Position numbers and translations under genes: made by a program. Below the pieces are notes generated by a model, which had not been told where the DNA came from, ran no database searches, and worked only from the letters and a program-made list of their open reading frames with translations. Below, in pieces: positions 1-64,000 of a DNA stretch of 64,000 nucleotides. The DNA is from an uncultured Clostridiaceae bacterium. Lineage in GTDB: Bacteria; Bacillota; Clostridia; TANB77; CAG-465. How positions within the stretch are numbered: position 1 is the first letter of the stretch; the number at the start of each line of letters is the position of its first letter. Where the stretch lies: positions 1 to 64,000 of the forward strand of contig CANCXL010000007.1 in the NCBI GenBank assembly GCA_947381905.1, written 5' to 3'.

Positions 1-1565
1 ATATTGATGTTGATTATATGATTGAAAGATTCTATCAAGCTTTATCAAGTGATACTAATAGAAATGCGACTCAAAGAACAAATCTTAGAAAAGTATATTA
101 TCATTACTTAAAGAGTGTTACAAATGATTTCATTGCTGATCCACTTGGAACAGATTTGGAAATGACACATATAAAAACAGCAAATGAACTTATAGAAAAA
201 ATAAATGATAAACCTTATGGATATTATATTTTAGATAATGATATCGACTTTACAGGAATAAGTGATTGTGTAACAAATACATTTATGGGAATTTTAGATG
301 GTAATGGACATAAGATAATGAATAATACCAATTCTATATTCCAAAAAATAAGATATGGTTATGTAAGAAATCTAAAATTTGAAGGAGCTAATATTCCAAA
401 AAATATTACTAATATAGGTTTCTTAGCTAAGCAATCACAATCATCTACAATAATAGATATAGATGTAAAAAATTCAAAAATTAATTCAGCAGGAAGAAAT
501 GATATAAATCTAATCGCTGGAGCTACTAATACATTAGTATATGATAACTGTAATGTTGAACATTTAGTTGCAAATGTATCAAGTGCTTCAGAATTTGTAA
601 GTAAAATACAAGAAGATACAAATGGAGAATTTAATATAACTGGCGATATAGACTTTACAGATTATACATCAACTTCTAATGCCGTTATAACAGATACTTT
701 CACTGGTAAAATAAATGGAAATGGACATAAAATTTCTAACTTAAATAACCTAAGCTTATTTGCAAACTTTAATGGAACATTTGAAGATGCAATTATAGAA
801 AACTTTAGTAATAGTAGTACTGGAAGAGGTAGTGGTAACTTTGTTACAGCTTTTGCTCAAGAAACAAATAAAGCAGTTGTTAAGAATGTAACATTTAAAA
901 ATATTACTTTATCTGGTAATCATAATGTAGCTGTAGTTGCTGGAATGGATGGAAAAACTAATGCAACTTCTGTATTTGAGAATATTAAAGTATTAAACTC
1001 TAATGTTACAGGAACAGGAGTTTATGTATCAAACTTTATAGGTAGAAAATATGGTGGAAGCATTAAAAACGTATATGTACAAGGAACACTTAATATTACT
1101 ACAACTGAAAATGGTGGGTTAGTAGGTACAATACAACAAGGTGGTTCAGGTTCTTATGAAAACATCATAACAGATGTAAATATTAATAAACCAAGAAATA
1201 CATATAGTAATGTTGCAAATAGTATATTTAATGGTTCATTAATAGGTGCTATTTATACTAATCCAGTAATTAAAAATTGTGTTTCATTTGGAGATATGAC
1301 TGGATATACTGATGCATCTAATAATGAAATTGTACCATATAAATGTGTTGGAGCAGCTGAAAGTCTTATTACAGCATGTTTAACAAAATGTTATGAAATA
1401 ACAGAATCAATAGGGGCAAGTCGTGTTACAGCTAACACTGCAGGTCACTTAGATACTATTTCAAGAACAAACTTAAATGCTGAATTCTATAAAGATTTAG
1501 GATTTAGTGAAGAATTTTGGGACTTTAGTACAATAGCTACAAAAGGATATCCTACATTAAAATAG
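1..1565 (+). CDS. C-terminal part of a GLUG-type beta-helix surface protein (5' end outside window)
   Basis: The reading frame is open to the window edge (first full codon at position 3), so the Met at 18 need not be the start and the gene is probably truncated by the window. The visible 520 or so residues contain two copies of a GNGHKI-type motif (near residues 93 and 231 counted from position 18), each followed by short hydrophobic strands. This is the pattern of GLUG-repeat, pectate-lyase-like beta-helix proteins. The end, with a WDF element and GYPTLK, is typical of GLUG proteins. Such proteins are usually secreted adhesins or bacteriocin-like surface proteins of Firmicutes. No signal peptide or anchor can be judged because the N-terminus is missing. 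A terminator follows. Substrate or ligand unknown. Confidence 0.7.
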   Translation, partial: IDVDYMIERFYQALSSDTNRNATQRTNLRKVYYHYLKSVTNDFIADPLGTDLEMTHIKTANELIEKINDKPYGYYILDNDIDFTGISDCVTNTFMGILDGNGHKIMNNTNSIFQKIRYGYVRNLKFEGANIPKNITNIGFLAKQSQSSTIIDIDVKNSKINSAGRNDINLIAGATNTLVYDNCNVEHLVANVSSASEFVSKIQEDTNGEFNITGDIDFTDYTSTSNAVITDTFTGKINGNGHKISNLNNLSLFANFNGTFEDAIIENFSNSSTGRGSGNFVTAFAQETNKAVVKNVTFKNITLSGNHNVAVVAGMDGKTNATSVFENIKVLNSNVTGTGVYVSNFIGRKYGGSIKNVYVQGTLNITTTENGGLVGTIQQGGSGSYENIITDVNINKPRNTYSNVANSIFNGSLIGAIYTNPVIKNCVSFGDMTGYTDASNNEIVPYKCVGAAESLITACLTKCYEITESIGASRVTANTAGHLDTISRTNLNAEFYKDLGFSEEFWDFSTIATKGYPTLK

Positions 1566-1582
1566 GAGTAAATTTAAAAATA

Positions 1583-1623
1583 AAAAATGTTGATTTTGCA
1601 AACGCAATATCAACATTTTTTGT
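1583..1623 (+). terminator. Rho-independent terminator of the GLUG protein gene
   Basis: Ten-base arms AAATGTTGAT and ATCAACATTT are extended by TTGC/GCAA around a 4-nt loop and followed by a T run. It lies 18 nt after the stop. Confidence 0.85.
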
Positions 1624-1748
1624 TATAGGAATAAATTTATAACTATAAAATAGCTTTGGAGCGTAACAAAATTTATTTTATTTAATTAGTTATGTCTAAA
1701 TTTGTGACATTAAGAATAGACTGTATTGATGTGGAATTCGTGAATAAA

Positions 1749-2386
1749 ATGTCTAAAATAGTTATAGCGTTAATATTAATAAGTATTATTAATGCACAAT
1801 ATATATTTGGAGTAAGCTATTTGTATGAGAAGAAAAATAGCTATAGTAAGTTAAAAAGTAGTATTTCAACTGTTGCTACTCCATCATTCACTTTTGAATA
1901 GTATTCACAAGTTTTAATGGAACCAAGTACTGGAAAAATTTTATATGCTAATAATGAAAAGAAAAAATGCTTCCTGCATCAGCTACTAAAGTTATGACTA
2001 TATTACTTATTATGGAGCAAATTGATTCAGGAATATTAGATTATACAGATACACAATTTGATTTTTCAGGATATTATTCACTATATGATGAAAATAATGA
2101 AAGTAATGAATCAGAATATGAATATATTGAAAATGGTAAAAAAGATACAAATGCTATGCTTATTTCTACTGGATCAACTGAATACACAAATACAAATAAT
2201 ATATATGATTTAGCTGGAAATGTAGTAGAATATACTAATACTTATTCAGAAGATAGAGGATATTATAGCGTAGGCGGATATTATACACAAATTTCTGGAT
2301 ATCAAACTTTTATAGAAGCACACCAAATAGGAGATAAGTCTCCACTTAAAAAATTTGGATATAGAGTTGTTTTATTTTTAAAATAA
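1749..2386 (+). pseudogene. Decayed chimera: D-Ala-D-Ala carboxypeptidase (S11) N-terminus joined to a SUMF1-like tail
   Basis: The first frame encodes a hydrophobic signal-peptide-like segment, then stops at TAG 1899-1901. Immediately after the stop the same frame reads LMEPSTGKILYANNE, the hallmark N-terminal strand of DacF/DacB-type penicillin-binding proteins. The frame then shifts in an A-rich run (about 1953-1966) to LPASATKVMT, which contains the SxxK catalytic motif, and LLIMEQIDSG. After about residue 25 of that frame the homology ends, and the sequence becomes NIYDLAGNVVEYT...FGYRVVLFLK, which resembles the formylglycine-generating-enzyme-like tails of clostridial surface proteins. 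There is therefore one nonsense codon, one frameshift and an internal replacement that removes the SxN and KTG regions. A functional peptidase is very unlikely. The 3' half could still be translated from ATG 1967. Confidence 0.75.
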
Positions 2387-2421
2387 AGAATAGAAAATAA
2401 TATATAAATATGTAATTATAA

Positions 2422-2458
2422 AATAGTACATAGGAATTTACCTATGTACTATTCTTAT
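2422..2458 (+). terminator. Terminator after the dacF-like remnant
   Basis: A perfect 13-bp inverted repeat (2422-2434 and 2441-2453) with a 6-nt loop. The following T run is weak (CTTATAT). Confidence 0.65.
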
Positions 2459-2543
2459 ATAGCACAAATGTTTGTTTTAATATTGCATTTTGTATATAAA
2501 AATGATAGAATTATATAACAAAATGTTAAATAGGAGAAAAGAT

Positions 2544-3086
2544 ATGAAAAAGATTTTACTTACAAGTACTGGATTTGAAAATAAGAATATAGAAAATAAG
2601 TTTATTGGGCTATTAGATAAAAGTGTAGAAGAGGCAAAAGTATTATTTATCATAACAGCTGCTATAGATATTGAGGCAGTTATGATACTGTCTAAATGTG
2701 CAGATGATCTACTAAATTGTGGAGTTTTAAAAGAAAATATTACAGTATATAATATGCACGATAAAATAGACAATATAAATGAATATGACGCAATATATGT
2801 ATGTGGTGGTAGTACAAGATATTTGCTAAAACGAATGAATGAAATTAATTTTAAAGATACATTATATAATTTCATTGAAAATGGTGGAATATATATTGGA
2901 GTAAGTGCTGGAACTGTAGCAGTATCTGGAACATATGAAAATGGAATTAGACTTATTTCAAATAAAATTGATGTACATTGTGAATATGGTAATGAAAATG
3001 GCAAAATAATTAATAATGATGATATTAATTTGACAGATAGTCAAGCAATATATATTGATGATAAAGGAGCAATAATATTTGAATAA
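2544..3086 (+). CDS. Peptidase S51 family protein (dipeptidase E-like)
   Basis: A 180-residue protein starting MKKILLTSTGF. It carries the GVSAGT nucleophile elbow with Ser121 and a DVH element with His145, as in PepE/cyanophycinase-type serine peptidases. The family cleaves N-terminal aspartyl dipeptides or related substrates in the cytoplasm; the exact substrate cannot be read from sequence. The start at 2544 is chosen because AGGAG at 2532-2536 precedes it by 7 nt; upstream in-frame Met codons have no such site. It is slightly shorter than typical PepE (about 230 residues) but both catalytic motifs are present. It stands alone between the dacF-like remnant and an operon of unknown genes. 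Confidence 0.85.
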   Translation: MKKILLTSTGFENKNIENKFIGLLDKSVEEAKVLFIITAAIDIEAVMILSKCADDLLNCGVLKENITVYNMHDKIDNINEYDAIYVCGGSTRYLLKRMNEINFKDTLYNFIENGGIYIGVSAGTVAVSGTYENGIRLISNKIDVHCEYGNENGKIINNDDINLTDSQAIYIDDKGAIIFE

Positions 3087-3159
3087 AAATAGAGAAAGAG
3101 ATCTTTAAATTACATTGAAAATCCATAAAAAATAGATTAAAATTATAGAGGTGAAAAGA

Positions 3160-3549
3160 ATGAAATATGTAGAAATTCATAACTGGAAAGAATATGAGAA
3201 AAAAAAGGAATGGTTAAAAGCAATTGAACTCTTACAAGACGAAATGGCGTATAATTTCCTTGTTGCTCATAATAAGTATTCAGATGTTAAATATGATGAG
3301 AATAGTGAAGTTGATAGAGATGTAGTATACATATATTTTTTGTATGCACATGATTCTAATAAAAAAGTGGTGGATAAGCTAAAGAAAATATACTATTTAA
3401 TGGTAGCAAACTATAGTGATTGTAGAATAAATTATGAATTTTGTCTTATTAATGAAGAGGGAATATACACAGAAAAAGATCAGATCAAATGTTTAAAAGA
3501 TACCATAAATGCAAAAAAGAAATTAATTAAGGTATTAAAGGAGTTGTAA
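3160..3549 (+). CDS. Hypothetical protein, first gene of a three-gene operon
   Basis: A 129-residue, Lys- and Tyr-rich, mostly helical protein without signal peptide or membrane segment. I do not recognise a family. ATG 3160 is preferred over GTG 3151 because GAGGTG (3149-3154) lies at correct spacing only for the ATG. The next gene begins 1 nt after its stop, so the genes are almost certainly co-transcribed and translationally coupled. Confidence 0.65.
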   Translation: MKYVEIHNWKEYEKKKEWLKAIELLQDEMAYNFLVAHNKYSDVKYDENSEVDRDVVYIYFLYAHDSNKKVVDKLKKIYYLMVANYSDCRINYEFCLINEEGIYTEKDQIKCLKDTINAKKKLIKVLKEL

Positions 3550-3550
3550 T

Positions 3551-4459
3551 ATGAATACTTTTAGATTTGAATTAGCAGAATGTTTAAATAATGGAGAATA
3601 TAATAAGGCATATGATAAACTAAAAGAATTATATGATAAATCTTTTAGGCCAGATACTCAAAATGATAGAGCAAACTCATTAAATATACTAATGGAGAAA
3701 TACAATAAAATAAATGAATCTGAAAAATTTAATGACATTACTAAAATTGCATTTATAACAGAAATTTCTAACAATATGGCTCATATATTTGAAAATAAGC
3801 TACGAGCTAGCAAAAATGAAAAAGAAGAAAAATATATAAAGTTGAGAAATGATTTTTTTGCTATAAAAAAAATAATATTAGTTAAACTTATTCAGATAGC
3901 TAAAGATAATAAAGACGTAATCATAGGCAAAACAAGAGATGATACTAAAGAATTTAATAAAGATGTTGTTGTGTTGGATTTACCAGGATATGGTCAGCTA
4001 TCTTGGCACACAACACTAAATAGGTATGGTAGCAAAGAGATGGACGAGCTTCCAGAATATAAATTTGAGATAGATAAATCTGGTGGAGATACACGTGCAA
4101 ACCTAAATTCTAAAGTGTTGTGTGGAAACTATTATGAAAACGAGATGAATACTCATAATAGACTAGTAAAAAATGTAACAAAAGGTAGAGAAGAAGAACT
4201 AAAAAGATTACTAAATATATATGAGCATATTTCAAAAAATCCTAATGGACTAATTAAAGAAAGAGATAAGCTTGATGAAAGCTGTGAACTATATGGACTT
4301 TTATCGGAAGATAATTTTAATATTTTAGTAGATAATTATTACGGATATGAAATTGATAACGATGAAAATTATAAACAAGAAATAAGAGAATGGAGATATG
4401 AATACCCAGAAGAAAGAGAAGATGGAGATCCTATAGAGGAGGAAAAATATGAACGATGA
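3551..4459 (+). CDS. Hypothetical protein, second gene of the three-gene operon
   Basis: A 302-residue protein. The N-terminal half looks helical, perhaps TPR-like: NGEYNKAYDKLKELYDK near residue 15. A distinctive segment VVVLDLPGYGQLSWHT lies near residue 138, and the C-terminus is very acidic. No P-loop, signal or membrane segment. SD AAAGGAG at 3537-3543. It ends with TGA inside the next gene. I cannot assign a family. The LPGYGQLSWH segment is the best handle for a profile search. Confidence 0.65.
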   Translation: MNTFRFELAECLNNGEYNKAYDKLKELYDKSFRPDTQNDRANSLNILMEKYNKINESEKFNDITKIAFITEISNNMAHIFENKLRASKNEKEEKYIKLRNDFFAIKKIILVKLIQIAKDNKDVIIGKTRDDTKEFNKDVVVLDLPGYGQLSWHTTLNRYGSKEMDELPEYKFEIDKSGGDTRANLNSKVLCGNYYENEMNTHNRLVKNVTKGREEELKRLLNIYEHISKNPNGLIKERDKLDESCELYGLLSEDNFNILVDNYYGYEIDNDENYKQEIREWRYEYPEEREDGDPIEEEKYER

Positions 4460-5021
4460 TATTAAATTAACACCAAAAGTTGTTAACGAAGTAGCTCAAC
4501 TAATTGATGCTCTTCCAAAAATTACAAAAAATAGAATACCAACGCCTATAATGGTAACGTTTACAAATTCTGCAAAAGAAAAAGATAAGTATCTTGTAGA
4601 TATGAACGTACCATTTGAAGAACAAGGTATAGAACCACTGTCTATACAAATAATGGGAAGAATATTAAAAGATTTACCACCTTTAGTTGAATATGTAGAA
4701 AAAGAACCTAAATGGAGTGAAGTTAAAAGTAAAGAAGAAGCAATAGCAATAATGGAAAATGAAATTTGTACAAATCTATTTAATGTACATAATGTTTTAG
4801 CATCAAGAAAGCTTGCAAAAGAAGAATATGTTATGGATGTAGAGTGGTATGGAAGAATATGTTCTGAAGAAAACTATAAAATTTTAGAACCTTTTATTGT
4901 TTTATGTCAGATTTTTAATGTTTGTAGAGAAATATATAAAGATAATAATAATATTGATGAAACATATGAAAAATATTCATTCATATGTAATGAAATTAAA
5001 AAGAATATTGAAAAAATATAA
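4449..5021 (+). CDS. Hypothetical protein, third gene of the three-gene operon
   Basis: A 190-residue soluble protein overlapping the preceding gene by 11 nt, with its SD GAGGAGG (4437-4443) inside that gene. It has a mixed alpha/beta N-terminal part and a helical C-terminus. Several Cys occur in the second half but not in a zinc-ribbon arrangement. No recognised family. Tight coupling suggests that the three products act together. A terminator follows directly. Confidence 0.65.
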   Translation: MNDDIKLTPKVVNEVAQLIDALPKITKNRIPTPIMVTFTNSAKEKDKYLVDMNVPFEEQGIEPLSIQIMGRILKDLPPLVEYVEKEPKWSEVKSKEEAIAIMENEICTNLFNVHNVLASRKLAKEEYVMDVEWYGRICSEENYKILEPFIVLCQIFNVCREIYKDNNNIDETYEKYSFICNEIKKNIEKI

Positions 5022-5046
5022 TTCGAATTGGCTAATAAGATATATA

Positions 5047-5074
5047 AACAAGGCATGGTAAAGCCTTGTTTTTT
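5047..5074 (+). terminator. Terminator of the three-gene operon
   Basis: Stem AACAAGGC/GCCTTGTT with an 8-nt loop followed by TTTT. Confidence 0.85.
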
Positions 5075-5142
5075 CAATGGAAAAATGATATTATTATATA
5101 GTAAAAAATGTTATTTAGTATTAAATAATCCACAAAATTAAA

Positions 5143-5271
5143 TTTGTGACTTTCATTCGTCCAAATTAGTCTATTAACCTATTAACCACAAATTGCGACC
5201 GGTTGAGGACGAATTTTGGAACGAATAGTTTGTTGACAGTTATCACTTTTAAGAAATAAAAAAGTCACAAA
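5143..5271 (+). promoter_or_regulatory. uvrB upstream region with nested inverted repeats
   Basis: An outer perfect 11-bp inverted repeat (TTTGTGACTTT 5143-5153 and AAAGTCACAAA 5261-5271) encloses an inner perfect 8-bp repeat (ATTCGTCC 5155-5162 and GGACGAAT 5207-5214). The outer 3' arm touches the uvrB SD. A TTGACA at 5233-5238 lies inside, but the matching -10 is poor. The interior contains a tandem TATTAACC. This may be a structured leader, an operator pair or a small degenerate insertion. The inverted repeats are seen; the role is inferred. Confidence 0.5.
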
Positions 5272-5286
5272 AAAAGGAGAAAATAA

Positions 5287-7251
5287 ATGGAAGAAGCAAA
5301 GTTTAAATTACATTCAAAATATAAACCAACTGGTGACCAACCAGAAGCAATTAAAAAGCTTGTAGATGGCATAAATAGTGGAGTTAAGGGAGAAACATTA
5401 CTTGGCGTAACAGGCTCTGGAAAGACCTTTACAATAGCAAATGTTATAGCTGAGGTAAATAAACCTACTATAGTTATGGCACATAATAAAACACTTGCTG
5501 GACAGTTATATAGTGAACTCAAGGAGTTCTTCCCTGAGAACGCAGTTGAGTATTTTATTTCCTATTATGATTATTATCAACCAGAGGCATATATTGCATC
5601 TACTGATACATATATTGAAAAAGAGAGTCAAATAAATGATGAAATAGATAAGCTTCGTCATAGTGCTACTGCTGCTCTTTTTGAAAGAAAAGATGTAATA
5701 ATTGTTGCGTCAGTATCTTCAATTTATTCATTAGGTTCTCCAGAAGATTATAGTTCTATGGTTCTTTCTGTAAGACCAGGAATGCAAGTAAGTCGTGAAC
5801 AAGTGATGGAAAGACTAGTCGAGATGCAATATGTAAGAAATGAAATGGATTTTAAGCGTGGAGATTTTAGAGTAAAAGGAGATGTACTAGATATTTTTCC
5901 AGCTGGCAACGGAGACGAGGCAATAAGACTTGAATTTTTTGGCGATGAGATAGATAGAGTGTGTTTAATAGAGGCTATAACTGGAAAAGTAAAAGCGACA
6001 TCTAAACATGAATTTATTTATCCTAAATCTCATTATGTTATTCAAAAGGATAAAATTGAATCAGCTATTGTTAAGATTAAAGAAGAGCTAGAAGAAAGAA
6101 TAAAGTACTTTAAAGAAAGAGACAAAATTGTTGAGGCGTATAGAATAGAGCAAAGAACAAATTTTGATATTGAAATGTTACAAGAGACAGGATTCTGCCA
6201 AGGAATAGAAAACTATTCTGCAATATTATCTGGAAGAGGCAGGGGTACAACGCCTTATACTTTATTTGATTATATGGGAGATGATTTTTTAGTTGTAGTA
6301 GATGAATCTCATGTTACTGTTCCACAAATTAGAGGAATGTATAATGGAGATAGAGCAAGAAAAGAATCTCTAGTTGAAAATGGTTTTAGGTTGCCTTCTG
6401 CTTTTGATAATCGTCCTTTAAAGTTTGATGAATGGGAAAAGAAAGTAAAACAAATTGTATTTTGTAGTGCAACACCTGCAGATTATGAAAAAGCACATTC
6501 AGAGCTTACTGCAGAGCAAATTATACGTCCAACTGGACTATTAGATCCAAAGATTGTTGTAAAGCCTACAGAAGGACAAATTGAAGATTTAACAAAAAAT
6601 ATATATGAAACTGTTGAAAAAGGAGAAAGAGTTCTTGTTACTACACTTACTAAAAAAATGGCTGAAGAGCTTACTGCATATTTAACAGAAAAAGACATAA
6701 AGGTAAGATATATGCATTCAGACATTGAAGCTCTAGATAGACTTGAGATAATAAGAGATTTAAGACTCGGAAAGTTTGATGTACTTGTTGGAATAAATCT
6801 ATTAAGAGAAGGATTAGATATTCCAGAGGTGTCTCTTGTGACAATACTTGATGCAGATAAAGAGGGGTTTTTACGTAGTGAGAGATCTTTAATTCAAACA
6901 ATAGGAAGAGCTGCAAGAAATTCAAATGGTAGAGTAATAATGTATGCAGACGAGTTGACAGAGTCAATGGAAAAAGCAATACATGAGACAAACAGAAGAA
7001 GAGGAATACAAGAAGCATATAACAAAGAGCATGGCATTGTTCCACATACAATTATTAAAGAGGTAAGAGATAGTGTAAAAGCTACATTTAAAGAGGAAGA
7101 AGAGGAGCAAGTAAATGTTAAAAAAGGCGAATCAGTAGAAGACTCAATAGAAAGACTTACAGAAGAAATGATGAAATATGCTAGAAACTATGAATTTGAA
7201 AAAGCAGCAACAATTAGAGATTTCATTGAAGAATTAAAAAATATGAAATAA
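5287..7251 (+). CDS. uvrB: UvrABC system protein B
   Basis: A 654-residue DNA-damage verification subunit of nucleotide excision repair, loaded by UvrA and then recruiting UvrC. Walker A GVTGSGKT lies at residues 40-47 with Lys46. The damage-probing beta-hairpin [10 protein letters not shown] is near residue 95, a helicase-type DESH motif is present, and motif [11 protein letters not shown] is intact. The C-terminal UVR domain that binds UvrC is at about residues 610-650. Full length for the family. SD AAAGGAGA precedes ATG 5287. No uvrA or uvrC is adjacent. The neighbouring HAD-like gene starts 9 nt downstream and is probably co-transcribed. No clear LexA box was found upstream, only a poor GAAC-N5-GTTTG match. 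Confidence 0.98.
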
Positions 7252-7260
7252 GGTGAATTT

Positions 7261-7728
7261 ATGGGATTTATTATATTAGACAAAATAAAAAATAATAACA
7301 AAAAGATAATGATTTTTACTGAGGGTACAATATTAAAGCCAAAGTATGTAAATAATTTATTATCTAGAATTAATGTAATGGGATATGTACCTATAAAAAA
7401 TTCTATAGATAAGTTAAAAGAGTGGCAAGAAGAAGGATATGAGGTTATATATATAACTTCTTTAAAAGGAAGAAAAGCTATGAAGATGGCTCAAAGATTA
7501 GATGAGCTAGGATTTATTGGATCAATGGTAGGATATAGACAGAAAAATCAAGATTATGCAACACTAATAAAAGAAGAATTACCAGATATCTTAATAGAGG
7601 ATAATTGCAGGTCTATTGGAGGAGAATATAACATGTGTTATAATCAATTAACAGATGAACTTAAAAATAGCATTAAGCATATTGTTGTTGAAGAATTTGA
7701 GGGAATAGATGATGTAAAATTATATTAA
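7261..7728 (+). CDS. HAD-like protein of unknown substrate
   Basis: A 155-residue protein. The first motif is IMIFTEGTIL, where the usual DxDGT of HAD phosphatases is replaced by TEGT. It is followed by VIYITS (motif II-like Thr/Ser) and DILIEDNCRSIGG (acidic motif similar to HAD motif IV). This matches a family of small HAD-like proteins. The missing nucleophile Asp suggests either a non-catalytic role or altered chemistry. It sits 9 nt after uvrB, preceded by AAGGTGA, and ends at a strong hairpin. Confidence 0.6.
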   Translation: MGFIILDKIKNNNKKIMIFTEGTILKPKYVNNLLSRINVMGYVPIKNSIDKLKEWQEEGYEVIYITSLKGRKAMKMAQRLDELGFIGSMVGYRQKNQDYATLIKEELPDILIEDNCRSIGGEYNMCYNQLTDELKNSIKHIVVEEFEGIDDVKLY

Positions 7729-7729
7729 A

Positions 7730-7765
7730 AAAGGACGAGAATTTTATTCTCGTCCTTTAATGTTT
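7730..7765 (+). terminator. Terminator after uvrB-HAD
   Basis: A perfect 13-bp stem AAAGGACGAGAAT/ATTCTCGTCCTTT with a 3-nt loop. The T run after it is short. Confidence 0.8.
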
Positions 7766-7875
7766 TCACACTAAACGGTGCTAATGCTTTCGCCAAACTA
7801 ATGTAAGTATAAAATAATCCAAACGTCATGGTATAAAAAAATAATTACTGCATATATAGTAATAGGTGATTGAAC

Positions 7876-8157
7876 ATGGAAGATAAAAATAAAAGTTTTA
7901 AAGAGCAAAATATTGTAATTCAAAACAGAGAGAAGGCTGTAGTTACTGGGGTTGATGATATTTTAAGTTTTGATGATGAACTAGTTATAGTTCAAACAGA
8001 TTTAGGACTCCTTACAATAAAAGGGGAAGGGCTTAAGATGAACAAGTTAAACCTAGATAATAATGAGCTAATTATAGAAGGAAGGGCTTCTGCAATTGCT
8101 TATTCAGATGCAGCACAAAATAAGAAACAAGGGATAATGAACAAATTATTTAAATAA
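7876..8157 (+). CDS. yabP: Sporulation protein YabP
   Basis: A 93-residue YabP-family protein with the typical core: N-terminal NREKAVVTGVDDILSFDD, then a beta-rich LGLLTIKGEGLKMNKLNLD and ELIIEGRASAIAYSD. In Bacillus YabP is made in the mother cell and affects spore coat/cortex formation. ATG 7876 is chosen because AGGTGAT (7863-7869) is 6-7 nt upstream, while the in-frame TTG at 7870 would sit on the SD. First gene of the yabP-yabQ-divIC operon. The usual upstream neighbours hup and hslR-like genes are absent here. Confidence 0.93.
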   Translation: MEDKNKSFKEQNIVIQNREKAVVTGVDDILSFDDELVIVQTDLGLLTIKGEGLKMNKLNLDNNELIIEGRASAIAYSDAAQNKKQGIMNKLFK

Positions 8158-8708
8158 TGTCTGTTATAAAGCAATTTAATGATTTTACATTTTTTCTGAT
8201 TTTAGGAGTTATAATATCTTGTATATTTGACGTATTTAGGACTTTAAGAAAAGTACAAAAGAATAATTCTATATATGTTGTAATGTTACAAGATATTATA
8301 TTTTTCTTTATAATTACCTTGCTTACAACAGTTTATATGGTAAAGGTAATTGACGACAGAGTAAGAGTATATATGTTTATTGCTATGGGAATAGGTATAG
8401 CAATTAGCAGAAAGATTATAAGTAAATTTTTAATTAAGATATATAGTATAATTTTAATATCGTTAAAGGGAATATTAGAATTTATTAATTTACCTATAAA
8501 GTTACATTTTGAGTTAATTTGCAAAATAGTTAAAAAAATAATAAAAAAATGTTGCAAATTGTTTTTTATTATGGTAAATTTAAAATGTAAACTACTATAT
8601 GTATTTGGCAAAAAGAATAATTTTAAAAGAAAAAGAGGGTTGAATAATGAGTCAAAATCTAAACGTGAAAGGAAGAAAAGTCGTAAAAAGAAAAAAGAAA
8701 AATCTTAA
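8157..8708 (+). CDS. yabQ: Spore cortex biosynthesis protein YabQ
   Basis: A 183-residue membrane protein with 3 to 4 hydrophobic helices in the first 120 residues, the family signature IFDVFRTLRK near residue 22 and an extremely Lys/Arg-rich tail. YabQ is required for spore cortex formation in Bacillus. Its ATG overlaps the yabP stop (TAATG). Its last 62 nt overlap the start of the downstream divIC-like gene in another frame, so the basic tail is encoded by the divIC SD and start region. Assignment relies on topology, signature and synteny. Confidence 0.88.
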   Translation: MSVIKQFNDFTFFLILGVIISCIFDVFRTLRKVQKNNSIYVVMLQDIIFFFIITLLTTVYMVKVIDDRVRVYMFIAMGIGIAISRKIISKFLIKIYSIILISLKGILEFINLPIKLHFELICKIVKKIIKKCCKLFFIMVNLKCKLLYVFGKKNNFKRKRGLNNESKSKRERKKSRKKKKEKS

Positions 8709-8964
8709 TATAGTTCATATTGCGTCTATTGCTTTTATCATGTATTTTGGCTTTACTTTTTTTAATCAACAATTAAAATTAAACAAATATAATTCACAGA
8801 TAGATATGTATACAAAGGAAATAGAATCAAAACAATATTTAATTGAGTATTATAACAATAGAAATGAAAATATAACAACAGATGAGTATATTGAGTCTGT
8901 TGCAAGAGAAAAGCTAGGGCTAGTTAAGCCATATGAAACTATATATGTAGATTCCAATAAATAG
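8647..8964 (+). CDS. divIC: Septum formation initiator, DivIC/FtsB family
   Basis: A 105-residue single-pass membrane protein: basic N-terminus, one helix (about residues 23-42), a short coiled coil with YNSQIDMYTKEIESKQ, and the conserved C-terminal EYIESVAREKLGLVKPYE. DivIC/FtsB bridges FtsL and DivIB/FtsQ in the divisome. SD AGAGGGTT precedes ATG 8647. It begins 62 nt inside yabQ. The yabP-yabQ-divIC order is conserved in endospore formers. Confidence 0.9.
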   Translation: MSQNLNVKGRKVVKRKKKNLNIVHIASIAFIMYFGFTFFNQQLKLNKYNSQIDMYTKEIESKQYLIEYYNNRNENITTDEYIESVAREKLGLVKPYETIYVDSNK

Positions 8965-8998
8965 AGCAGTCATTTAATTTGACTGCTCTATTTTTATT
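8961..8998. terminator. Hairpin between convergent divIC and vanW-like genes
   Basis: A 12-bp stem ATAGAGCAGTCA/TGACTGCTCTAT followed by a T run on the plus side. The divIC stop lies in the left arm and the vanW-like stop in the loop, so both genes end within one hairpin. Termination should be efficient only in the plus direction. Confidence 0.8.
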
Positions 8999-9651
8999 AA
9001 TGTTATAGTTATTGAATAATCGTCTGTTGAAGCAAGAATTTTTATCCTAGAATCTGTGTTATTTAAAAATTTAAAGTCTAATGTTGGATAATATATAGTA
9101 GCATCTTTATCTGCAGGAACATAATTTACTCTTCTACTATGTGCATGCCTTTCTGTTACTTCTAAATTTGCAAGCATTACTGCATTATATAGTGTACTAC
9201 TAATTTGACACATACCACCACCTGGAATTTGTATTAGGTTACCATCAGAATCAAATCCAGTTGCCTTTTTAAATCCGTATGCTTCGTTCATATGCCCTAT
9301 TGTTTCGTTAAAAGAAAATTCTTCATTTGGTTCTACAATTTTATTATTTATCATTTCACAAGCTTTATTAATATTAAATATTCTACTTTGTTGGTTATCA
9401 TATAAAGTCGATGTATAAGATGAGATTTCTTTTTCTGTGTAAACTATTTCTTTTTGTGCAATCGGCAGTACAGCATCATTGTTTTGATTAGAATTTGATT
9501 CTATATTTTTTAAATTAAATTCGTTTATATTTAATAAATTTACATCTTTTCTCATTAAATAAATAATATATCCTATAATAAATAATAAGATTATAATTGA
9601 AATAACTATTAAAATATTACTTTTGTCATTTTTTTGCGTATTATTATCCAT
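8974..9651 (-). CDS. VanW family protein, membrane-anchored
   Basis: A 225-residue protein with an uncleaved N-terminal helix (about residues 12-34) and an extracellular VanW domain: FSFNETIGHMNEAYGFKKA, then PGGGMCQISSTLYNA and RVNYVPADKDATIYYP. VanW domains occur in glycopeptide-resistance clusters and in many cell-wall-associated proteins of clostridia; their chemistry is unclear. No other van genes are present, so a general envelope role is more likely than resistance. SD GAGGTAAA on the minus strand. Confidence 0.9.
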   Translation of the reverse strand: MDNNTQKNDKSNILIVISIIILLFIIGYIIYLMRKDVNLLNINEFNLKNIESNSNQNNDAVLPIAQKEIVYTEKEISSYTSTLYDNQQSRIFNINKACEMINNKIVEPNEEFSFNETIGHMNEAYGFKKATGFDSDGNLIQIPGGGMCQISSTLYNAVMLANLEVTERHAHSRRVNYVPADKDATIYYPTLDFKFLNNTDSRIKILASTDDYSITITLIKIEQSN

Positions 9652-9691
9652 ATAAATTTACCTCATAAATATTATTTGATAATTTATTTAA

Positions 9692-9720
9692 AATATAAAA
9701 ATAATATCAAATATTGTAAA
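9692..9720 (-). promoter_or_regulatory. Sigma-A promoter of the vanW-like gene
   Basis: On the minus strand TTTACA (9715-9720), a 17-nt spacer and TATATT (9692-9697). An ATTTGATA/TATCAAAT dyad overlaps the spacer and start region. Confidence 0.55.
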
Positions 9721-9755
9721 ATTAAAAAAATAATTAATAAAACAATATAAAAAGC

Positions 9756-9784
9756 TTGACATAATATGTACATGAGTGTATAAT
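9756..9784 (+). promoter_or_regulatory. Consensus sigma-A promoter for the gene at 9872
   Basis: TTGACA (9756-9761), a 17-nt spacer and TATAAT (9779-9784), a full consensus match. It leaves a leader of about 80 nt. Confidence 0.85.
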
Positions 9785-9871
9785 TCTTTAGGTAAATTTT
9801 ATATATAGATAAAAACATTAATATTTTTTACATAACTAAATTTAATTAAATAAAGGAGAGGAGAGATCTGT

Positions 9872-10396
9872 ATGCAATTATACAAAACAGAATCAAAAAC
9901 TAAATATAAAGTACTGTTTGATTCTTCTGATGCTATGAGTCTTGGCGAGATATTTAAAAATATTAGTATTAGAAATATTGAGCTATGTGCATATATAGAA
10001 GAAAGATTACCTAAAGTTTTTGACGAATGCAAAAGAAAAAGAGTAATGGTTTTAAACATTGTGGATCAAAGACCAAGTACAATTATGGTTATGGTTTTAG
10101 TGCAAGATATTAAAGCTTCTTTTCCAAAGCCACATGAGAAAAGACATTATTTTAAAGTTACAGAGCTATCTTTTTATAATATTGATACTTTGAATGAATG
10201 GATAAGCAAAAAAAATTATACATATAAGATAATAGAAAATTCACATCAACAAGTCAAAGTAATAATTTTTAATATGTCACAAAAGGATGAAATGGAACTG
10301 TTTGAAGCAAACGTTAAAATAAATGCTGTATGTAATATAGCAAAATACTTTATATTACAAACTGCAATAAAGCTAGAGAAATGTTTAGAACTGTAG
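9872..10396 (+). CDS. Hypothetical protein driven by a strong promoter
   Basis: A 174-residue soluble protein with alternating helices and strands, no signal peptide or membrane segment, and no motif that I recognise. Strand-like segments MVLNIVDQRPSTIMVMVLVQD and VKVIIFNMSQKDEMELFE frame the middle. It is preceded by GGAGAGGAGAG and a fully consensus promoter, so it is probably well expressed. It forms a single-gene unit between vanW and asnB. Confidence 0.65.
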   Translation: MQLYKTESKTKYKVLFDSSDAMSLGEIFKNISIRNIELCAYIEERLPKVFDECKRKRVMVLNIVDQRPSTIMVMVLVQDIKASFPKPHEKRHYFKVTELSFYNIDTLNEWISKKNYTYKIIENSHQQVKVIIFNMSQKDEMELFEANVKINAVCNIAKYFILQTAIKLEKCLEL

Positions 10397-10421
10397 AGAT
10401 TAATTCTACAGTTCTATTTTT
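10386..10421 (+). terminator. Terminator of the 9872 gene, overlapping the asnB 3' end
   Basis: Arms TAGAACTGTAGA (10386-10397) and TCTACAGTTCTA (10405-10416) followed by TTTTTA. The asnB stop codon is inside the right arm. Confidence 0.85.
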
Positions 10422-12250
10422 ATATTATAAGCAGTAAGCCAATAATCTATTTGTATTAAAAAAGCTATTGTTTGAGGATATGTCATTAGTTGCCCAAATA
10501 AATTTTCTGTTAAATCTTTCCCATGGTTAGATAAAAGGCTATTTACATATTCAATATTTATAACATCATGTATTCTAGATTTAGGATTGTCTATTATTTC
10601 CTTTAATTTATTTTCTAGCATATCCAAGTATTTTTTACTATAAGTTTTAGGAAAAGGAGATTTTTTTCTTGAAGAGATGTCAGTTGGAATATCTTCTTTG
10701 AATGCTTTTTTTAGAATATATTTTTCGCATACTTCACTATTGTTATTTCTAAGACCTAGTTTTAATTTTGCATCTATTCCAAATACATATTCAAATATTC
10801 TATGGTCTGCATAAGGAACTCTTACCTCAAGTGAAGTTCTCATAGAAGTTCTATCAGTTCTTTCGACAAGTGTATTCATAAAATATTTAACAGTAAGATA
10901 TGTAGTCTGTTTAAATTTCTTTTCAAATTCATCTGTAGATAAAACAGATATGTTTTTTAAAGTGTTATTTTTACAACTAATTATATAGTCTGTAATTTCA
11001 TTTGGCGTAAAAATATCTTTTTTTACTAGATTTTCTCTTAAATTTTCAGATAGTGCCCAAGGAAAGCCTTCAGCTCTTTTTAAATGTTCCCTATAAAACC
11101 ATGGATATCCTCCAAAAATTTCATCAGAACATTCACCAGATAGAATAACTTTTTCATTATTATTAGTTATCTCTTTACAAAAAGTATACATAGAACTATC
11201 TATATCTGCCATCCCAGGCATATCTCTTGCTATTACGCACTCATATAGGTTGTTAAATAGATCATCATCTGTTACAATTATATTTTTATGATTTGTATTT
11301 AAGTATTTAGTCATAATTTTTACAAAGTCACTGTCTTTTGTTAATTGGTAACTATTTGGAGTAAAATCATTATCATTATTTTCGTAGTTTATAGAGTATG
11401 TACGAATGTTATGAATATTATCTGATGCAATCTTTGTAAGTATACTAGAGTCCAGACCGCCAGATAACATGCAAGATACACCAACATCTGATACAAGTTG
11501 TCGTCTAGTTGCATCGTTTACTAAATATTTTACATTATCTATGATTTCGTCATCCGAATCTATCATTTTTTTATCTTCTAAATCCCAATATTTTTTTATA
11601 ATAAGCTCTCCATTTTTGTATGTAGCACAGTGACCAGCTTCAAGCTCGAATATATCTTTAAAATATGTTTTTCCTGGAGTATGTGCAGGTCCAAGTGAGA
11701 ATAATTCAATAAGCTCACTTTTAGAAACAACAGGTGAGATATCATTGCTTGCAAGTATGCCTTTTATTTCTGACGAAAAATATAAAATATCATTTTTTAA
11801 TGTATAAAACAATGGCTTAATACCTAGTCTATCTTTTGCAAGAAAAATAGAGTTGTCTTTTTCATCATATATAGCAAATGCAAAAATACCATTAATAAAT
11901 TTAAGCATTTTTTCTTTAAATTCAATATATAGCAGAAGCATTACTTCAGTATCACATTCTGTTTCAATCTCATATCCGCGAGCTATAAGTATATTTCGTA
12001 AAACATTAGTATTATATAATTCACCATTATATGAAATAATATATGAATGACCATTTATTTCTTTTTTTAGTGGTTGTTTACCAAATTTTACATCTATTAT
12101 GCTAAGTCTTGCATGACCAAGAGCTACGTTGCCTGTTACAACAACATTATTATCTGAATTTCCTCTTTTAGAAATAGCATTTTTCATATTGATTATTTTT
12201 TGTGTATCATTTATTTTATCTTTTTGAACGTATCCACAGATACCACACAT
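10406..12250 (-). CDS. asnB: Asparagine synthase (glutamine-hydrolysing)
   Basis: A 614-residue AsnB converting aspartate, glutamine and ATP to asparagine. The N-terminal class II glutaminase domain starts MCGICGYVQ, giving Cys as the nucleophile after Met removal. It includes GNVALGHARLSIID and ISYNGELYN. The C-terminal synthetase domain has the PP-loop LSGGLDSS near residue 265 and the SGECSDEIFGGYPWF signature. Length matches the AsnB type found in Bacillus. Transcribed alone on the minus strand, with SD GAGGTGAT. Confidence 0.96.
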   Translation of the reverse strand: MCGICGYVQKDKINDTQKIINMKNAISKRGNSDNNVVVTGNVALGHARLSIIDVKFGKQPLKKEINGHSYIISYNGELYNTNVLRNILIARGYEIETECDTEVMLLLYIEFKEKMLKFINGIFAFAIYDEKDNSIFLAKDRLGIKPLFYTLKNDILYFSSEIKGILASNDISPVVSKSELIELFSLGPAHTPGKTYFKDIFELEAGHCATYKNGELIIKKYWDLEDKKMIDSDDEIIDNVKYLVNDATRRQLVSDVGVSCMLSGGLDSSILTKIASDNIHNIRTYSINYENNDNDFTPNSYQLTKDSDFVKIMTKYLNTNHKNIIVTDDDLFNNLYECVIARDMPGMADIDSSMYTFCKEITNNNEKVILSGECSDEIFGGYPWFYREHLKRAEGFPWALSENLRENLVKKDIFTPNEITDYIISCKNNTLKNISVLSTDEFEKKFKQTTYLTVKYFMNTLVERTDRTSMRTSLEVRVPYADHRIFEYVFGIDAKLKLGLRNNNSEVCEKYILKKAFKEDIPTDISSRKKSPFPKTYSKKYLDMLENKLKEIIDNPKSRIHDVINIEYVNSLLSNHGKDLTENLFGQLMTYPQTIAFLIQIDYWLTAYNIKIEL

Positions 12251-12325
12251 AATATCACCTCAATTTATATTATTATTTTATCATTACAATTATGCGCTTT
12301 TTATAGTTATTTTTTAAGGATTTTA

Positions 12326-12357
12326 TTGAAAAAAGTTGTCGTTTAAGATAGTATAAA
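12326..12357 (+). promoter_or_regulatory. Likely promoter of the membrane protein-pdp unit
   Basis: TTGAAA at 12326-12331, then TAGTAT 17 nt later. An alternative -10 is TATAAA at 12352-12357, preceded by TAG. Confidence 0.45.
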
Positions 12358-12386
12358 AATATATGGTATATATAAGAGGTGGTTGT

Positions 12387-12749
12387 ATGGTAAATAATAA
12401 AAAATCAGGAAAAAGTTTGATTCTTCTTGCAATTGTAATTGTTGTAATGAGTTTTGCTCTTTATTTTGTGAGTAGATTTTTTAATCAAAAAATGGATAAG
12501 GCCACAGAGGAAGCATTTAAATTAAATGTATATGAATATAATTTAGAGATTGAAGAATATAAAACTGAACTTGCACAAACAATTGGCTATGATGAAAATT
12601 CATTTTATGCCTATGGTGTGGATTTACAAAATGTAATACCAAATATTATAGAGACAGATATGTCTAAATTTAAAATTGAGCAAGGAAAACTTATATATAT
12701 TGGAACTGATGAAAATGAAAGAAAATGGACAAATGAGGTAAAAATATAA
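12387..12749 (+). CDS. Small single-pass membrane protein, unknown
   Basis: A 120-residue protein with one N-terminal helix (about residues 11-34) after a basic start and a 85-residue extracytoplasmic part. ATG 12387 is preceded by AGAGGTGG; the upstream in-frame start at 12363 has no SD. It lies 25 nt upstream of pdp and is likely co-transcribed with it. No family recognised. Confidence 0.65.
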   Translation: MVNNKKSGKSLILLAIVIVVMSFALYFVSRFFNQKMDKATEEAFKLNVYEYNLEIEEYKTELAQTIGYDENSFYAYGVDLQNVIPNIIETDMSKFKIEQGKLIYIGTDENERKWTNEVKI

Positions 12750-12774
12750 GTAAAAAGAGAGGTAGAATTTAATT

Positions 12775-14166
12775 ATGAGAATGTATGATATAATAGAGAA
12801 AAAAAGAGATAAACATGAACTTACTCAAACTGAAATAGAGTTTTTTGTTAATGGATATAGTAGAGGAGAAATACCAGATTATCAAATGTCTGCACTACTT
12901 ATGGCAATATTTTTAAATGGACTAACAGATAGTGAGCTTAAGTATTTAACTTTTGCTATGGCAAACTCTGCTAAAACATTAGATTTAACAAGTATAAAAA
13001 TACCAGGAAAATATATAGTAGATAAGCATTCTACAGGTGGTGTTGGAGATAAGATTACACTAATTGTTCTTCCAATTGTTGCAGCTCTTGGTGTTGGAGT
13101 ATGTAAGATGAGCGGAAGAGGACTAGGATTTACAGGAGGAACCGCAGACAAACTTGAATCTATAACTGGATATAATGTAAATATCCCAATAAATGATGCT
13201 ATAAGGCAAGTACAAGATATTGGAGTATGCTTAATATCTCAAAGTCCTGAAATTGCTGTAGCAGATAAAAAAATATATGCACTTCGTGATACTACTGCAA
13301 CAGTAGAATCAATAGATTTAATTGCATCATCAATAATGTCAAAAAAACTTTCATCTGGAGTAGATAAAATATTGCTTGAAGTAACTGTTGGAACAGGAGC
13401 TTTTATGAAGACAATAGAAGATGCAAGAAAACTCTCAAAAACAATGGTAAAAATAGGAAAACTTGCAGGAGTAGAGACAAGAGCTGTAATTACTTCAATG
13501 AGTGAACCTTTAGGAAGAAATGTTGGAAATGCACTTGAAATAAAAGAAGTTATTACATTTTTATTGTCTGATGAGGAGACTTTATTTAGCGATGAGTTAA
13601 GAGATTTAAGAGAAGTAGTTTATGAGATTGCAGCACAAATGATAAAAATGTCTGGTGTATGCGATGATATGGAAAAAAACAAAGCAGATATAACTAAAGC
13701 AATAGTTACACATGCAGCTTATGATAAGTTTATAGAGCTTATAAAAGCACAAGGCGGACACATATATAATGTATATATGGACTGGGTTGGAATGAGTTTA
13801 GATATGCCAGTTTTAGATGATAAAGTTACATATTTAAAAGAAATTCATGCACAATCTGATGGATATATTGTGTCAATTGACAGTAAAAAAATAGGAGAAG
13901 CTCTTGTATCACTTGGTGGTGGAAGAAATAAAAAGGAAGATAAAATAGATTATTCAGTTGGATTTGAATTTGCAAAGAAAGTTGGAGACAAGGTAAAAGA
14001 AGGAGATACAATTCTTACAGTATTGTATAACGATAAAAATAAATTTAATGATGCTTTTGAATATATTGCAGATGCAATATATATAGATAATATAGAGCCA
14101 GATGTTGTTAAAGCTTTACAGACTAAGCCACATATTTTGGACATAATAGATGAAAGTAATATATAA
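12775..14166 (+). CDS. pdp: Pyrimidine-nucleoside (thymidine/uridine) phosphorylase
   Basis: A 463-residue enzyme that splits uridine, thymidine or deoxyuridine with phosphate into base and (deoxy)ribose-1-phosphate. Phosphate-site residues Lys84, Ser86 (KHSTGGVGDK) and base-site residues Arg171, Ser186 and Lys190 (ALRDTTATVES...SSIMSKK) fall at the same positions as in the E. coli thymidine phosphorylase numbering. The usual LDVKxGxGAFM motif reads LEVTVGTGAFM, with Asp to Glu and Lys to Thr. The C-terminal PYNP domain is complete. It would feed uracil to the phosphoribosyltransferase encoded at 37383. Confidence 0.95.
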   Translation: MRMYDIIEKKRDKHELTQTEIEFFVNGYSRGEIPDYQMSALLMAIFLNGLTDSELKYLTFAMANSAKTLDLTSIKIPGKYIVDKHSTGGVGDKITLIVLPIVAALGVGVCKMSGRGLGFTGGTADKLESITGYNVNIPINDAIRQVQDIGVCLISQSPEIAVADKKIYALRDTTATVESIDLIASSIMSKKLSSGVDKILLEVTVGTGAFMKTIEDARKLSKTMVKIGKLAGVETRAVITSMSEPLGRNVGNALEIKEVITFLLSDEETLFSDELRDLREVVYEIAAQMIKMSGVCDDMEKNKADITKAIVTHAAYDKFIELIKAQGGHIYNVYMDWVGMSLDMPVLDDKVTYLKEIHAQSDGYIVSIDSKKIGEALVSLGGGRNKKEDKIDYSVGFEFAKKVGDKVKEGDTILTVLYNDKNKFNDAFEYIADAIYIDNIEPDVVKALQTKPHILDIIDESNI

Positions 14167-14172
14167 AATACA

Positions 14173-14210
14173 AATAGAGATAGATTAAAAACTATCTCTA
14201 TTTTATTCTT
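14173..14210 (+). terminator. Terminator after pdp
   Basis: An 11-bp stem AATAGAGATAG/CTATCTCTATT with an 8-nt loop and TTTATTCTTT. Confidence 0.85.
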
Positions 14211-14216
14211 TATAAG

Positions 14217-14245
14217 TTGAAATTATAGGCATTTTGTAGTATTAT
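14217..14245 (+). promoter_or_regulatory. Sigma-A promoter with TAG before the -10
   Basis: TTGAAA (14217-14222), a 17-nt spacer ending in TAG, and TATTAT (14240-14245), 26 nt before the editing-protein ATG. Confidence 0.7.
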
Positions 14246-14270
14246 ATATTTGTAAAAAAGGAGAATAAAA

Positions 14271-14759
14271 ATGCAAGAAGTACTAGATGTTTTTGACAGA
14301 CTTAATATAAAGTATAATTTGGTTCATCATCCAGCAATATTTAATAGAGAAGATGAAGAACTTGTAAAAAATATAAAATTTGGTGGTAAATGTTGTAAGA
14401 ATTTATTTGTAAAAGATAAAAAGGCAAATAAATTTTACCTCGTATCACTTCCAGTAGATAAGCGAGCAAATTTAAAATTAATATCAGATGAGATAGGATG
14501 TTCTAGATTCTCATTTGGAAATGAAGAAGAACTATGGAATAAGCTACATATAAAACCAGGTTCTGTATCTCTTTTAAATGTGATTGGTGCTCCAGATACA
14601 GATGTAACATTTGTAATTGATGAGGATATATTATCATATGAAAATGTTTCTTTTCATCCAAATGATAATACAGCAAGTATTGCATTTGCTCCAAATAAAA
14701 TAAAAGAAATAATGGAAGAATATAATAAAGATTATATGTTTTTGAAAGTGGAGGAATAA
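14271..14759 (+). CDS. YbaK/ProX-type aminoacyl-tRNA editing protein
   Basis: A 162-residue stand-alone editing domain of the prolyl-tRNA deacylase superfamily, which hydrolyses mischarged tRNA such as Ala-tRNA(Pro). Typical elements are YNLVHHPAIF at the N-terminus, CCKNLFVKDKK with the conserved Lys, FYLVSLPVDKRANLK, a PGSVSLLNV turn and FHPNDNTASIAF. The pattern resembles the ProXp-ala (PrdX-like) branch. Exact substrate is not decidable. SD AAGGAGAA. It starts the rsmD-coiled-coil-ftsK run. Confidence 0.88.
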   Translation: MQEVLDVFDRLNIKYNLVHHPAIFNREDEELVKNIKFGGKCCKNLFVKDKKANKFYLVSLPVDKRANLKLISDEIGCSRFSFGNEEELWNKLHIKPGSVSLLNVIGAPDTDVTFVIDEDILSYENVSFHPNDNTASIAFAPNKIKEIMEEYNKDYMFLKVEE

Positions 14760-14763
14760 AGTT

Positions 14764-15351
14764 TTGAGAATAATAGCAGGAAAATTCAAGGCCAAAAGAT
14801 TAAATAGTCCTAAAACAGAAAAGACAAGACCAACACTTGATAGAGTAAAAGAAGCTCTTTTTTCTATTATAGATGGTTACATAAGAGATGGACAGGTTTT
14901 AGACCTTTTTGGTGGAACAGGAAATTTAGCATTAGAGGCTATTAGCAGGGGCGCACAATTTGCGTGGATAAACGACAAAGAAAGCCTTAGTATTTCAACG
15001 ATATTGTCTAATGCTAAGTTGACTAATAGTTTGGAATGTGTTAAAATAACAAAGAAAGATTATGCAAAATGTTTAAATCAAATAGCAAACGAAAACATGC
15101 TATTTGATGTAATATTTTTAGATCCACCTTATGATAGTAATCTAGGAATAGACACACTTAATATAATTTCTGAATCTGAAAATCAGTTTTTAAAGAAAGA
15201 TGGCATAATTATATACGAAACAGATAAGAATTTTCTTTTAAAGCTAGAAAAAAATAATAAAGCAGAGATTCTAAATAGTTTTAAAAATCTGCAATGTATT
15301 GATGAGCGAGCTTATGGAAATGTAGTTTTGAAGATGTATAAATGGAGGTAG
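14764..15351 (+). CDS. rsmD: 16S rRNA (guanine966-N2)-methyltransferase RsmD
   Basis: A 195-residue SAM-dependent methyltransferase. The N-terminus MRIIAGKFKAKRL and TRPTLDRVKEALFSII are family signatures. The SAM-binding motif is DLFGGTGNLALEA, and the catalytic NPPF-type motif appears as LDPPY. It uses a TTG start, fixed by GGAGG at 14750-14754, 9 nt upstream. It follows the editing gene by 4 nt and precedes the next gene by 4 nt, so it is co-transcribed. Confidence 0.94.
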   Translation: MRIIAGKFKAKRLNSPKTEKTRPTLDRVKEALFSIIDGYIRDGQVLDLFGGTGNLALEAISRGAQFAWINDKESLSISTILSNAKLTNSLECVKITKKDYAKCLNQIANENMLFDVIFLDPPYDSNLGIDTLNIISESENQFLKKDGIIIYETDKNFLLKLEKNNKAEILNSFKNLQCIDERAYGNVVLKMYKWR

Positions 15352-15355
15352 TAAA

Positions 15356-15793
15356 ATGGAAGTATTCACATTGTTAGAGAATTTAGAAGAAATACTAGAA
15401 TCAGGTTCTAAGGTACCTTTTTCTACTAAGGTTATGGTAGACGCTGGAGAATTAAGGGATATAATTGAGGAAATTAGACTTAAATTACCAGACGAATTAA
15501 AACAAGCAAAGTGGGTTAAGGAAGAAAGACAAAGAATAATATCTGATGCAGAACTTGAAGCACAAAAAGTACTAAAAGAAACAGAAGGTAAAATAATAAA
15601 TTTAATTGATGAGCATGAAATAACTAAGCAAGCATTAGCTCAAAAAGAAGAAATAATAGAAAATGCAAATAAAGTTTCTAGAGAAATTTCTGAAGGAACA
15701 AGAGAATACGCAGATAATGTATTAGAGAAGATAGAAAATGTATTAAGAGAGACAATCGACATTGTGCATAACAATAGAAGAGAATTAAAATAG
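15356..15793 (+). CDS. Coiled-coil protein, unknown
   Basis: A 145-residue charged, almost entirely helical protein with a long Glu/Lys heptad region (about residues 45-145), reminiscent of DivIVA-like or V-type ATPase E/b-type coiled coils. No enzymatic motif. Such small coiled-coil proteins commonly follow rsmD in clostridia. SD GGAGGTAG. It precedes ftsK, and a cell-cycle link is only a guess. Confidence 0.6.
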   Translation: MEVFTLLENLEEILESGSKVPFSTKVMVDAGELRDIIEEIRLKLPDELKQAKWVKEERQRIISDAELEAQKVLKETEGKIINLIDEHEITKQALAQKEEIIENANKVSREISEGTREYADNVLEKIENVLRETIDIVHNNRRELK

Positions 15794-15821
15794 ATTAATT
15801 TTAAGTAGAGGTTGTGATTAA

Positions 15822-18311
15822 ATGGGAAAAGGAAAAAGAGGTAGACCATCAAAAAAAGAGCAAAAGACTATAACAAATGACATGTTAGGTGGCTTTTTAG
15901 TTGTATTTGGTCTAATTTTAGCTGTTTTTATAGGATTTAGAAATATAGGTAGCTTTGCTCAAATTTGTAAAGTTATATTTTTAGGAGCACTTGGAAACTC
16001 AGCATATACATTTCCATTTTTGCTTATGGCTGTAGGAACATATTGTATTATGTCTGAAGAAAAAGTAAAGCCATTAAATGAGATAAGAAAAGGACTTGTT
16101 GTAATAGCACTAATTGCTGCGACACTTACTGTGTTTACAGAGTCGAGTATAAATTTATTTTCAAACCCAGTAAAAGGAGTTGTAGATAGCGTTAATGCAG
16201 GAATTGCAAAACAAAATTATGGTGGCGCAATAGGAACTTTAATAGGGGGAGTACTATCAGGAATTGTTGGCATTATACCTGCAAGAATAATACTTGTACT
16301 AATGACATTTATGATTTCACTATTTATATATAATATTTCATTTAAACAATTTTTTGGTGCAATTTCATATGGATTTAACTATATTGTTGATCATTTAAAT
16401 AATGTTATTAATACACTATTTAGAGATGATGAGGTAAGAAAATACGAATATACAGATAATTTTGGAAATAAAGTACCAAAACTATCAAGAAAAGAAAAAG
16501 CAAGAATTGAAAAAGAACAAGAAAAACAAGAAAAGCTTAAAGAGGCAGGAAGTCTTAATGCTGATGAAAATTTAAATGTAGATAGAACTGAACAGGTTGA
16601 GTTTGATTTTAGCAAACTTGGTGGTAAACCTAGTGAAGCTGAAATTAAGTCTAAGCAAAAACGTGATGAATTCTTTAAGCAACAAAAAGAAGAAAAGGAA
16701 GATAAGAGTATAAAAGAAGTATTAACACTAGATCATACAGCTCATATTGAAGATGATAATTATGAATTTCCTTCAATTGAACTTTTAGCTGAACCAAAAG
16801 AAGGGGAAGTTTTTGACAGAAAAGCAATTCATGCAGTAGCAGTTAAACTTCAAAAAACACTTGCAAGTTTTGGAGTTGATGCAAGAGTTACAAACATTAC
16901 TAAAGGACCAACTGTAACAAGATATGAATTAACACCCAATACTGGGGTTAGAGTAAATAAAATAGTAAACTTATCTGACGATATAGCATTAAGTCTTGCG
17001 GCAAAAAGTATAAGAATAGAAGCACCAATTCCAGGTAAAGCTGCAGTTGGTATTGAAGTTCCAAATAGTGTTACTGAATCTGTAATGTTAAGAGAAGTTA
17101 TAGATTCAGATACATTTAAAAATCATAAATCTAAATTGTGTTTTGCACTTGGTAAAGATGCTGCAGGCGAGGTATGTGTTGGTGACATTGCAAAAATGCC
17201 TCATATGCTTATTGCAGGTGCTACAGGTTCTGGAAAATCTGTTTGTATAAACTCAATAATTGTTTCAATATTATATAAATCTAAACCAAGTGAAGTTAAA
17301 ATGATACTTGTAGATCCTAAAATGGTTGAATTATCAGGATATAATGGAATACCACATCTGTTAATCCCAGTTGTAACTGATCCTAAAAAAGCTGCAGGAG
17401 CACTTAACTGGGCAGTTCAAGAGATGGTAAATAGATATAATTTATTTGCATCTAAAGGAGTAAAAGATATTAAGGGTTATAACGCTGTAATGGAGAAGGA
17501 AGAAGAAGGAGTAAAACTTCCTCAAATAGTAATAATCATAGATGAGCTTGCAGATTTAATGATGGTTGCACCAAATGATGTTGAAGATGCAATTTGCCGT
17601 TTAGCACAAATGGCAAGAGCTGCTGGAATGCATTTGATAATTGCAACACAAAGACCATCTGTAGATGTTATTACTGGTATAATTAAAGCAAATGTTCCAT
17701 CACGTATAGCATTTACTGTATCTTCACAAGTTGATTCTAGAACAATATTAGACATGGCTGGAGCAGAAAAATTACTTGGTAAAGGAGACATGCTATATTA
17801 TCCTGTAGGTGAGACAAAACCTCTTAGAATGCAAGGTACATTTGTATCTGAATCAGAAATAGAAAATATTGTTGAAGAAATAAAAGCAAATACTAATTCA
17901 ACATATGATAATCAAATTATAGAAAGCATTGAAAAATCAAACGGTAAGACAGCAAAAGAAGGAGAAAACTCAGAACAAGATGATGCAGATGAACTTTTAA
18001 ATGATGCAATCGATCTTGTTATGGATATGGGACAGGCTTCTGCATCAATGCTACAAAGAAGATTTAAGATTGGATATTCAAGAGCAGGAAGAATTGTAGA
18101 CCAAATGGAAGCTCGTGGACTTATTTCTGGATATGATGGAAGTAAACCAAGACAAGTGTTAATTTCTAAAGAAGAATGGCAAGAGCTTAAAATGGGTGGA
18201 AATGATACTGTGGCAAATGAAGACGATAACGCACAAGATACACTTGTATCTAACGTTGCAGAAAATGTAGATAATGGTCAACAAAGATCTAAAATAGATA
18301 TAGAATTATAA
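15822..18311 (+). CDS. ftsK: DNA translocase FtsK/SpoIIIE
   Basis: An 829-residue septal DNA pump. It has four N-terminal membrane helices (about residues 20-180), a Lys/Glu-rich linker, and a motor with Walker A GATGSGKSV and Walker B IVIIIDELADLMM followed by QMARAAGMHLIIATQRPSVDVITG. The C-terminal winged-helix gamma domain (RRFKIGYSRAGRIVDQME) recognises polarising chromosome motifs. FtsK clears chromosome dimers at the septum and SpoIIIE pumps DNA into the forespore; sequence does not separate the two. The gene is followed 18 nt later by def. Confidence 0.96.
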   Translation: MGKGKRGRPSKKEQKTITNDMLGGFLVVFGLILAVFIGFRNIGSFAQICKVIFLGALGNSAYTFPFLLMAVGTYCIMSEEKVKPLNEIRKGLVVIALIAATLTVFTESSINLFSNPVKGVVDSVNAGIAKQNYGGAIGTLIGGVLSGIVGIIPARIILVLMTFMISLFIYNISFKQFFGAISYGFNYIVDHLNNVINTLFRDDEVRKYEYTDNFGNKVPKLSRKEKARIEKEQEKQEKLKEAGSLNADENLNVDRTEQVEFDFSKLGGKPSEAEIKSKQKRDEFFKQQKEEKEDKSIKEVLTLDHTAHIEDDNYEFPSIELLAEPKEGEVFDRKAIHAVAVKLQKTLASFGVDARVTNITKGPTVTRYELTPNTGVRVNKIVNLSDDIALSLAAKSIRIEAPIPGKAAVGIEVPNSVTESVMLREVIDSDTFKNHKSKLCFALGKDAAGEVCVGDIAKMPHMLIAGATGSGKSVCINSIIVSILYKSKPSEVKMILVDPKMVELSGYNGIPHLLIPVVTDPKKAAGALNWAVQEMVNRYNLFASKGVKDIKGYNAVMEKEEEGVKLPQIVIIIDELADLMMVAPNDVEDAICRLAQMARAAGMHLIIATQRPSVDVITGIIKANVPSRIAFTVSSQVDSRTILDMAGAEKLLGKGDMLYYPVGETKPLRMQGTFVSESEIENIVEEIKANTNSTYDNQIIESIEKSNGKTAKEGENSEQDDADELLNDAIDLVMDMGQASASMLQRRFKIGYSRAGRIVDQMEARGLISGYDGSKPRQVLISKEEWQELKMGGNDTVANEDDNAQDTLVSNVAENVDNGQQRSKIDIEL

Positions 18312-18329
18312 TGAAGGAGAAAATTTAAA

Positions 18330-18800
18330 ATGGCTATCAGAGAAATAAGAAAAGATGGAGACGAAATTCTATCTAAAAAATGTAGAGAAGTCGAAGTAAT
18401 TGATGATAAGGTAAAAGAACTTGCACAAGATATGTTAGAGACAATGTATAAAAATGATGGTATTGGGCTTGCTGCATGTCAAGTAGGAATTTTAAAAAGA
18501 ATTGTAGTATATGATGTTGCATATATTCAGGAGGATGGAAAAAGAGAAGGACATATATTAATTAATCCTAAAATTATTTCAAGATCAAAATCTATGATAG
18601 AGGTTGAAGAAGGATGCCTTTCTTTTCCAGATGTTTATGACAATGTTATAAGACATGAAAAAGTTACCGTTGAGTATACTGATTTAGATGGAAAGAAAAG
18701 AAAAATAAATGCAAAAGATATAGAGGCGGTTTGCTTACAACATGAAATTGATCATTTAGATGGTATAGTATTTTTAGACAGAGTAGCTGAACAAAAATAA
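18330..18800 (+). CDS. def: Peptide deformylase
   Basis: A 156-residue metal enzyme removing the N-formyl group from new proteins. The three motifs are complete: GIGLAACQVG, EEGCLSFP with Cys96, and QHEIDHLDG with His138, Glu139 and His142. Compact type 1-like length. It shares an operon with fmt two genes downstream, which adds the formyl group to initiator Met-tRNA. Confidence 0.97.
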   Translation: MAIREIRKDGDEILSKKCREVEVIDDKVKELAQDMLETMYKNDGIGLAACQVGILKRIVVYDVAYIQEDGKREGHILINPKIISRSKSMIEVEEGCLSFPDVYDNVIRHEKVTVEYTDLDGKKRKINAKDIEAVCLQHEIDHLDGIVFLDRVAEQK

Positions 18801-18813
18801 AAAAGGTGGTTAT

Positions 18814-19707
18814 ATGAATAAATTATCTAAAACGATGAAGAAATTAGGCTTTACTTTTTCTTTTAAAAGATTAAAAAAAGCAATTCTTCTAGTTATATTA
18901 TTTTCAATTATAGGAATAGGAGTATATGCACTATATGAGTTTAAGGCTTCAGAGACAGGACTAAAAATGATATATGAAAAGGAAGTCTCTTCTAAAATTG
19001 AAATAGGAGAAAACACAATAATAAGAATATACAAAAAGGATATAAATGACGATAAGGCGCTAGACTTTGTATTTATTATGGGTAAAGAAAAAAGAAGCAG
19101 TGATGATGCACTTAATTCTACAATAGAGCGATATGATAACGTTTCATTAGTTATAATTGATGGAAAAACAGATGATGTAAAAAAATATAATACAGAAAAG
19201 TCTTTTGAACCAGAAGTTACATTAAAAATAGTTGAAGATGAGAAAAATAGATATTTTTTAATATCAGATTATAATGGTAATATTAATTTATTTAGATTAA
19301 ATAAAGAAAATCTTGTAGAAATTATAAAAAATACTACTAAACAGGATTTCTTAGGCTATACTATATATACTAAAAAAGATGAGGAAAATAAAAATATACT
19401 TGAGGTATCATTAGATAATTATGATAAAAATTATTTAAAAGAATATAAAGATATAAAAAGACTAGATTTTACACAAGCAAGTGTAGATTTATCTAAATAT
19501 AGAGAGACATATTTAAGAGATAAAATATCTAAATTTGAATTTAAAGATACAAATAATGATGGTATTCTTGAATTTGTTACAACACAATATATTTTATATA
19601 GTTTAGATGAAAATGCTACTACAAATAAGACAATAGGCAAAATTGAGGTATATTTTAATATAAAAGATAATAAATTAAATTTTGATAGAGTAGAAATAAA
19701 TATTTAA
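18814..19707 (+). CDS. Membrane-anchored protein with Asp-rich FG-GAP/VCBS-like repeats, unknown
   Basis: A 297-residue protein with an N-terminal signal anchor (about residues 25-44) and an exported domain. Recurrent strands follow Asp/Asn-rich turns, such as DINDDKALDFVFIMG, DYNGNINLF and DTNNDGILEFVTT. These resemble calcium-binding turns of FG-GAP or VCBS propeller repeats. No enzyme motif. Located between def and fmt; SD AAGGTGG. The function is unknown. Confidence 0.6.
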   Translation: MNKLSKTMKKLGFTFSFKRLKKAILLVILFSIIGIGVYALYEFKASETGLKMIYEKEVSSKIEIGENTIIRIYKKDINDDKALDFVFIMGKEKRSSDDALNSTIERYDNVSLVIIDGKTDDVKKYNTEKSFEPEVTLKIVEDEKNRYFLISDYNGNINLFRLNKENLVEIIKNTTKQDFLGYTIYTKKDEENKNILEVSLDNYDKNYLKEYKDIKRLDFTQASVDLSKYRETYLRDKISKFEFKDTNNDGILEFVTTQYILYSLDENATTNKTIGKIEVYFNIKDNKLNFDRVEINI

Positions 19708-19736
19708 GATTAAGATTTTTTATCTTAATCTTTTTC
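19706..19736 (+). terminator. Terminator-like hairpin between the 18814 gene and fmt
   Basis: An 11-bp stem AAGATTAAGAT/ATCTTAATCTT with TTTTTC behind it. The fmt SD follows at once, so fmt depends on read-through or an unseen promoter. Confidence 0.75.
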
Positions 19737-19754
19737 TTTAAAGGAGGAATTAAT

Positions 19755-20714
19755 TTGAGAAAAGATATTAAAATTGTTTTTATGGGGACACCGGAATTTG
19801 CAAGAGAATCATTTAAGGGGTTATATGAGGCAGGATTTAACATTGTTGGTTGCTTTACAAATCCAGATAAACCATCTGGAAGAGGAATGAAGCTTAAAGC
19901 ATCTGCCGTAAAGGAATACGCGTTAGAAAAAGAGATACCAGTATATCAACCTAAAAAATTAAGAAATAATGAAGAAGTTCTTGAAACATTAAAAGAGTTA
20001 AAACCAGACATAATTGCAGTTGTTGCATATGGCAAAATTCTCCCAAAAGAAATAATAGATTTGCCAAAATATGGTTGTATAAATGTTCATGGTTCTCTTT
20101 TACCAAAGTATAGAGGACCTGCACCAATGCAATGGTCAATAATTAATGGAGATAAGGTTACAGGAATTACTACAATGTTTATGGATGTAGGAATGGATAC
20201 AGGAGATATGCTACTTAAAGAGGAATTAGTAATTGAGGATAGCTATAATTTAGAAGATGTCCATGATAGGCTTGCAAGTATTGGTGCGAGATTACTAGTA
20301 GAGACAATAGATGGAGTTGTAGATGGAACAATAAAAAGAATTGTTCAACCAGAAGAAGGAACATACGCTCCAATGATTACAAGAGAGACAACAAAAATAG
20401 ATTTTAAAAAGAATGCAAGAGATATATATAATTTTGTAAGAGGTCTTTCTCCATTTCCAGGAACATATATGGAAATGGAAAACGGAAATAAATTTAAAGT
20501 TTTTGATGTAGACTACGTAGTAGATAGTGAAATAGATAAAACTGTAGAGCCAGGGGATATATTACTTATGTCTAAAGATTCTCTATACATTAGATGCACA
20601 GATGGATATATAATTATAAAAACTATTCAACCAGAAAATTCTAAAAGAATGGACATAAAATCATTTATGGCTGGAAATGCATTAAAAATTAGCATGTTAG
20701 ATAAATTTATATAA
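19755..20714 (+). CDS. fmt: Methionyl-tRNA formyltransferase
   Basis: A 319-residue enzyme transferring formyl from 10-formyl-tetrahydrofolate to initiator Met-tRNA. The formyltransferase domain contains VFMGTPEFA, INVHGSLLPKYRGPAPMQ and GMDTGDML. The C-terminal OB-like domain contains ARDIYNFVRGLSPFPGTY. It uses a TTG start at 19755, placed by AAGGAGG at 19741-19747. Functional partner of def upstream. Confidence 0.96.
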   Translation: MRKDIKIVFMGTPEFARESFKGLYEAGFNIVGCFTNPDKPSGRGMKLKASAVKEYALEKEIPVYQPKKLRNNEEVLETLKELKPDIIAVVAYGKILPKEIIDLPKYGCINVHGSLLPKYRGPAPMQWSIINGDKVTGITTMFMDVGMDTGDMLLKEELVIEDSYNLEDVHDRLASIGARLLVETIDGVVDGTIKRIVQPEEGTYAPMITRETTKIDFKKNARDIYNFVRGLSPFPGTYMEMENGNKFKVFDVDYVVDSEIDKTVEPGDILLMSKDSLYIRCTDGYIIIKTIQPENSKRMDIKSFMAGNALKISMLDKFI

Positions 20715-20763
20715 TAATTAATAAGTAAAGTATAAATTAGTATTTTTATAGGGGGAAAACATA

Positions 20764-21072
20764 ATGGACTTAACACAGATGCAAAAAAGAGCATATCAAA
20801 ACAAAGTAAATCATGGATTTAATATTACAGATGTACCAAAAGAATTTTGCTATTTATATGGTGAGGTAGCAGAAGCTTATGATGCATATCTAAAGGGAAA
20901 AGATGATCTAGGAGAAGAACTTGCAGATGTAGCTATTTATCTTTTAGGACTAAGTGAAATTCTAGGCATAGATTTAAAAGAAAAAATTGAGTATAAAATA
21001 CAAAAAAATGAGAAGAGAGTATATAAAGAGGTAAATGGTGCACATATAAAAATCGAAGGAGATAATTATTAA
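20764..21072 (+). CDS. MazG-like nucleotide pyrophosphohydrolase
   Basis: A 102-residue all-alpha protein with the metal-binding pattern of the MazG superfamily: EVAEAYDAY (ExxE type), then EELADVAIYLLG (ExxD). The family hydrolyses abnormal or excess NTPs to NMP and pyrophosphate. This is the short single-domain version; substrate unknown. SD GGGGG at 20751. A terminator follows. Confidence 0.85.
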   Translation: MDLTQMQKRAYQNKVNHGFNITDVPKEFCYLYGEVAEAYDAYLKGKDDLGEELADVAIYLLGLSEILGIDLKEKIEYKIQKNEKRVYKEVNGAHIKIEGDNY

Positions 21073-21075
21073 TAT

Positions 21076-21099
21076 AAGAGCAGTTAACTGCTCTTTTTT
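21076..21099 (+). terminator. Terminator after the MazG-like gene
   Basis: A 20-nt perfect palindrome AAGAGCAG-TTAA-CTGCTCTT followed by T6. Confidence 0.9.
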
Positions 21100-21109
21100 A
21101 TGTAAATTA

Positions 21110-21138
21110 TTGATTTTTTTGACGATTTATAGTATTAT
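21110..21138 (+). promoter_or_regulatory. rlmN promoter, TAG-type
   Basis: TTGATT (21110-21115), a 17-nt spacer ending in TAG, and TATTAT (21133-21138). Confidence 0.6.
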
Positions 21139-21162
21139 ATTTATGTTTAATAAGGAGAAAAA

Positions 21163-22242
21163 ATGGAAAAGATAAATATAACAGAATTAACATTTGAAGA
21201 ACTTGAGAACTTTATAGAAGAACTTGGTGAAAAAAAGTTTCATGCAAAGCAAATTTTTAAATGGATACATAGAGAAAAGATAACAGATTTTGACCAGATG
21301 ACAGATATATCAAAAGCATTAAGGGAAAAATTAAAAGAGAAAACATATCTTATGATTTTAAAAGTACTCGAATGTCAAGTATCTAAAAAAGATGGTACAA
21401 TGAAGTTTTTAATAGAGCTTCCAGACCATAATGCAATAGAATCTGTACTTATGAAGTATCATCACGGTAATACAATTTGTGTCTCTAGTGAGGTTGGATG
21501 TAAGATGGGATGCAAGTTTTGTGCATCAACTAAAGAAGGGTTTGTAAGACAACTTCTTGCATCAGAAATAGAAGGACAATTGCATACTGTAGAAAGATAT
21601 TCAGGAGAAAAAATATCTAATATAGTTTATATGGGAATTGGAGAACCACTAGACAATTATGATAATGTAGTAAAGAGTATAAGACAAATAAATTATCCTT
21701 TAGGATTAAATATTGGTGCAAGACATATTAGTTTATCTACATGTGGTTTAGTACCAAATATTTATCGTTTAGCTGAGGAAAATATACAATGTACATTATC
21801 TATTTCTCTACATGCTACAACAGATGAAAAACGTAGACAAACAATGCCTATTGCAAATAAATATTCTATCGCAGAACTACTTGAAGCATGTAAAGCATAT
21901 ATTAAAATAACAGGAAGAAGAATATCTTTTGAATATGCACTAATTTATGGACAAAATGATTCTAAAGAGGATGCTTTAGCACTTGCAAGGTTGCTTCGAG
22001 GAATGATTGCTCATGTAAATTTAATACCTGTAAATGAAATAAAAAACGGAGTATATAAAAAAGCACCAGAAAAGCATATAGAAGAGTTTATGAATACATT
22101 AAATTCATGTGGTGTAGTAACTACTGTAAGAAGAGAGTTAGGTTCAGATATAGATGCTGCTTGTGGGCAATTAAGAAAGAAATATATAGACAAAACTGAC
22201 GAATTTGCAGATAAAAAGTTCGCAATAAAAGAGAATAACTAA
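21163..22242 (+). CDS. rlmN: 23S rRNA (A2503-C2)/tRNA (A37-C2) methyltransferase RlmN
   Basis: A 359-residue radical SAM enzyme. The N-terminal part contains FHAKQIFKWIHR. The 4Fe-4S cluster motif CKMGCKFC (CxxxCxxC) follows SSEVG, and the methyl-carrying Cys lies in DAACGQLR at the C-terminus. RlmN rather than Cfr is indicated by length and motif context. SD AAGGAGAA; the gene is transcribed from a promoter of its own. Confidence 0.96.
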   Translation: MEKINITELTFEELENFIEELGEKKFHAKQIFKWIHREKITDFDQMTDISKALREKLKEKTYLMILKVLECQVSKKDGTMKFLIELPDHNAIESVLMKYHHGNTICVSSEVGCKMGCKFCASTKEGFVRQLLASEIEGQLHTVERYSGEKISNIVYMGIGEPLDNYDNVVKSIRQINYPLGLNIGARHISLSTCGLVPNIYRLAEENIQCTLSISLHATTDEKRRQTMPIANKYSIAELLEACKAYIKITGRRISFEYALIYGQNDSKEDALALARLLRGMIAHVNLIPVNEIKNGVYKKAPEKHIEEFMNTLNSCGVVTTVRRELGSDIDAACGQLRKKYIDKTDEFADKKFAIKENN

Positions 22243-22248
22243 AAACTA

Positions 22249-22278
22249 TTGAAAAATGTTTTATTTCTTTGATATAAT
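22249..22278 (+). promoter_or_regulatory. prpC-prkC promoter
   Basis: TTGAAA (22249-22254), an 18-nt spacer and TATAAT (22273-22278). Confidence 0.65.
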
Positions 22279-22299
22279 AAAGCAATAAGAGGTGAAATG

Positions 22300-23037
22300 A
22301 TGATATATACAGCTAAGACAGACGTTGGAAGAAAAAGAGAAAATAATGAAGACAATTTATATGCAAGAATATATGATGAAGATACAGCTTTGTTTGTTGT
22401 TGCTGACGGACTAGGAGGATATTCTAGTGGTGAAGTAGCAAGTAAAGTTGCTGTAAATTCTATTAGAGATAATTTTGAAGTTAATATAGATGTTTTAAAA
22501 AAATCAGATGAAGACAAGATAAAAAAATTCTTTAAAGAATTAGTACAAATTACTAACCAAAAAATTTATAGCATGCAGATGTCTAATCCTAAATATAAAG
22601 GAATGGGAACAACTGTAGTACTTGTTGGTAAGGTAAATGGTAAAATATACTATGAATCTGTTGGTGATAGTAGATTATATTATATTGACAAAGAACTAAA
22701 AAAGATCGAACAGATCACAATAGATGATACATATGTAAATGAACTACTAAAGAAGAATTTAATTAAAAAAAGTGAAGTTGAAACACATCCACAAAAACAT
22801 ATTTTAACAAAAGCTCTTGGTATATTTGATACAATAGATTTAGATATTGATACTTTTATTAGAAAAGATGGGTATCTATTACTTTGCTCAGATGGGCTTA
22901 CAAATATGTTACAAAATGAAGATATATTAGAAATAATTAGTACAACACCTTTTGATAATTTAGCAGAAAAATTTGTTCAAAGAGCAAATGCTAATGGTGG
23001 AACAGATAATATAACTTTAATTTGTGTAGAAATATAA
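22300..23037 (+). CDS. prpC: PP2C-type protein phosphatase PrpC/Stp
   Basis: A 245-residue metal-dependent Ser/Thr phosphatase opposing the kinase encoded 13 nt downstream. PPM motifs are present: TDVGRKRENNEDN, VVADGLGGYSSGEVAS, GMGTTVV, LLCSDGLTNML and GGTDNITLI. Start at the second Met (22300) gives better spacing to GAGGTG at 22289-22294 than 22297. The prpC-prkC-rsgA-rpe order is conserved in Firmicutes. Confidence 0.95.
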   Translation: MIYTAKTDVGRKRENNEDNLYARIYDEDTALFVVADGLGGYSSGEVASKVAVNSIRDNFEVNIDVLKKSDEDKIKKFFKELVQITNQKIYSMQMSNPKYKGMGTTVVLVGKVNGKIYYESVGDSRLYYIDKELKKIEQITIDDTYVNELLKKNLIKKSEVETHPQKHILTKALGIFDTIDLDIDTFIRKDGYLLLCSDGLTNMLQNEDILEIISTTPFDNLAEKFVQRANANGGTDNITLICVEI

Positions 23038-23050
23038 AGGGGAGAAATTT

Positions 23051-25045
23051 ATGGAATTAATTGGTAAAATTCTTGCTGGTAGATATGAAATAATTGAAAA
23101 AGTTGGAGAAGGTGGAATGGCTTATGTGTTTAAAGCTAGAGATAACCTTTTAAATAGATATGTAGCTGTTAAAATATTAAAAAATGAATACTCAAAAGAT
23201 GAGGTTTTTGTAAAGAGGTTTAGAACAGAAGCACAAAGTGCAGCCTCTCTTATTCACCCAAATATTGTTTCAGTATTTGATGTTGGTGAGGATAGAGAAA
23301 TAAGCTATATTGTAATGGAGCTTTTAGAAAATAAGACTTTAAAAGATTATATACAAGAAAAAGGATCTTTATCTAATGAAATTACATTAAAAATAGCAGC
23401 TCAAATTGCATCTGCACTTGAAGCAGCACATAAAGCACATATTGTGCATAGAGATATAAAGCCTCAAAATATAATATTAAATAGAAATTTAGTTGCAAAA
23501 GTAACAGATTTTGGTATTGCTAAGGTGACATCTGCTACATCTGCTACAATAACAAGCACAGAGAAAACAATGGGATCAGTACATTATTTTTCACCAGAGC
23601 ATGCAAAAGGTGGGTATACTGATGCAAAATCTGATTTATATTCTTTAGGTGTAGTAATGTATGAGATGGCAACAGGAAAACTACCATTTGATGCAGAATC
23701 TGCTGTATCTGTTGCATTAAAACATATTCAAGAAATGCCTATAGAACCAATAGAGGTAAATCCTAACGTTAGTAAGCCATTAAATGAAATAATAATGAAG
23801 GCTATGGAAAAATCAACTGCTACTAGATATCAAACAGCAACAGAAATGCTTACAGATATTTCACTTGCACTATCTAAGCCTACTAACAGTTTAGTATCTA
23901 GATCACAAACTTCAATTGAAGCTGGTGCTACACAAGTAATACCAGTATTAAATGATGAAAATATTGTGCCAAATGTAAGAATTAGACAATCAACTGGAGG
24001 AAGAACAGCATATGCAGCATCTAATAAATATAGAGACGAAAGAGTAAATACTCAGCCAGATGTTGATGATGATGTTCAAGAGGTAAAGGCAGTTAAAACT
24101 CCTCAAGAGAAAAAGAAGAAAATGATTATTACATTAAGTGTAGTTGCAGTACTTGTAATTATTGTTGGAATTGTTTTTGGATATTTTATCAAGAAGATAT
24201 TTAATAGTGGTAAAGAACAAGAAGTTGAAATTCCATATATAATTGGTAAAAACATAGATGACTTAAAGAAACAATATGAATCAGAGGGCTTTGAATTTAT
24301 TCAAACTGCTGCGGAAAATAGTTCTGAATTTAAAGAGGGAGAAGTAATTACTCAAAAACCAGATGCTGGCACAAAAACAACAGATAAAAAAATATATTAT
24401 ACAATAAGTAGAGGAGAAAAACTTGTTAAGGTAACAAATGTTGAAGGAAAAGATTTGAAAGTTGCAAAATATGAACTTGAAAATACTTTAGGATTTATTG
24501 TTGAAGAAGAAAAGAAAATTTCTGATACTGTTGCAGCAGGACTTGTAATATCTCAAGATTATAAGGATGTTGAAAGACCTGTTGGAAGTATAATAAAGCT
24601 TACAGTAAGTTCAGGAGATGGAAAAACACAAGTTATAGTACCAAGTGTTGTAGGAAAGAATGTAAATGATGCAAAAGCTGCTTTAGAGAAAGAAAAACTT
24701 AAAGTAGAAATAGAATATGGCGAAGATGAAAGTAAATCTAATGGAACAGTTTTAACTCAATCTTATCCACAAAACTCTGTATTAAAAGAAGGAGACTTAA
24801 TTACAATAAAAGTAAATAAGAGAATTGTAAATAAAACTGTAACTGTACCAGGTATTCCAGATGGAACAAAAAAAGATGATATTTCAGTTAAAGTAAGTGT
24901 TGATGGTGGAGCATCAAATAATACTACATTTACTTATGATGAGGAAGCAGGCTCTGTTACATTTACTGTTAATGGCTATGAAAAGCTAGACTATACTATA
25001 AGTGTAAATGGTTCAGTAATAAATAGTGGCTCAACAAGTTTTTAA
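23051..25045 (+). CDS. prkC: Ser/Thr protein kinase PrkC/Stk with PASTA domains
   Basis: A 664-residue membrane kinase. The kinase domain (1-270) has GEGGMA at 19-24, Lys41, HRDIKPQN with Asp135 and a DFG. A basic juxtamembrane stretch precedes one membrane helix (about 357-380). The extracellular part has three PASTA-like repeats beginning at VEIPYIIGK, LVKVTNVEGK and VIVPSVVGK, which sense muropeptides or lipid II. The final 70 residues (VTVPGIPDGTKKDDIS onward) form a beta-rich module that does not look like PASTA. The family controls growth, division and spore germination. Full length and intact. Confidence 0.95.
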   Translation: MELIGKILAGRYEIIEKVGEGGMAYVFKARDNLLNRYVAVKILKNEYSKDEVFVKRFRTEAQSAASLIHPNIVSVFDVGEDREISYIVMELLENKTLKDYIQEKGSLSNEITLKIAAQIASALEAAHKAHIVHRDIKPQNIILNRNLVAKVTDFGIAKVTSATSATITSTEKTMGSVHYFSPEHAKGGYTDAKSDLYSLGVVMYEMATGKLPFDAESAVSVALKHIQEMPIEPIEVNPNVSKPLNEIIMKAMEKSTATRYQTATEMLTDISLALSKPTNSLVSRSQTSIEAGATQVIPVLNDENIVPNVRIRQSTGGRTAYAASNKYRDERVNTQPDVDDDVQEVKAVKTPQEKKKKMIITLSVVAVLVIIVGIVFGYFIKKIFNSGKEQEVEIPYIIGKNIDDLKKQYESEGFEFIQTAAENSSEFKEGEVITQKPDAGTKTTDKKIYYTISRGEKLVKVTNVEGKDLKVAKYELENTLGFIVEEEKKISDTVAAGLVISQDYKDVERPVGSIIKLTVSSGDGKTQVIVPSVVGKNVNDAKAALEKEKLKVEIEYGEDESKSNGTVLTQSYPQNSVLKEGDLITIKVNKRIVNKTVTVPGIPDGTKKDDISVKVSVDGGASNNTTFTYDEEAGSVTFTVNGYEKLDYTISVNGSVINSGSTSF

Positions 25046-25048
25046 TTT

Positions 25049-25077
25049 AAAGAAGAGGGAAACCTCTTCTTTATTTC
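25049..25077 (+). terminator. Terminator after prkC
   Basis: A 10-bp stem AAAGAAGAGG/CCTCTTCTTT closed by a GAAA tetraloop. The T tract is short. Confidence 0.8.
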
Positions 25078-25106
25078 TTGAAAAAGGACATAAGTTGTAG
25101 TAATAT
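25078..25106 (+). promoter_or_regulatory. rsgA promoter, TAG-type
   Basis: CTTGAAA with TTGAAA at 25078-25083, a 17-nt spacer ending in TAG, and TAATAT (25101-25106). Confidence 0.6.
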
Positions 25107-25125
25107 ATAATATATAGGAGAAAGT

Positions 25126-26034
25126 ATGGAAAAATTGATAGGAAAAATAATACGTATAGATTTAGATATATATGTTATTAATATACAAGATACAAATAAC
25201 ATAGTTTTTGCAAAAGCAAGGGGAAATGCTAAAAAGAATAATGCTATTTTAGTTGGAGATATTGTAGAAGTAGAAAAAGTTAATCAAGATTATATGATTA
25301 CCAAAGTAATTGATAGGTTAAACTCATTAATTAGACCACCTGTAAGTAATATTGATCAAATGATTATTGTGGTATCTCTTGGAGCTCCTGTACCAGATTA
25401 CATATTATTAGATAAACAGATTGTATTATGCCTTGCAAAAGGAATAGAACCAATAATTTGTTTAAATAAAATAGATCTATGTGATAAAGATCTTCAAGCT
25501 AAAAATGATTTAGAATATATAAAAAATACATATGAAAATCTTGGAATAAAGATTTGTTATGTAAGTGCAAAAGAAAAAATAGGATTAGAAGAATTGAAAT
25601 CATTTTTATATGGAAAAACATCTGCATTTTCTGGTAATTCTGGTGTTGGTAAATCATCTATTACACAAGAAATATTAAATGATTATCCAAAAACTATAGA
25701 CATAGGAGAGATAGGGCAAAAATCTAAAAGGGGTAAACATACAACCAAGTCTGTAAATTTATATGCGTTAAATAATAATACATATATTTTAGATACACCT
25801 GGATTTTCTAGTTATGAGTTATATGATGTAGAACATAAAGAATTAAGAAATTATTATAAGGAGTTTATAAACTGCAATTGTGATTATGACGACTGTGCAC
25901 ATGTTATTGAAGCGGATACAGTATGTGATGTTAAAAGAAAAGTTCAAAATGGTAAGATAGATAAAGGCAGATATGAAAGATATGTATATATTTATGATAA
26001 ATTAAAAGAGAGATATGACAAAAGATATAAATAA
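25126..26034 (+). CDS. rsgA: Small ribosomal subunit biogenesis GTPase RsgA
   Basis: A 302-residue circularly permuted GTPase acting in late 30S maturation. N-terminal OB domain; G4 motif NKIDLCD precedes G1 GNSGVGKSS; then RGKHTT and DTPGF. The C-terminal zinc site contains the CNCDYDDCAH...CDVK pattern. Full length. Position after prkC matches the conserved order. Confidence 0.96.
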   Translation: MEKLIGKIIRIDLDIYVINIQDTNNIVFAKARGNAKKNNAILVGDIVEVEKVNQDYMITKVIDRLNSLIRPPVSNIDQMIIVVSLGAPVPDYILLDKQIVLCLAKGIEPIICLNKIDLCDKDLQAKNDLEYIKNTYENLGIKICYVSAKEKIGLEELKSFLYGKTSAFSGNSGVGKSSITQEILNDYPKTIDIGEIGQKSKRGKHTTKSVNLYALNNNTYILDTPGFSSYELYDVEHKELRNYYKEFINCNCDYDDCAHVIEADTVCDVKRKVQNGKIDKGRYERYVYIYDKLKERYDKRYK

Positions 26035-26043
26035 TGTAAATTA

Positions 26044-26080
26044 AAGCGCTAATATTTAGAGTATTAGCACTTTTTTCTTT
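26044..26080 (+). terminator. Terminator after rsgA
   Basis: Stem AAG-GCTAATA/TATTAGC-CTT with one internal mismatch, followed by T6. Confidence 0.8.
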
Positions 26081-26097
26081 TTTTCTGTTTGTTATAC

Positions 26098-26126
26098 TTG
26101 AAATATAATATTACTTATAGTAATAT
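26098..26126 (+). promoter_or_regulatory. rpe-alkD promoter, TAG-type
   Basis: ACTTGAAA with TTGAAA at 26098-26103, a 17-nt spacer ending in TAG, and TAATAT (26121-26126). Confidence 0.6.
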
Positions 26127-26155
26127 TAAAATAGCGTTAAGTGGAGGAGGATATT

Positions 26156-27523
26156 ATGAAGAATTTATCTATTTCAATATTAAATGTAGATAATATACCA
26201 ACTTTTTTAGATAAACTAAAAAGAGCAGAAGAAATTTTAAAAAAGGAAAAAATAAAGGATAGCTTTAATATATCAATTCATTTTGACGTTATGGACAATA
26301 AGTTTGTTCCAAATAATGGCATAGATATAGAAAAAATAAGTAAGGTTAATAATTTTAATTATTATATAGATACTCATTTAATGGTACAAAAACCAATTGC
26401 TGATGGATATATAGATAGAGCAATAGAACTTGGATGTAGAGATATAACAATTCATTATGAGATTGATGATTTTGATAGAGCTTTAGACTATCTACTAAAA
26501 AAGAAAGAAGAACTAGATGGAAAATTAAAAATAGGAGTATCAATAAAACCTAATACTGATGTTACTAAATTAGAAAAATATATAAATAAGATAGATAAAG
26601 TTCTAATTATGAGTGTTGAACCTGGATTTGGAGGACAAAAATATATTGATTTTGCAACAGACAAGATAGAATATATTAAATCTAAATATCCTAGTATATT
26701 TGTTCAAGTAGATGGTGGAGTAAATGAAGATACTTTAAAGTCTCCAATAAGAGCAGATGTAGATAGTGTTGTTGTTGGAAGTTATATAACTAAAGCTGAG
26801 GATAAAATAATAGATAGATTATGTGTTTTAAACGGAATTCTAGATATTGAAACAGCACCTCACGAGGCAAATATTGAATTTGAAAAAAGAACTATTCAAG
26901 CCGTTGAAGGTGGATATGCACAGGGTGACATTCTTCTTGGAATTAAAGTGCCAAGGATAAGAGCAATAGCTAAAAAGTGGTACAAAGTTATTACATTTGA
27001 TGCATTAAGCTATTTTATTAGTTCTAAAATTCATGATTATAGAAGATTTGCTATATTTTGTCTAGATTTAATTGTAAATAAGGACAATTATGATAAAGTT
27101 AAGAATTTTATAGATAATAATACTCAACATATAAATAACTGGGATTTAGTAGATAGTTTGGCTCCAATTTGTATAGGCAAGCAGATTTTAGATAAAACAG
27201 ATAAAGAAATATATAATATTTTAAGAAAATATACTAAATCTTCAAATATATGGACTAAAAGAATAGGAATAGTATCTTTACTATATATTGCAAAAGAAAA
27301 CAGAAAAAAAGTTGTTTTTGATGTAATAGATGATGTGTTTTATGAACAGTTTCACTTGTACCAAAAAGCAAGTGGATGGGTTTTAAGAGAATTGTATAAA
27401 GTAAATCCAGAGGATACACTACAATATTTAATACAAAAGAATAAAGAAAGAAAAATACCTAACATTTTAAAATCTTATGCGACAGAAAAAATGACAAAAG
27501 AAGAAAAGGAAAGAATAAAATAA
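26156..27523 (+). CDS. Fusion: ribulose-phosphate 3-epimerase + AlkD-type DNA alkylation repair protein
   Basis: One uninterrupted 455-residue frame. Residues 1-235 form an Rpe TIM barrel interconverting ribulose-5-P and xylulose-5-P. Metal ligands are His42 and Asp44 (HFDVMDNKFVPN), His74 (DTHLMV) and Asp186 (QVDGGV), with MSVEPGFGGQ intact. Residues 240-455 form an AlkD-like HEAT-repeat glycosylase for bulky or cationic alkylated bases: GYAQGDILLGIKVPRIR, NNWDLVD with Trp329 and Asp333, IWTKRIGI with Arg369, and GWVLREL with Trp408, equivalent to the aromatic cradle and catalytic Asp of Bacillus AlkD. ATG 26156 follows GGAGGAGG. No in-frame ATG with SD lies near the junction (about 26850-26890), so a single polypeptide is expected. 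It holds the classical rpe place after rsgA. The biological reason for the fusion is unknown. Confidence 0.9.
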   Translation: MKNLSISILNVDNIPTFLDKLKRAEEILKKEKIKDSFNISIHFDVMDNKFVPNNGIDIEKISKVNNFNYYIDTHLMVQKPIADGYIDRAIELGCRDITIHYEIDDFDRALDYLLKKKEELDGKLKIGVSIKPNTDVTKLEKYINKIDKVLIMSVEPGFGGQKYIDFATDKIEYIKSKYPSIFVQVDGGVNEDTLKSPIRADVDSVVVGSYITKAEDKIIDRLCVLNGILDIETAPHEANIEFEKRTIQAVEGGYAQGDILLGIKVPRIRAIAKKWYKVITFDALSYFISSKIHDYRRFAIFCLDLIVNKDNYDKVKNFIDNNTQHINNWDLVDSLAPICIGKQILDKTDKEIYNILRKYTKSSNIWTKRIGIVSLLYIAKENRKKVVFDVIDDVFYEQFHLYQKASGWVLRELYKVNPEDTLQYLIQKNKERKIPNILKSYATEKMTKEEKERIK

Positions 27524-27536
27524 GGAGTGATAATAT

Positions 27537-28613
27537 ATGAAAAAGATTGCAATTATGACAGCTGGTGGAGATTGTGCAGGACTTAATAGTGCAATTAAGT
27601 CTGTAGTTATGACAGCAAATATTCAAGGAATTGAAGTACTAGGAATAATGGATGGTTATATAGGATTTGTTGAAGGAAAATATACAAATTTAGATGAAGA
27701 AATTGTAAGAAGTATTGAAACTAAAGGTGGAACAATGCTTGGTTCTTCAAATAAAGAGTGTCCATTTCATTATTATAATAAAAAAACAAGAACTTTTGAA
27801 GATAGAGTAGATGAAGCTATAGAAAAAATAAGAGAACAGGGTGTAGAAGGTATGATTATTATTGGAGGAGACGGAACACTAGATTCTGCAAGGGTTATTC
27901 ATGAACATGGAATGCCTGCAGTTGGAATTCCTAAAACAATAGATAATGACATGTCTGCATCAGAACCTACTATTGGGTTTCAAACTGCAATTGATGCTGC
28001 AGTTGATGCAATAAGAAAATTAATAACTACAGCATATTCTCATAGAAGAGTAATGGTCGTTGAACTTATGGGTAGAACATCGGGATATCTTACCTTATAT
28101 GCAGGTTTTGCTTCTGGTGCAGATATTATTCTTTTACCAGAGCAAGATTATAGCTTAAAAGTAGTTTGTGACCGAGTAGATGAAATAATGAAATCCGGAA
28201 AGAGATATGTAATAATTGCAGTATCTGAAGCTGCAAAAGAAAAAGGCGGAGAAGAGACAATTGCAATGCTTGTAAAAGACAGCTTTGAGCAAAAAAGATA
28301 TGGTGGTGTATCTCAAAAACTTGCAGCACAAATTGAACAACTTACAGGATATGAGACTAGAGCGACAATTCTTGGTCATATTCAAAGAGGTGGAGAGCCA
28401 ACAACATCTGATATTATTTTAGGTGCAAGACTTGGAAATGCTGCATGTAAATTGCTAATTAATGGAGAAGCTGGAAATATTGTAGGAAATAGAGGCGGAA
28501 AGATTATGAAGATGCCATTTCCAAAAGAAAGAGAACCAAGATTACTTAATATGGATGAAGACGATTTGTGTAAAACTGCAAAAGATATGGGCGTATGCTT
28601 TGGACAGGAGTAG
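27537..28613 (+). CDS. pfkA: 6-phosphofructokinase (ATP or PPi donor uncertain)
   Basis: A 358-residue PFK converting fructose-6-P to the 1,6-bisphosphate. The donor-site pair is Gly113 in GGDGT (as in ATP enzymes) and Lys133 in PKTIDND (as in PPi enzymes; ATP enzymes usually have PGTIDND). The G/K combination marks the mixed-substrate group, whose members use ATP or PPi. Other motifs MGRTSGYL and GHIQRGGEPT are intact. About 40 residues longer than the Bacillus enzyme. It follows rpe-alkD by 13 nt, so sugar-phosphate enzymes share the operon. Confidence 0.93.
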   Translation: MKKIAIMTAGGDCAGLNSAIKSVVMTANIQGIEVLGIMDGYIGFVEGKYTNLDEEIVRSIETKGGTMLGSSNKECPFHYYNKKTRTFEDRVDEAIEKIREQGVEGMIIIGGDGTLDSARVIHEHGMPAVGIPKTIDNDMSASEPTIGFQTAIDAAVDAIRKLITTAYSHRRVMVVELMGRTSGYLTLYAGFASGADIILLPEQDYSLKVVCDRVDEIMKSGKRYVIIAVSEAAKEKGGEETIAMLVKDSFEQKRYGGVSQKLAAQIEQLTGYETRATILGHIQRGGEPTTSDIILGARLGNAACKLLINGEAGNIVGNRGGKIMKMPFPKEREPRLLNMDEDDLCKTAKDMGVCFGQE

Positions 28614-28616
28614 AAT

Positions 28617-28970
28617 ATGAATATAGTATTTATTGAGTATCCTAAATGCTCTACTTGTAAAAAGGCAAAAGCATTTTTGGAAAATAGAAATATTAAATTT
28701 GAAGACAGGAATATTGTAGAGAATAATCCTAATGCTAAAGAACTTGAAGAATGGATACGAGTAAGTAATATTCCTATAAATAAATTTTTTAATACAAGTG
28801 GAATATTATATAGACAGATGGAATTATCTAAAAAACTCGCTAATTTGAGTGATAGCGAAAAAATAAAAATTCTTTCTTCAAATGGTATGCTTGTAAAAAG
28901 ACCATTACTAATTTTAGAAAATAAAGTATTAATTGGTTTTAAAGAAAAAGAATGGGAAAATGAAATATAA
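28617..28970 (+). CDS. ArsC/Spx family thioredoxin-fold protein
   Basis: A 117-residue protein with CSTCKKAK (CxxC redox pair) at the N-terminus, FEDRNIVENNP and VKRPLLI with the cis-Pro. This is the arsenate reductase-like/YffB/Spx family. It lacks other ars genes nearby, so an arsenate role is not implied; small redox or regulatory roles are equally likely. Begins 3 nt after pfkA and ends the operon. Confidence 0.85.
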   Translation: MNIVFIEYPKCSTCKKAKAFLENRNIKFEDRNIVENNPNAKELEEWIRVSNIPINKFFNTSGILYRQMELSKKLANLSDSEKIKILSSNGMLVKRPLLILENKVLIGFKEKEWENEI

Positions 28971-28978
28971 TAGTAAAG

Positions 28979-29006
28979 AAGCGTTACGAAATTGTAACGC
29001 TTTTTG
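28979..29006 (+). terminator. Terminator of the rpe-alkD/pfkA/arsC-like operon
   Basis: A 9-bp stem AAGCGTTAC/GTAACGCTT with a 6-nt loop and T5. Confidence 0.9.
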
Positions 29007-29033
29007 TCAATTATTAAGATATTACTAAAAAAC

Positions 29034-29047
29034 CGAACTTTTGTTTG
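29034..29047 (+). promoter_or_regulatory. LexA operator 1 (CGAAC-TTTT-GTTTG)
   Basis: Matches the Gram-positive SOS box CGAAC-N4-GTTYG and overlaps the -35 of the lexA promoter. It would allow LexA to repress its own gene. Confidence 0.85.
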
Positions 29048-29073
29048 ACAATAAAAAAACGATATGGTATAAT
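29045..29073 (+). promoter_or_regulatory. lexA promoter
   Basis: TTGACA (29045-29050), a 17-nt spacer and TATAAT (29068-29073), fully consensus, with operators at both ends. Confidence 0.9.
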
Positions 29074-29078
29074 CTAAT

Positions 29079-29092
29079 CAAACATTAGTTTG
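29079..29092 (+). promoter_or_regulatory. LexA operator 2 (CAAAC-ATTA-GTTTG)
   Basis: A second 14-bp SOS-type dyad just downstream of the -10, covering the expected start of transcription. Confidence 0.75.
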
Positions 29093-29106
29093 AAAGGGGA
29101 ATGAAT

Positions 29107-29718
29107 ATGAGTGATACAACTACTTTAAACGATAAAGAGCAAAAAGTATTAGAATATATAAAAAAACAAATTAAAGATACTGGATATCCACCATCTGTAA
29201 GAGAAATTTGTGCAGCACTTGGATTTAAATCTACTTCTTCTGCACACCAATATATATGGAGACTTGCAGAAAAAGGATATATAGATAAAGGTGATTTAAA
29301 AACAAGAGCGATAAGAGTTGTCGGTTCTGAATCAACTATATCTGTACCAATAGTTGGTAAAGTTGCTGCAGGAGAACCAATACTTGCAACAGAAAATATA
29401 GAAGATTATATGTCAATAGGAGAAAGTTTCTTTTCTAAAGACTCTTTAAAAAACGATAATTTCATTTTAAAAGTACAAGGCGAAAGCATGATTGAAGCTG
29501 GAATAAATGATGGAGACTATATTATTGTTTCTAAACAATCTACAGCAAGAAATGGACAAATTGTTGTTGCTATGATTGATGGAGATGCAACAGTAAAAAC
29601 TTTCTATAAAGAGGCTGGATATATTAGACTTCAACCAGAAAACTCAACAATGGATCCAATTATTGTTAAAGATTGTCAAATCGTTGGTAAAGTTATTGGA
29701 TTATTTAGAAAGATATAA
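29107..29718 (+). CDS. lexA: LexA repressor
   Basis: A 203-residue SOS repressor that cleaves itself when RecA is activated. The N-terminal winged helix contains TGYPPSVREICAALGFKS. The cleavage site is Ala88-Gly89 (VAAGEP), and the catalytic dyad is Ser127 (QGESMIEAGI) and Lys164 (DATVKTFY). ATG 29107 is preferred over 29101 because AGGGGA at 29095-29100 abuts the first ATG. Two operators show autoregulation. Confidence 0.97.
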   Translation: MSDTTTLNDKEQKVLEYIKKQIKDTGYPPSVREICAALGFKSTSSAHQYIWRLAEKGYIDKGDLKTRAIRVVGSESTISVPIVGKVAAGEPILATENIEDYMSIGESFFSKDSLKNDNFILKVQGESMIEAGINDGDYIIVSKQSTARNGQIVVAMIDGDATVKTFYKEAGYIRLQPENSTMDPIIVKDCQIVGKVIGLFRKI

Positions 29719-29734
29719 ATAGTTTAACTAGAAA

Positions 29735-30133
29735 ATGCATATGAATAAAGTAAGAAGATTTATACCAATAATAATATTTATATTATATTTAGTAGTATTA
29801 GAAATATATTTTTGGAATAATACAGATCAATGTGGTTTGGGTTTTGGAATGATAACACATGGCTCTATTTTCCCAATTTTAGTCTTTGTAATATCATTAA
29901 TTTATAGCTTAACAACTAAAAGTAAGAAAAAATATTTTTTAGCGTTATTATTTGGAATTTTAATTATGATATTTGAAGTTACTACATACGAATTGTTAAA
30001 TGGTAGCATAAATTTATCTGTTATTCTTTTAGGATTAATATATAGTGTAGTATCTTTAATAGGAATATTTTTAGGAAATCTAAGAAAAAACAATAAAAAG
30101 AGTGAATTTATGTTCACTCTTTTTTCACTTTAA
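29735..30133 (+). CDS. Polytopic membrane protein, unknown
   Basis: A 132-residue protein with four predicted helices, roughly residues 7-27, 43-60, 66-86 and 94-115. No SD is visible before either candidate Met (29735, 29741), so its start is uncertain. Its last dozen codons are the terminator hairpin itself. It follows lexA by 16 nt without an intervening terminator and may be part of the SOS transcript. Confidence 0.55.
   Translation: MHMNKVRRFIPIIIFILYLVVLEIYFWNNTDQCGLGFGMITHGSIFPILVFVISLIYSLTTKSKKKYFLALLFGILIMIFEVTTYELLNGSINLSVILLGLIYSVVSLIGIFLGNLRKNNKKSEFMFTLFSL
30095..30125 (+). terminator. Terminator embedded in the 3' end of the membrane protein gene
   Basis: A 12-bp stem AAAAAGAGTGAA/TTCACTCTTTTT with a 6-nt loop. 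It lies inside the coding sequence, 8 nt before the stop. Confidence 0.85.
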
Positions 30134-30153
30134 AATGCATTTTTCATACAATA
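30127..30153 (+). promoter_or_regulatory. Candidate sigma-K promoter of dpaB
   Basis: AC at 30127-30128, 16 nt, then CATACAATA at 30145-30153. This matches the late mother-cell sigma-K pattern AC-N16-CATANNNTA; the -10 also fits sigma-E. Transcription would begin almost at the SD, which is unusually close. Confidence 0.45.
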
Positions 30154-30171
30154 TATTATTGGAGGTGGAAT

Positions 30172-30750
30172 ATGCTTGAAAATTTAAACATTGGTCTTGG
30201 TATTACAGGATCTTTTTGTAATTTCCCAAGAATTAAAGCATTAATTGATGCTTTAAAACAAGAAAAAGTAAATAAAATAATTCCAATAGTATCTTCTGTT
30301 ACAAATACATACGACACTAGATTTTTTGTAAAAGACAATTTTATAGAAATGCTTGAAAGAGAAACAGGTCAAAAAGTAATAGATAATATTGTTGCAGCAG
30401 AACCTATTGGTCCTAAAGATATGATTGATATAATGATAATTGTACCATGTACTGGAAATACAGTTGCAAAGCTTGCAAATGGGATAACAGATAGCGCTGT
30501 ATTAATGGCTACTAAAGGACATATTAGAAATAATAAGCCAGTTGTTATTGGTATTTCAACAAACGATGGACTTGGTGCAAACTTTAAAAATATAGGTCTA
30601 CTTTATGATACAAAGAATTTTTATTTTGTACCATTTATGCAAGATGATTACAAGAAAAAGCCAAAGTCTTTAGTACTAGATTATACTAAAGTAATGGACA
30701 CAATAAAACTTGCAAGACAAGGAGAACAGATACAACCACTTCTTGTTTGA
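30172..30750 (+). CDS. dpaB: Dipicolinate synthase subunit B
   Basis: A 192-residue flavoprotein subunit (SpoVFB) of dipicolinate synthase, made in the mother cell, which oxidises dihydrodipicolinate to the spore-core chelator dipicolinate. Signature elements are GLGITGSFCNF, IIPIVSSVTNTYDTRF, PCTGNTVAKLANGITDSAVLMATKGHIRN and GISTNDGLGANFKNIG. Subunit A (spoVFA/dpaA), normally the adjacent upstream gene, is not in this window. SD GGAGGTGG. It strongly supports an endospore former. Confidence 0.93.
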   Translation: MLENLNIGLGITGSFCNFPRIKALIDALKQEKVNKIIPIVSSVTNTYDTRFFVKDNFIEMLERETGQKVIDNIVAAEPIGPKDMIDIMIIVPCTGNTVAKLANGITDSAVLMATKGHIRNNKPVVIGISTNDGLGANFKNIGLLYDTKNFYFVPFMQDDYKKKPKSLVLDYTKVMDTIKLARQGEQIQPLLV

Positions 30751-30775
30751 CATTTTTTAAAATCTCATATATACT
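30747..30775 (+). promoter_or_regulatory. Possible promoter overlapping the dpaB stop
   Basis: TTGACA (30747-30752), a 17-nt spacer and TATACT (30770-30775). The implied start lies at the SD of the next gene, so the leader would be very short. Confidence 0.45.
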
Positions 30776-30790
30776 TTTAGTGGTGATAAA

Positions 30791-31396
30791 ATGAATAAAG
30801 AATTTTCAAATATCATTATTTTTAACAATAAAGGGATTTTGGAGATAAAAGAAAAGCTAGAGAAAATAATGGTAGATTTAGGATATGAGCAAGCAGAAGA
30901 TAATAATTACAAATATTACATAAATATAATTAATGATGATATAAATAATATATGTGTTGTTAATTCAAATTTTTTTGAATTTGAAGGCTTGGATCAAAAT
31001 AAAAGTGTAATTAGAAAGATTGCTAAAAGAGTTGCTCAAGATACATTTATGGTAAGTTCTAAAGAAGATTTTGCTATAGTAGAAAAATATAGCTTTAATA
31101 AAAGAATATATGACTATATTTGCTTTGGAAATGTAGAAAAGCTACAAAGTTTTGGATATGATGAATCATATGCAAACTATATGTATAAAGAAATATGGAA
31201 AAACCATTTTGTTGGAAGAAATACGATAGAAAATGTAGATAAACTTATAAACGAAGAAAAAACTTTTTTTAATCCATATGAAATAATTGTAGAAATATTA
31301 AAACTATATGGCCTAAAATATGAACTTATTGTTTATAATAATAATGACAATATCAGTTCATATGAATATAAAACTCAAAAAATATTTTTTAAATAA
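30791..31396 (+). CDS. Hypothetical protein downstream of dpaB
   Basis: A 201-residue soluble acidic protein with no recognised domain, no membrane segment and no signal peptide. SD AGTGGTGAT precedes the ATG. The first half looks alpha/beta (IIIFNNKGILEIKEKLEKI), the second helical. It may be read from dpaB or from the promoter overlapping the dpaB stop. It converges on a frameshifted small gene. Confidence 0.6.
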   Translation: MNKEFSNIIIFNNKGILEIKEKLEKIMVDLGYEQAEDNNYKYYINIINDDINNICVVNSNFFEFEGLDQNKSVIRKIAKRVAQDTFMVSSKEDFAIVEKYSFNKRIYDYICFGNVEKLQSFGYDESYANYMYKEIWKNHFVGRNTIENVDKLINEEKTFFNPYEIIVEILKLYGLKYELIVYNNNDNISSYEYKTQKIFFK

Positions 31397-31423
31397 AAAA
31401 GCTCCTCAATAGAGGAGTTTTTT
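31396..31423. terminator. Bidirectional terminator
   Basis: AAAAGCTCCTC-AATA-GAGGAGTTTTTT: GC-rich stem with T runs on both strands. It serves the hypothetical gene on the left and the frameshifted gene on the right. Confidence 0.88.
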
Positions 31424-31754
31424 CTAATAAATTAGCATATTGTTATAAAGCTCTAAAAGTACGTTTTCTTCCTTTTTGTAATCATAGTAATATAATTTAT
31501 CAAAAAAGAATAATGCTTCAAATTTAGCATAAAATAGAGCAAACAAAGAATATATTCTGTTATTTTTATGATTTTTAAAATCTTTTTGCTTAATGCTTAT
31601 AAGTTTTCCACGAAAATAGTTATATGTAAGTTCGTATCTTATTTGTGCATTATTTGCGCTATAATAAATAACATCTCCGTCCTTTGTTCATTTGAATAAT
31701 AGGTAATAGATTTTCGTCTAAAAAAATTTTTTTAATGGTTCCATGAGTTTCCAT
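31424..31754 (-). pseudogene. Frameshifted small gene (about 109 residues if repaired)
   Basis: On the minus strand ATG at 31754 has an excellent SD (AAAGGAGTGA). The frame reads METHGTIKKIFLDENLLPI and then runs into a stop after about 31 codons. Removing one G near 31680 continues it as NKDGDVIYYSANNAQIRYE and on to a TAG at 31424-31426, just at the bidirectional terminator. The span of 331 nt equals 110 codons plus one base, exactly as expected for a one-base insertion. The repaired protein is soluble, Tyr/Lys-rich, with no recognised family. Either a recent pseudogene or an assembly error in a G/A run. Confidence 0.75.
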
Positions 31755-31803
31755 AATTATTCACTCCTTTTAAATAAATTATTATATTTAATATTATAAC
31801 ACA

Positions 31804-31934
31804 GTTAACATAAGAAGTAAATATTACTATGTTAAATTTAATAATATTGAATAAAAATTATATTTGTAAATATATTGTTATATAAAAATTATTATTTTTC
31901 TTTATTTTATGTTAAATATATGTTATAATAACAT
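31804..31934. promoter_or_regulatory. Repeated ATGTTAA dyads upstream of rimO
   Basis: GTTAACAT (31804-31811) faces ATGTTAA (31829-31835). A further ATGTTAA at 31909-31915 is followed by the dyad ATGTTA-TAA-TAACAT (31920-31934), which contains the only good -10 (TATAAT 31924-31929). The layout fits a repressor or activator site controlling rimO-rho and perhaps the divergent small gene. No regulator can be named. Confidence 0.4.
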
Positions 31935-31958
31935 GTGTAAAATTAAGGAGGATGAAAG

Positions 31959-33290
31959 ATGAATGTAGGTCTTGTAACCTTAGGATGTACAAAGAATCAA
32001 GTAGATAGTGAAATGATACTTGGATGCTTTAAATCTCAAGGATTTAATATAGTAAATCAAGTAGAAGATGCAGATATAATTGTTGTTAATACTTGTGGAT
32101 TTATAGAATCTGCTAAAGTAGAAGCAATAGATACTATTTTAGAGATGGCAGACTGTAAACAGTATGGAAATTGCAAGGCATTAATTGTAACAGGATGCTT
32201 AGCTAAAAGATATAAATCTCAAATAATTGAGTCTATGCCAGAAGTAGATTTGGTAATTGGTGTAGATGAATATGAAAATCTACCAGAAATTCTATCAAAC
32301 TTTTTTAGTCAAAGTAATTTATTAAATCATTACAAGTTTAATCAAAAATTAGATTTTAATAATAGAATAATATCTTCAACATACCCTTTAGCTTATATAA
32401 GAATATCAGATGGTTGTGATAACAAATGTAGTTATTGTGCAATACCATTAATTCGTGGACCATTTAAAAGTAGACAAATGGAAGATATATTAAAAGAAGT
32501 TGAAGATTTAGCTAAAAAAGGAATTAAAGAGTTTTGTGTTATTTCTCAGGATACATCTAAATATGGCTTAGATATATATGGGGAATTAAAACTTGCCGAA
32601 TTACTAAAAAAGATGTCACAAATTGAGGGCGTAAAATGGATTAGAATTTTATATATGTATTTATTTGAAACAACAGATGAATTAATAGATGAAATTGGAA
32701 AAAATCCTAAAGTTTGTTCTTATTTTGATATTCCAATACAACACTTAAATGACAAAATGTTAAAGGATATGAACAGACATGATACAAAAGAAATTATATA
32801 TGATAGAATAAAAAGAATTAGAGAGATTGTCCCAGATGCAATACTTAGAACAACTTGCATTGTTGGATTCCCAGGAGAGACTAAAGAGGAGTTTGAAGAG
32901 CTTATTGATGGAATTAAAGAATTAAAATTTGATAGACTTGGTGCGTTTACATATTCAAGAGAAGAAGATACCAAAAGCTATGATATGGAAAATCAAATCG
33001 ATGAGGATGTAAAAGATCAAAGATTAAAAGAGCTTTTCGATGTTCAAAAAGAGATATCTTTAAATAAAAATAAGGAAAGACTTGGTGCAGAGTACGAGGT
33101 TATTGTAGAGGATGTATCAGAAGATGATGAGTATTTTATATGTAGATCAATGCTTGAAGCTCCAGATGTTGATGGAAGAATATATATAAAGATAGACGAA
33201 GAAAGCAGTAAAAAAGTAATAATAGGTGAATATACAAATGTAAGAATTATAGACTATAATGAGTATGATTTGTTTGCAACCATAATTTAG
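31959..33290 (+). CDS. rimO: Ribosomal protein S12 (Asp88) methylthiotransferase RimO
   Basis: A 443-residue radical SAM methylthiotransferase. The N-terminal UPF0004 domain supplies cluster Cys in LGCTKNQVDSE, NTCGFI and TGCLAKRY. The radical SAM motif is CDNKCSYCAIPLIRG, and a C-terminal TRAM domain follows. RimO rather than MiaB is indicated by GxVTLGCTKNQVDSE and SDGCDNKCSYC. SD AAGGAGG. Followed 9 nt later by rho. Confidence 0.95.
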   Translation: MNVGLVTLGCTKNQVDSEMILGCFKSQGFNIVNQVEDADIIVVNTCGFIESAKVEAIDTILEMADCKQYGNCKALIVTGCLAKRYKSQIIESMPEVDLVIGVDEYENLPEILSNFFSQSNLLNHYKFNQKLDFNNRIISSTYPLAYIRISDGCDNKCSYCAIPLIRGPFKSRQMEDILKEVEDLAKKGIKEFCVISQDTSKYGLDIYGELKLAELLKKMSQIEGVKWIRILYMYLFETTDELIDEIGKNPKVCSYFDIPIQHLNDKMLKDMNRHDTKEIIYDRIKRIREIVPDAILRTTCIVGFPGETKEEFEELIDGIKELKFDRLGAFTYSREEDTKSYDMENQIDEDVKDQRLKELFDVQKEISLNKNKERLGAEYEVIVEDVSEDDEYFICRSMLEAPDVDGRIYIKIDEESSKKVIIGEYTNVRIIDYNEYDLFATII

Positions 33291-33299
33291 GAGGTAAAT

Positions 33300-34604
33300 A
33301 TGTACACTAAAGAAAGTTTAAAAAATTCTACTTTAGTAGAATTAAGAAAAATAGCTGAAAGTTTAAAGCTTGAGGGATACGAAAGATTAAAGAAAGAATA
33401 TTTAGTAGAAGAAATAATTAAAAATTTAGAAGAAAGTAACGAAATAGATGAGAAGGTAAATATACAAATTGAAAATCCAGAAACAGACTATATTACTGAG
33501 GGAATACTTGAAGTAATGCCTGATGGATATGGATTTTTACGTAGCGATAATTATCTTCCTGGAAATAAAGATGTATATGTATCAGCAGTACAAATTAGAA
33601 GATTTAAACTTGCAACAGGGGATAAATTAAAAGGTATTGCAAGATTTACTACTGATCCACAAAACAAATTTCCATCACTTATATATGTTGATGCAATAAA
33701 CGATGATAGAGTGGAACAGGCTCTTAAGAGACGTTCTTTTGATACACTAATTCCTATTTATCCTGAAGAGAGACTACGTTTAGAAACAGTACCAAAAGAA
33801 TATGCTACAAGACTTATAGATTTACTAGCACCAATTGGAAAAGGGCAACGTGGACTTATTGTTGCACAACCTAAAGCTGGTAAAACAACATTGTTAAAGC
33901 AAATTGCAAATGGAATAATAAAAAATAATCCTAATGTAAAACTAATGGTATTACTAATAGATGAAAGACCAGAAGAAGTTACAGACATTGAACGTTCAAT
34001 TGATGCAGAGGTTATTCATTCAACTTTTGATGAATCTCCTGAACATCACATTAAAGTGTCAAAAATGGTAATTGAAAGAGCTAAAAGACTTGTTGAACAA
34101 AACAAAGACGTAGTAATTTTACTAGATAGTTTAACAAGACTTACAAGAGCAAGCAATTTAGAAGTTGATCCAAGTGGAAAAACTCTATCTGGTGGTCTTG
34201 ATCCTGCTTCATTATATTTTCCAAAGAAATTTTTTGGAGCAGCAAGAAATATTGAAAATGGCGGTAGTCTTACAATTCTTGCTACAACATTAGTAGAGAC
34301 TGGTAGTAGAATGGACGATATGATATTTGAGGAATTTAAAGGAACTGGAAATATGGAAATATTTTTAGATAGAAAATTATCTGAAAGAAGAATATTCCCA
34401 GCTATAGATATATATAAATCTAGCACAAGAAGAGAGGATTTATTATTTGAATCAAAAGAGCAAGAGGTATCTACATATATTAGAAGATTACTTGCACAAT
34501 CTAATAATGCTGAAATGGTAGAAAAAATAATGAATATACTTGTTAAAACTAAAAATAATGAAGATTTTATGAAAGTTTTTCTAGAAAATCTTAAGAAGAA
34601 ATAG
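33300..34604 (+). CDS. rho: Transcription termination factor Rho
   Basis: A 434-residue hexameric RNA helicase. Residues 1-45 form the Rho N helix domain (LVELRKIAESLKLEGYERLKK). The cold-shock-like RNA-binding domain contains DGYGFLRSDNYLPGNKDVYVS. The ATPase has Walker A PKAGKTTLLK, LIDERPEEVTDI and the Q/R-loop region with LDPASLYFPKKFFGAARN. Complete for the short Gram-positive form. SD AGGAGGTAA. No terminator separates it from rimO. Confidence 0.97.
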   Translation: MYTKESLKNSTLVELRKIAESLKLEGYERLKKEYLVEEIIKNLEESNEIDEKVNIQIENPETDYITEGILEVMPDGYGFLRSDNYLPGNKDVYVSAVQIRRFKLATGDKLKGIARFTTDPQNKFPSLIYVDAINDDRVEQALKRRSFDTLIPIYPEERLRLETVPKEYATRLIDLLAPIGKGQRGLIVAQPKAGKTTLLKQIANGIIKNNPNVKLMVLLIDERPEEVTDIERSIDAEVIHSTFDESPEHHIKVSKMVIERAKRLVEQNKDVVILLDSLTRLTRASNLEVDPSGKTLSGGLDPASLYFPKKFFGAARNIENGGSLTILATTLVETGSRMDDMIFEEFKGTGNMEIFLDRKLSERRIFPAIDIYKSSTRREDLLFESKEQEVSTYIRRLLAQSNNAEMVEKIMNILVKTKNNEDFMKVFLENLKKK

Positions 34605-34666
34605 ACAAATTTTAAATTTAATTATAAAATTAATATATAAATTATACTTAAAGTGAGGTAGTTTTT

Positions 34667-36310
34667 ATGAAAGAAAAAATTAAAATTAATTTTGAAGATG
34701 GTAGAGAAATTCTAGTACCATATAGAACAACAGCAATTGATGCAGTAAAAATGGTAGAAGATAATATAGATGATATACTAGCAGTAGTTGTAAATAATGA
34801 AGTTAAATTTCAACAATACGAACTAGTAAAAGATTCAGAAATTAGATTTGTTAAAATAGATACAGAAAATGGATATAGAGTATACTCTAAAAGTTTAAAA
34901 ATGGTGCTATATATGGCAATATCTGAACTTTATGGAAATATTGATGTAGATTTTCAAGCAACAATAAACAGAAACCAGTATTTTATAACACCAGATTTTG
35001 ATTTAACAGAACAAAAAATACAAGAAATAAAAGAAAAAATGAAGGAAATTGTAGATGCAAATTATCCTATAGAAAAGAAAGCAATGAGTGTAGCAGAAGC
35101 CGAAGAATATTACAAAGAATCTGGTGACATAGATAAGCTTCAAAACATGGCAAATAGAATAAAGTCATATACAAATGTATATTTTTGTAATGGATATTAT
35201 AATAATTTTTATGGCGTACTTGTACCTAAAACAGGATATTTAAAAACTTTTGATTTAATACCATTTAGAAGAGGTGCTCTTCTTGTAACAAAAGACAAAG
35301 ACGGAGAGCTTCCAGAAATAAGAGACTCTAAACTTATCGATTCAATAGAAGAATTCTATAGTTTCAAAAAGATATTAAATGTAGATAATATTGGTGGACT
35401 AAATGAAAAGATACTAAAAAATGATATGATAGATATGATTCAAGTATCTGAGGCAATTCATCAAAGAAAAATAGTTGAAATAGTTCAAGACATTGAACGT
35501 AAAAAAGAAATTAAGCTTGTTTTAATTGCAGGGCCATCATCATCTGGTAAGACAACATTTGCACAGCAACTAGGAGTACAATTAAGACTTACTGGATATA
35601 ATCCAATTACAATATCTATGGATAATTATTTTAAAGAAAGAGTAGATACTCCTATAGGTCCTGATGGTAAATATGATTTTGAAACAGTTGATGCATTAGA
35701 TATTGAACTATTTAATACACATATGGAAAAACTAATAAATGGAGAGACTGTGGAGTTACCTGAATTTGACTTTGTTGTTGGAACAAAGAAATATAATGGC
35801 AAAATGCTTACATTAAAAGAAAGAGATGTATTAGTAGTAGAAGGAATTCATGCATTAAATCCTATACTTACTAAATTTACACCTACTAAAAATAAATATA
35901 AAATATATATTGCACCAATTACAACATTAAACATTGATGGATATACTAAAGTATCATCTTCTGATACAAGATTTATAAGAAGGATGGTAAGAGATTTTGC
36001 AACTCGTGGTCATAGTGTAGAAAGAACATTTGAATTATGGGGAAATGTAAAAAAAGGCGAAGAAAAATATATATTCCCATATATAGAAGGTGTAAATAGT
36101 ATATTTAATTCTAGTATAATATATGAGCCAGCAGTAATGAAAACTTTTGCTCAACCATTATTATTACAACTAGATAAAAATAGCAAATATTATGCCGAGG
36201 CAAGAAGATTATATGAATATTTAAATAACTTCTTACCAATGGAAACATCAAATATACCAATTGACTCACTTATTAGAGAATTTATTGGTAATGGATGCTT
36301 TAATAGATAA
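34667..36310 (+). CDS. TGS/ThrRS-like N-terminal region fused to a uridine kinase-like P-loop domain
   Basis: A 547-residue protein. Residues 1-65 resemble a TGS domain (IKINFEDGREILVPYRTTAIDAVK). Residues 70-200 resemble the second additional (editing) domain of threonyl-tRNA synthetase but lack its HxxxH metal site: YSKSLKMVLYMA stands there. Residues 280-490 form a uridine kinase/phosphoribulokinase-type kinase with GPSSSGKTT, SMDNYF and VEGIHAL. This composite architecture is widespread in clostridia and generally labelled uridine kinase; activity on uridine is plausible but not certain. It lies 63 nt downstream of rho. Confidence 0.85.
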   Translation: MKEKIKINFEDGREILVPYRTTAIDAVKMVEDNIDDILAVVVNNEVKFQQYELVKDSEIRFVKIDTENGYRVYSKSLKMVLYMAISELYGNIDVDFQATINRNQYFITPDFDLTEQKIQEIKEKMKEIVDANYPIEKKAMSVAEAEEYYKESGDIDKLQNMANRIKSYTNVYFCNGYYNNFYGVLVPKTGYLKTFDLIPFRRGALLVTKDKDGELPEIRDSKLIDSIEEFYSFKKILNVDNIGGLNEKILKNDMIDMIQVSEAIHQRKIVEIVQDIERKKEIKLVLIAGPSSSGKTTFAQQLGVQLRLTGYNPITISMDNYFKERVDTPIGPDGKYDFETVDALDIELFNTHMEKLINGETVELPEFDFVVGTKKYNGKMLTLKERDVLVVEGIHALNPILTKFTPTKNKYKIYIAPITTLNIDGYTKVSSSDTRFIRRMVRDFATRGHSVERTFELWGNVKKGEEKYIFPYIEGVNSIFNSSIIYEPAVMKTFAQPLLLQLDKNSKYYAEARRLYEYLNNFLPMETSNIPIDSLIREFIGNGCFNR

Positions 36311-36325
36311 TAAAAAACTTAAGAT

Positions 36326-36358
36326 AGGTACTAGAAAAATATTTTAGTACCTTTTCTA
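36326..36358 (+). terminator. Terminator after the uridine kinase-like gene
   Basis: An 8-bp stem AGGTACTA/TAGTACCT with an 11-nt loop, followed by TTTTCT. Confidence 0.7.
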
Positions 36359-36381
36359 AACTAAATTTGAATGGAGGTAAA

Positions 36382-37077
36382 ATGGAACAAATACAAAATA
36401 TAATTTTAATAGTATTAAATAATCAGATATTTCAAATTGTGGTGAAACTTATTCTAATATCTATTCTTGCTGGAATAATAGGAATAGAAAGAGAACATTC
36501 AAGTAAACCTGCAGGATTTAGGACACACGTGCTTGTAGGAATTAGTGCTGTACTAGTTATGACTTGTGGTATAGAACTTGCAAGTAAATTCGGTAGTAAT
36601 GATCCATCAAGAATGCCTGCACAGCTTTTGTCTGGTATTGGCTTTATTGGAGCTGGAACAATTTTAAGTAATGGTTTTAAAGTTAAGGGCTTAACTACAG
36701 CATCTGGACTTCTTGCAATTACATGTATTGGACTGTGTGTAGGTGCTGGAATGTATGTATATGCAATTATTGCAACTCTTGTAGTATATATAATATTAAA
36801 ATATTCTTATGTTTTAAATTCAGATTTAGATCATATAACAGAGTATAAATTTAAAGTTCTAACTAATAATCCAAAAGAGATACTTGAAAGTTTAAATGTA
36901 ATAATATCTAGATATGATATTAATGTAACAAAACTTAAAATAGTAGAAGATGATGAAGATTTAGAATATAGTTATATATATTATGAATGTAAGATTTTGA
37001 CATCTTCTTTTGACAAAAATAAATTTATAACAGAATTTGCTAAAGTAGATAAAGTAAAGCAAGTTTTAGATGTATAA
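36382..37077 (+). CDS. MgtC/SapB family membrane protein
   Basis: A 231-residue protein with four to five helices and the MgtC signature GIIGIEREHSSKPAGFRTH, followed by LLSGIGFIGAGTIL and GLTTASGLLA. The C-terminal 80 residues form a soluble ACT-like domain. MgtC proteins affect magnesium homeostasis and ATP synthase activity. ATG 36382 is chosen because GGAGG (36373-36377) precedes it; the in-frame TTG at 36367 does not fit. Confidence 0.9.
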   Translation: MEQIQNIILIVLNNQIFQIVVKLILISILAGIIGIEREHSSKPAGFRTHVLVGISAVLVMTCGIELASKFGSNDPSRMPAQLLSGIGFIGAGTILSNGFKVKGLTTASGLLAITCIGLCVGAGMYVYAIIATLVVYIILKYSYVLNSDLDHITEYKFKVLTNNPKEILESLNVIISRYDINVTKLKIVEDDEDLEYSYIYYECKILTSSFDKNKFITEFAKVDKVKQVLDV

Positions 37078-37143
37078 TAAACATAAAAACAATAGTATAG
37101 ATTTTAATAGAAAAAATAAATTTTAAAAATATTAATTTTTTAC

Positions 37144-37172
37144 TTGCAAAACGATTTGATTTGATGTATAGT
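37144..37172 (+). promoter_or_regulatory. Promoter of the uraA-upp leader
   Basis: TTGCAA (37144-37149), a 17-nt spacer and TATAGT (37167-37172). Transcription should start near 37179, just before the small ORF. Confidence 0.7.
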
Positions 37173-37192
37173 ATTCATCAAGGGTGAGAAAA

Positions 37193-37330
37193 ATGTCTAA
37201 TAATAATTCTATGAAAATGATGAATATTGTTAAAAAAAGTAAACAATGTTTACTTTCAGTTTTTGCCCCATTAGTATCAGTATTTAATATTAAAAAATTA
37301 ATTATTATAAATTTCGTTAAAAACAGTTAA
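37193..37330 (+). CDS. Small ORF (45 residues) in the uraA-upp leader
   Basis: Begins [18 protein letters not shown] and continues into a hydrophobic stretch [13 protein letters not shown] and LIIINF with a basic end. AAGGGTGAG precedes ATG 37193 at good spacing, a 17-spaced promoter lies just upstream, and its stop codon is inside the left arm of a strong terminator. It could be a small membrane peptide, or a leader peptide whose translation controls the terminator and hence uraA-upp. No homologue can be claimed. Confidence 0.5.
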
Positions 37331-37357
37331 TATATTTTATATTAACTGTTTTTTTAT
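37321..37357 (+). terminator. Terminator/attenuator directly upstream of uraA-upp
   Basis: A perfect 14-bp stem AAACAGTTAATATA/TATATTAACTGTTT with a 3-nt loop and T6. Only 26 nt separate it from the uraA-upp start, so expression needs read-through or antitermination. Confidence 0.9.
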
Positions 37358-37382
37358 ATATTTTTTGAGGAGGAGTTTTAAA

Positions 37383-39416
37383 ATGAAAGAGGCAAAATTA
37401 ACATTAGATGTTAATGAAAAACCACCAGTGCTAAAATGGATAATTTTAGCAATTCAACATGTATTTGCAATGTTTGGAGCAACAATACTTGTACCAATAC
37501 TTGTAAATGCAGCAGCAGGAGAAACAGTACTTACAATACCAGTTGCTCTTGTTACATCAGGAATAGGTACACTATTATATATTTTGTGTACAAAAGGAAA
37601 ATCGCCAGTATATCTTGGTAGTTCCTTTGCATTTATTACACCAATTGCAGTAGGAGCTGTAAAAGCAGGAATTGGTGGAGCAATGACAGGTATAATGCTT
37701 GTTGGTATAGTATATATAATAGTTTCATTAATAATTTGTTTAATTGGTAAGGAGTGGTTAAGTAAATTATTACCACCAATTGTAATAGGACCAATGATTA
37801 TGATAATAGGACTTGGACTTGCTCCAACTGCAATCTCAGAGATGGGCCTTGCATCAGACATACTAAACTGGAGAGAAGTTGTGGTTGCACTATTTACTTT
37901 CTTAGTTACTGCTGTAGTAATGCTTAGAGGAAAAGGATTTTTAAAAATTATACCTTTCTTAGTAGGTATGGTATCTGGATATATACTAGCTGTAGTACTA
38001 GGACTTGTAGATTTTAAACCAGTACTTGAAGCAGCATTTTTCAGCATGCCAGATTTTGTACTACCATTTATATCATATACTCCAACACTTGGAGCAGCTC
38101 TTACAATTGCACCAATTGCACTTGTAACAATAGCAGAACATATAGGCGATCATACAGCTTTAAGCACAATTATAGGTAAAGATTTATTAAAAGAACCAGG
38201 ATTAAATAGAACATTACTTGGAGATGGTGTGGCAACATTTGTAGCTGGACTTTTAGGTGGACCATCAAACACAACTTATGGAGAAAATACATCAGTTGTA
38301 GGTATGACAAAAATTGCATCAGTATGGGTAATAGGACTTGCAGCAATATTTGCAATATGTTTAGGATTTTTAGGAAAGTTTACTGCACTTGTATCTACAA
38401 TTCCTAATGCAGTACTTGGAGGAGTTGCATTACTTTTATATGGATTTATAGCAGTAAATGGACTTAAAGTATTAATTGAAAATAGAATGGATTTTTCTAA
38501 ATCAAGAAACGTAATTATAGCTTCAAGCATGCTTGTATTAGGTCTTGGAGGCGCTATGGTAAATGTTGGTACTGTAACAGTATCAGGAATGAGTCTTGCA
38601 GCACTTGTAGGAATACTTTTAAACTTATTCTTACCAAAAGATAAAGATGATAAAGAAGAAAAAGAGAATAAAACAGAAAATCTAGATATAAAAAATGATG
38701 AAATAAAATTAGTAGTAGAAGAGAATAAAAAAGATAAGAAAAATAAAAAGAATGCCAAAAACAGAAAACAAGAAAATGAAGAAAAAGTAGAAGAACTTGT
38801 AGTGCTAGATCATCCACTAGTAGAACATAAATTATCTATACTTAGAGACAAGAAAACTGGAACAAAAGAATTTAGAGAACTTGTTTCAGAACTTGGTATG
38901 TTACTTTGCTATGAAGCAATGAATGAAGCAGAACTTGATGATGTTCAAATCGAAACACCAATTCAAAAAATAACTGCAAAAAGACTAAACGAAGATAAAT
39001 ATGCATTTTTACCAATATTAAGAGCAGGAACAGGAATGCTTGATGGACTTATCAATGTTATACCAAATGCCAAAATTGGTCATATTGGAATGTATAGAAA
39101 CGAGGAGACTTTAGAACCAGTAAGATATTTCTTTAAAGTACCTTCAGATATTAAAAATAGGGAAGTATTAGTTTTAGATCCGATGCTTGCAACTGGAGGT
39201 TCAGGTTGCGATGCTATTGCACAATTAAAACAAGAAGGAGTTAAAAAGATTAAGTTCTTGTGCTTAATTGCTGCTCCAGAAGGTGTGGCAAGAATGCAAA
39301 AAGAACATCCAGATGTTAAAATATATACAGCAGCACTTGACGAAAAACTAAATGAAAATGGTTATATAGTACCAGGACTAGGAGACGCAGGAGATAGAAT
39401 ATTTGGAACTAAATAG
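37383..39416 (+). CDS. Fusion: uracil permease (UraA/NCS2) + uracil phosphoribosyltransferase (Upp)
   Basis: One 677-residue frame. Residues 1-425 form a complete NCS2 uracil:proton symporter with about 12-14 helices, [10 protein letters not shown], Glu252 in AEHIGDH and Glu301 in [11 protein letters not shown]; these correspond to the uracil/proton-binding glutamates of E. coli UraA. Residues 425-470 form a Lys/Glu-rich cytoplasmic linker. Residues 470-677 form a complete Upp: [13 protein letters not shown], the PRPP loop [14 protein letters not shown] with Asp599, and [13 protein letters not shown]. Import and conversion of uracil plus PRPP to UMP would therefore occur on one polypeptide at the inner membrane face. 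GAGGAGGAG precedes ATG 37383; no in-frame ATG with SD occurs at the junction. Separate upp and uraA genes are the norm. Confidence 0.95.
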
Positions 39417-39435
39417 AAAAATTTAAAATATAATT

Positions 39436-39480
39436 AGATACGATAAAATGGTTTTATGCACATTTTATTGTATCTTTTTT
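39436..39480 (+). terminator. Terminator after uraA-upp
   Basis: A 15-bp stem (39436-39450 with 39461-39475, one G-T pair) followed by T6. Confidence 0.88.
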
Positions 39481-39520
39481 ATTATAATATATAATTTAAA
39501 TATAAAAGTAGGAGGAAAAT

Positions 39521-40189
39521 ATGAAAAAAAGAATTTCAATAGTTTTATTAGTTTTTTTAGTAATTTTACTTGTATGCAGTCTTGCCATTTTTGGTAACAA
39601 ATATATAAAAATGAGAAATGATTTAAGTCAAGCAAATGCAAAAGTAGAGCAGTTAAGCAAAGAGGATGAGACAAAATTAGAAAATAAAGATAATGAACAA
39701 GAATTAAAAAAAGAAGAAAAGTTTAGTAATGTTGTATTTGATCCAGAAAAAATTGTAAATAAAGGTGAAGACAATTATTCAAACAATTTTTCAATTGGTG
39801 GTTATAGAGGGGATTTAACTATAAATGGTAATAAAGTAAGTCATAGTTTACGTATTAATTTCGAACCAGACAGAATTGAATATGAACACGAATTTGAAGA
39901 AATGGTTACAGATGTTGCAATGTCAAGCGTATATCCAGGAGCTTCAGAAGAATATGCTTTTGTTACAGAATCTGGAAAACTATATTATTATATGAATGTA
40001 ACGGGTGGAGATAATAGTAATAATTTTGTGGAAATAACACAGATATCTAATATAGTAAAAGTTGGCATTTCTACATATGATTCAGATTATTCTAACCCAG
40101 AAACTAGAAAAGGTTCTGTATTAGTCGCAATAGATAAAGATGGAAATTGCTACGATATAAGAAAATTATATTATGAATTAAAAAAATAA
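39521..40189 (+). CDS. Signal-anchored extracytoplasmic protein, unknown
   Basis: A 222-residue protein: basic MKKR start, hydrophobic helix (about residues 6-25), a Glu/Lys-rich coiled segment (35-70) and a beta-rich C-terminal domain containing YRGDLTINGNKVSHSLRINF and SVYPGASEEYAFVTESGKLYYYM. A Cys in the hydrophobic stretch (LLVCSL) is not a convincing lipobox. SD AGGAGGAAA. Single gene between two terminators. Confidence 0.6.
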   Translation: MKKRISIVLLVFLVILLVCSLAIFGNKYIKMRNDLSQANAKVEQLSKEDETKLENKDNEQELKKEEKFSNVVFDPEKIVNKGEDNYSNNFSIGGYRGDLTINGNKVSHSLRINFEPDRIEYEHEFEEMVTDVAMSSVYPGASEEYAFVTESGKLYYYMNVTGGDNSNNFVEITQISNIVKVGISTYDSDYSNPETRKGSVLVAIDKDGNCYDIRKLYYELKK

Positions 40190-40199
40190 TAATATATTA

Positions 40200-40228
40200 A
40201 AAAGTTAGGATTTTTTCCTAGCTTTTTG
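40200..40228 (+). terminator. Terminator after the 39521 gene
   Basis: Stem AAAAGTTAGGA/TCCTAGCTTTT with one G-T pair and a following T run. Confidence 0.75.
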
Positions 40229-40247
40229 TAATTTTTATTAATATATA

Positions 40248-40276
40248 TTGAAATTTTAGTAAAAATTTATTATTAT
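40248..40276 (+). promoter_or_regulatory. Promoter of the Bax inhibitor-like gene
   Basis: TTGAAA (40248-40253), a 17-nt spacer and TATTAT (40271-40276). Confidence 0.5.
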
Positions 40277-40305
40277 ATTAGTAATGGGATAAGGAGGAAA
40301 TTAAT

Positions 40306-40986
40306 ATGGATACAGAAGAAAATGTAATAAAAAGTCCTTCAAATTTAAATGAATGTTTAGTTCAAACATTTTTTAGAATGTTTTTAGGATTAATTGCAAC
40401 AGCTATAATTGCATTTTTAACATATAAAACAGATTTATATTTGACAATTGCATCAAGCATGTCATATTCTGTTCTTGCAATAATAGAAGTTGTAGTAGTA
40501 TTATTATTTTCATTGCTATTTAAAAAATTACCACCAATTGTAGTTTCTATATTGTACTACATATATGCGATAATAAATGGTGTTACTATGGGAGTAATAT
40601 TTGCAGTTTTTGATATTACTACTATATCTATTGCATTCTTTGTTACAGCATTTATGTTTGGTGCATTAGCACTTTATGGGTATAAAACTAAAAGAGATGT
40701 ATCAAAATTATCTACAATATTAATGGTTGGATTAATACTTGGACTTATTGTTTCAGTTATAAATCTAATTATTGGAAATACAATTGTAGATATTGTAATC
40801 GATTGGTTTATGTTAATACTATTTTGTGGTATTACAGCATACGATGTTCATAAAATTAAAAATATGGAAGAATATATTGAAGGCAATGAAGAAAAAATGT
40901 ATGTATATTTTGCAATGGACTTATATTTAGACTTTATTAATATATTTATAAGACTATTATCAATAATAGGAAGAAACAGAGACTAA
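40306..40986 (+). CDS. Bax inhibitor-1/YccA family membrane protein
   Basis: A 226-residue protein with seven predicted helices. The family C-terminus is clear: GITAYDVHKIK, then ALxxYLDFINIF-type AMDLYLDFINIFIRLL and a short IGRNRD end. Bacterial members resemble pH-sensitive calcium leak channels (YetJ). SD AAGGAGGAA. Monocistronic. Confidence 0.88.
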   Translation: MDTEENVIKSPSNLNECLVQTFFRMFLGLIATAIIAFLTYKTDLYLTIASSMSYSVLAIIEVVVVLLFSLLFKKLPPIVVSILYYIYAIINGVTMGVIFAVFDITTISIAFFVTAFMFGALALYGYKTKRDVSKLSTILMVGLILGLIVSVINLIIGNTIVDIVIDWFMLILFCGITAYDVHKIKNMEEYIEGNEEKMYVYFAMDLYLDFINIFIRLLSIIGRNRD

Positions 40987-40997
40987 TATAGTATATA

Positions 40998-41035
40998 AAT
41001 GGCAGAGATTTTATCTTTGCCATTTTCTATTTTTT
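40998..41035 (+). terminator. Terminator after the Bax inhibitor-like gene
   Basis: A 12-nt arm pair AATGGCAGAGAT/ATCTTTGCCATT with one G-T pair, followed by T-rich sequence. Confidence 0.8.
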
Positions 41036-41071
41036 TTATCCTATATTACATTATTAAATATACATAATAAC

Positions 41072-41100
41072 TTGAAAAATATACTGTTTTTTAGTATAAT
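41072..41100 (+). promoter_or_regulatory. Promoter, TAG-type, of the RNHCP gene
   Basis: ACTTGAAA with TTGAAA at 41072-41077, a 17-nt spacer ending in TAG, and TATAAT (41095-41100). Confidence 0.8.
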
Positions 41101-41121
41101 ATTTATATTGAGGTACAAAAA

Positions 41122-41439
41122 ATGTTTGTAAAGAATGATAACGAATTTATTTGTGTAAATTGTAACAGAAAAGTTGGAAAATTAAAATATACTTCAAGAG
41201 ATCATTGCAATTTCTGTTTGCACTCAATTCATATAGATATCACACCAGGAGATAGAGCAAATGATTGTTTAGGTTTGCTTATACCAATAAATGTAGTAGA
41301 GACATCTAAAAAAGGGAAAGTGATAGTATATAGATGCAAAAAATGTGGTGCTGAAGTAAAGAATATTGTTGCAACAGATGATGATATAGATACAATATAT
41401 AAAATTGTAGAAAATTATGCTAAAGGAGTTGTTAAATAA
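41122..41439 (+). CDS. RNHCP domain zinc-ribbon protein
   Basis: A 105-residue protein with two Cys pairs: CVNC near the N-terminus with HCNFC, and CKKC near residue 73. It has the family core RDHCNFCLHSIHID and PGDRANDCLGLLIPI; the name-giving RNHCP reads RDHCN here. It ends with the acidic DDDIDTIY. Function of the family is unknown; nucleic-acid binding is commonly supposed for such ribbons. Weak SD GAGG at 41110. Confidence 0.85.
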   Translation: MFVKNDNEFICVNCNRKVGKLKYTSRDHCNFCLHSIHIDITPGDRANDCLGLLIPINVVETSKKGKVIVYRCKKCGAEVKNIVATDDDIDTIYKIVENYAKGVVK

Positions 41440-41563
41440 TGGAATATAATAAGATGTTATATAGATATGTTGTAAGGAGACGTAGATGGGAGTAATCCCT
41501 AAAATATTTAAAATTTAATTATAAACTTAAACAAATTTATATAACGAAAGGAATAGATATAAA

Positions 41564-43285
41564 ATGGAAGAAATTAAACAAATTATAGCAAAAAGCATAT
41601 TTGATGCTTTAGATAATGATAATATAACAGTAGAAGAAATAGAGTCAAAGATTGAAACACCAAAAGATAAACAAAATGGAGATTTTGCGTATCCTTGCTT
41701 TAATTTAGCAAAGGTGCTTAAGAATTCTCCAGTAAATATTGCAAATAGCATTAAAGACAAAATTGTATTAGATGAAAAGATATCTAAAGTAGAAGTTGTA
41801 AACGGATTTTTAAACTTTTACTTAAATAGCGATAATATAGTAAATGATGTATTAAAAAGAATTGTAGATCAAAAAGAAAACTATGGTTCATCTGATGAAG
41901 GTAAAGGAATAAATATAATAGTTGAATACTCTTCACCAAATATTGCAAAGACTTTCCACTTGGGACATTTTAGAAATACAGTTTTAGGAAAAGCTTTATA
42001 TGATTTATATGAAACATTAGGATATAATGTAACTGGAATAAATCATTTAGGAGATTGGGGAAGACAATTTGGAATATTAATTGAGGGATATAATAGATTC
42101 AAAGACGAATATAACTTTGATGAAAATCCATTAGAAGCATTATCTGATATATATGTAAGAATTAATAAAATTGCAAAAGAAGATGAATCAGTTATAGATA
42201 AAGCTCGTGAAAATTTTAAAAAGCTTGAGCAAGGAGATGAAGAGCTTTTAAAATTATGGCAATATTTTAGAGATGTATCTTTAAAAGAATATAATAGAAT
42301 ATATACCCTTCTTGGAAGTAAATTTGATTCATATAATGGAGAAGCCTTCTACAATGATAAAATGCCAGAAGTAGTAGAAATACTAGATAAAAAAGGTGCT
42401 CTAAAAGATAGTCAAGGAGCAAAAGTAGTAGATGTAGGAGATAATATGCCACCATGTATCGTTTTAAAATCTGATGGTTCTACTATTTATGCTACTCGTG
42501 ATCTCGCAGCAATACTTTATAGGGCAAGAACATATGATTTTACTAAATGTATTTATATTACAGCTACAGAACAAATACTTCATTTTAAACAAGTATTTGA
42601 AGCTGCAAAGCATTTAGTTGATGAAAAATACCAAAAAGGACTTGTACATGTGTCTTATGGTATGATTAGATTAAAAACTGGTAAAATGTCTACACGTGAA
42701 GGAAATGTTATTTATATAAACGATTTAATAAATGATGCTATTAGTAAATCTAAAGAAATAATGCTTGCTAAAAATCCAAACCTTGAAAATATAGATGATG
42801 TATCTAAAAAGATTGGTATTGGAGCTTTAATATTTAACTATCTAAAGAGTGGCAAAAATAAAGATATTATTTTTGATTTAGATGATACATTAAGATTTGA
42901 TGGGGAGACAGGACCATATATTCAATATACATATGTAAGAACTAAATCTATACTTGAGAAAGTAGGATTTAATATAGATAAAATAGATATAGATAATGTA
43001 GACTATTCTAAACTTAAAGAAAAACAAGAAGTAGAGTTAATAAAGGAACTTGAAAAATTTGGAAAAGTTATTAAAAGAGCCGCAGAAGAATATGAACCAT
43101 CTATTCTTGCAAGATATTTAATTGATGTAGCAACAGCTTTTTCAAGATTTTATAATGAATGTAGTGTTGCAAATTTAGAGGACGAAAAACTTAAAGAGGC
43201 AAGATGTGTTTTAGTATATGCAACATCAATTGTAATAAAAAAAGGTTTATCAATACTTGGTATAGAGTGTCCAGAAAAAATGTAA
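41564..43285 (+). CDS. argS: Arginyl-tRNA synthetase
   Basis: A 573-residue class I enzyme charging tRNA(Arg). N-terminal Add-1 domain with NGDFAYPCFNLAK; the HIGH motif appears as FHLGHFRNT; GDWGRQFG is present; the KMSKS equivalent is GKMSTREGNVI; and the C-terminal DALR domain contains YEPSILARYLIDVATAFSRFYN. No T-box leader was found. SD GAAAGGAAT. Confidence 0.97.
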   Translation: MEEIKQIIAKSIFDALDNDNITVEEIESKIETPKDKQNGDFAYPCFNLAKVLKNSPVNIANSIKDKIVLDEKISKVEVVNGFLNFYLNSDNIVNDVLKRIVDQKENYGSSDEGKGINIIVEYSSPNIAKTFHLGHFRNTVLGKALYDLYETLGYNVTGINHLGDWGRQFGILIEGYNRFKDEYNFDENPLEALSDIYVRINKIAKEDESVIDKARENFKKLEQGDEELLKLWQYFRDVSLKEYNRIYTLLGSKFDSYNGEAFYNDKMPEVVEILDKKGALKDSQGAKVVDVGDNMPPCIVLKSDGSTIYATRDLAAILYRARTYDFTKCIYITATEQILHFKQVFEAAKHLVDEKYQKGLVHVSYGMIRLKTGKMSTREGNVIYINDLINDAISKSKEIMLAKNPNLENIDDVSKKIGIGALIFNYLKSGKNKDIIFDLDDTLRFDGETGPYIQYTYVRTKSILEKVGFNIDKIDIDNVDYSKLKEKQEVELIKELEKFGKVIKRAAEEYEPSILARYLIDVATAFSRFYNECSVANLEDEKLKEARCVLVYATSIVIKKGLSILGIECPEKM

Positions 43286-43289
43286 AAAT

Positions 43290-43326
43290 AAAAAGTACAT
43301 ATTATTTTTAATATGTACTTTTTATT
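43290..43326 (+). terminator. Terminator after argS
   Basis: A perfect 15-bp stem AAAAAGTACATATTA/TAATATGTACTTTTT with a TTTT loop. Confidence 0.88.
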
Positions 43327-43369
43327 TATTATTATATTTTACTAAAATATACATAAAATAAGTAAAAAA

Positions 43370-43421
43370 GCAACCGATTATTTACAAAATACAACTAAAA
43401 ATTGGTAGAATGCAACCGATT
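43370..43421 (+). repeat. Direct repeat GCAACCGATT upstream of the glycosyltransferase
   Basis: Two identical 10-mers at 43370-43379 and 43412-43421, exactly 42 bp apart (four helical turns). An AATTGGT between them can pair with the second ACCGATT in RNA. A GTCAC-N6-GTCAC repeat follows at about 43467-43482. Together this suggests an operator region for the glycosyltransferase/TVP38 unit. Confidence 0.45.
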
Positions 43422-43552
43422 GATTATCTATAATTATTTGTAAAGAGATACATTAAATACAAAAAAGTCACTTATTTGTCACAAGAGTTAATATATAATT
43501 TTATTAATCTAATTGCAAATTAAGGTTTATATCTCGAGGAGGAAAAAAATAT

Positions 43553-44590
43553 ATGATATCAATTAATATGAAATCAGCAGCAGATAAAATAAAAGGTCAA
43601 GGAGTATTGTCTGCTCATGATGAACAAGTAGAACTTATAAAGCAAATTGGAAATTATGATGTTGAGGAAAATCAAAGAGAGGTATGCAATATTACTCATT
43701 TTCATACAGTAAATTTAGAGTATTTTTTGTCTCTTCCTTTTATAAGAAGGAAAACAACAACTGTAGCATATGTGCACTTTGTGCCAGAAACTCTAGAAAA
43801 TAGTATTCATTTAAATAAGCTATTTAAAACTGTATTTTATAAGTATCTTATTAAATTTTATAATAGTATGGATAAACTTGTTGTAGTAAACCCATATTTT
43901 ATTGATGTACTAAATGATTATGGAATAAGTAAGAGCAAAATTGAATATATACCAAATTTTGTATCAACAGATAGGTTTCATCCAATAGATAATAAAGATA
44001 AAATAAGCATTCGTAAAAAATATAATATAAATACAGATAAATTTGTAGTACTTTCAGTAGGGCAACTACAAAAGAGAAAAGGTGTTATGGATTTTATTGA
44101 AATTGCAAAGAGTATGCCAGATATAGAATTTGTATGGGCAGGTGGAGCAGTGTTTGGTAAAATGAGTGAGGGATATGAGGAAATAATGAATACAATTAAT
44201 TCTAGCTTACCAAGTAATGTGCATTTTATAGGCCTGATTGACAGAGAAGAAATGAATAATGTATATAATATGGCTGATATAATGTTTTTACCATCATATG
44301 AAGAGTTGTTTCCAATGTCTATACTTGAAGCAATGTGTGTAAATATTCCAGTTGTTACAAGAGACCTAGATATATACAATGGGATTTTATTTGATTATTA
44401 TGCATATGGCGACAATAATAATGAATTTGTAGATGTTATAAATAGATTAAGAGAAGATAAGGATTATTATAATTTTATGTGCAAAAAATCTAGAGAAGGG
44501 AATATATTTTATGGAAAAGAACATGTCCAAAAAATGTGGGATGATTTTTATAAAGAATGCATAGAATATAAAATAAGGAATAATGAATAA
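43553..44590 (+). CDS. GT4-family glycosyltransferase, probably glycolipid-forming
   Basis: A 345-residue GT-B enzyme. N-terminal KGQGVLSAHDEQVELIKQ resembles diacylglycerol glycosyltransferases of Gram-positives. The C-terminal domain has LSVGQLQKRKGVMDF and the donor-site ExxxxxxxE in EELFPMSILEAM, preceded by MFLPSYE. A cytoplasmic, membrane-associated enzyme using a nucleotide sugar is expected; lipid acceptor is inferred from family resemblance. Overlaps the next gene, a TVP38-type membrane protein, by 8 nt. SD GAGGAGG. Confidence 0.85.
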   Translation: MISINMKSAADKIKGQGVLSAHDEQVELIKQIGNYDVEENQREVCNITHFHTVNLEYFLSLPFIRRKTTTVAYVHFVPETLENSIHLNKLFKTVFYKYLIKFYNSMDKLVVVNPYFIDVLNDYGISKSKIEYIPNFVSTDRFHPIDNKDKISIRKKYNINTDKFVVLSVGQLQKRKGVMDFIEIAKSMPDIEFVWAGGAVFGKMSEGYEEIMNTINSSLPSNVHFIGLIDREEMNNVYNMADIMFLPSYEELFPMSILEAMCVNIPVVTRDLDIYNGILFDYYAYGDNNNEFVDVINRLREDKDYYNFMCKKSREGNIFYGKEHVQKMWDDFYKECIEYKIRNNE

Positions 44591-45188
44591 AGAAGAAAAT
44601 AAAAATAATCTAAAAATAATAATGAACATATCTACAATTATAGGTACAATATTTGTATGCATATTTTTCTATTATGCAATAAAAGCAGATTTATTTTCCT
44701 CTGAGGAAAATCTTAAGACTTTTTTAAATAGTTGTGGCGTTTTTGCACCAATATTTTTCGTATTTTTACAGATAGTTCAAGTTATAATTCCTCTAATACC
44801 TGGTGGAATTAGTACAGGTGTTGGAGTAATAATATTTGGACCATTATGGGGATTTATATATAATTATGTTGGTATAGTTATAGGATCAATCATTGTATTT
44901 TTTATAGCAAGAAAATATGGTATGCCACTTATTAAGAAAATGTTTAAAAAAGAATTAATAGACAAATATATAGGTTGGTTAAACAAAGGAAAAAAATTTG
45001 AAAAGCTATTTGCTGCAGCAATTTTTTTACCAGTAGCTCCTGATGACTTCTTATGTTATCTTGCAGGAGTAACAGATATAAGTACTAAAAAGTATATAGC
45101 AATAATAGTACTTCTTAAACCATTTACTATAGCTTTATATAGCTTGTTCTTAGTAGAAATTAGTAAAATAATAGCCATATTATTTTAA
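44583..45188 (+). CDS. TVP38/TMEM64 (DedA-like) membrane protein
   Basis: A 201-residue protein with five to six helices. The SNARE-associated/VTT domain runs from VFLQIVQVIIPLIPGGISTGVG to PVAPDDFLCYLAGVTDI, with the conserved Gly-rich and Pro-containing reentrant motifs. DedA/VTT proteins include lipid scramblases and undecaprenyl-phosphate flippases. Overlap with the glycosyltransferase gene suggests handling of the same lipid. Confidence 0.9.
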   Translation: MNKEENKNNLKIIMNISTIIGTIFVCIFFYYAIKADLFSSEENLKTFLNSCGVFAPIFFVFLQIVQVIIPLIPGGISTGVGVIIFGPLWGFIYNYVGIVIGSIIVFFIARKYGMPLIKKMFKKELIDKYIGWLNKGKKFEKLFAAAIFLPVAPDDFLCYLAGVTDISTKKYIAIIVLLKPFTIALYSLFLVEISKIIAILF

Positions 45189-45210
45189 ATATATAAATAA
45201 GTAAAAAAAG

Positions 45211-45237
45211 AAGACCTTGAACATACTTCAAGGTCTT
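45211..45237. terminator. Bidirectional terminator
   Basis: An 11-bp stem AAGACCTTGAA/TTCAAGGTCTT. T-rich flanks on both sides; serves the TVP38 and DUF1294 genes. Confidence 0.85.
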
Positions 45238-45239
45238 TA

Positions 45240-45539
45240 CTATTTTACAATAATAAATTTTGCAAATACTATAGCAAGACATATTCCATTGACAAATAGT
45301 AAACATGGAATTCCATATTTAAATTGTGGATGTAATGTCTTGTGTCTGAATGTATACATTCCAATAAGTGAGCCAATACTTCCACCAAGTAGTGGAATTA
45401 GTAGTAGAGTCTTTTCTGGAATTCTCCACATACTATGTTTAGCTTTAAATTTATCTATTCCCATAGATAAAAATCCGATTAGATTTATTATAGCAAGATA
45501 AATTAGGACATATTTAAGATATTCTATATTGATATTCAT
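45240..45539 (-). CDS. DUF1294 membrane protein
   Basis: A 99-residue protein with about three helices. The family core is complete: MGIDKFKAK, WRIPEKTLLLIPLLGGSIGSLIGMYTFRHKT and FKYGIP. Function unknown; some relatives are fused to cold-shock domains. ATG at 45539 is preceded on the minus strand by GGAGGGTG, which rules out the longer start at 45587. Confidence 0.9.
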   Translation of the reverse strand: MNINIEYLKYVLIYLAIINLIGFLSMGIDKFKAKHSMWRIPEKTLLLIPLLGGSIGSLIGMYTFRHKTLHPQFKYGIPCLLFVNGICLAIVFAKFIIVK

Positions 45540-45590
45540 AACACCCTCCATTTCTAATATTATATAAAACAATGCATAAATTATCAATTA

Positions 45591-46283
45591 TCATTTGATA
45601 AGTATTCTATTTTTTCTGTTATGCTTAAAATGTCTAATATCAAATACTATGACATAGATTAGGAAACCTTCTTGTATTAAGTTATTTTCCTCAATTAGTT
45701 TAATTTGTGATAGTAAATAATCTGCATGTTTTACAAACTCTTCTTCTAGAGTAGTATAAGGCATTCTATCTTCTTTGTAGTTTTTAACTTGTTCTTTGGC
45801 ATTTAGTATTCTTGCAAGAAGTTTAGATCTAAAGATGTTATCGCTTATATTTACTAAACCACATAGTTGTAATATTTGAGTGTAAGACTCAAAATTAAAA
45901 TGAACTATTTTATACAGTGTATCATAACTTAAATCTTTTTGATTTGCTACTTTTTGAACTAAATTATAAAAACCATATATTTCTTCTATGCTATTTGATA
46001 TTAATTCTTTAGTAAGTTTAATAACAGAGCTTTTAACATTTATATAATCTGTATTTCCTTCTAAATAATCCTTAAGTTCTAAATCATACTTATAAATGCA
46101 AAGTGCAAGTTGACTATCAAATTTTTGAGGATTTACCCCAAACTCCTTTTTTATCTTGCTTAAATCATATACGAATATATCCTTTATTGGTGTATCACAA
46201 GACATTATTCTTAAAAGTCTTGTATCATTTGGATTTTGCGTATCGATTTTTAGCAATGCTTCAATTTTTTCGTTAGTAAGCAT
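45591..46283 (-). CDS. Hypothetical helical protein
   Basis: A 230-residue soluble, mostly helical protein with no recognised motif. SD AGGAGGTAG on the minus strand. Located 51 nt upstream of DUF1294 on the same strand, so the two may be co-transcribed. In many bacteria the position next to rpmF holds yceD, but this protein does not look like YceD and points the other way. Confidence 0.6.
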   Translation of the reverse strand: MLTNEKIEALLKIDTQNPNDTRLLRIMSCDTPIKDIFVYDLSKIKKEFGVNPQKFDSQLALCIYKYDLELKDYLEGNTDYINVKSSVIKLTKELISNSIEEIYGFYNLVQKVANQKDLSYDTLYKIVHFNFESYTQILQLCGLVNISDNIFRSKLLARILNAKEQVKNYKEDRMPYTTLEEEFVKHADYLLSQIKLIEENNLIQEGFLIYVIVFDIRHFKHNRKNRILIK

Positions 46284-46339
46284 ATATTAACTACCTCCTT
46301 TATTAAAATAGATATATAATATTAAAACTCCGGAGATTA

Positions 46340-46348
46340 ATTATACTA
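46340..46348 (-). promoter_or_regulatory. -10 element with preceding TAG for the 46283 gene
   Basis: TAGTATAAT on the minus strand. The -35 at 17 nt is weak (TTTATT), so the extended -10 may carry the promoter. Confidence 0.5.
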
Positions 46349-46462
46349 TAGTTTGAACTAAAAATAAAGAGGAAGGTACAAAAATTTACATAAAAACGCA
46401 AAAAAAACAAGAAAGTATATTTATATTACGTTTTAATTTTGTCATTATTTTATACTTTGAAC

Positions 46463-46491
46463 TTGACTTTTTATACTAACTATTATATAAT
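46463..46491 (+). promoter_or_regulatory. rpmF promoter
   Basis: TTGACT (46463-46468), a 17-nt spacer and TATAAT (46486-46491). Confidence 0.85.
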
Positions 46492-46520
46492 ATACGAGTA
46501 ACAAATTAATTCTAAAGATA

Positions 46521-46545
46521 ATACCTATGCGAAGCATAGTCGTAT
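46521..46545 (+). promoter_or_regulatory. Hairpin in the rpmF leader
   Basis: ATAC-CTATGC-GAA-GCATAG-(TC)-GTAT: ten base pairs with a two-base bulge, 10 nt before the SD. It could be a ribosomal-protein autoregulatory site or a stabilising 5' hairpin. Confidence 0.5.
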
Positions 46546-46570
46546 AAGGCTTGTAAGGAGGGAATATAAA

Positions 46571-46765
46571 ATGGCACAACCAAAAAGAAGATGGTCAAAA
46601 CAAAGAACACATACAAAACGTTCAACTTGGAAATTAGAAGAAACAAATTTATCTACTTGCGCAAATTGTGGTGAACCAGTACTTTCACACAAAGCTTGTC
46701 CTTCTTGTGGATATTACAATAAAAAACAAGTAGTTGAAATTAAAGAACAAAAAGAAAACGCTTAA
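46571..46765 (+). CDS. rpmF: Ribosomal protein bL32, zinc-binding form
   Basis: A 64-residue large-subunit protein with the typical MAQPKRRWSKQRTHTKR start. Two CxxC pairs (CANC and CPSC) form the zinc ribbon, so this is the C+ paralogue that needs zinc. Strong promoter and SD AAGGAGG; terminator directly after. Confidence 0.97.
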   Translation: MAQPKRRWSKQRTHTKRSTWKLEETNLSTCANCGEPVLSHKACPSCGYYNKKQVVEIKEQKENA

Positions 46766-46775
46766 TTAAAAAAGT

Positions 46776-46800
46776 AACTCCACATTTGTGGAGTTTTTTC
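46776..46800 (+). terminator. Terminator after rpmF
   Basis: AACTCCAC-ATTT-GTGGAGTT followed by T4. Confidence 0.9.
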
Positions 46801-46817
46801 GTATTTAGGAGAATGTT

Positions 46818-47519
46818 ATGCAAGATTTAAAAATACTATATGAAGATAATCATATAATTGTAGTAATAAAAAAACCAGGAATTCCTGTTCAGGAAGATAA
46901 AACTGGGGATATGGATATGTTAACAATTATAAAAGCATATTTAAAAGAAAAATATAATAAGCCAGGAAATGTATATTTAGGACTTGTTCATAGATTAGAC
47001 AGAATGGTTGGAGGAGTTATGGTATTTGCTAAAACTTCAAAGGCTGCCTCTAGAATATCTGAATATATTAGACAGAAAAATGTAAAAAAAAGATATTTAG
47101 CTGTTGTAAACGGAAAATTACCAATAAGCGATAAATCTATAGAACTAAAAAATTATTTAATAAAAAATGAAAGATTAAATATGTCTAAAGTTGTAACAAA
47201 AGATACAAAAGGCTCAAAAGAAGCAATTCTTGAGTATAAAGTATTAAAAAACTTCATATATAATGATAAAATGTATTCACTAGTGGACATAGATTTACAT
47301 ACTGGACGTCATCATCAAATTAGATTACAGTTTTCAAATATTGGTCATCCACTATATGGTGATATAAAATATGGACAAAAGATTAATAAGGTGGGACAGA
47401 ATTTAGCTTTGTTTTCATATTATCTTTCTTTTTTCCATCCAACAAAGGACGAATATCTAGAATTTAAATTTATGCCTAACGAGTTAGATAATAAAGATAA
47501 GATATGGGATGTGATATAA
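46818..47519 (+). CDS. RluA-family pseudouridine synthase, short form
   Basis: A 233-residue enzyme without an S4 domain. Catalytic Asp in GLVHRLDRMVGGVMVFAK; the second motif is LHTGRHHQIRLQF, then GHPLYGDIKYG. It isomerises uridines in rRNA or tRNA; target unknown. Its stop overlaps the prfB start (TAATG), so the two are translationally coupled. SD AGGAG at 46807. Confidence 0.93.
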   Translation: MQDLKILYEDNHIIVVIKKPGIPVQEDKTGDMDMLTIIKAYLKEKYNKPGNVYLGLVHRLDRMVGGVMVFAKTSKAASRISEYIRQKNVKKRYLAVVNGKLPISDKSIELKNYLIKNERLNMSKVVTKDTKGSKEAILEYKVLKNFIYNDKMYSLVDIDLHTGRHHQIRLQFSNIGHPLYGDIKYGQKINKVGQNLALFSYYLSFFHPTKDEYLEFKFMPNELDNKDKIWDVI

Positions 47520-48634
47520 TGGATTTTGATAGTATTAGATTACTTTTAGAATCACTAAAAGAAAAATTAGATACTTTAAAAAATGCAATAAAAGTTGATG
47601 AAAAAAATAATAAATTAACTGAACTTGAAAAAGAGACTTTAAAAGAGGGGTTTTGGAATGATAATGAAGCTTCATCTAAAATTCTTGCTGAAATGAAAAA
47701 TTTGAAGTCTGATGTATCAAAATATGATAAAGCAAATAAAGAATATGAGGACGCATTAACATATTTGGAACTTGCAATAGAAGAAAATGATAATGAATCA
47801 TTTAAAGAGGCTAAGGCATATTCACAAAAGCTTCAAGAAGATTTAGAAAAACTTGAAGTAAATACACTTTTATCCGACGAATACGATAAAAATAATGCAA
47901 TTGTCACTATTCATCCAGGAGCTGGAGGAACAGAGTCTCAAGACTGGGCTTTAATGCTTTATAGAATGTATACAAGATGGTCTCAAAGAAATGAATTTTT
48001 GCTTGAAGTATTAGACTATCAAGATGGAGAAGAGGCAGGAGTAAAATCTGTATCATTTCTGGTAAAGGGAGAAAATGCATATGGATATTTAAAAGGAGAA
48101 TCTGGTGTACATAGACTTGTACGTATTTCCCCATTTGATGCAAATAGTAGACGACATACATCATTTGCTGCAGTAGAGGTAATTCCTGAAATATCTGACG
48201 AAATTGTAGTAGATATAAAGCCTGAAGATATAGAAATGGATGTATATCGTGCAAGTGGTGCTGGAGGGCAACATGTAAATAAGACATCATCTGCTGTAAG
48301 ACTTAGACATTTGCCAACGGGGATTGTAGTAACATGTCAGACAGAAAGATCACAAATGCAAAATAGAGAGTATGCAATGAAGATGCTTAAAGCTAAAATT
48401 TACAAGCTTGAGAGAGAAAATTATGAGAAAAAGATGAATAATATTAAAGGTGAAGTAACAGATAATGCATGGGGAAGTCAAATTAGGTCATATGTTTTTT
48501 GCCCATACACACTTGTTAAAGACCATAGAACTAATTTTGAAACTGGAAATGTTCAAGCTGTAATGGATGGTAAACTAGATGACTTTATTTATGAATACTT
48601 GAAAAATTATGTAAAAAATGGTATAATTAAATAG
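47519..48634 (+). CDS. prfB: Peptide chain release factor 2, without the programmed frameshift
   Basis: A 371-residue RF2 recognising UAA and UGA. The tripeptide anticodon region contains an SPF element (RISPFDANSRRHTS), and the catalytic GGQ is in RASGAGGQHVNKTSSAVRL. Most bacterial prfB genes have an in-frame UGA near codon 25 that needs a +1 shift; here the frame is continuous across that place (KNAIKVDEKNNKL). ATG 47519 overlaps the upstream stop; the SD is weak, which fits translational coupling. Confidence 0.95.
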   Translation: MDFDSIRLLLESLKEKLDTLKNAIKVDEKNNKLTELEKETLKEGFWNDNEASSKILAEMKNLKSDVSKYDKANKEYEDALTYLELAIEENDNESFKEAKAYSQKLQEDLEKLEVNTLLSDEYDKNNAIVTIHPGAGGTESQDWALMLYRMYTRWSQRNEFLLEVLDYQDGEEAGVKSVSFLVKGENAYGYLKGESGVHRLVRISPFDANSRRHTSFAAVEVIPEISDEIVVDIKPEDIEMDVYRASGAGGQHVNKTSSAVRLRHLPTGIVVTCQTERSQMQNREYAMKMLKAKIYKLERENYEKKMNNIKGEVTDNAWGSQIRSYVFCPYTLVKDHRTNFETGNVQAVMDGKLDDFIYEYLKNYVKNGIIK

Positions 48635-48662
48635 TAATTTTAAAGGAAAGAGGTGAGCTAAT

Positions 48663-49388
48663 GTGACAAACTCTAAAGTTTTATCTAACTATGATAGAAA
48701 GACATTAAAAAGATTAAAGGATTCAAAGTTGTTATTAATTGACTTAGATGGTACACTAATAGACTTTGAGAAAATAGACAATATTATTATTGCCACATTG
48801 TTTCCAAATAATTTAGTTATAAATACAATAGATAATATACTATGGAAAATAAATAAACTAGATATATTAGGAAACGGATATACTGCACTAAAAATAAGAC
48901 TTGCTTTTTACTCATTATTTAGCAAACATTCATATAAGCATTGCAAAAAAGTATATGGGACAATGTATGCAAATTATGCAAATAGGGAACTAGCATATAT
49001 CTATAACAAAAATTTAAGTAGGCTTATTGAGGATGGATACGATATTGCCATTGTCACAAAAAATGTTTATGCAGAAAATATTTTAGACAAAAAAACAATT
49101 ATGTTAAAGGATGAGTTATATAAGAAAATAAAGCTTATTGTCCTTAGAAAAGGTAAGAAAAAACAACAATTTAAAGAATTTATAGCAAAATACAAAGACA
49201 GAATATGTGTAATTGGAAATAATTTATCTGATGATATTATTAGCTCATATAAAATCAAGTCGCCATATATTTATATTGGTAAGAGCAGAATAATTAAATG
49301 GATAATTAATTTTCTAAATCATTTTACTAAACAAAAAGGAATCCAGATAAGAGATATACAAGATATACGTAAGCTCTTATTTAAATAA
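48663..49388 (+). CDS. HAD-superfamily hydrolase
   Basis: A 241-residue protein with HAD motif I LLLIDLDGTLIDF, motif II AIVTKN, a Lys-rich motif III region and motif IV VIGNNLSDD. Helical cap between motifs I and II. Probably a cytoplasmic phosphatase; substrate unknown. It starts with GTG 48663, placed by AGAGGTGA; ATG 48661 is out of frame and meets TGA at once. Confidence 0.8.
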   Translation: MTNSKVLSNYDRKTLKRLKDSKLLLIDLDGTLIDFEKIDNIIIATLFPNNLVINTIDNILWKINKLDILGNGYTALKIRLAFYSLFSKHSYKHCKKVYGTMYANYANRELAYIYNKNLSRLIEDGYDIAIVTKNVYAENILDKKTIMLKDELYKKIKLIVLRKGKKKQQFKEFIAKYKDRICVIGNNLSDDIISSYKIKSPYIYIGKSRIIKWIINFLNHFTKQKGIQIRDIQDIRKLLFK

Positions 49389-49389
49389 A

Positions 49390-49420
49390 AAACCAAGAAA
49401 GATTTGTTTTCTTGGTTTTA
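49390..49420. terminator. Bidirectional terminator
   Basis: Stem AAAACCAAGAAA/TTTCTTGGTTTT with T runs on both strands, between convergent HAD and pseudouridine synthase genes. Confidence 0.88.
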
Positions 49421-49428
49421 TTTTGCGT

Positions 49429-50352
49429 CTATACTAGTTTTTTCATATCGTCTGGAATAGGAGCTTCAATTATAAGTTTTTGCTCGGTTATTGGATGAAT
49501 TAGTGTTATTTTTCTTGCATGTAAAGCTTGCCTTTTAATTAATGTATCTATGTTAGATATGTTGTAATGCTGTGCATATAATGTATCACCAAGTAAAATA
49601 TGTCCTAAATCTATCATGTGAACTCTTATTTGATGTGTTCTTCCTGTATGTAGTATTACATTTAAAACAGTATAATTTAGATTAGTATTTCTTTTTAAAA
49701 CATTATATTCTGTTTTTGCATAGTCTCCAGTATCATTAGTAACACAATGTCTAAGAAGTATGGTGTTGTCCATTCTTGCAATATTTTTTTCTATAATTCC
49801 ATTATCTAAAGAAACAATACCATTTACTATGGCTATATATTCCTTTTGTAGATTAATTATATTTTTCTTTTTAACAAATAGTTCTTGGATATATTCGTTT
49901 TTAGCAAATATACATATTCCAGTTGTATTTTTATCTAGTCTTGTGATTATATGTATGTTATATATTCCTTGTTTTTTCAAATAGTTAGCAACAATGTTAG
50001 ATAGAGTATTTGTATAATTATCTGAACTTGGATGTGTTGGCATATTTGCGGGCTTATTTACAATGAGTAGGTAATCGTCTTCATACAATATATCAAGAGG
50101 AGCATCTACTAGTTCAAATTTATCTTCAAATTTTAAATCTTTTTTGCTTTTTATATAATTATCTAAGTCTACCAATATAGTGTCATTGTATCTAACAATA
50201 TAATTTGTATATGTATTTTTATCATTAACAAATATGCAATTTGCATATTTAATTTTCTTTAGTAATTCGCTTGAAATGTAAAGTCTTTTTTTTAGTATAT
50301 CTTTTAATTTTTTACCATTGTCGTTTTGAGTTGCTATATATTTAATATTCAT
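49429..50352 (-). CDS. RluA/RluD-family pseudouridine synthase
   Basis: A 307-residue enzyme with an N-terminal S4-like RNA-binding segment (LKDILKKRLYISSELLKKIK) and catalytic Asp in HIITRLDKNTTGICIFAK, later LHTGRTHQIRVHM and GHILLGDTLY. RluD-like length; targets 23S rRNA or tRNA. SD AGGGAGAAA on the minus strand. Confidence 0.93.
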   Translation of the reverse strand: MNIKYIATQNDNGKKLKDILKKRLYISSELLKKIKYANCIFVNDKNTYTNYIVRYNDTILVDLDNYIKSKKDLKFEDKFELVDAPLDILYEDDYLLIVNKPANMPTHPSSDNYTNTLSNIVANYLKKQGIYNIHIITRLDKNTTGICIFAKNEYIQELFVKKKNIINLQKEYIAIVNGIVSLDNGIIEKNIARMDNTILLRHCVTNDTGDYAKTEYNVLKRNTNLNYTVLNVILHTGRTHQIRVHMIDLGHILLGDTLYAQHYNISNIDTLIKRQALHARKITLIHPITEQKLIIEAPIPDDMKKLV

Positions 50353-50370
50353 CTTTTTTCTCCCTAAGAC

Positions 50371-50379
50371 ATTATACTA
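50371..50379 (-). promoter_or_regulatory. -10 element with preceding TAG for the RluD-like gene
   Basis: TAGTATAAT on the minus strand, 19 nt before the ATG. Confidence 0.5.
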
Positions 50380-50424
50380 TATTTTACATTTAAATGCTAC
50401 AAGTTATTTGAGTATTAAAGCTTT

Positions 50425-50454
50425 AAAGAGCAGTCTTTTAATGACTGCTCTTTT
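50425..50454. terminator. Hairpin between the RluD-like and 84-residue genes
   Basis: An 11-bp stem AAAGAGCAGTC/GACTGCTCTTT with a 7-nt loop. T tracts are short on either side. It could end the minus-strand transcript of the 84-residue gene. Confidence 0.55.
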
Positions 50455-50475
50455 AGGTAAAATTATTTCCTATCT

Positions 50476-50504
50476 TTGACACGTTAGCCTTAATGTGATA
50501 TAAT
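50476..50504 (+). promoter_or_regulatory. Perfect plus-strand promoter pointing into the 3' end of a minus-strand gene
   Basis: TTGACA (50476-50481), 17 nt and TATAAT (50499-50504). No plus-strand gene follows for 600 nt. A terminator-like AGTCT/AGACT hairpin with T5 lies at about 50532-50552, so the product would be a roughly 40-nt RNA antisense to the end of the 84-residue gene. Confidence 0.6.
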
Positions 50505-50529
50505 TATATCTGTAGAGGTACTTAAAGTT

Positions 50530-50784
50530 TTAGTCTTTTAAAGACTTTTTAGTTTCATTAAGTAAGTCTACCATAGAAGATGCACACCACGCATCTTCTT
50601 CTTTTATTTTATCTAAAACGTAATCTAATTGCTCGTTTATTTGAGTAAAACGTTTTCTTCTTTGAGAACCTTTGCATAAAATTGCACAAATTCTTTCAGA
50701 TTCAATAAAAGTAAAGAAAGCACTAGTGTCTAATACAAAGACACCATACAAAATATCTAATAAGTATTCTTTCCCCATAAGCAT
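50530..50784 (-). CDS. Hypothetical 84-residue protein with a long structured leader
   Basis: Starts MLMGKEYLLDILYGVF; middle ERICAILCKGSQRRKRFTQ is basic, and the C-terminal 40 residues form an acidic helix. No family recognised. The SD AGAAAGGAGA on the minus strand is excellent. Its leader of about 160 nt can fold so as to hide this SD. A perfect promoter on the opposite strand fires toward its 3' end. Confidence 0.65.
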   Translation of the reverse strand: MLMGKEYLLDILYGVFVLDTSAFFTFIESERICAILCKGSQRRKRFTQINEQLDYVLDKIKEEDAWCASSMVDLLNETKKSLKD

Positions 50785-50785
50785 T

Positions 50786-50855
50786 CTCCTTTCTATAATC
50801 TACCAAGTATTAACATAGGTGATAATCTATATATTTTATAGATTATATAAAGAAG
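50786..50855 (-). promoter_or_regulatory. Candidate translational switch upstream of the 84-residue gene
   Basis: In the minus-strand RNA, the 17-nt segment from 50855 to 50839 (CTTCTTTATATAATCTA) can pair with the 17 nt from 50802 to 50786 (TAGATTATAGAAAGGAG), which contain the SD: 16 of 17 positions pair, one as G-U. The same segment also takes part in a competing perfect 10-bp hairpin (50837-50846 with 50822-50831). The two folds exclude each other, one masking and one freeing the SD. Confidence 0.6.
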
Positions 50856-50900
50856 GTTAAGTGTCTTTGCAAAACTTTATTTTAAACTTAAAATAACAAC

Positions 50901-50924
50901 AATTTAAAGTAGTTACTTTAAATT
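50901..50924 (-). promoter_or_regulatory. Perfect palindrome in the leader
   Basis: AATTTAAAGTA-GT-TACTTTAAATT, 11-bp arms with a two-base centre, located about 20 nt after the expected transcription start of the 84-residue gene. Could be a protein-binding dyad or an RNA hairpin. Confidence 0.5.
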
Positions 50925-50950
50925 CAAAATATAAGAGTTTGCCTAACATA

Positions 50951-50980
50951 ATTATACCATTTTTTGAGTATAAAATTCAA
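50951..50980 (-). promoter_or_regulatory. Promoter of the 84-residue gene
   Basis: On the minus strand TTGAAT (50975-50980), an 18-nt spacer and TGG-TATAAT (50951-50956, extended -10). The leader to the ATG is about 160 nt. Apart from this promoter and the leader elements, nothing gene-like was seen in 50785-51060. Confidence 0.6.
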
Positions 50981-51060
50981 TTTTGCTATTATATGATAAT
51001 AAGTTAGAATAGAAGATAACAAAATATTCCTAATCACTATTGTTAGTAAATGCTGTTTTG

Positions 51061-51089
51061 TTGAAATAAGGCATAATGTAGTGTATAAT
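51061..51089 (+). promoter_or_regulatory. Promoter of the trmN6-like/rsmI operon
   Basis: TTGAAA (51061-51066), a 17-nt spacer and TATAAT (51084-51089). The expected start near 51096 excludes ATG 51094 as the translation start. Confidence 0.75.
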
Positions 51090-51114
51090 ATATATGATGA
51101 AAAGAGAGAAAGAA

Positions 51115-51837
51115 ATGAATAATGAACGTATTGATGATTTAAATTTAAATGGAAAAAAGATTATACAAAATCCAGATTATTTTTGCTTTGGAATAGATAG
51201 TGTATTACTTGCAAATTTTGTTGAATCTAATTCTTCTAAAAATATAATAGTAGATTTATGTACAGGATCTGGTGTGATACCAGTTATAATATCTCAAAAG
51301 AAAAAATTTAAAACTATATATGGTGTAGAGCTTCAAGAAGAAATGTATGATTTATTACTAAGAAATGTAGAAATGAATTCACTTCAAGACTATATCATAC
51401 CTATAAAAGCAAATATACGAGAATATGATATGGAACAAAAAGTAGATGTTGTAGTATGTAATCCGCCATATAAAGAGGTGGGAACTGGTGTTACAAATGA
51501 TACAAAAGTAAAATATATTGCTCGTCATGAAAAAGAATGTAGCCTTGAAGATGTATTTAAATGTAGTGCAAAAATTCTTAAGCAAAAAGGAAAATTATAT
51601 ATTGTACATAAACCTCAAAGATTGGTAGATTTAATGTCACTTGCAAGAAAGTATCATTTAGAGGCTAAAAAAATAAGATTTGTATACCCAACAAGTAAGA
51701 GTGCAGCAAGCATTGTTCTTGTAGAGTATGTATATTATGGAGGAAATGAGATAAATGTACTTGAACCACTTATTGAGTATAATAATGATGGTTCTTATAC
51801 AGATGAGATATATAAAATATATGGGAGTGAAAAATAA
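51115..51837 (+). CDS. TrmN6/YabB-like tRNA (adenine-N6)-methyltransferase
   Basis: A 240-residue methyltransferase with family opening NPDYFCFGIDSVLLANFV, SAM motif VDLCTGSGVIPVIIS and catalytic VCNPPY. The family methylates A37 of tRNA1(Val) in E. coli; Firmicute members (YabB) precede rsmI as here. ATG 51115 is used because the upstream Mets lie at or before the predicted transcription start and lack an SD. Overlaps rsmI by one base. Confidence 0.9.
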   Translation: MNNERIDDLNLNGKKIIQNPDYFCFGIDSVLLANFVESNSSKNIIVDLCTGSGVIPVIISQKKKFKTIYGVELQEEMYDLLLRNVEMNSLQDYIIPIKANIREYDMEQKVDVVVCNPPYKEVGTGVTNDTKVKYIARHEKECSLEDVFKCSAKILKQKGKLYIVHKPQRLVDLMSLARKYHLEAKKIRFVYPTSKSAASIVLVEYVYYGGNEINVLEPLIEYNNDGSYTDEIYKIYGSEK

Positions 51838-52691
51838 TGGAAAATAAACAAAGAGGAAAATTATATGTGGTAGGTACACCAATAGGAAATCTTAAGGATA
51901 TAACTTTACGTGCTATTGAAACTTTACAAAATGTAGATTTAATTTTAGCAGAAGATACAAGACAAACACTAAAATTATTAAATCATTTAAATATATCAAA
52001 ACAAATGATAAGTTACCACAGACATAACGAGGATCAAAAAGTTAATATGGTTGTATCACTTTTAGATGAGGGAAAGGATATAGCTTTAGTTTCTGACGCG
52101 GGAATGCCAATAATATCTGATCCAGGACAAGGTCTTGTACATTTTCTTGTCGAAAATAATTATGAAATAGAGGTAATACCTGGAGTAACTGCTTTAATTA
52201 CTGCGATTGTACGCTCTGGAATGGACTCAACAAGGTTTACTTTTGAAGGCTTTTTATCTGTTAGCAAAAAGCAAAGAATAAAAAGATTAAATGAACTTAA
52301 AAATGAAATACGTACTATGATATTTTATGAGGCACCACATAAGATACTATATACATTAAAAGATATGTATGAAGTTTTAGGACAAAGAAATATCTGTATA
52401 TGTCGTGAGCTTACAAAAATTCATGAAGAATATAAAAATACAACATTTAAAGAGGCTATAGATCAAATTGAAGAAAATGGCATAAAAGGAGAGATTGTTT
52501 TAATTGTTGAGGGAATGAATGAGATTGAACTAGAAGAACAAAAACAAGAAGAACTATCTAAAATAAATCCAGTGGATTTGGTAAAAGAATATATAACTCA
52601 AGGTATGGACAAAAAAGATGCAATAAAAAAAGTTGCAAAAGAAATGGGAGTAAATAAAAATGAGATATACAAACAATGCTTAGATATATAG
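51837..52691 (+). CDS. rsmI: 16S rRNA (cytidine1402-2'-O)-methyltransferase RsmI
   Basis: A 284-residue tetrapyrrole-methylase-fold enzyme. Motifs: LYVVGTPIGNLKDIT, AEDTRQTLKLL, LVSDAGMPIISDPG and FYEAPHKI. It modifies C1402 in the decoding centre. The C-terminal helical HTH-like extension is present. Translationally coupled to the upstream methyltransferase (TAATG). Confidence 0.96.
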   Translation: MENKQRGKLYVVGTPIGNLKDITLRAIETLQNVDLILAEDTRQTLKLLNHLNISKQMISYHRHNEDQKVNMVVSLLDEGKDIALVSDAGMPIISDPGQGLVHFLVENNYEIEVIPGVTALITAIVRSGMDSTRFTFEGFLSVSKKQRIKRLNELKNEIRTMIFYEAPHKILYTLKDMYEVLGQRNICICRELTKIHEEYKNTTFKEAIDQIEENGIKGEIVLIVEGMNEIELEEQKQEELSKINPVDLVKEYITQGMDKKDAIKKVAKEMGVNKNEIYKQCLDI

Positions 52692-52697
52692 AACTTG

Positions 52698-52727
52698 AAA
52701 GTAGATAGTTTGACTATCTGCTTTTTT
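52698..52727 (+). terminator. Terminator after rsmI
   Basis: Stem AAAGTAGATAG/CTATCTGCTTT (one G-T pair) followed by T6. Confidence 0.88.
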
Positions 52728-52858
52728 CACGTTTTGCTAGGTTTTTTATATATTTATACTATATAAGTATTACTTTAATTTAATATAAAAAATACATTTT
52801 TTAGTGTATACTTTTTTACTTTAATGTTATATAATTACAAAAGAAAAGTGAGGAGATT

Positions 52859-53494
52859 ATGAAAGAAAAAGAAGAAGAACGACTAAAACATATGCTAGAA
52901 ATAGAAGAAAGCTTATATAGCAAAGGATATAGGCTTGTATGCGGTGTAGATGAGGCAGGACGTGGACCACTGTGTGGACCAGTCGTTGCAGCAGCTGTTA
53001 TTTTAAAGCCAGGAGATACAATTGAAGGTGTAAATGATTCAAAGAAGCTTTCAGAGAAAAAAAGAGAAAAACTATATCAAGATATTATGGATAAAGCATT
53101 AGCAGTCGGAGTTGGAATTAGTGATGTTGATGTTATTGAGACTGTAAATATTTTAAATGCTACAAAACTTGCTATGAAACAAGCTATTGAAAATTTAAGT
53201 ATTGTTCCTGAATATGTATTAATTGATGGAAATCAGATGATAGATATAGATATAAGTGCAAGTACTGTAGTTCATGGAGATGCAGTATCTGAATCTATTG
53301 CTGCAGCCTCAATTATTGCTAAAGTTACAAGAGATAGAATGCTTATTAAATGGGATAAAGATTATCCAGAATATGGCTTTGCAAAACATAAAGGATATGG
53401 AACAAAAGCACATATAGAGGCAATAGGAAAATATGGACTTACGCCACTACATAGACCAAGTTTTTGTAAAAAATTTGTAAAGGAGGAAAAATAA
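52859..53494 (+). CDS. rnhB: Ribonuclease HII
   Basis: A 211-residue enzyme cleaving RNA in RNA/DNA hybrids and single ribonucleotides in DNA. Active-site motif VCGVDEAGRGPLCGPVVAAAV supplies Asp and Glu; NDSKKLSEKKRE follows; the third Asp is in EYVLIDGN, and AAASIIAKVTRDR and GYGTKAHIEAI complete the family. SD GAGGAG. The xth gene begins 4 nt downstream, forming a repair pair. Confidence 0.96.
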   Translation: MKEKEEERLKHMLEIEESLYSKGYRLVCGVDEAGRGPLCGPVVAAAVILKPGDTIEGVNDSKKLSEKKREKLYQDIMDKALAVGVGISDVDVIETVNILNATKLAMKQAIENLSIVPEYVLIDGNQMIDIDISASTVVHGDAVSESIAAASIIAKVTRDRMLIKWDKDYPEYGFAKHKGYGTKAHIEAIGKYGLTPLHRPSFCKKFVKEEK

Positions 53495-53497
53495 AAA

Positions 53498-54253
53498 ATG
53501 AAATTGATATCGTGGAATGTAAATGGACTTAGAGCATGTATAACAAAAGGATTTAATGATTTTTTTAAAGATGTAGATGCAGATATTTTCTGTATTCAAG
53601 AGACAAAAATGCAAGAAGACCAAGCAACAGAAATTCAATATGAAGGATATAATAGATATATGAATAGTGCTGTAAAGAAGGGATATTCAGGAACAATGGT
53701 TTTTGCAAAGGAGAAACCTTTATCTGTTACATATGGACTTGGAATTGAAGAGCATGATCAAGAAGGAAGAATAATTACTTTAGAATATCCAGATTTTTAC
53801 TTTATTTGTTGTTATACTCCAAATTCTAAAAGAGAACTTGAAAGACTAGAATATAGAATGATTTGGGAAGATGAAATTAGAAAATATATGAAAAAGCTTG
53901 AAGAAAAAAAGCCAGTTGTATATTGTGGAGATTTAAATGTAGCACATGAGGAAATAGATATTAAAAATCCTAAGACTAATCATAGAAGTGCAGGATTTAC
54001 AGATGAAGAAAGAAATAAATTTACACAACTATTAAATGCTGGATTTATAGATACATATAGATATTTAAATCCTCAAAAAGTTGAGTATTCTTGGTGGTCA
54101 TATATGCGTCAAGCAAGAGAAAAAAATATTGGCTGGAGAATAGATTATTTTGTAACATCAAAATGTTTAGCAAATAATATTAAAGATGCTAAAATTCATA
54201 CTCAAATACTAGGTAGTGACCATTGCCCTATAGAGTTAGATATAGAGTTTTAG
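53498..54253 (+). CDS. xth: Exodeoxyribonuclease III (AP endonuclease)
   Basis: A 251-residue Xth/ExoA-type enzyme incising abasic sites. Motifs: LISWNVNGLRA, FCIQETKMQ with the metal-binding Glu, YTPNS, YCGDLNVAHEEID, RIDYF and GSDHCPI. Complete. It would process abasic sites such as those made by the AlkD-type glycosylase encoded at 26156. Confidence 0.96.
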   Translation: MKLISWNVNGLRACITKGFNDFFKDVDADIFCIQETKMQEDQATEIQYEGYNRYMNSAVKKGYSGTMVFAKEKPLSVTYGLGIEEHDQEGRIITLEYPDFYFICCYTPNSKRELERLEYRMIWEDEIRKYMKKLEEKKPVVYCGDLNVAHEEIDIKNPKTNHRSAGFTDEERNKFTQLLNAGFIDTYRYLNPQKVEYSWWSYMRQAREKNIGWRIDYFVTSKCLANNIKDAKIHTQILGSDHCPIELDIEF

Positions 54254-54261
54254 TATGTTAC

Positions 54262-54290
54262 TTGAAATAAGACAACATATATAGTAAAAT
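54262..54290 (+). promoter_or_regulatory. Promoter, TAG-type, of the 54314 gene
   Basis: ACTTGAAA with TTGAAA at 54262-54267, a 17-nt spacer ending in TAG, and TAAAAT (54285-54290). Confidence 0.65.
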
Positions 54291-54313
54291 ATTATTAAGT
54301 TGGAGGGATTTTT

Positions 54314-55786
54314 ATGGGTTTTTTAGATAGGTTTTCAGGATTAAAAACAATATTTGGAAAAAGTAAAGATTTCAATGTAGATGATAATCTTGCAAGATTT
54401 TATGGACAAAGTGTGGCAAATCAAAGCTATGATGAAATATTAGAGCTTACAAAAAGAAAATTCAAAGACAAAATAGATATTAGTGATCAAATACTTGAAA
54501 AATATTCAAAAGCAACTAAAGATGATGTTCAAGCTGCACTAATGAAGAAGTATTTGAAAATGTCACAAGATGATTTAAATAAAGAGGCCATTGCAAGAGA
54601 AAAACTTGAAATGCAAACAATGGAAGAAGAAGTAGATTCTTCATTAAAAGGTGTAGATAAAGACACTAAGGAACAAGTAAAGAAAGACTTAAAAGAAGAG
54701 GCTAAAGAAGATAAAGAAAAAGGAAAAGAACTATCTAACCCTAATGATAAGAAAAAACAACTTCAAACTAAAATATATGAAGCAACATATAATAGAATGT
54801 ATAAAGATTACGCTCATAGAGTTATGCAAATAAAAAATGCCCAATATGCTAGCATGGCAATAGGACTTAAAACTAAAGAGGCAATGGAAATAATTGCAAT
54901 GGAAAAAAATCTTGAGAAAATAGAGTTACTTTATCATAACCATTCAGGAAAAGATATTTCTAAAGTAAAGAAAATAAAAGACGAAAAGGCTAAATTTAAA
55001 AGTGAATTTAATTATAACCAAAAAGGTATTGAAAATAATACTAATGAACGTGCATTAAGAATTAATATATTATATATGATAAGAGCAGAAAAGTATGAAA
55101 AATATATTAGAGCACTAAAAGATCAAAGCAAATCACCTCAAGAGAAATATTTATTTAAACAAGATTATGAAAAAGCAAATTTAGATTTACTACAAAATAT
55201 ACCATCTATTAATGAATATACAAAAGACATAGAAGTACAACAAGTCAACGAAAAGATGGCTGATAAAGAAAATCTATCAAAAACAACAGCAATTAATAAT
55301 CGTTTTAATAACCCTGATGGGAAGGTTGAAAAAGTATCTACTTCTAGAACAGCAAATTTAGTATATGATATAAAAGATACTGAAGAAAAAAGAGATGCAA
55401 ATTCATTAGATAAGTCTATGAAAATGCAAGATGACGAATTAAAAAAAGGAAATTATGCTGCAGCAAAAGAAATAGGAGATGCTCAAAGAGATAAAAGAGT
55501 ATACGATGATAATATAAAGAAGGAACCAGAGCAATCAACAATAGCTCAAACCAAAAAAGAAATAGATGTAGAAGAAGGAAGAAGTGATTCGGATTTCTTT
55601 AGTAGCTTAAGAAAAGTAAATTCTATTGAGGATAAAACTCCAGAGGAACTTCAAAATATAGTAGATGATAATGAGAAAATTGCACAAGATAAGATAAAAG
55701 AAAGACAATATAAAGAGCAAATAGAACAAAAAATGCAAGAAGAAAAAGAAAGAGTAAGAAATAAAAACAAGAGACCAAATGGTTAA
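54314..55786 (+). CDS. Large charged helical protein, unknown
   Basis: A 490-residue, Lys/Glu/Asp-rich cytoplasmic protein with several predicted coiled-coil stretches (about residues 85-150 and 430-485) and a central more ordered helical region with AQYASMAIGLKTKEAMEIIAM. No signal peptide, membrane helix or enzyme motif. SD GGAGGGA; own promoter; fba follows 21 nt after. Perhaps a scaffold or structural protein. I do not recognise a family. Confidence 0.65.
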   Translation: MGFLDRFSGLKTIFGKSKDFNVDDNLARFYGQSVANQSYDEILELTKRKFKDKIDISDQILEKYSKATKDDVQAALMKKYLKMSQDDLNKEAIAREKLEMQTMEEEVDSSLKGVDKDTKEQVKKDLKEEAKEDKEKGKELSNPNDKKKQLQTKIYEATYNRMYKDYAHRVMQIKNAQYASMAIGLKTKEAMEIIAMEKNLEKIELLYHNHSGKDISKVKKIKDEKAKFKSEFNYNQKGIENNTNERALRINILYMIRAEKYEKYIRALKDQSKSPQEKYLFKQDYEKANLDLLQNIPSINEYTKDIEVQQVNEKMADKENLSKTTAINNRFNNPDGKVEKVSTSRTANLVYDIKDTEEKRDANSLDKSMKMQDDELKKGNYAAAKEIGDAQRDKRVYDDNIKKEPEQSTIAQTKKEIDVEEGRSDSDFFSSLRKVNSIEDKTPEELQNIVDDNEKIAQDKIKERQYKEQIEQKMQEEKERVRNKNKRPNG

Positions 55787-55807
55787 AAAATTTAAGGAGG
55801 TAATATT

Positions 55808-56752
55808 ATGGGACTTGTAACAACAGAAGAGATGTTTAAAAAGGCATATGAAGGTGGATATGCAATAGGTGCGTTTAACGTAAATAATATGGAAATCGTA
55901 CAAGGAATTATGGAGGCTGCAAATGAGACTAATTCTCCAGTTATACTTCAAGTATCAGCTGGTGCTAGAAAATATGCTAATCCAATTTATTTAAGAAAAT
56001 TAGTTGAGGCTGCTATAGAATGTAATAAACAAAGTGGAAAAGATATTCCAGTAGTACTACATTTAGACCATGGCCCAGATTTTGAAACTTGTAAAGATTG
56101 TATTGATAGTGGATTTACATCAGTTATGATTGATGGATCTAAATATTCTTTTGAAGAGAATGTTGAACTTACTAAAAAAGTTGTAGAATATGCACATGCA
56201 AGAGGAGTTGTTGTTGAAGCAGAACTTGGAAAACTTGCTGGAGTTGAAGATGATGTAAACGTTGCAGCAGATGATGCAATGTATACAAATCCAGATGAGG
56301 CAGTAGAATTTGTAAAAAGAACAGGATGTGATTCTTTAGCAATAGCTATAGGAACAAGTCATGGAGCATATAAATTTAAAGGAGAAGCAAAACTTAGATA
56401 TGATATTTTAGAGGAAATAGGAAATAGATTACCAGGATTTCCAATTGTACTTCATGGAGCATCATCTGTTCCACAAGAATTTGTAAAAATGTGTAATGAA
56501 TATGGTGGCCAAATTCCAGGAGCTAAAGGTGTTCCAGAAGAAATGCTTAGAAAAGCTGCTACAATGGCTGTATGTAAAATAAATATAGATAGTGATATTC
56601 GTCTTGCAATGACAGCTAATATAAGAGAGTGCTTTACAAATAAACCAGATGTTTTTGATCCTAGAACATATTTAGGTCAAGCAAGAACAGCTGTAAAAGA
56701 TATGGTTAAACATAAAATCGAAGATGTATTAGGATGTGCAGGAAAAGCATAG
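55808..56752 (+). CDS. fba: Fructose-bisphosphate aldolase, class II
   Basis: A 314-residue zinc aldolase of glycolysis. Motifs: YAIGAFNVNN, VVLHLDHGPD with the catalytic Asp and zinc His, GFTSVMIDGS, EAELGKLAG, AIGTSHGAYKF and VLHGASSV, and CKINIDSDIRLA near the end. Full length. Its stop overlaps the SD of the downstream TSCPD gene. Confidence 0.96.
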   Translation: MGLVTTEEMFKKAYEGGYAIGAFNVNNMEIVQGIMEAANETNSPVILQVSAGARKYANPIYLRKLVEAAIECNKQSGKDIPVVLHLDHGPDFETCKDCIDSGFTSVMIDGSKYSFEENVELTKKVVEYAHARGVVVEAELGKLAGVEDDVNVAADDAMYTNPDEAVEFVKRTGCDSLAIAIGTSHGAYKFKGEAKLRYDILEEIGNRLPGFPIVLHGASSVPQEFVKMCNEYGGQIPGAKGVPEEMLRKAATMAVCKINIDSDIRLAMTANIRECFTNKPDVFDPRTYLGQARTAVKDMVKHKIEDVLGCAGKA

Positions 56753-56762
56753 GAGGATTAAA

Positions 56763-57020
56763 ATGGAGTATGTATATAAACCTAAAGGTACATGTTCACA
56801 AGAAATGATAATAAATATTAATGATGAGGATATTATTGAATCAGTAAAAATTATTGGTGGATGTCCTGGAAATACAGTTGGTTTATCAATGCTTGTAAAA
56901 GGGCAAAAAGTAGACGATATTATAAAAAAACTTAAAGGTATTCCATGCAGAACAAGAGGAACATCTTGTCCAGATCAGTTGGCTATAGCTTTAGAAGAAA
57001 TTAAAGAATCAAGAAAATAG
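56763..57020 (+). CDS. TSCPD-domain protein
   Basis: An 85-residue protein with GGCPGNTVGLS and the name-giving TSCPDQLA near the C-terminus. TSCPD domains also end vitamin-B12-dependent ribonucleotide reductases; the stand-alone family has no firmly known role, and Cys-based metal or redox function is supposed. ATG 56763 is set by AGGAGG (56751-56756). Probably co-transcribed with fba. Confidence 0.88.
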   Translation: MEYVYKPKGTCSQEMIININDEDIIESVKIIGGCPGNTVGLSMLVKGQKVDDIIKKLKGIPCRTRGTSCPDQLAIALEEIKESRK

Positions 57021-57025
57021 AAAAC

Positions 57026-57067
57026 AAGCACTGTTTATGAATTTTTATTCATAAATAGTGCTTTTCT
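57026..57067 (+). terminator. Terminator of the fba operon
   Basis: A 17-bp stem (57026-57042 with 57047-57063, one G-T pair), a TTTT loop and a short T-rich tail. Confidence 0.85.
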
Positions 57068-57117
57068 TTGTGATAAATTTTATTTTTCGCGTCAAAATAA
57101 TATTAAGGAGATTTATT

Positions 57118-60100
57118 ATGAAGAAAATTAAGATGCTAAACAGGACAAAAGTGATATTATTTTTATTGTTTTTTTGTATAAATGCTATGTTTATTACAAG
57201 CGTAATAGCAGCAGATGAGCTACCAGATGGTGGAGCAAGAATATCATCTGCACAAATAATTCAGACAAAAACAGGAACTGGACCTTTTGATCTAAATGAT
57301 GAGGCTGGAAATGACTCTAGTGAAAACAATAATATAATACGTTCTTTTGACCAAATATCTTGGACTATAGAAAATACAATGACATTAAATGATAATAATG
57401 CAGAAGGATATATTGGCGGTAGAATTTATTTTGAAGCAAAAGTTCCATCAGATAAATTTACTTCTGAGACTTTTAAATGGGAAGTAAGTTCTATGAAATG
57501 GATTGATGAACCTGTAGTATCGTCTGATGGTCTTACTCTTACTGGATATTATCAAATGGGCTCGGGAGGTATTACAGTTCCAGGAAAACAGAGTTTAGTT
57601 TTTATAGGAAGAGTTTTAGGAGCTGCTAATGGTACAGAATTTAGCCCTCAAATAACACTTTGGCTAAACGGTAATACTCAAGAAGAATATAAAAAAGTTG
57701 TTCCAGAAAAAGTAATAGTAAGTGCTACCCCAAAAATTAATATGGTTATAAAAAATAATACAAAACTTTCAACGAAGAAAACTTTAGATTTTAATGGTCA
57801 AAGCATTACAGGAAGAGTATATGGATATGGAATAATGTTAGAACTATATAATGATAGTGCGTCAAAAGGATTAAAAGGTATAGAATATCCAAAAGATAAA
57901 ATTACATTTGAAATTGATACACAACTTGAAAAGGTAAGTGTAGAAGACACAAATAATACTCAAAATATAACTCCAAATTGCATACCAATGCTTTGGGACT
58001 ATAAGATAAATACAACTGAATCTAAAGGAATTTTAGGAAGAGATATGGCTTTTGGAAATATAGTTAGAGGATATTCTTTCAGACTACTTCCTCTTGGAAA
58101 AAGAACAGGAGACGGGCTAGATTCTGTATGTAATTCTGGTAATGTTACTATGACTCAAGAAGGCAGTAAGATTTATGTTACAATAGATAATTATGCTTTT
58201 GATGGATTATTTCCAAAGTATTTTTATCCATATGAAAGAACTGGTATAATATATGCTGAAAATAGGGGAGCGTTTAGTAGTTTATATTTTGAAATAGTTG
58301 TACCAGATAATGAATATAGCCTAGATCAAATGTCAAATTATTATTTAACAACAAGTATATCTAACTTATCTGCTACATCTATATCTGGAAAAAAGGTTGA
58401 TACTCAACCAAGAACTGATGATGATATAGAGCGAGTACAGCATGTAATATTAAGAGAAGGAAAATATAATCAAGACAATAGATTTAGATCAAGTGACTTT
58501 AAAAGATTTCTTTCCTCTCCATATGGGGCTGGTAACTCTTTTGCATCAGTTGGATCTAATGTGATTGCATGGGCCTCAACAATTGCTGGAAACTCTAATG
58601 ACGATGAAAACGCATTATATACTGTAAATAAACTTGTTAAATTTGATGCTGAATGCTTTGAACCAATTGAAACTGGTGGTAAGTATTATACAACCTCGCA
58701 AGCAGAAAATGTTGGACAGAATTTTTGGTATAAAATGTGGTTTGTTACAAAGAAAGATGGAACAAATTGGAAAGACGAAAAAGAAAGAAATAATGCAAAG
58801 ATAGAAGACTTAATTTTATATGATAATTATCAAGATATACCATCAAATTATTTATGTGTTGGAGAATATTTTGAAACGCAAGGTGGATATTTAGTAACTG
58901 GATATCAAATTATAGATGTAAAGCTAAAGATAAAAGATACAGCAAAAATTGGAGAAACTTATGGAGTGATGCATAATACTCTTGCTTGGACTGAAAGCCT
59001 AGATAGAAGCATTTATACTGCTACAAATAAAGAGGCACAATGGCCAAAGCCAGTTTATGATACAAGTAGCATTAACTATTTAAAAACAAACTATGATGAA
59101 AATTTTAACATAATAAAAGGTACTCATAATGGAGGAAATGTTTATGGTCAAACAATACTTGTTGTAGGAGCAGACTTATCTATAAGTAAAAAAGCAATTA
59201 TTAATGAAAATGAAGAAAAAATAAATTATGATTTCTCAAAGAATGAATATGATGTTATATATAAGATAGAACCATCACTAAAGAACCCATCAATAAATGG
59301 AGCAGGAATATCTGGGGTAAATATTAGATGTGAAGATATACTTCCAGCTGGCGTAACGTATACAGCAGGAAGCTCTAATATAGGAGAGCCAGAAGTTATA
59401 CAAAATGAAGATGGTACAACAAAACTTGTATGGTATATAAATAATTTAACAGTAAATGAAGCAATAAGTCCAATTGTATATAAAGCACATATTTTAGAAG
59501 ACCTTGCAAATGGTACAATACTTCAAAGTACAGCAAAAATTGATGAGGTGCCATCTATAGGGGAAGATGGAAAAGAGATATATAAGATAGGAAAGATACC
59601 ATCGTCTAATTCGTCTTCACGTATGTCAACTAATTCTATTAATATTATAAATTTGGCAGCTCATAGACTATATAAATCTATAGACACACCTGTAATAGAG
59701 AAAAATGGAGATATACATTTTACCTTAACATATAAAAATAGTACAGATGAATCAATACCAGATTTTCAACTCTTAGATATTTTACCATTTAATGGAGATA
59801 ATAGAGGAAGCTCTTTTGATGGTACATATATTTTAGATAGACTTAATATAGTTCAAGAAGATGCTAGCGGTAATAGGCTATCAAATGATAATTTAAGTAT
59901 ATTTTATACAGAAAACAAGGAAATAGTAAAATCTATTAGTAGTAAAGATGAAAATTTGGTAGATAATTGGAATAGAGTAAATACAACTAATATAAACAAA
60001 GAGGCTTCAGCTTTTGCAGTAAAAGGAGAAATAGGGCCACAAGGAAAAGTTATAGTAGATATATATCTTAAAACAAATGGCAATACATCAGCAAATAAGT

Positions 60101-61341
60101 ATGTAAATAACGCATCAGCGCAAGTGTATAAATCTACAGAAGAAATAGTAACAAGCAATACTACAGCACAAGTTATTCAAAGAAAAATAGAAGGTTTTGC
60201 ATGGGAAGATTTGAATTTAAATGGATTAAAGGATGAGAATGAATTACCATTATATAATGTTGAGTTAACATTAACAGATGCTTATGGAAAACAAGTGGTA
60301 GACATTAATGGAAATACAGTTACATCAATAATTACAGACGAAAGAGGATATTATTCTTTTGATAATTTACCGCAAGGTACATATTTTGTTAGAGTTAAAA
60401 GTCCTAACTCTAAATATATATTAACTGAGAAAAATGTAGGTTCAAATGATGACATTAATAGTAAATTTTATGAAGATACTATGATTACAGATCAAATAAC
60501 AAAACTTAACACATCTAATGTTCCAAATATTATAGTACAAAATCAAAATGCTGGATTTATAAAAAAAGAGGCAAATGTTGTGGTAAATTATAAGGAAGTT
60601 GATACCAAAGAAACTTTATATGAGGAAATAAATATAAGTGGTCGAGTTGATGATTATTACTCAACTGAAGACAAAATTGAAGAAATAAATGAAGCACATA
60701 ATAATAAATATGAGTTTTCTAAAGTTGATGGTAATGTCACAGGAACTATGAAAGAAGATACCATTTATATAACTTATTGGTATCAAAAGAAAAATACAAA
60801 TGTTATTGTAAAGTATGTAGACGTTGATACAAATGATGAATTAATAGAAAATGTAGAGATAACTGGAAGAATTGATGAGGACTATGTAACAAAGGACAAA
60901 ATTGTAGAGATAAATGATATATCTGTAAATAAATATGTTCTTGTAAGTACAACAGATAATATTAAAGGAAAAATGAGTGCAGATACTATAGAGGTAATAT
61001 ATTATTATAAAAAAGTAGAAGCACAAGCTATAGTAAAATTTATTGATGAAGATTCAAATGAAGAAATAGAACAAAGGGAATATATAGGAGGATTTGTAGG
61101 TGATGAATATAAGACAGAGCCTAAAGATATAAAAGAATATGATTTAGTAATAAAAAAGATGCCTGAAAATAAAAATGGGAAACTTACAGAAGATGTAATA
61201 GAAATAATATATTATTATAAAAAGAAACCTGTACCAATTAACACTGGCGATATGGCTTTTGGAGTTATAATTACAGTTGCTGTTTTATGTGTTTTAGGTA
61301 TTATCTATGTTGTATATAAAAATAAGCATTATAAGGATTAG
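57118..61341 (+). CDS. MucBP/SdrD-B cell-surface adhesin with a non-canonical C-terminal sorting motif
   Basis: A 1407-residue exported protein. Signal peptide about 1-31. Residues 32-680 form a large beta-rich ligand-binding-like region with no motif I know. Two DUF11-like Ig modules start near 684 (ADLSISKKAI) and 847 (AHRLYKSID). An SdrD-B/Cna-B module (IEGFAWEDLNLNGLKDENE, residues about 1024-1120) follows. Three MucBP repeats begin near 1151, 1226 and 1301, each ending YYYKK-like. The C-terminus has PINTGDMAFG, a membrane helix and a KNKHYKD tail: arranged like a sortase signal but without LPxTG spacing. ATG 57118 follows AAGGAG. A mucus- or host-surface adhesin is likely. Confidence 0.85.
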   Translation: MKKIKMLNRTKVILFLLFFCINAMFITSVIAADELPDGGARISSAQIIQTKTGTGPFDLNDEAGNDSSENNNIIRSFDQISWTIENTMTLNDNNAEGYIGGRIYFEAKVPSDKFTSETFKWEVSSMKWIDEPVVSSDGLTLTGYYQMGSGGITVPGKQSLVFIGRVLGAANGTEFSPQITLWLNGNTQEEYKKVVPEKVIVSATPKINMVIKNNTKLSTKKTLDFNGQSITGRVYGYGIMLELYNDSASKGLKGIEYPKDKITFEIDTQLEKVSVEDTNNTQNITPNCIPMLWDYKINTTESKGILGRDMAFGNIVRGYSFRLLPLGKRTGDGLDSVCNSGNVTMTQEGSKIYVTIDNYAFDGLFPKYFYPYERTGIIYAENRGAFSSLYFEIVVPDNEYSLDQMSNYYLTTSISNLSATSISGKKVDTQPRTDDDIERVQHVILREGKYNQDNRFRSSDFKRFLSSPYGAGNSFASVGSNVIAWASTIAGNSNDDENALYTVNKLVKFDAECFEPIETGGKYYTTSQAENVGQNFWYKMWFVTKKDGTNWKDEKERNNAKIEDLILYDNYQDIPSNYLCVGEYFETQGGYLVTGYQIIDVKLKIKDTAKIGETYGVMHNTLAWTESLDRSIYTATNKEAQWPKPVYDTSSINYLKTNYDENFNIIKGTHNGGNVYGQTILVVGADLSISKKAIINENEEKINYDFSKNEYDVIYKIEPSLKNPSINGAGISGVNIRCEDILPAGVTYTAGSSNIGEPEVIQNEDGTTKLVWYINNLTVNEAISPIVYKAHILEDLANGTILQSTAKIDEVPSIGEDGKEIYKIGKIPSSNSSSRMSTNSINIINLAAHRLYKSIDTPVIEKNGDIHFTLTYKNSTDESIPDFQLLDILPFNGDNRGSSFDGTYILDRLNIVQEDASGNRLSNDNLSIFYTENKEIVKSISSKDENLVDNWNRVNTTNINKEASAFAVKGEIGPQGKVIVDIYLKTNGNTSANKYVNNASAQVYKSTEEIVTSNTTAQVIQRKIEGFAWEDLNLNGLKDENELPLYNVELTLTDAYGKQVVDINGNTVTSIITDERGYYSFDNLPQGTYFVRVKSPNSKYILTEKNVGSNDDINSKFYEDTMITDQITKLNTSNVPNIIVQNQNAGFIKKEANVVVNYKEVDTKETLYEEINISGRVDDYYSTEDKIEEINEAHNNKYEFSKVDGNVTGTMKEDTIYITYWYQKKNTNVIVKYVDVDTNDELIENVEITGRIDEDYVTKDKIVEINDISVNKYVLVSTTDNIKGKMSADTIEVIYYYKKVEAQAIVKFIDEDSNEEIEQREYIGGFVGDEYKTEPKDIKEYDLVIKKMPENKNGKLTEDVIEIIYYYKKKPVPINTGDMAFGVIITVAVLCVLGIIYVVYKNKHYKD

Positions 61342-61399
61342 AAATATACGTAATTTGTATGCTAATTTATGGTAATTATAGAAATTGTTAAATAAAGAA

Positions 61400-61431
61400 A
61401 AAGAAAGCATAAAAATCTGCTTTCTTTTTTC
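61400..61431 (+). terminator. Terminator after the adhesin
   Basis: A 10-bp stem AAAGAAAGCA/TGCTTTCTTT followed by T-rich sequence. Confidence 0.88.
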
Positions 61432-61461
61432 ATATTTTTCGTCGCATTATATAGTATATAC

Positions 61462-61490
61462 TTGAACAATAAAATCATTTATAGTATAAT
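61462..61490 (+). promoter_or_regulatory. pnp promoter, TAG-type
   Basis: ACTTGAAC with TTGAAC at 61462-61467, a 17-nt spacer ending in TAG, and TATAAT (61485-61490). Start near 61497. Confidence 0.8.
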
Positions 61491-61500
61491 GTAACAAGAG

Positions 61501-61576
61501 AATTTATAGGTGTAATTGTAGTAATAATTTGTGAGCATACAAATGCTTAGAAATTATTATTACAAACCTATGAATT
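61501..61576 (+). promoter_or_regulatory. Long near-perfect hairpin in the pnp leader
   Basis: An outer helix of 11 bp (61501-61511 with 61566-61576), a 4-nt one-sided bulge, a 15-bp helix (61516-61530 with 61551-61565) and an apical AGCAT/ATGCT stem around an ACAA loop. The hairpin begins within a few nt of the predicted transcript start and ends 20 nt before the SD. In E. coli the pnp leader is an RNase III-processed duplex controlled by PNPase; an analogous role is inferred here. Confidence 0.8.
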
Positions 61577-61608
61577 ACTAGATAGTTTATATTAGGGAGG
61601 AATAAATT

Positions 61609-63717
61609 ATGTTTAAACAATTTGAAACTACATTTGCTGGAAGAAGACTTGTAGTAGAAACTGGAAAGATGGCAACACTTTCAAATGGTTCTTGTTTAGT
61701 AAGATATGGCGATACAGCTGTACTTGTAAATGTTAATATGTCAAAAGAGCCAAAAGATGGTATAGACTTTTTACCATTATCTGTAGATTATGATGAGAGA
61801 CTATATGCGGTAGGAAAAATACCTGGTGGGTATGTAAAAAGAGAAGGAAAACCTTCAACAAAAGCAGTTTTAGTATCTAGGGTAATAGATAGACCATTAC
61901 GTCCTCTATTTCCAAAGGATTATAGAAATGATACTGCAATTAATGCGTTAGTACTTGCAGTAGATCCAGATATATTACCAGAAATACCTGCATCAGTTGG
62001 TGCATCTATTGCACTTAATATATCAGATATACCATTTGATACATTAGTAGGAACAATTAAAGTTGGTATGGTTGATGGAGAAATTGTATTAAACCCTACA
62101 CTAGAACAAAGAGAAAAATCTACATTAGATTTAACAGTATCTGCAACACCTACAAAAATATGTATGATTGAAGCTGGTGCCAAAGAAGTTCCAGATGATA
62201 AAATGCTTGAGGCAATTAAAGTTGCACATGCAGAGATAAAAAATCTTTGTGAATTTATTTATAATATTAAATCTGAAATTGGTAAACCAAAAGCTGAGTA
62301 CAAATCTTTTGCTATACCAGAAGACTTAGCAGATTTTATAAAAGATATTGCTTATGATAAAATGCAAGAAGCAGTTCAAACAACAGATAAAAATACAAGA
62401 GATGAGCAAGTAGATAAAGTAAATAATTTTGTTATAGAAGAATATAAAGCTAAATATGGTGAAGAAGCATATGAAGAAAATAAATCTATGGTTGCTGAAG
62501 CATTATATAAAGCTGAGAAAAAAGCAGTAAGAGATTTAGTAATACTTCAAAATAAACGTGTTGACGGAAGAGGAAATGATGAAATAAGACCACTAAGTGC
62601 AGAAGTTGGACTATTTAATAGAGTTCATGGTAGTGCATTATTCTCAAGAGGTCTAACACAAGTATTATCTATGGTAACACTTGGAAGTATATCAGATAAA
62701 CAAGAAATTGATGGTCTTGATGAAGAAAGTACAAAAAGATATCTACATCATTATAATATGCCTCCATATAGTGTTGGAGAAGCAAGAGCATCACGTGGAC
62801 CAGGTAGAAGAGAAATAGGACATGGAGCTTTAGCAGAACGTGCTCTAGAGCCAGTTATTCCATCTGAGGAAGAATTCCCATATACAATAAGAGTTGTATC
62901 AGAAGTATTAAGTTCAAATGGTTCTACATCTCAAGGTAGTGTATGTGGTTCAACACTTGCACTTATGGATGCTGGTGTTCCAATTAAAGCACCAGTTGCC
63001 GGAATTTCTACTGGATTATTTACTAAAAATGGTTCAACAGATGATTATATAATGGTTACAGATATTCAAGGTATAGAAGACTTCTTTGGAGACATGGACT
63101 TTAAAGTTGCTGGAACTAAAAATGGAATTACAGCTATACAAGTAGACATAAAGATAGATGGGTTATCATATGAAATAATAGAAGAAGCTTTTGCAAGAAC
63201 ACATAAAGCAAGAAACTATATTTTAGATGAAGTAATGCTTAAGGCAATAGATAAACCAAGAGAAACAGTATCACAATATGCACCTAAGATTGAGACAATT
63301 AAGATTAATCCAGAAAAAATAGGAGCAGTTATTGGTTCAGGCGGAAAAACTATAAATAAAATTATAGATGAAACTGGAGTAAAAATAGATATTGAAGAAG
63401 ACGGAACTGTATTTGTTGCAGGTGTTGATCAAGAAATGATAGACAAAGCAATTAGTACAATAGAGTCATTAACTAAAGATGTCGAGCTTAACGAAGTATA
63501 TATGGGAAAAGTTACAAAAATACTTCAATTTGGAGCTTTAGTTGAAATTCTTCCAGGAAAAGAAGGATTATTACATATTTCTAAAATTTCTAAAGAAAGA
63601 GTAAATAAAGTAGAAGATGTATTAAAAGTTGGAGATGAAATTTTAGTTAAAGTCGTTGAAATTAATAAAGACGAAGGAAAATTTAGTCTTTCTGCAAAAG
63701 ACGCGATGAAAGTATAG
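61609..63717 (+). CDS. pnp: Polyribonucleotide nucleotidyltransferase (PNPase)
   Basis: A 702-residue phosphorolytic 3'-5' exoribonuclease. Two RNase PH domains: the first with NGSCLVRYGDTAVLV and REGKPSTKAVLVSRVIDRPLRPLFP, the second with QNKRVDGRGNDEIRPLS, FSRGLTQVLS and GSVCGSTLALMDAGVP. Then a KH domain with IGSGGKTINKI and an S1 domain from about residue 625. Complete. Its usual neighbour rpsO is not upstream; it has its own promoter and leader hairpin. Confidence 0.97.
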   Translation: MFKQFETTFAGRRLVVETGKMATLSNGSCLVRYGDTAVLVNVNMSKEPKDGIDFLPLSVDYDERLYAVGKIPGGYVKREGKPSTKAVLVSRVIDRPLRPLFPKDYRNDTAINALVLAVDPDILPEIPASVGASIALNISDIPFDTLVGTIKVGMVDGEIVLNPTLEQREKSTLDLTVSATPTKICMIEAGAKEVPDDKMLEAIKVAHAEIKNLCEFIYNIKSEIGKPKAEYKSFAIPEDLADFIKDIAYDKMQEAVQTTDKNTRDEQVDKVNNFVIEEYKAKYGEEAYEENKSMVAEALYKAEKKAVRDLVILQNKRVDGRGNDEIRPLSAEVGLFNRVHGSALFSRGLTQVLSMVTLGSISDKQEIDGLDEESTKRYLHHYNMPPYSVGEARASRGPGRREIGHGALAERALEPVIPSEEEFPYTIRVVSEVLSSNGSTSQGSVCGSTLALMDAGVPIKAPVAGISTGLFTKNGSTDDYIMVTDIQGIEDFFGDMDFKVAGTKNGITAIQVDIKIDGLSYEIIEEAFARTHKARNYILDEVMLKAIDKPRETVSQYAPKIETIKINPEKIGAVIGSGGKTINKIIDETGVKIDIEEDGTVFVAGVDQEMIDKAISTIESLTKDVELNEVYMGKVTKILQFGALVEILPGKEGLLHISKISKERVNKVEDVLKVGDEILVKVVEINKDEGKFSLSAKDAMKV

Positions 63718-63727
63718 AGGTGTTTAG

Positions 63728-64000
63728 ATGCAAGTATATGCATTTGTTGGAAAAACAGGAACAGGAAAAAGCTATAATGCTTTAAAAGTAGCAAAATCAC
63801 ATGATATAAAATATATTATTGACGATGCAATATTAATTAAAGAAACAAAAGTTGTAGCTGGAAAGTCTGCAAAAACTGAAGCGAGTAAAATCGCTTCAGT
63901 AAAAGCAGCTATTTTCTTTTATGATGATAGAAGAAAAGAAATGATTTCTGCTATAAAAAGAGAGAAAATAGACAAAATTCTAATTCTTGGAACATCAGAT
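63728..64000 (+). CDS. P-loop ATP-binding protein (3' end outside window)
   Basis: The first 91 residues are visible: MQVYAFVGKTGTGKSYNALK with Walker A GKTGTGKS, then KYIIDDAILIKETKVVAGKSAKTEASKIASVKAAIFF. The frame is open to the window end. SD AGAGGTG precedes ATG 63728, 10 nt after pnp, so it is co-transcribed with pnp. Family not identified; the KSAKTEASKIASVKAA stretch is conserved-looking and may bind the partner of the ATPase. Confidence 0.75.
   Translation, partial: MQVYAFVGKTGTGKSYNALKVAKSHDIKYIIDDAILIKETKVVAGKSAKTEASKIASVKAAIFFYDDRRKEMISAIKREKIDKILILGTSD

Follow-up and report, generated by a model that had tools for sequence, protein, structure and literature searches.

The minus-strand leader with a masked ribosome-binding site (RBS) that had been described in the analysed window (the whole stretch of 64,000 nucleotides) belongs to a unit of about 560 bp that runs from a promoter to a terminator and is repeated in the genome, a context that the preliminary description had missed. 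The unit carries the leader, a small open reading frame (ORF) and a convergent antisense RNA gene, and by membership it is a candidate for, and probably works like, a type I toxin-antitoxin system. Whether it represents a new type I family, whose toxin would be cytosolic, helical, and about 80 amino acids long, encoded in about 7-9 chromosomal copies of one species and silenced by an upstream anti-SD fold together with a 3' antisense RNA, stands in our estimate at even chances. The type I assignment is favored by the repeated and partly tandem unit, the convergent antisense gene, the coding ORF, the predicted SD occlusion, one copy that may be antisense-only and parallels in the literature. 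Against it stand the uneven SD masking, the small number of closely related copies, and the protein, which is acidic, 80-83 amino acids long, without a convincing membrane segment, and unmatched by known relatives or folds.

A protein search with the 82-amino-acid product recovered the ORF five more times in this 1.7-Mb genome, and a profile search added a seventh, partial copy. DNA searches with the leader and the body of the unit located six sites (C7, which holds the window copy, C8, C14, C27, C41, and C45). The units on C8 and C14 are in tandem, and contig ends truncate several copies; the copy number in the genome is estimated at about 7-9. Homology across the aligned copies extends from the -35 element of the sense promoter to just past a terminator-like hairpin. 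The sense promoter (TTGAAT-N18-TATAAT with TG before the -10 element; 50951 to 50980, minus strand) predicts a transcription start near 50945, and its elements (TTGAAT or TTGAGT, and TATAAT) recur in six copies, where 16-18 nt separate them. The 3'-terminal hairpin of the unit (50425 to 50453, minus strand) showed five compensatory pair changes among the copies and is the probable mRNA terminator. Searches of over 1,100 other genomes, drawn from the genus, family, order, class, and phylum, revealed no relatives of the unit, and scans of contig collections, viral contigs, phages, and plasmids likewise gave none.

The window copy lies between two divergent genes whose starts are 58-172 bp apart in several congeners, indicating that the unit was gained at this site. 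In two congeners (L076:2241-2831 and L075:1013-1501), the interval between the same flanking genes is occupied by different sequence, about 500-600 bp long and in each case with a possible small ORF, which suggests that the site accepts insertions. A small mobile or repetitive element, the RNA folds of which serve its own spread while the ORF is a passenger or helper, would fit both the dispersed and tandem intergenic copies, which are adjoined by ordinary chromosomal genes, and the occurrence of the same site in relatives without the unit. This explanation is improbable, since the limits of the unit coincide with a promoter and a terminator, the ORF is under selection, and common terminal repeats were not apparent by eye; protein and domain searches and a check of the neighbourhood detected no transposase-like domain and no transposase or mobile-element gene in the unit.

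The leader of the window copy is about 165 nt long (50779 to 50945, minus strand), and its identity is 83-85% over nearly the full length in C8, C27, and C45 and 78% in C14. The segment from 50855 to 50839 (CTTCTTTATATAATCTA), the anti-SD strand of the putative masking helix, can pair with the SD side from 50802 to 50786 (TAGATTATAGAAAGGAG, with AGGAG at 50790-50786) at 16 of 17 positions, including one G-U pair. The competing hairpin between ATAATCTATA (50846-50837) and TATAGATTAT (50831-50822) is a perfect 10 bp, and TAGATTAT is present twice in the leader; letters, positions, and pairings were thus all as the preliminary description had given them. That description had also required transcription to begin upstream of 50839, which agrees with the start near 50945 predicted from the sense promoter.

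When the folding check that it had proposed was run, the SD-masked form was the minimum-energy state of the window copy, with a mean P(unpaired) of the SD of about 0.03. Opening the SD region by constraint cost about 6 kcal/mol, and the alternative 10-bp hairpin (50822 to 50846, minus strand), which would free the SD, then formed. The leader fold reached -43.8 kcal/mol, compared with -24.1 +/- 3.7 kcal/mol for shuffles (z -5.3), and much of this excess stability was due to an upstream AU-rich hairpin that was absent from the earlier account. With the upstream sequence shuffled, the SD was hidden equally well in just 5 of 200 leaders. The 16/17 complementarity was the highest at any SD+ATG start found in the 64-kb window, and 7 of 2000 shuffles reached the same value; the leader is A+T-rich, and such pairings are just moderately rare.

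The AU-rich hairpin lies at the 5' end of the leader (50879 to 50930, minus strand) and has two exclusive forms, a long helix of 19 bp (arms 50930-50912 and 50897-50879) and a competing local hairpin of 10 bp within it. It is preserved in the paralogues via G-U changes, and the local form shows A-U to G-C double changes. A further leader segment, CAAAGACAC (50861 to 50869, minus strand), is complementary to GTGTCTTTG (50744-50736) inside the ORF; both are invariant in every copy that has them, and in the consensus fold their pairing closes the SD domain.

Comparison of the leader helices was confined to four to five related copies, a small and closely related sample. The pairs of the SD helix were kept among the paralogues at 16, 13, 13, and 11 of 16 positions, whereas the alternative hairpin was shortened or broken, down to 6, 6, and 8 scattered pairs. 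Compensatory changes, which the preliminary description had expected in both helices, were not seen in the SD helix among these paralogues, the copies being too similar for such changes to decide on it, and the alternative hairpin was degraded. The predicted masking, strong in the window copy, was partial in C8, C45, and C14b (a helix over most of the SD, with a mean P(unpaired) of about 0.25) and weak in C27, in which the SD is mostly open and pairing is confined to the bases just upstream. The C14b leader (L053:4507-4736) contains an insertion of about 60 nt with a second SD-like AAAAAGGAGG, and AAATTC is duplicated in its 5' hairpin. From these models we conclude that RBS occlusion is a general tendency of the copies and that a two-state sensor is unsupported.

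The SD-masking leader of the earlier proposal holds for this copy, but neither the paralogues nor Rfam support its switch that would sense a ligand or temperature through two conserved states. A translational riboswitch, a thermosensor, or a switch controlled by a trans-acting sRNA in the leader would account for the two exclusive folds of the window copy, about 6 kcal/mol apart, and for the good conservation of the leader. We regard it as highly improbable, since the alternative hairpin is not conserved, the masking differs by copy, and the leader lacks a conserved pocket-like junction. Covariance-model searches of Rfam at gathering and relaxed thresholds gave no meaningful match to a known riboswitch or RNA thermometer class, in line with the earlier remark that the leader resembled no familiar class. 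Moreover, the leader occurred solely with the repeated unit in DNA and pattern searches; a leader-pattern match in a Chloroflexi contig was attributed to chance.

The ORF (50530 to 50778, minus strand) comprises 82 codons and a stop, with an SD-to-ATG spacing of 7 nt and a start that is backed by the paralogues. The omega values were 0.40-0.49 when C7 was compared with C41 and C8, 0.10-0.33 between close copies, and 0.4-0.9 against C27, with 1.46 for one partial pair (C27-C14a), and gaps within the ORF were in-frame among the copies. Because of these values and the in-frame gaps, the ORF is judged from its substitutions to be coding and under purifying selection, as expected of a type I locus. 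A large structured non-coding RNA, suggested by helices that extend through the ORF and the untranslated regions (UTRs), was ruled out by the codon-like substitution and the in-frame gaps. The proteins of the units are acidic and 80-83 amino acids long, and with a maximum 19-residue hydropathy of 0.35-1.63, most of them lack a convincing membrane segment; they thus differ from the short hydrophobic membrane toxin that is usual, not universal, in type I systems. The protein is predicted to be all-helical. Its single-sequence structure model was of low confidence (pLDDT 60) and gave no significant match in the PDB, and protein and domain searches revealed no known family or relatives. A match to Pfam DUF6382 (E 0.0025) fell below the cut-off and appeared in one of five copies only, and protein matches in relatives were diacylglycerol-kinase-like proteins of chance similarity.

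The 3' region of the unit is better conserved than the ORF because it serves as a promoter on the other strand. This antisense promoter (50476 to 50504, plus strand) reads TTGACA-N17-TATAAT, and TGTG precedes its -10 element. TTGACA at a spacing of 17 is identical in all six copies retaining the 3' region; as the -10 element, four of them have TATAAT and two TATACT, and part of the spacer varies freely. An intrinsic terminator, a G+C-rich hairpin followed by T-rich sequence, lies about 70 nt past the predicted start, inside the ORF on the opposite strand (50575 to 50609, plus strand); it is kept in 6/6 copies with the 3' region, and in C27 two pairs are altered on both sides, as compensatory changes. 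By its sequence, the unit thus has a cis-encoded antisense RNA gene with its own promoter and terminator overlapping the mRNA. We infer from this arrangement that an antisense RNA of about 100 nt is produced (50511 to 50609, plus strand), consisting of a long stem and the terminator and covering the start of the 3' UTR and the last third of the ORF; it is predicted to be strongly folded in every copy. In the 64-kb window, three consensus promoters were found against 0.19 expected. The two others, full-consensus sigma-70-type promoters on the plus strand, are located at 9756-9784 and 29045-29073. Loosely matching antisense promoters were also found in relatives, and most of them drive ordinary downstream genes.

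The C41 copy has lost the sense promoter, the leader, and the start codon and retains the antisense promoter and terminator; it is a possible antisense-only locus. Immediately upstream of this copy (G000:C41:640-1110, L056) lies a tRNA gene, whose anticodon was read by eye as CAT, together with the terminator of that gene.

The same RNA arrangement could instead keep a multi-copy regulatory or defence-related protein low, in which case the unit would be an antisense-controlled small gene and its product no toxin. The soluble, acidic, helical protein and the divergence of the copies, with omega of 0.4-0.9 between distant ones, agree with such a role, but small, lineage-specific loci that occur in several copies, with an mRNA that masks itself and an antisense RNA that converges on it, otherwise typify type I systems, and we consider the non-toxic role somewhat unlikely.

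If the unit works as a type I system, the mRNA would fold so that the SD pairs with the upstream anti-SD, the leader-to-ORF helix closing the same SD domain, and little translation would follow. The 10-bp hairpin would be the first to form during transcription, leaving the SD free until the masking helix takes over, and would be at most a transient folding state. The antisense RNA, whose stronger promoter lies in the 3' UTR and whose end falls within the ORF, would pair with the final third of the mRNA and silence it, most likely through RNase III decay, like RatA and SR4/SR5. At lower levels of the antisense RNA, mRNA that had survived or refolded would be translated into the presumed toxin. 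Control by an sRNA was thus the nearest of the readings offered earlier, but the predicted antisense RNA covers the 3' end of the mRNA and not the leader.

Type I systems are short and lineage-specific and hence escape homology searches. A candidate toxin family would be gained with a unit that occurs in several copies and combines a clear antisense gene with a coding ORF and an mRNA that masks itself. Repeats with convergent consensus promoters offer a route to discovering such loci, and leaders that mask the SD may be taken for riboswitches.

Pairing of the SD with an anti-SD, which makes the primary transcript non-translatable, is described as a hallmark of type I loci (PMC6733600). The unit resembles aapA/IsoA and hok/Sok in this pairing, predicted here most strongly for the window copy, and in the competing transient hairpins during transcription (PMC6733600); however, its anti-SD lies upstream in the leader, its extra hairpin would free and not hide the SD, and 3' processing finds no sign in the unit. 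Most type I toxins are hydrophobic and shorter than 60 amino acids, and the cytosolic SymE and RalR are exceptions, the only cytosolic type I toxins named in a review. The unit shares with symE/SymR and ralR/RalA a soluble protein and antisense control (predicted here), but the antisense position differs and no sequence relation was found.

Some type I families are multi-copy. The ldr/rdl and ibs/sib loci of Escherichia coli are paralogous promoter-to-terminator units, some of them tandem, in which every small ORF is accompanied by an antisense RNA of its own. The zor/orz loci of E. coli are built in the same way (PMC11264685), and the unit is like them in this respect; ldr/rdl, ibs/sib, and zor/orz differ from it in antisense position, protein size, and protein character. 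The C41 copy is comparable to the antisense-only orz loci in E. coli (PMC11264685).

The toxins of Bacillus subtilis are shorter (BsrG 38 and YonT 58 amino acids), BsrG being hydrophobic, whereas the protein of the unit has 82 amino acids, is acidic, lacks a clear membrane segment, and shows no sequence relation to them. In bsrG/SR4 and yonT/SR6 an overlap of the 3' ends is the rule (PMC8309996, PMC5848175), and the unit is like bsrG/SR4, bsrE/SR5, txpA/RatA, and yonT/SR6 in that a convergent mRNA and an antisense RNA of about 100 nt, predicted here, overlap at their 3' ends (PMC5848175, PMC8309996). The bsrG message is likewise structured, with its RBS obscured (PMC5848175, PMC8309996). The unit also matches Gram-positive type I loci such as bsrG/SR4 and txpA/RatA in its multiple copies, its restriction to one lineage, and its SD self-occlusion, which is predicted to vary in strength among the copies.
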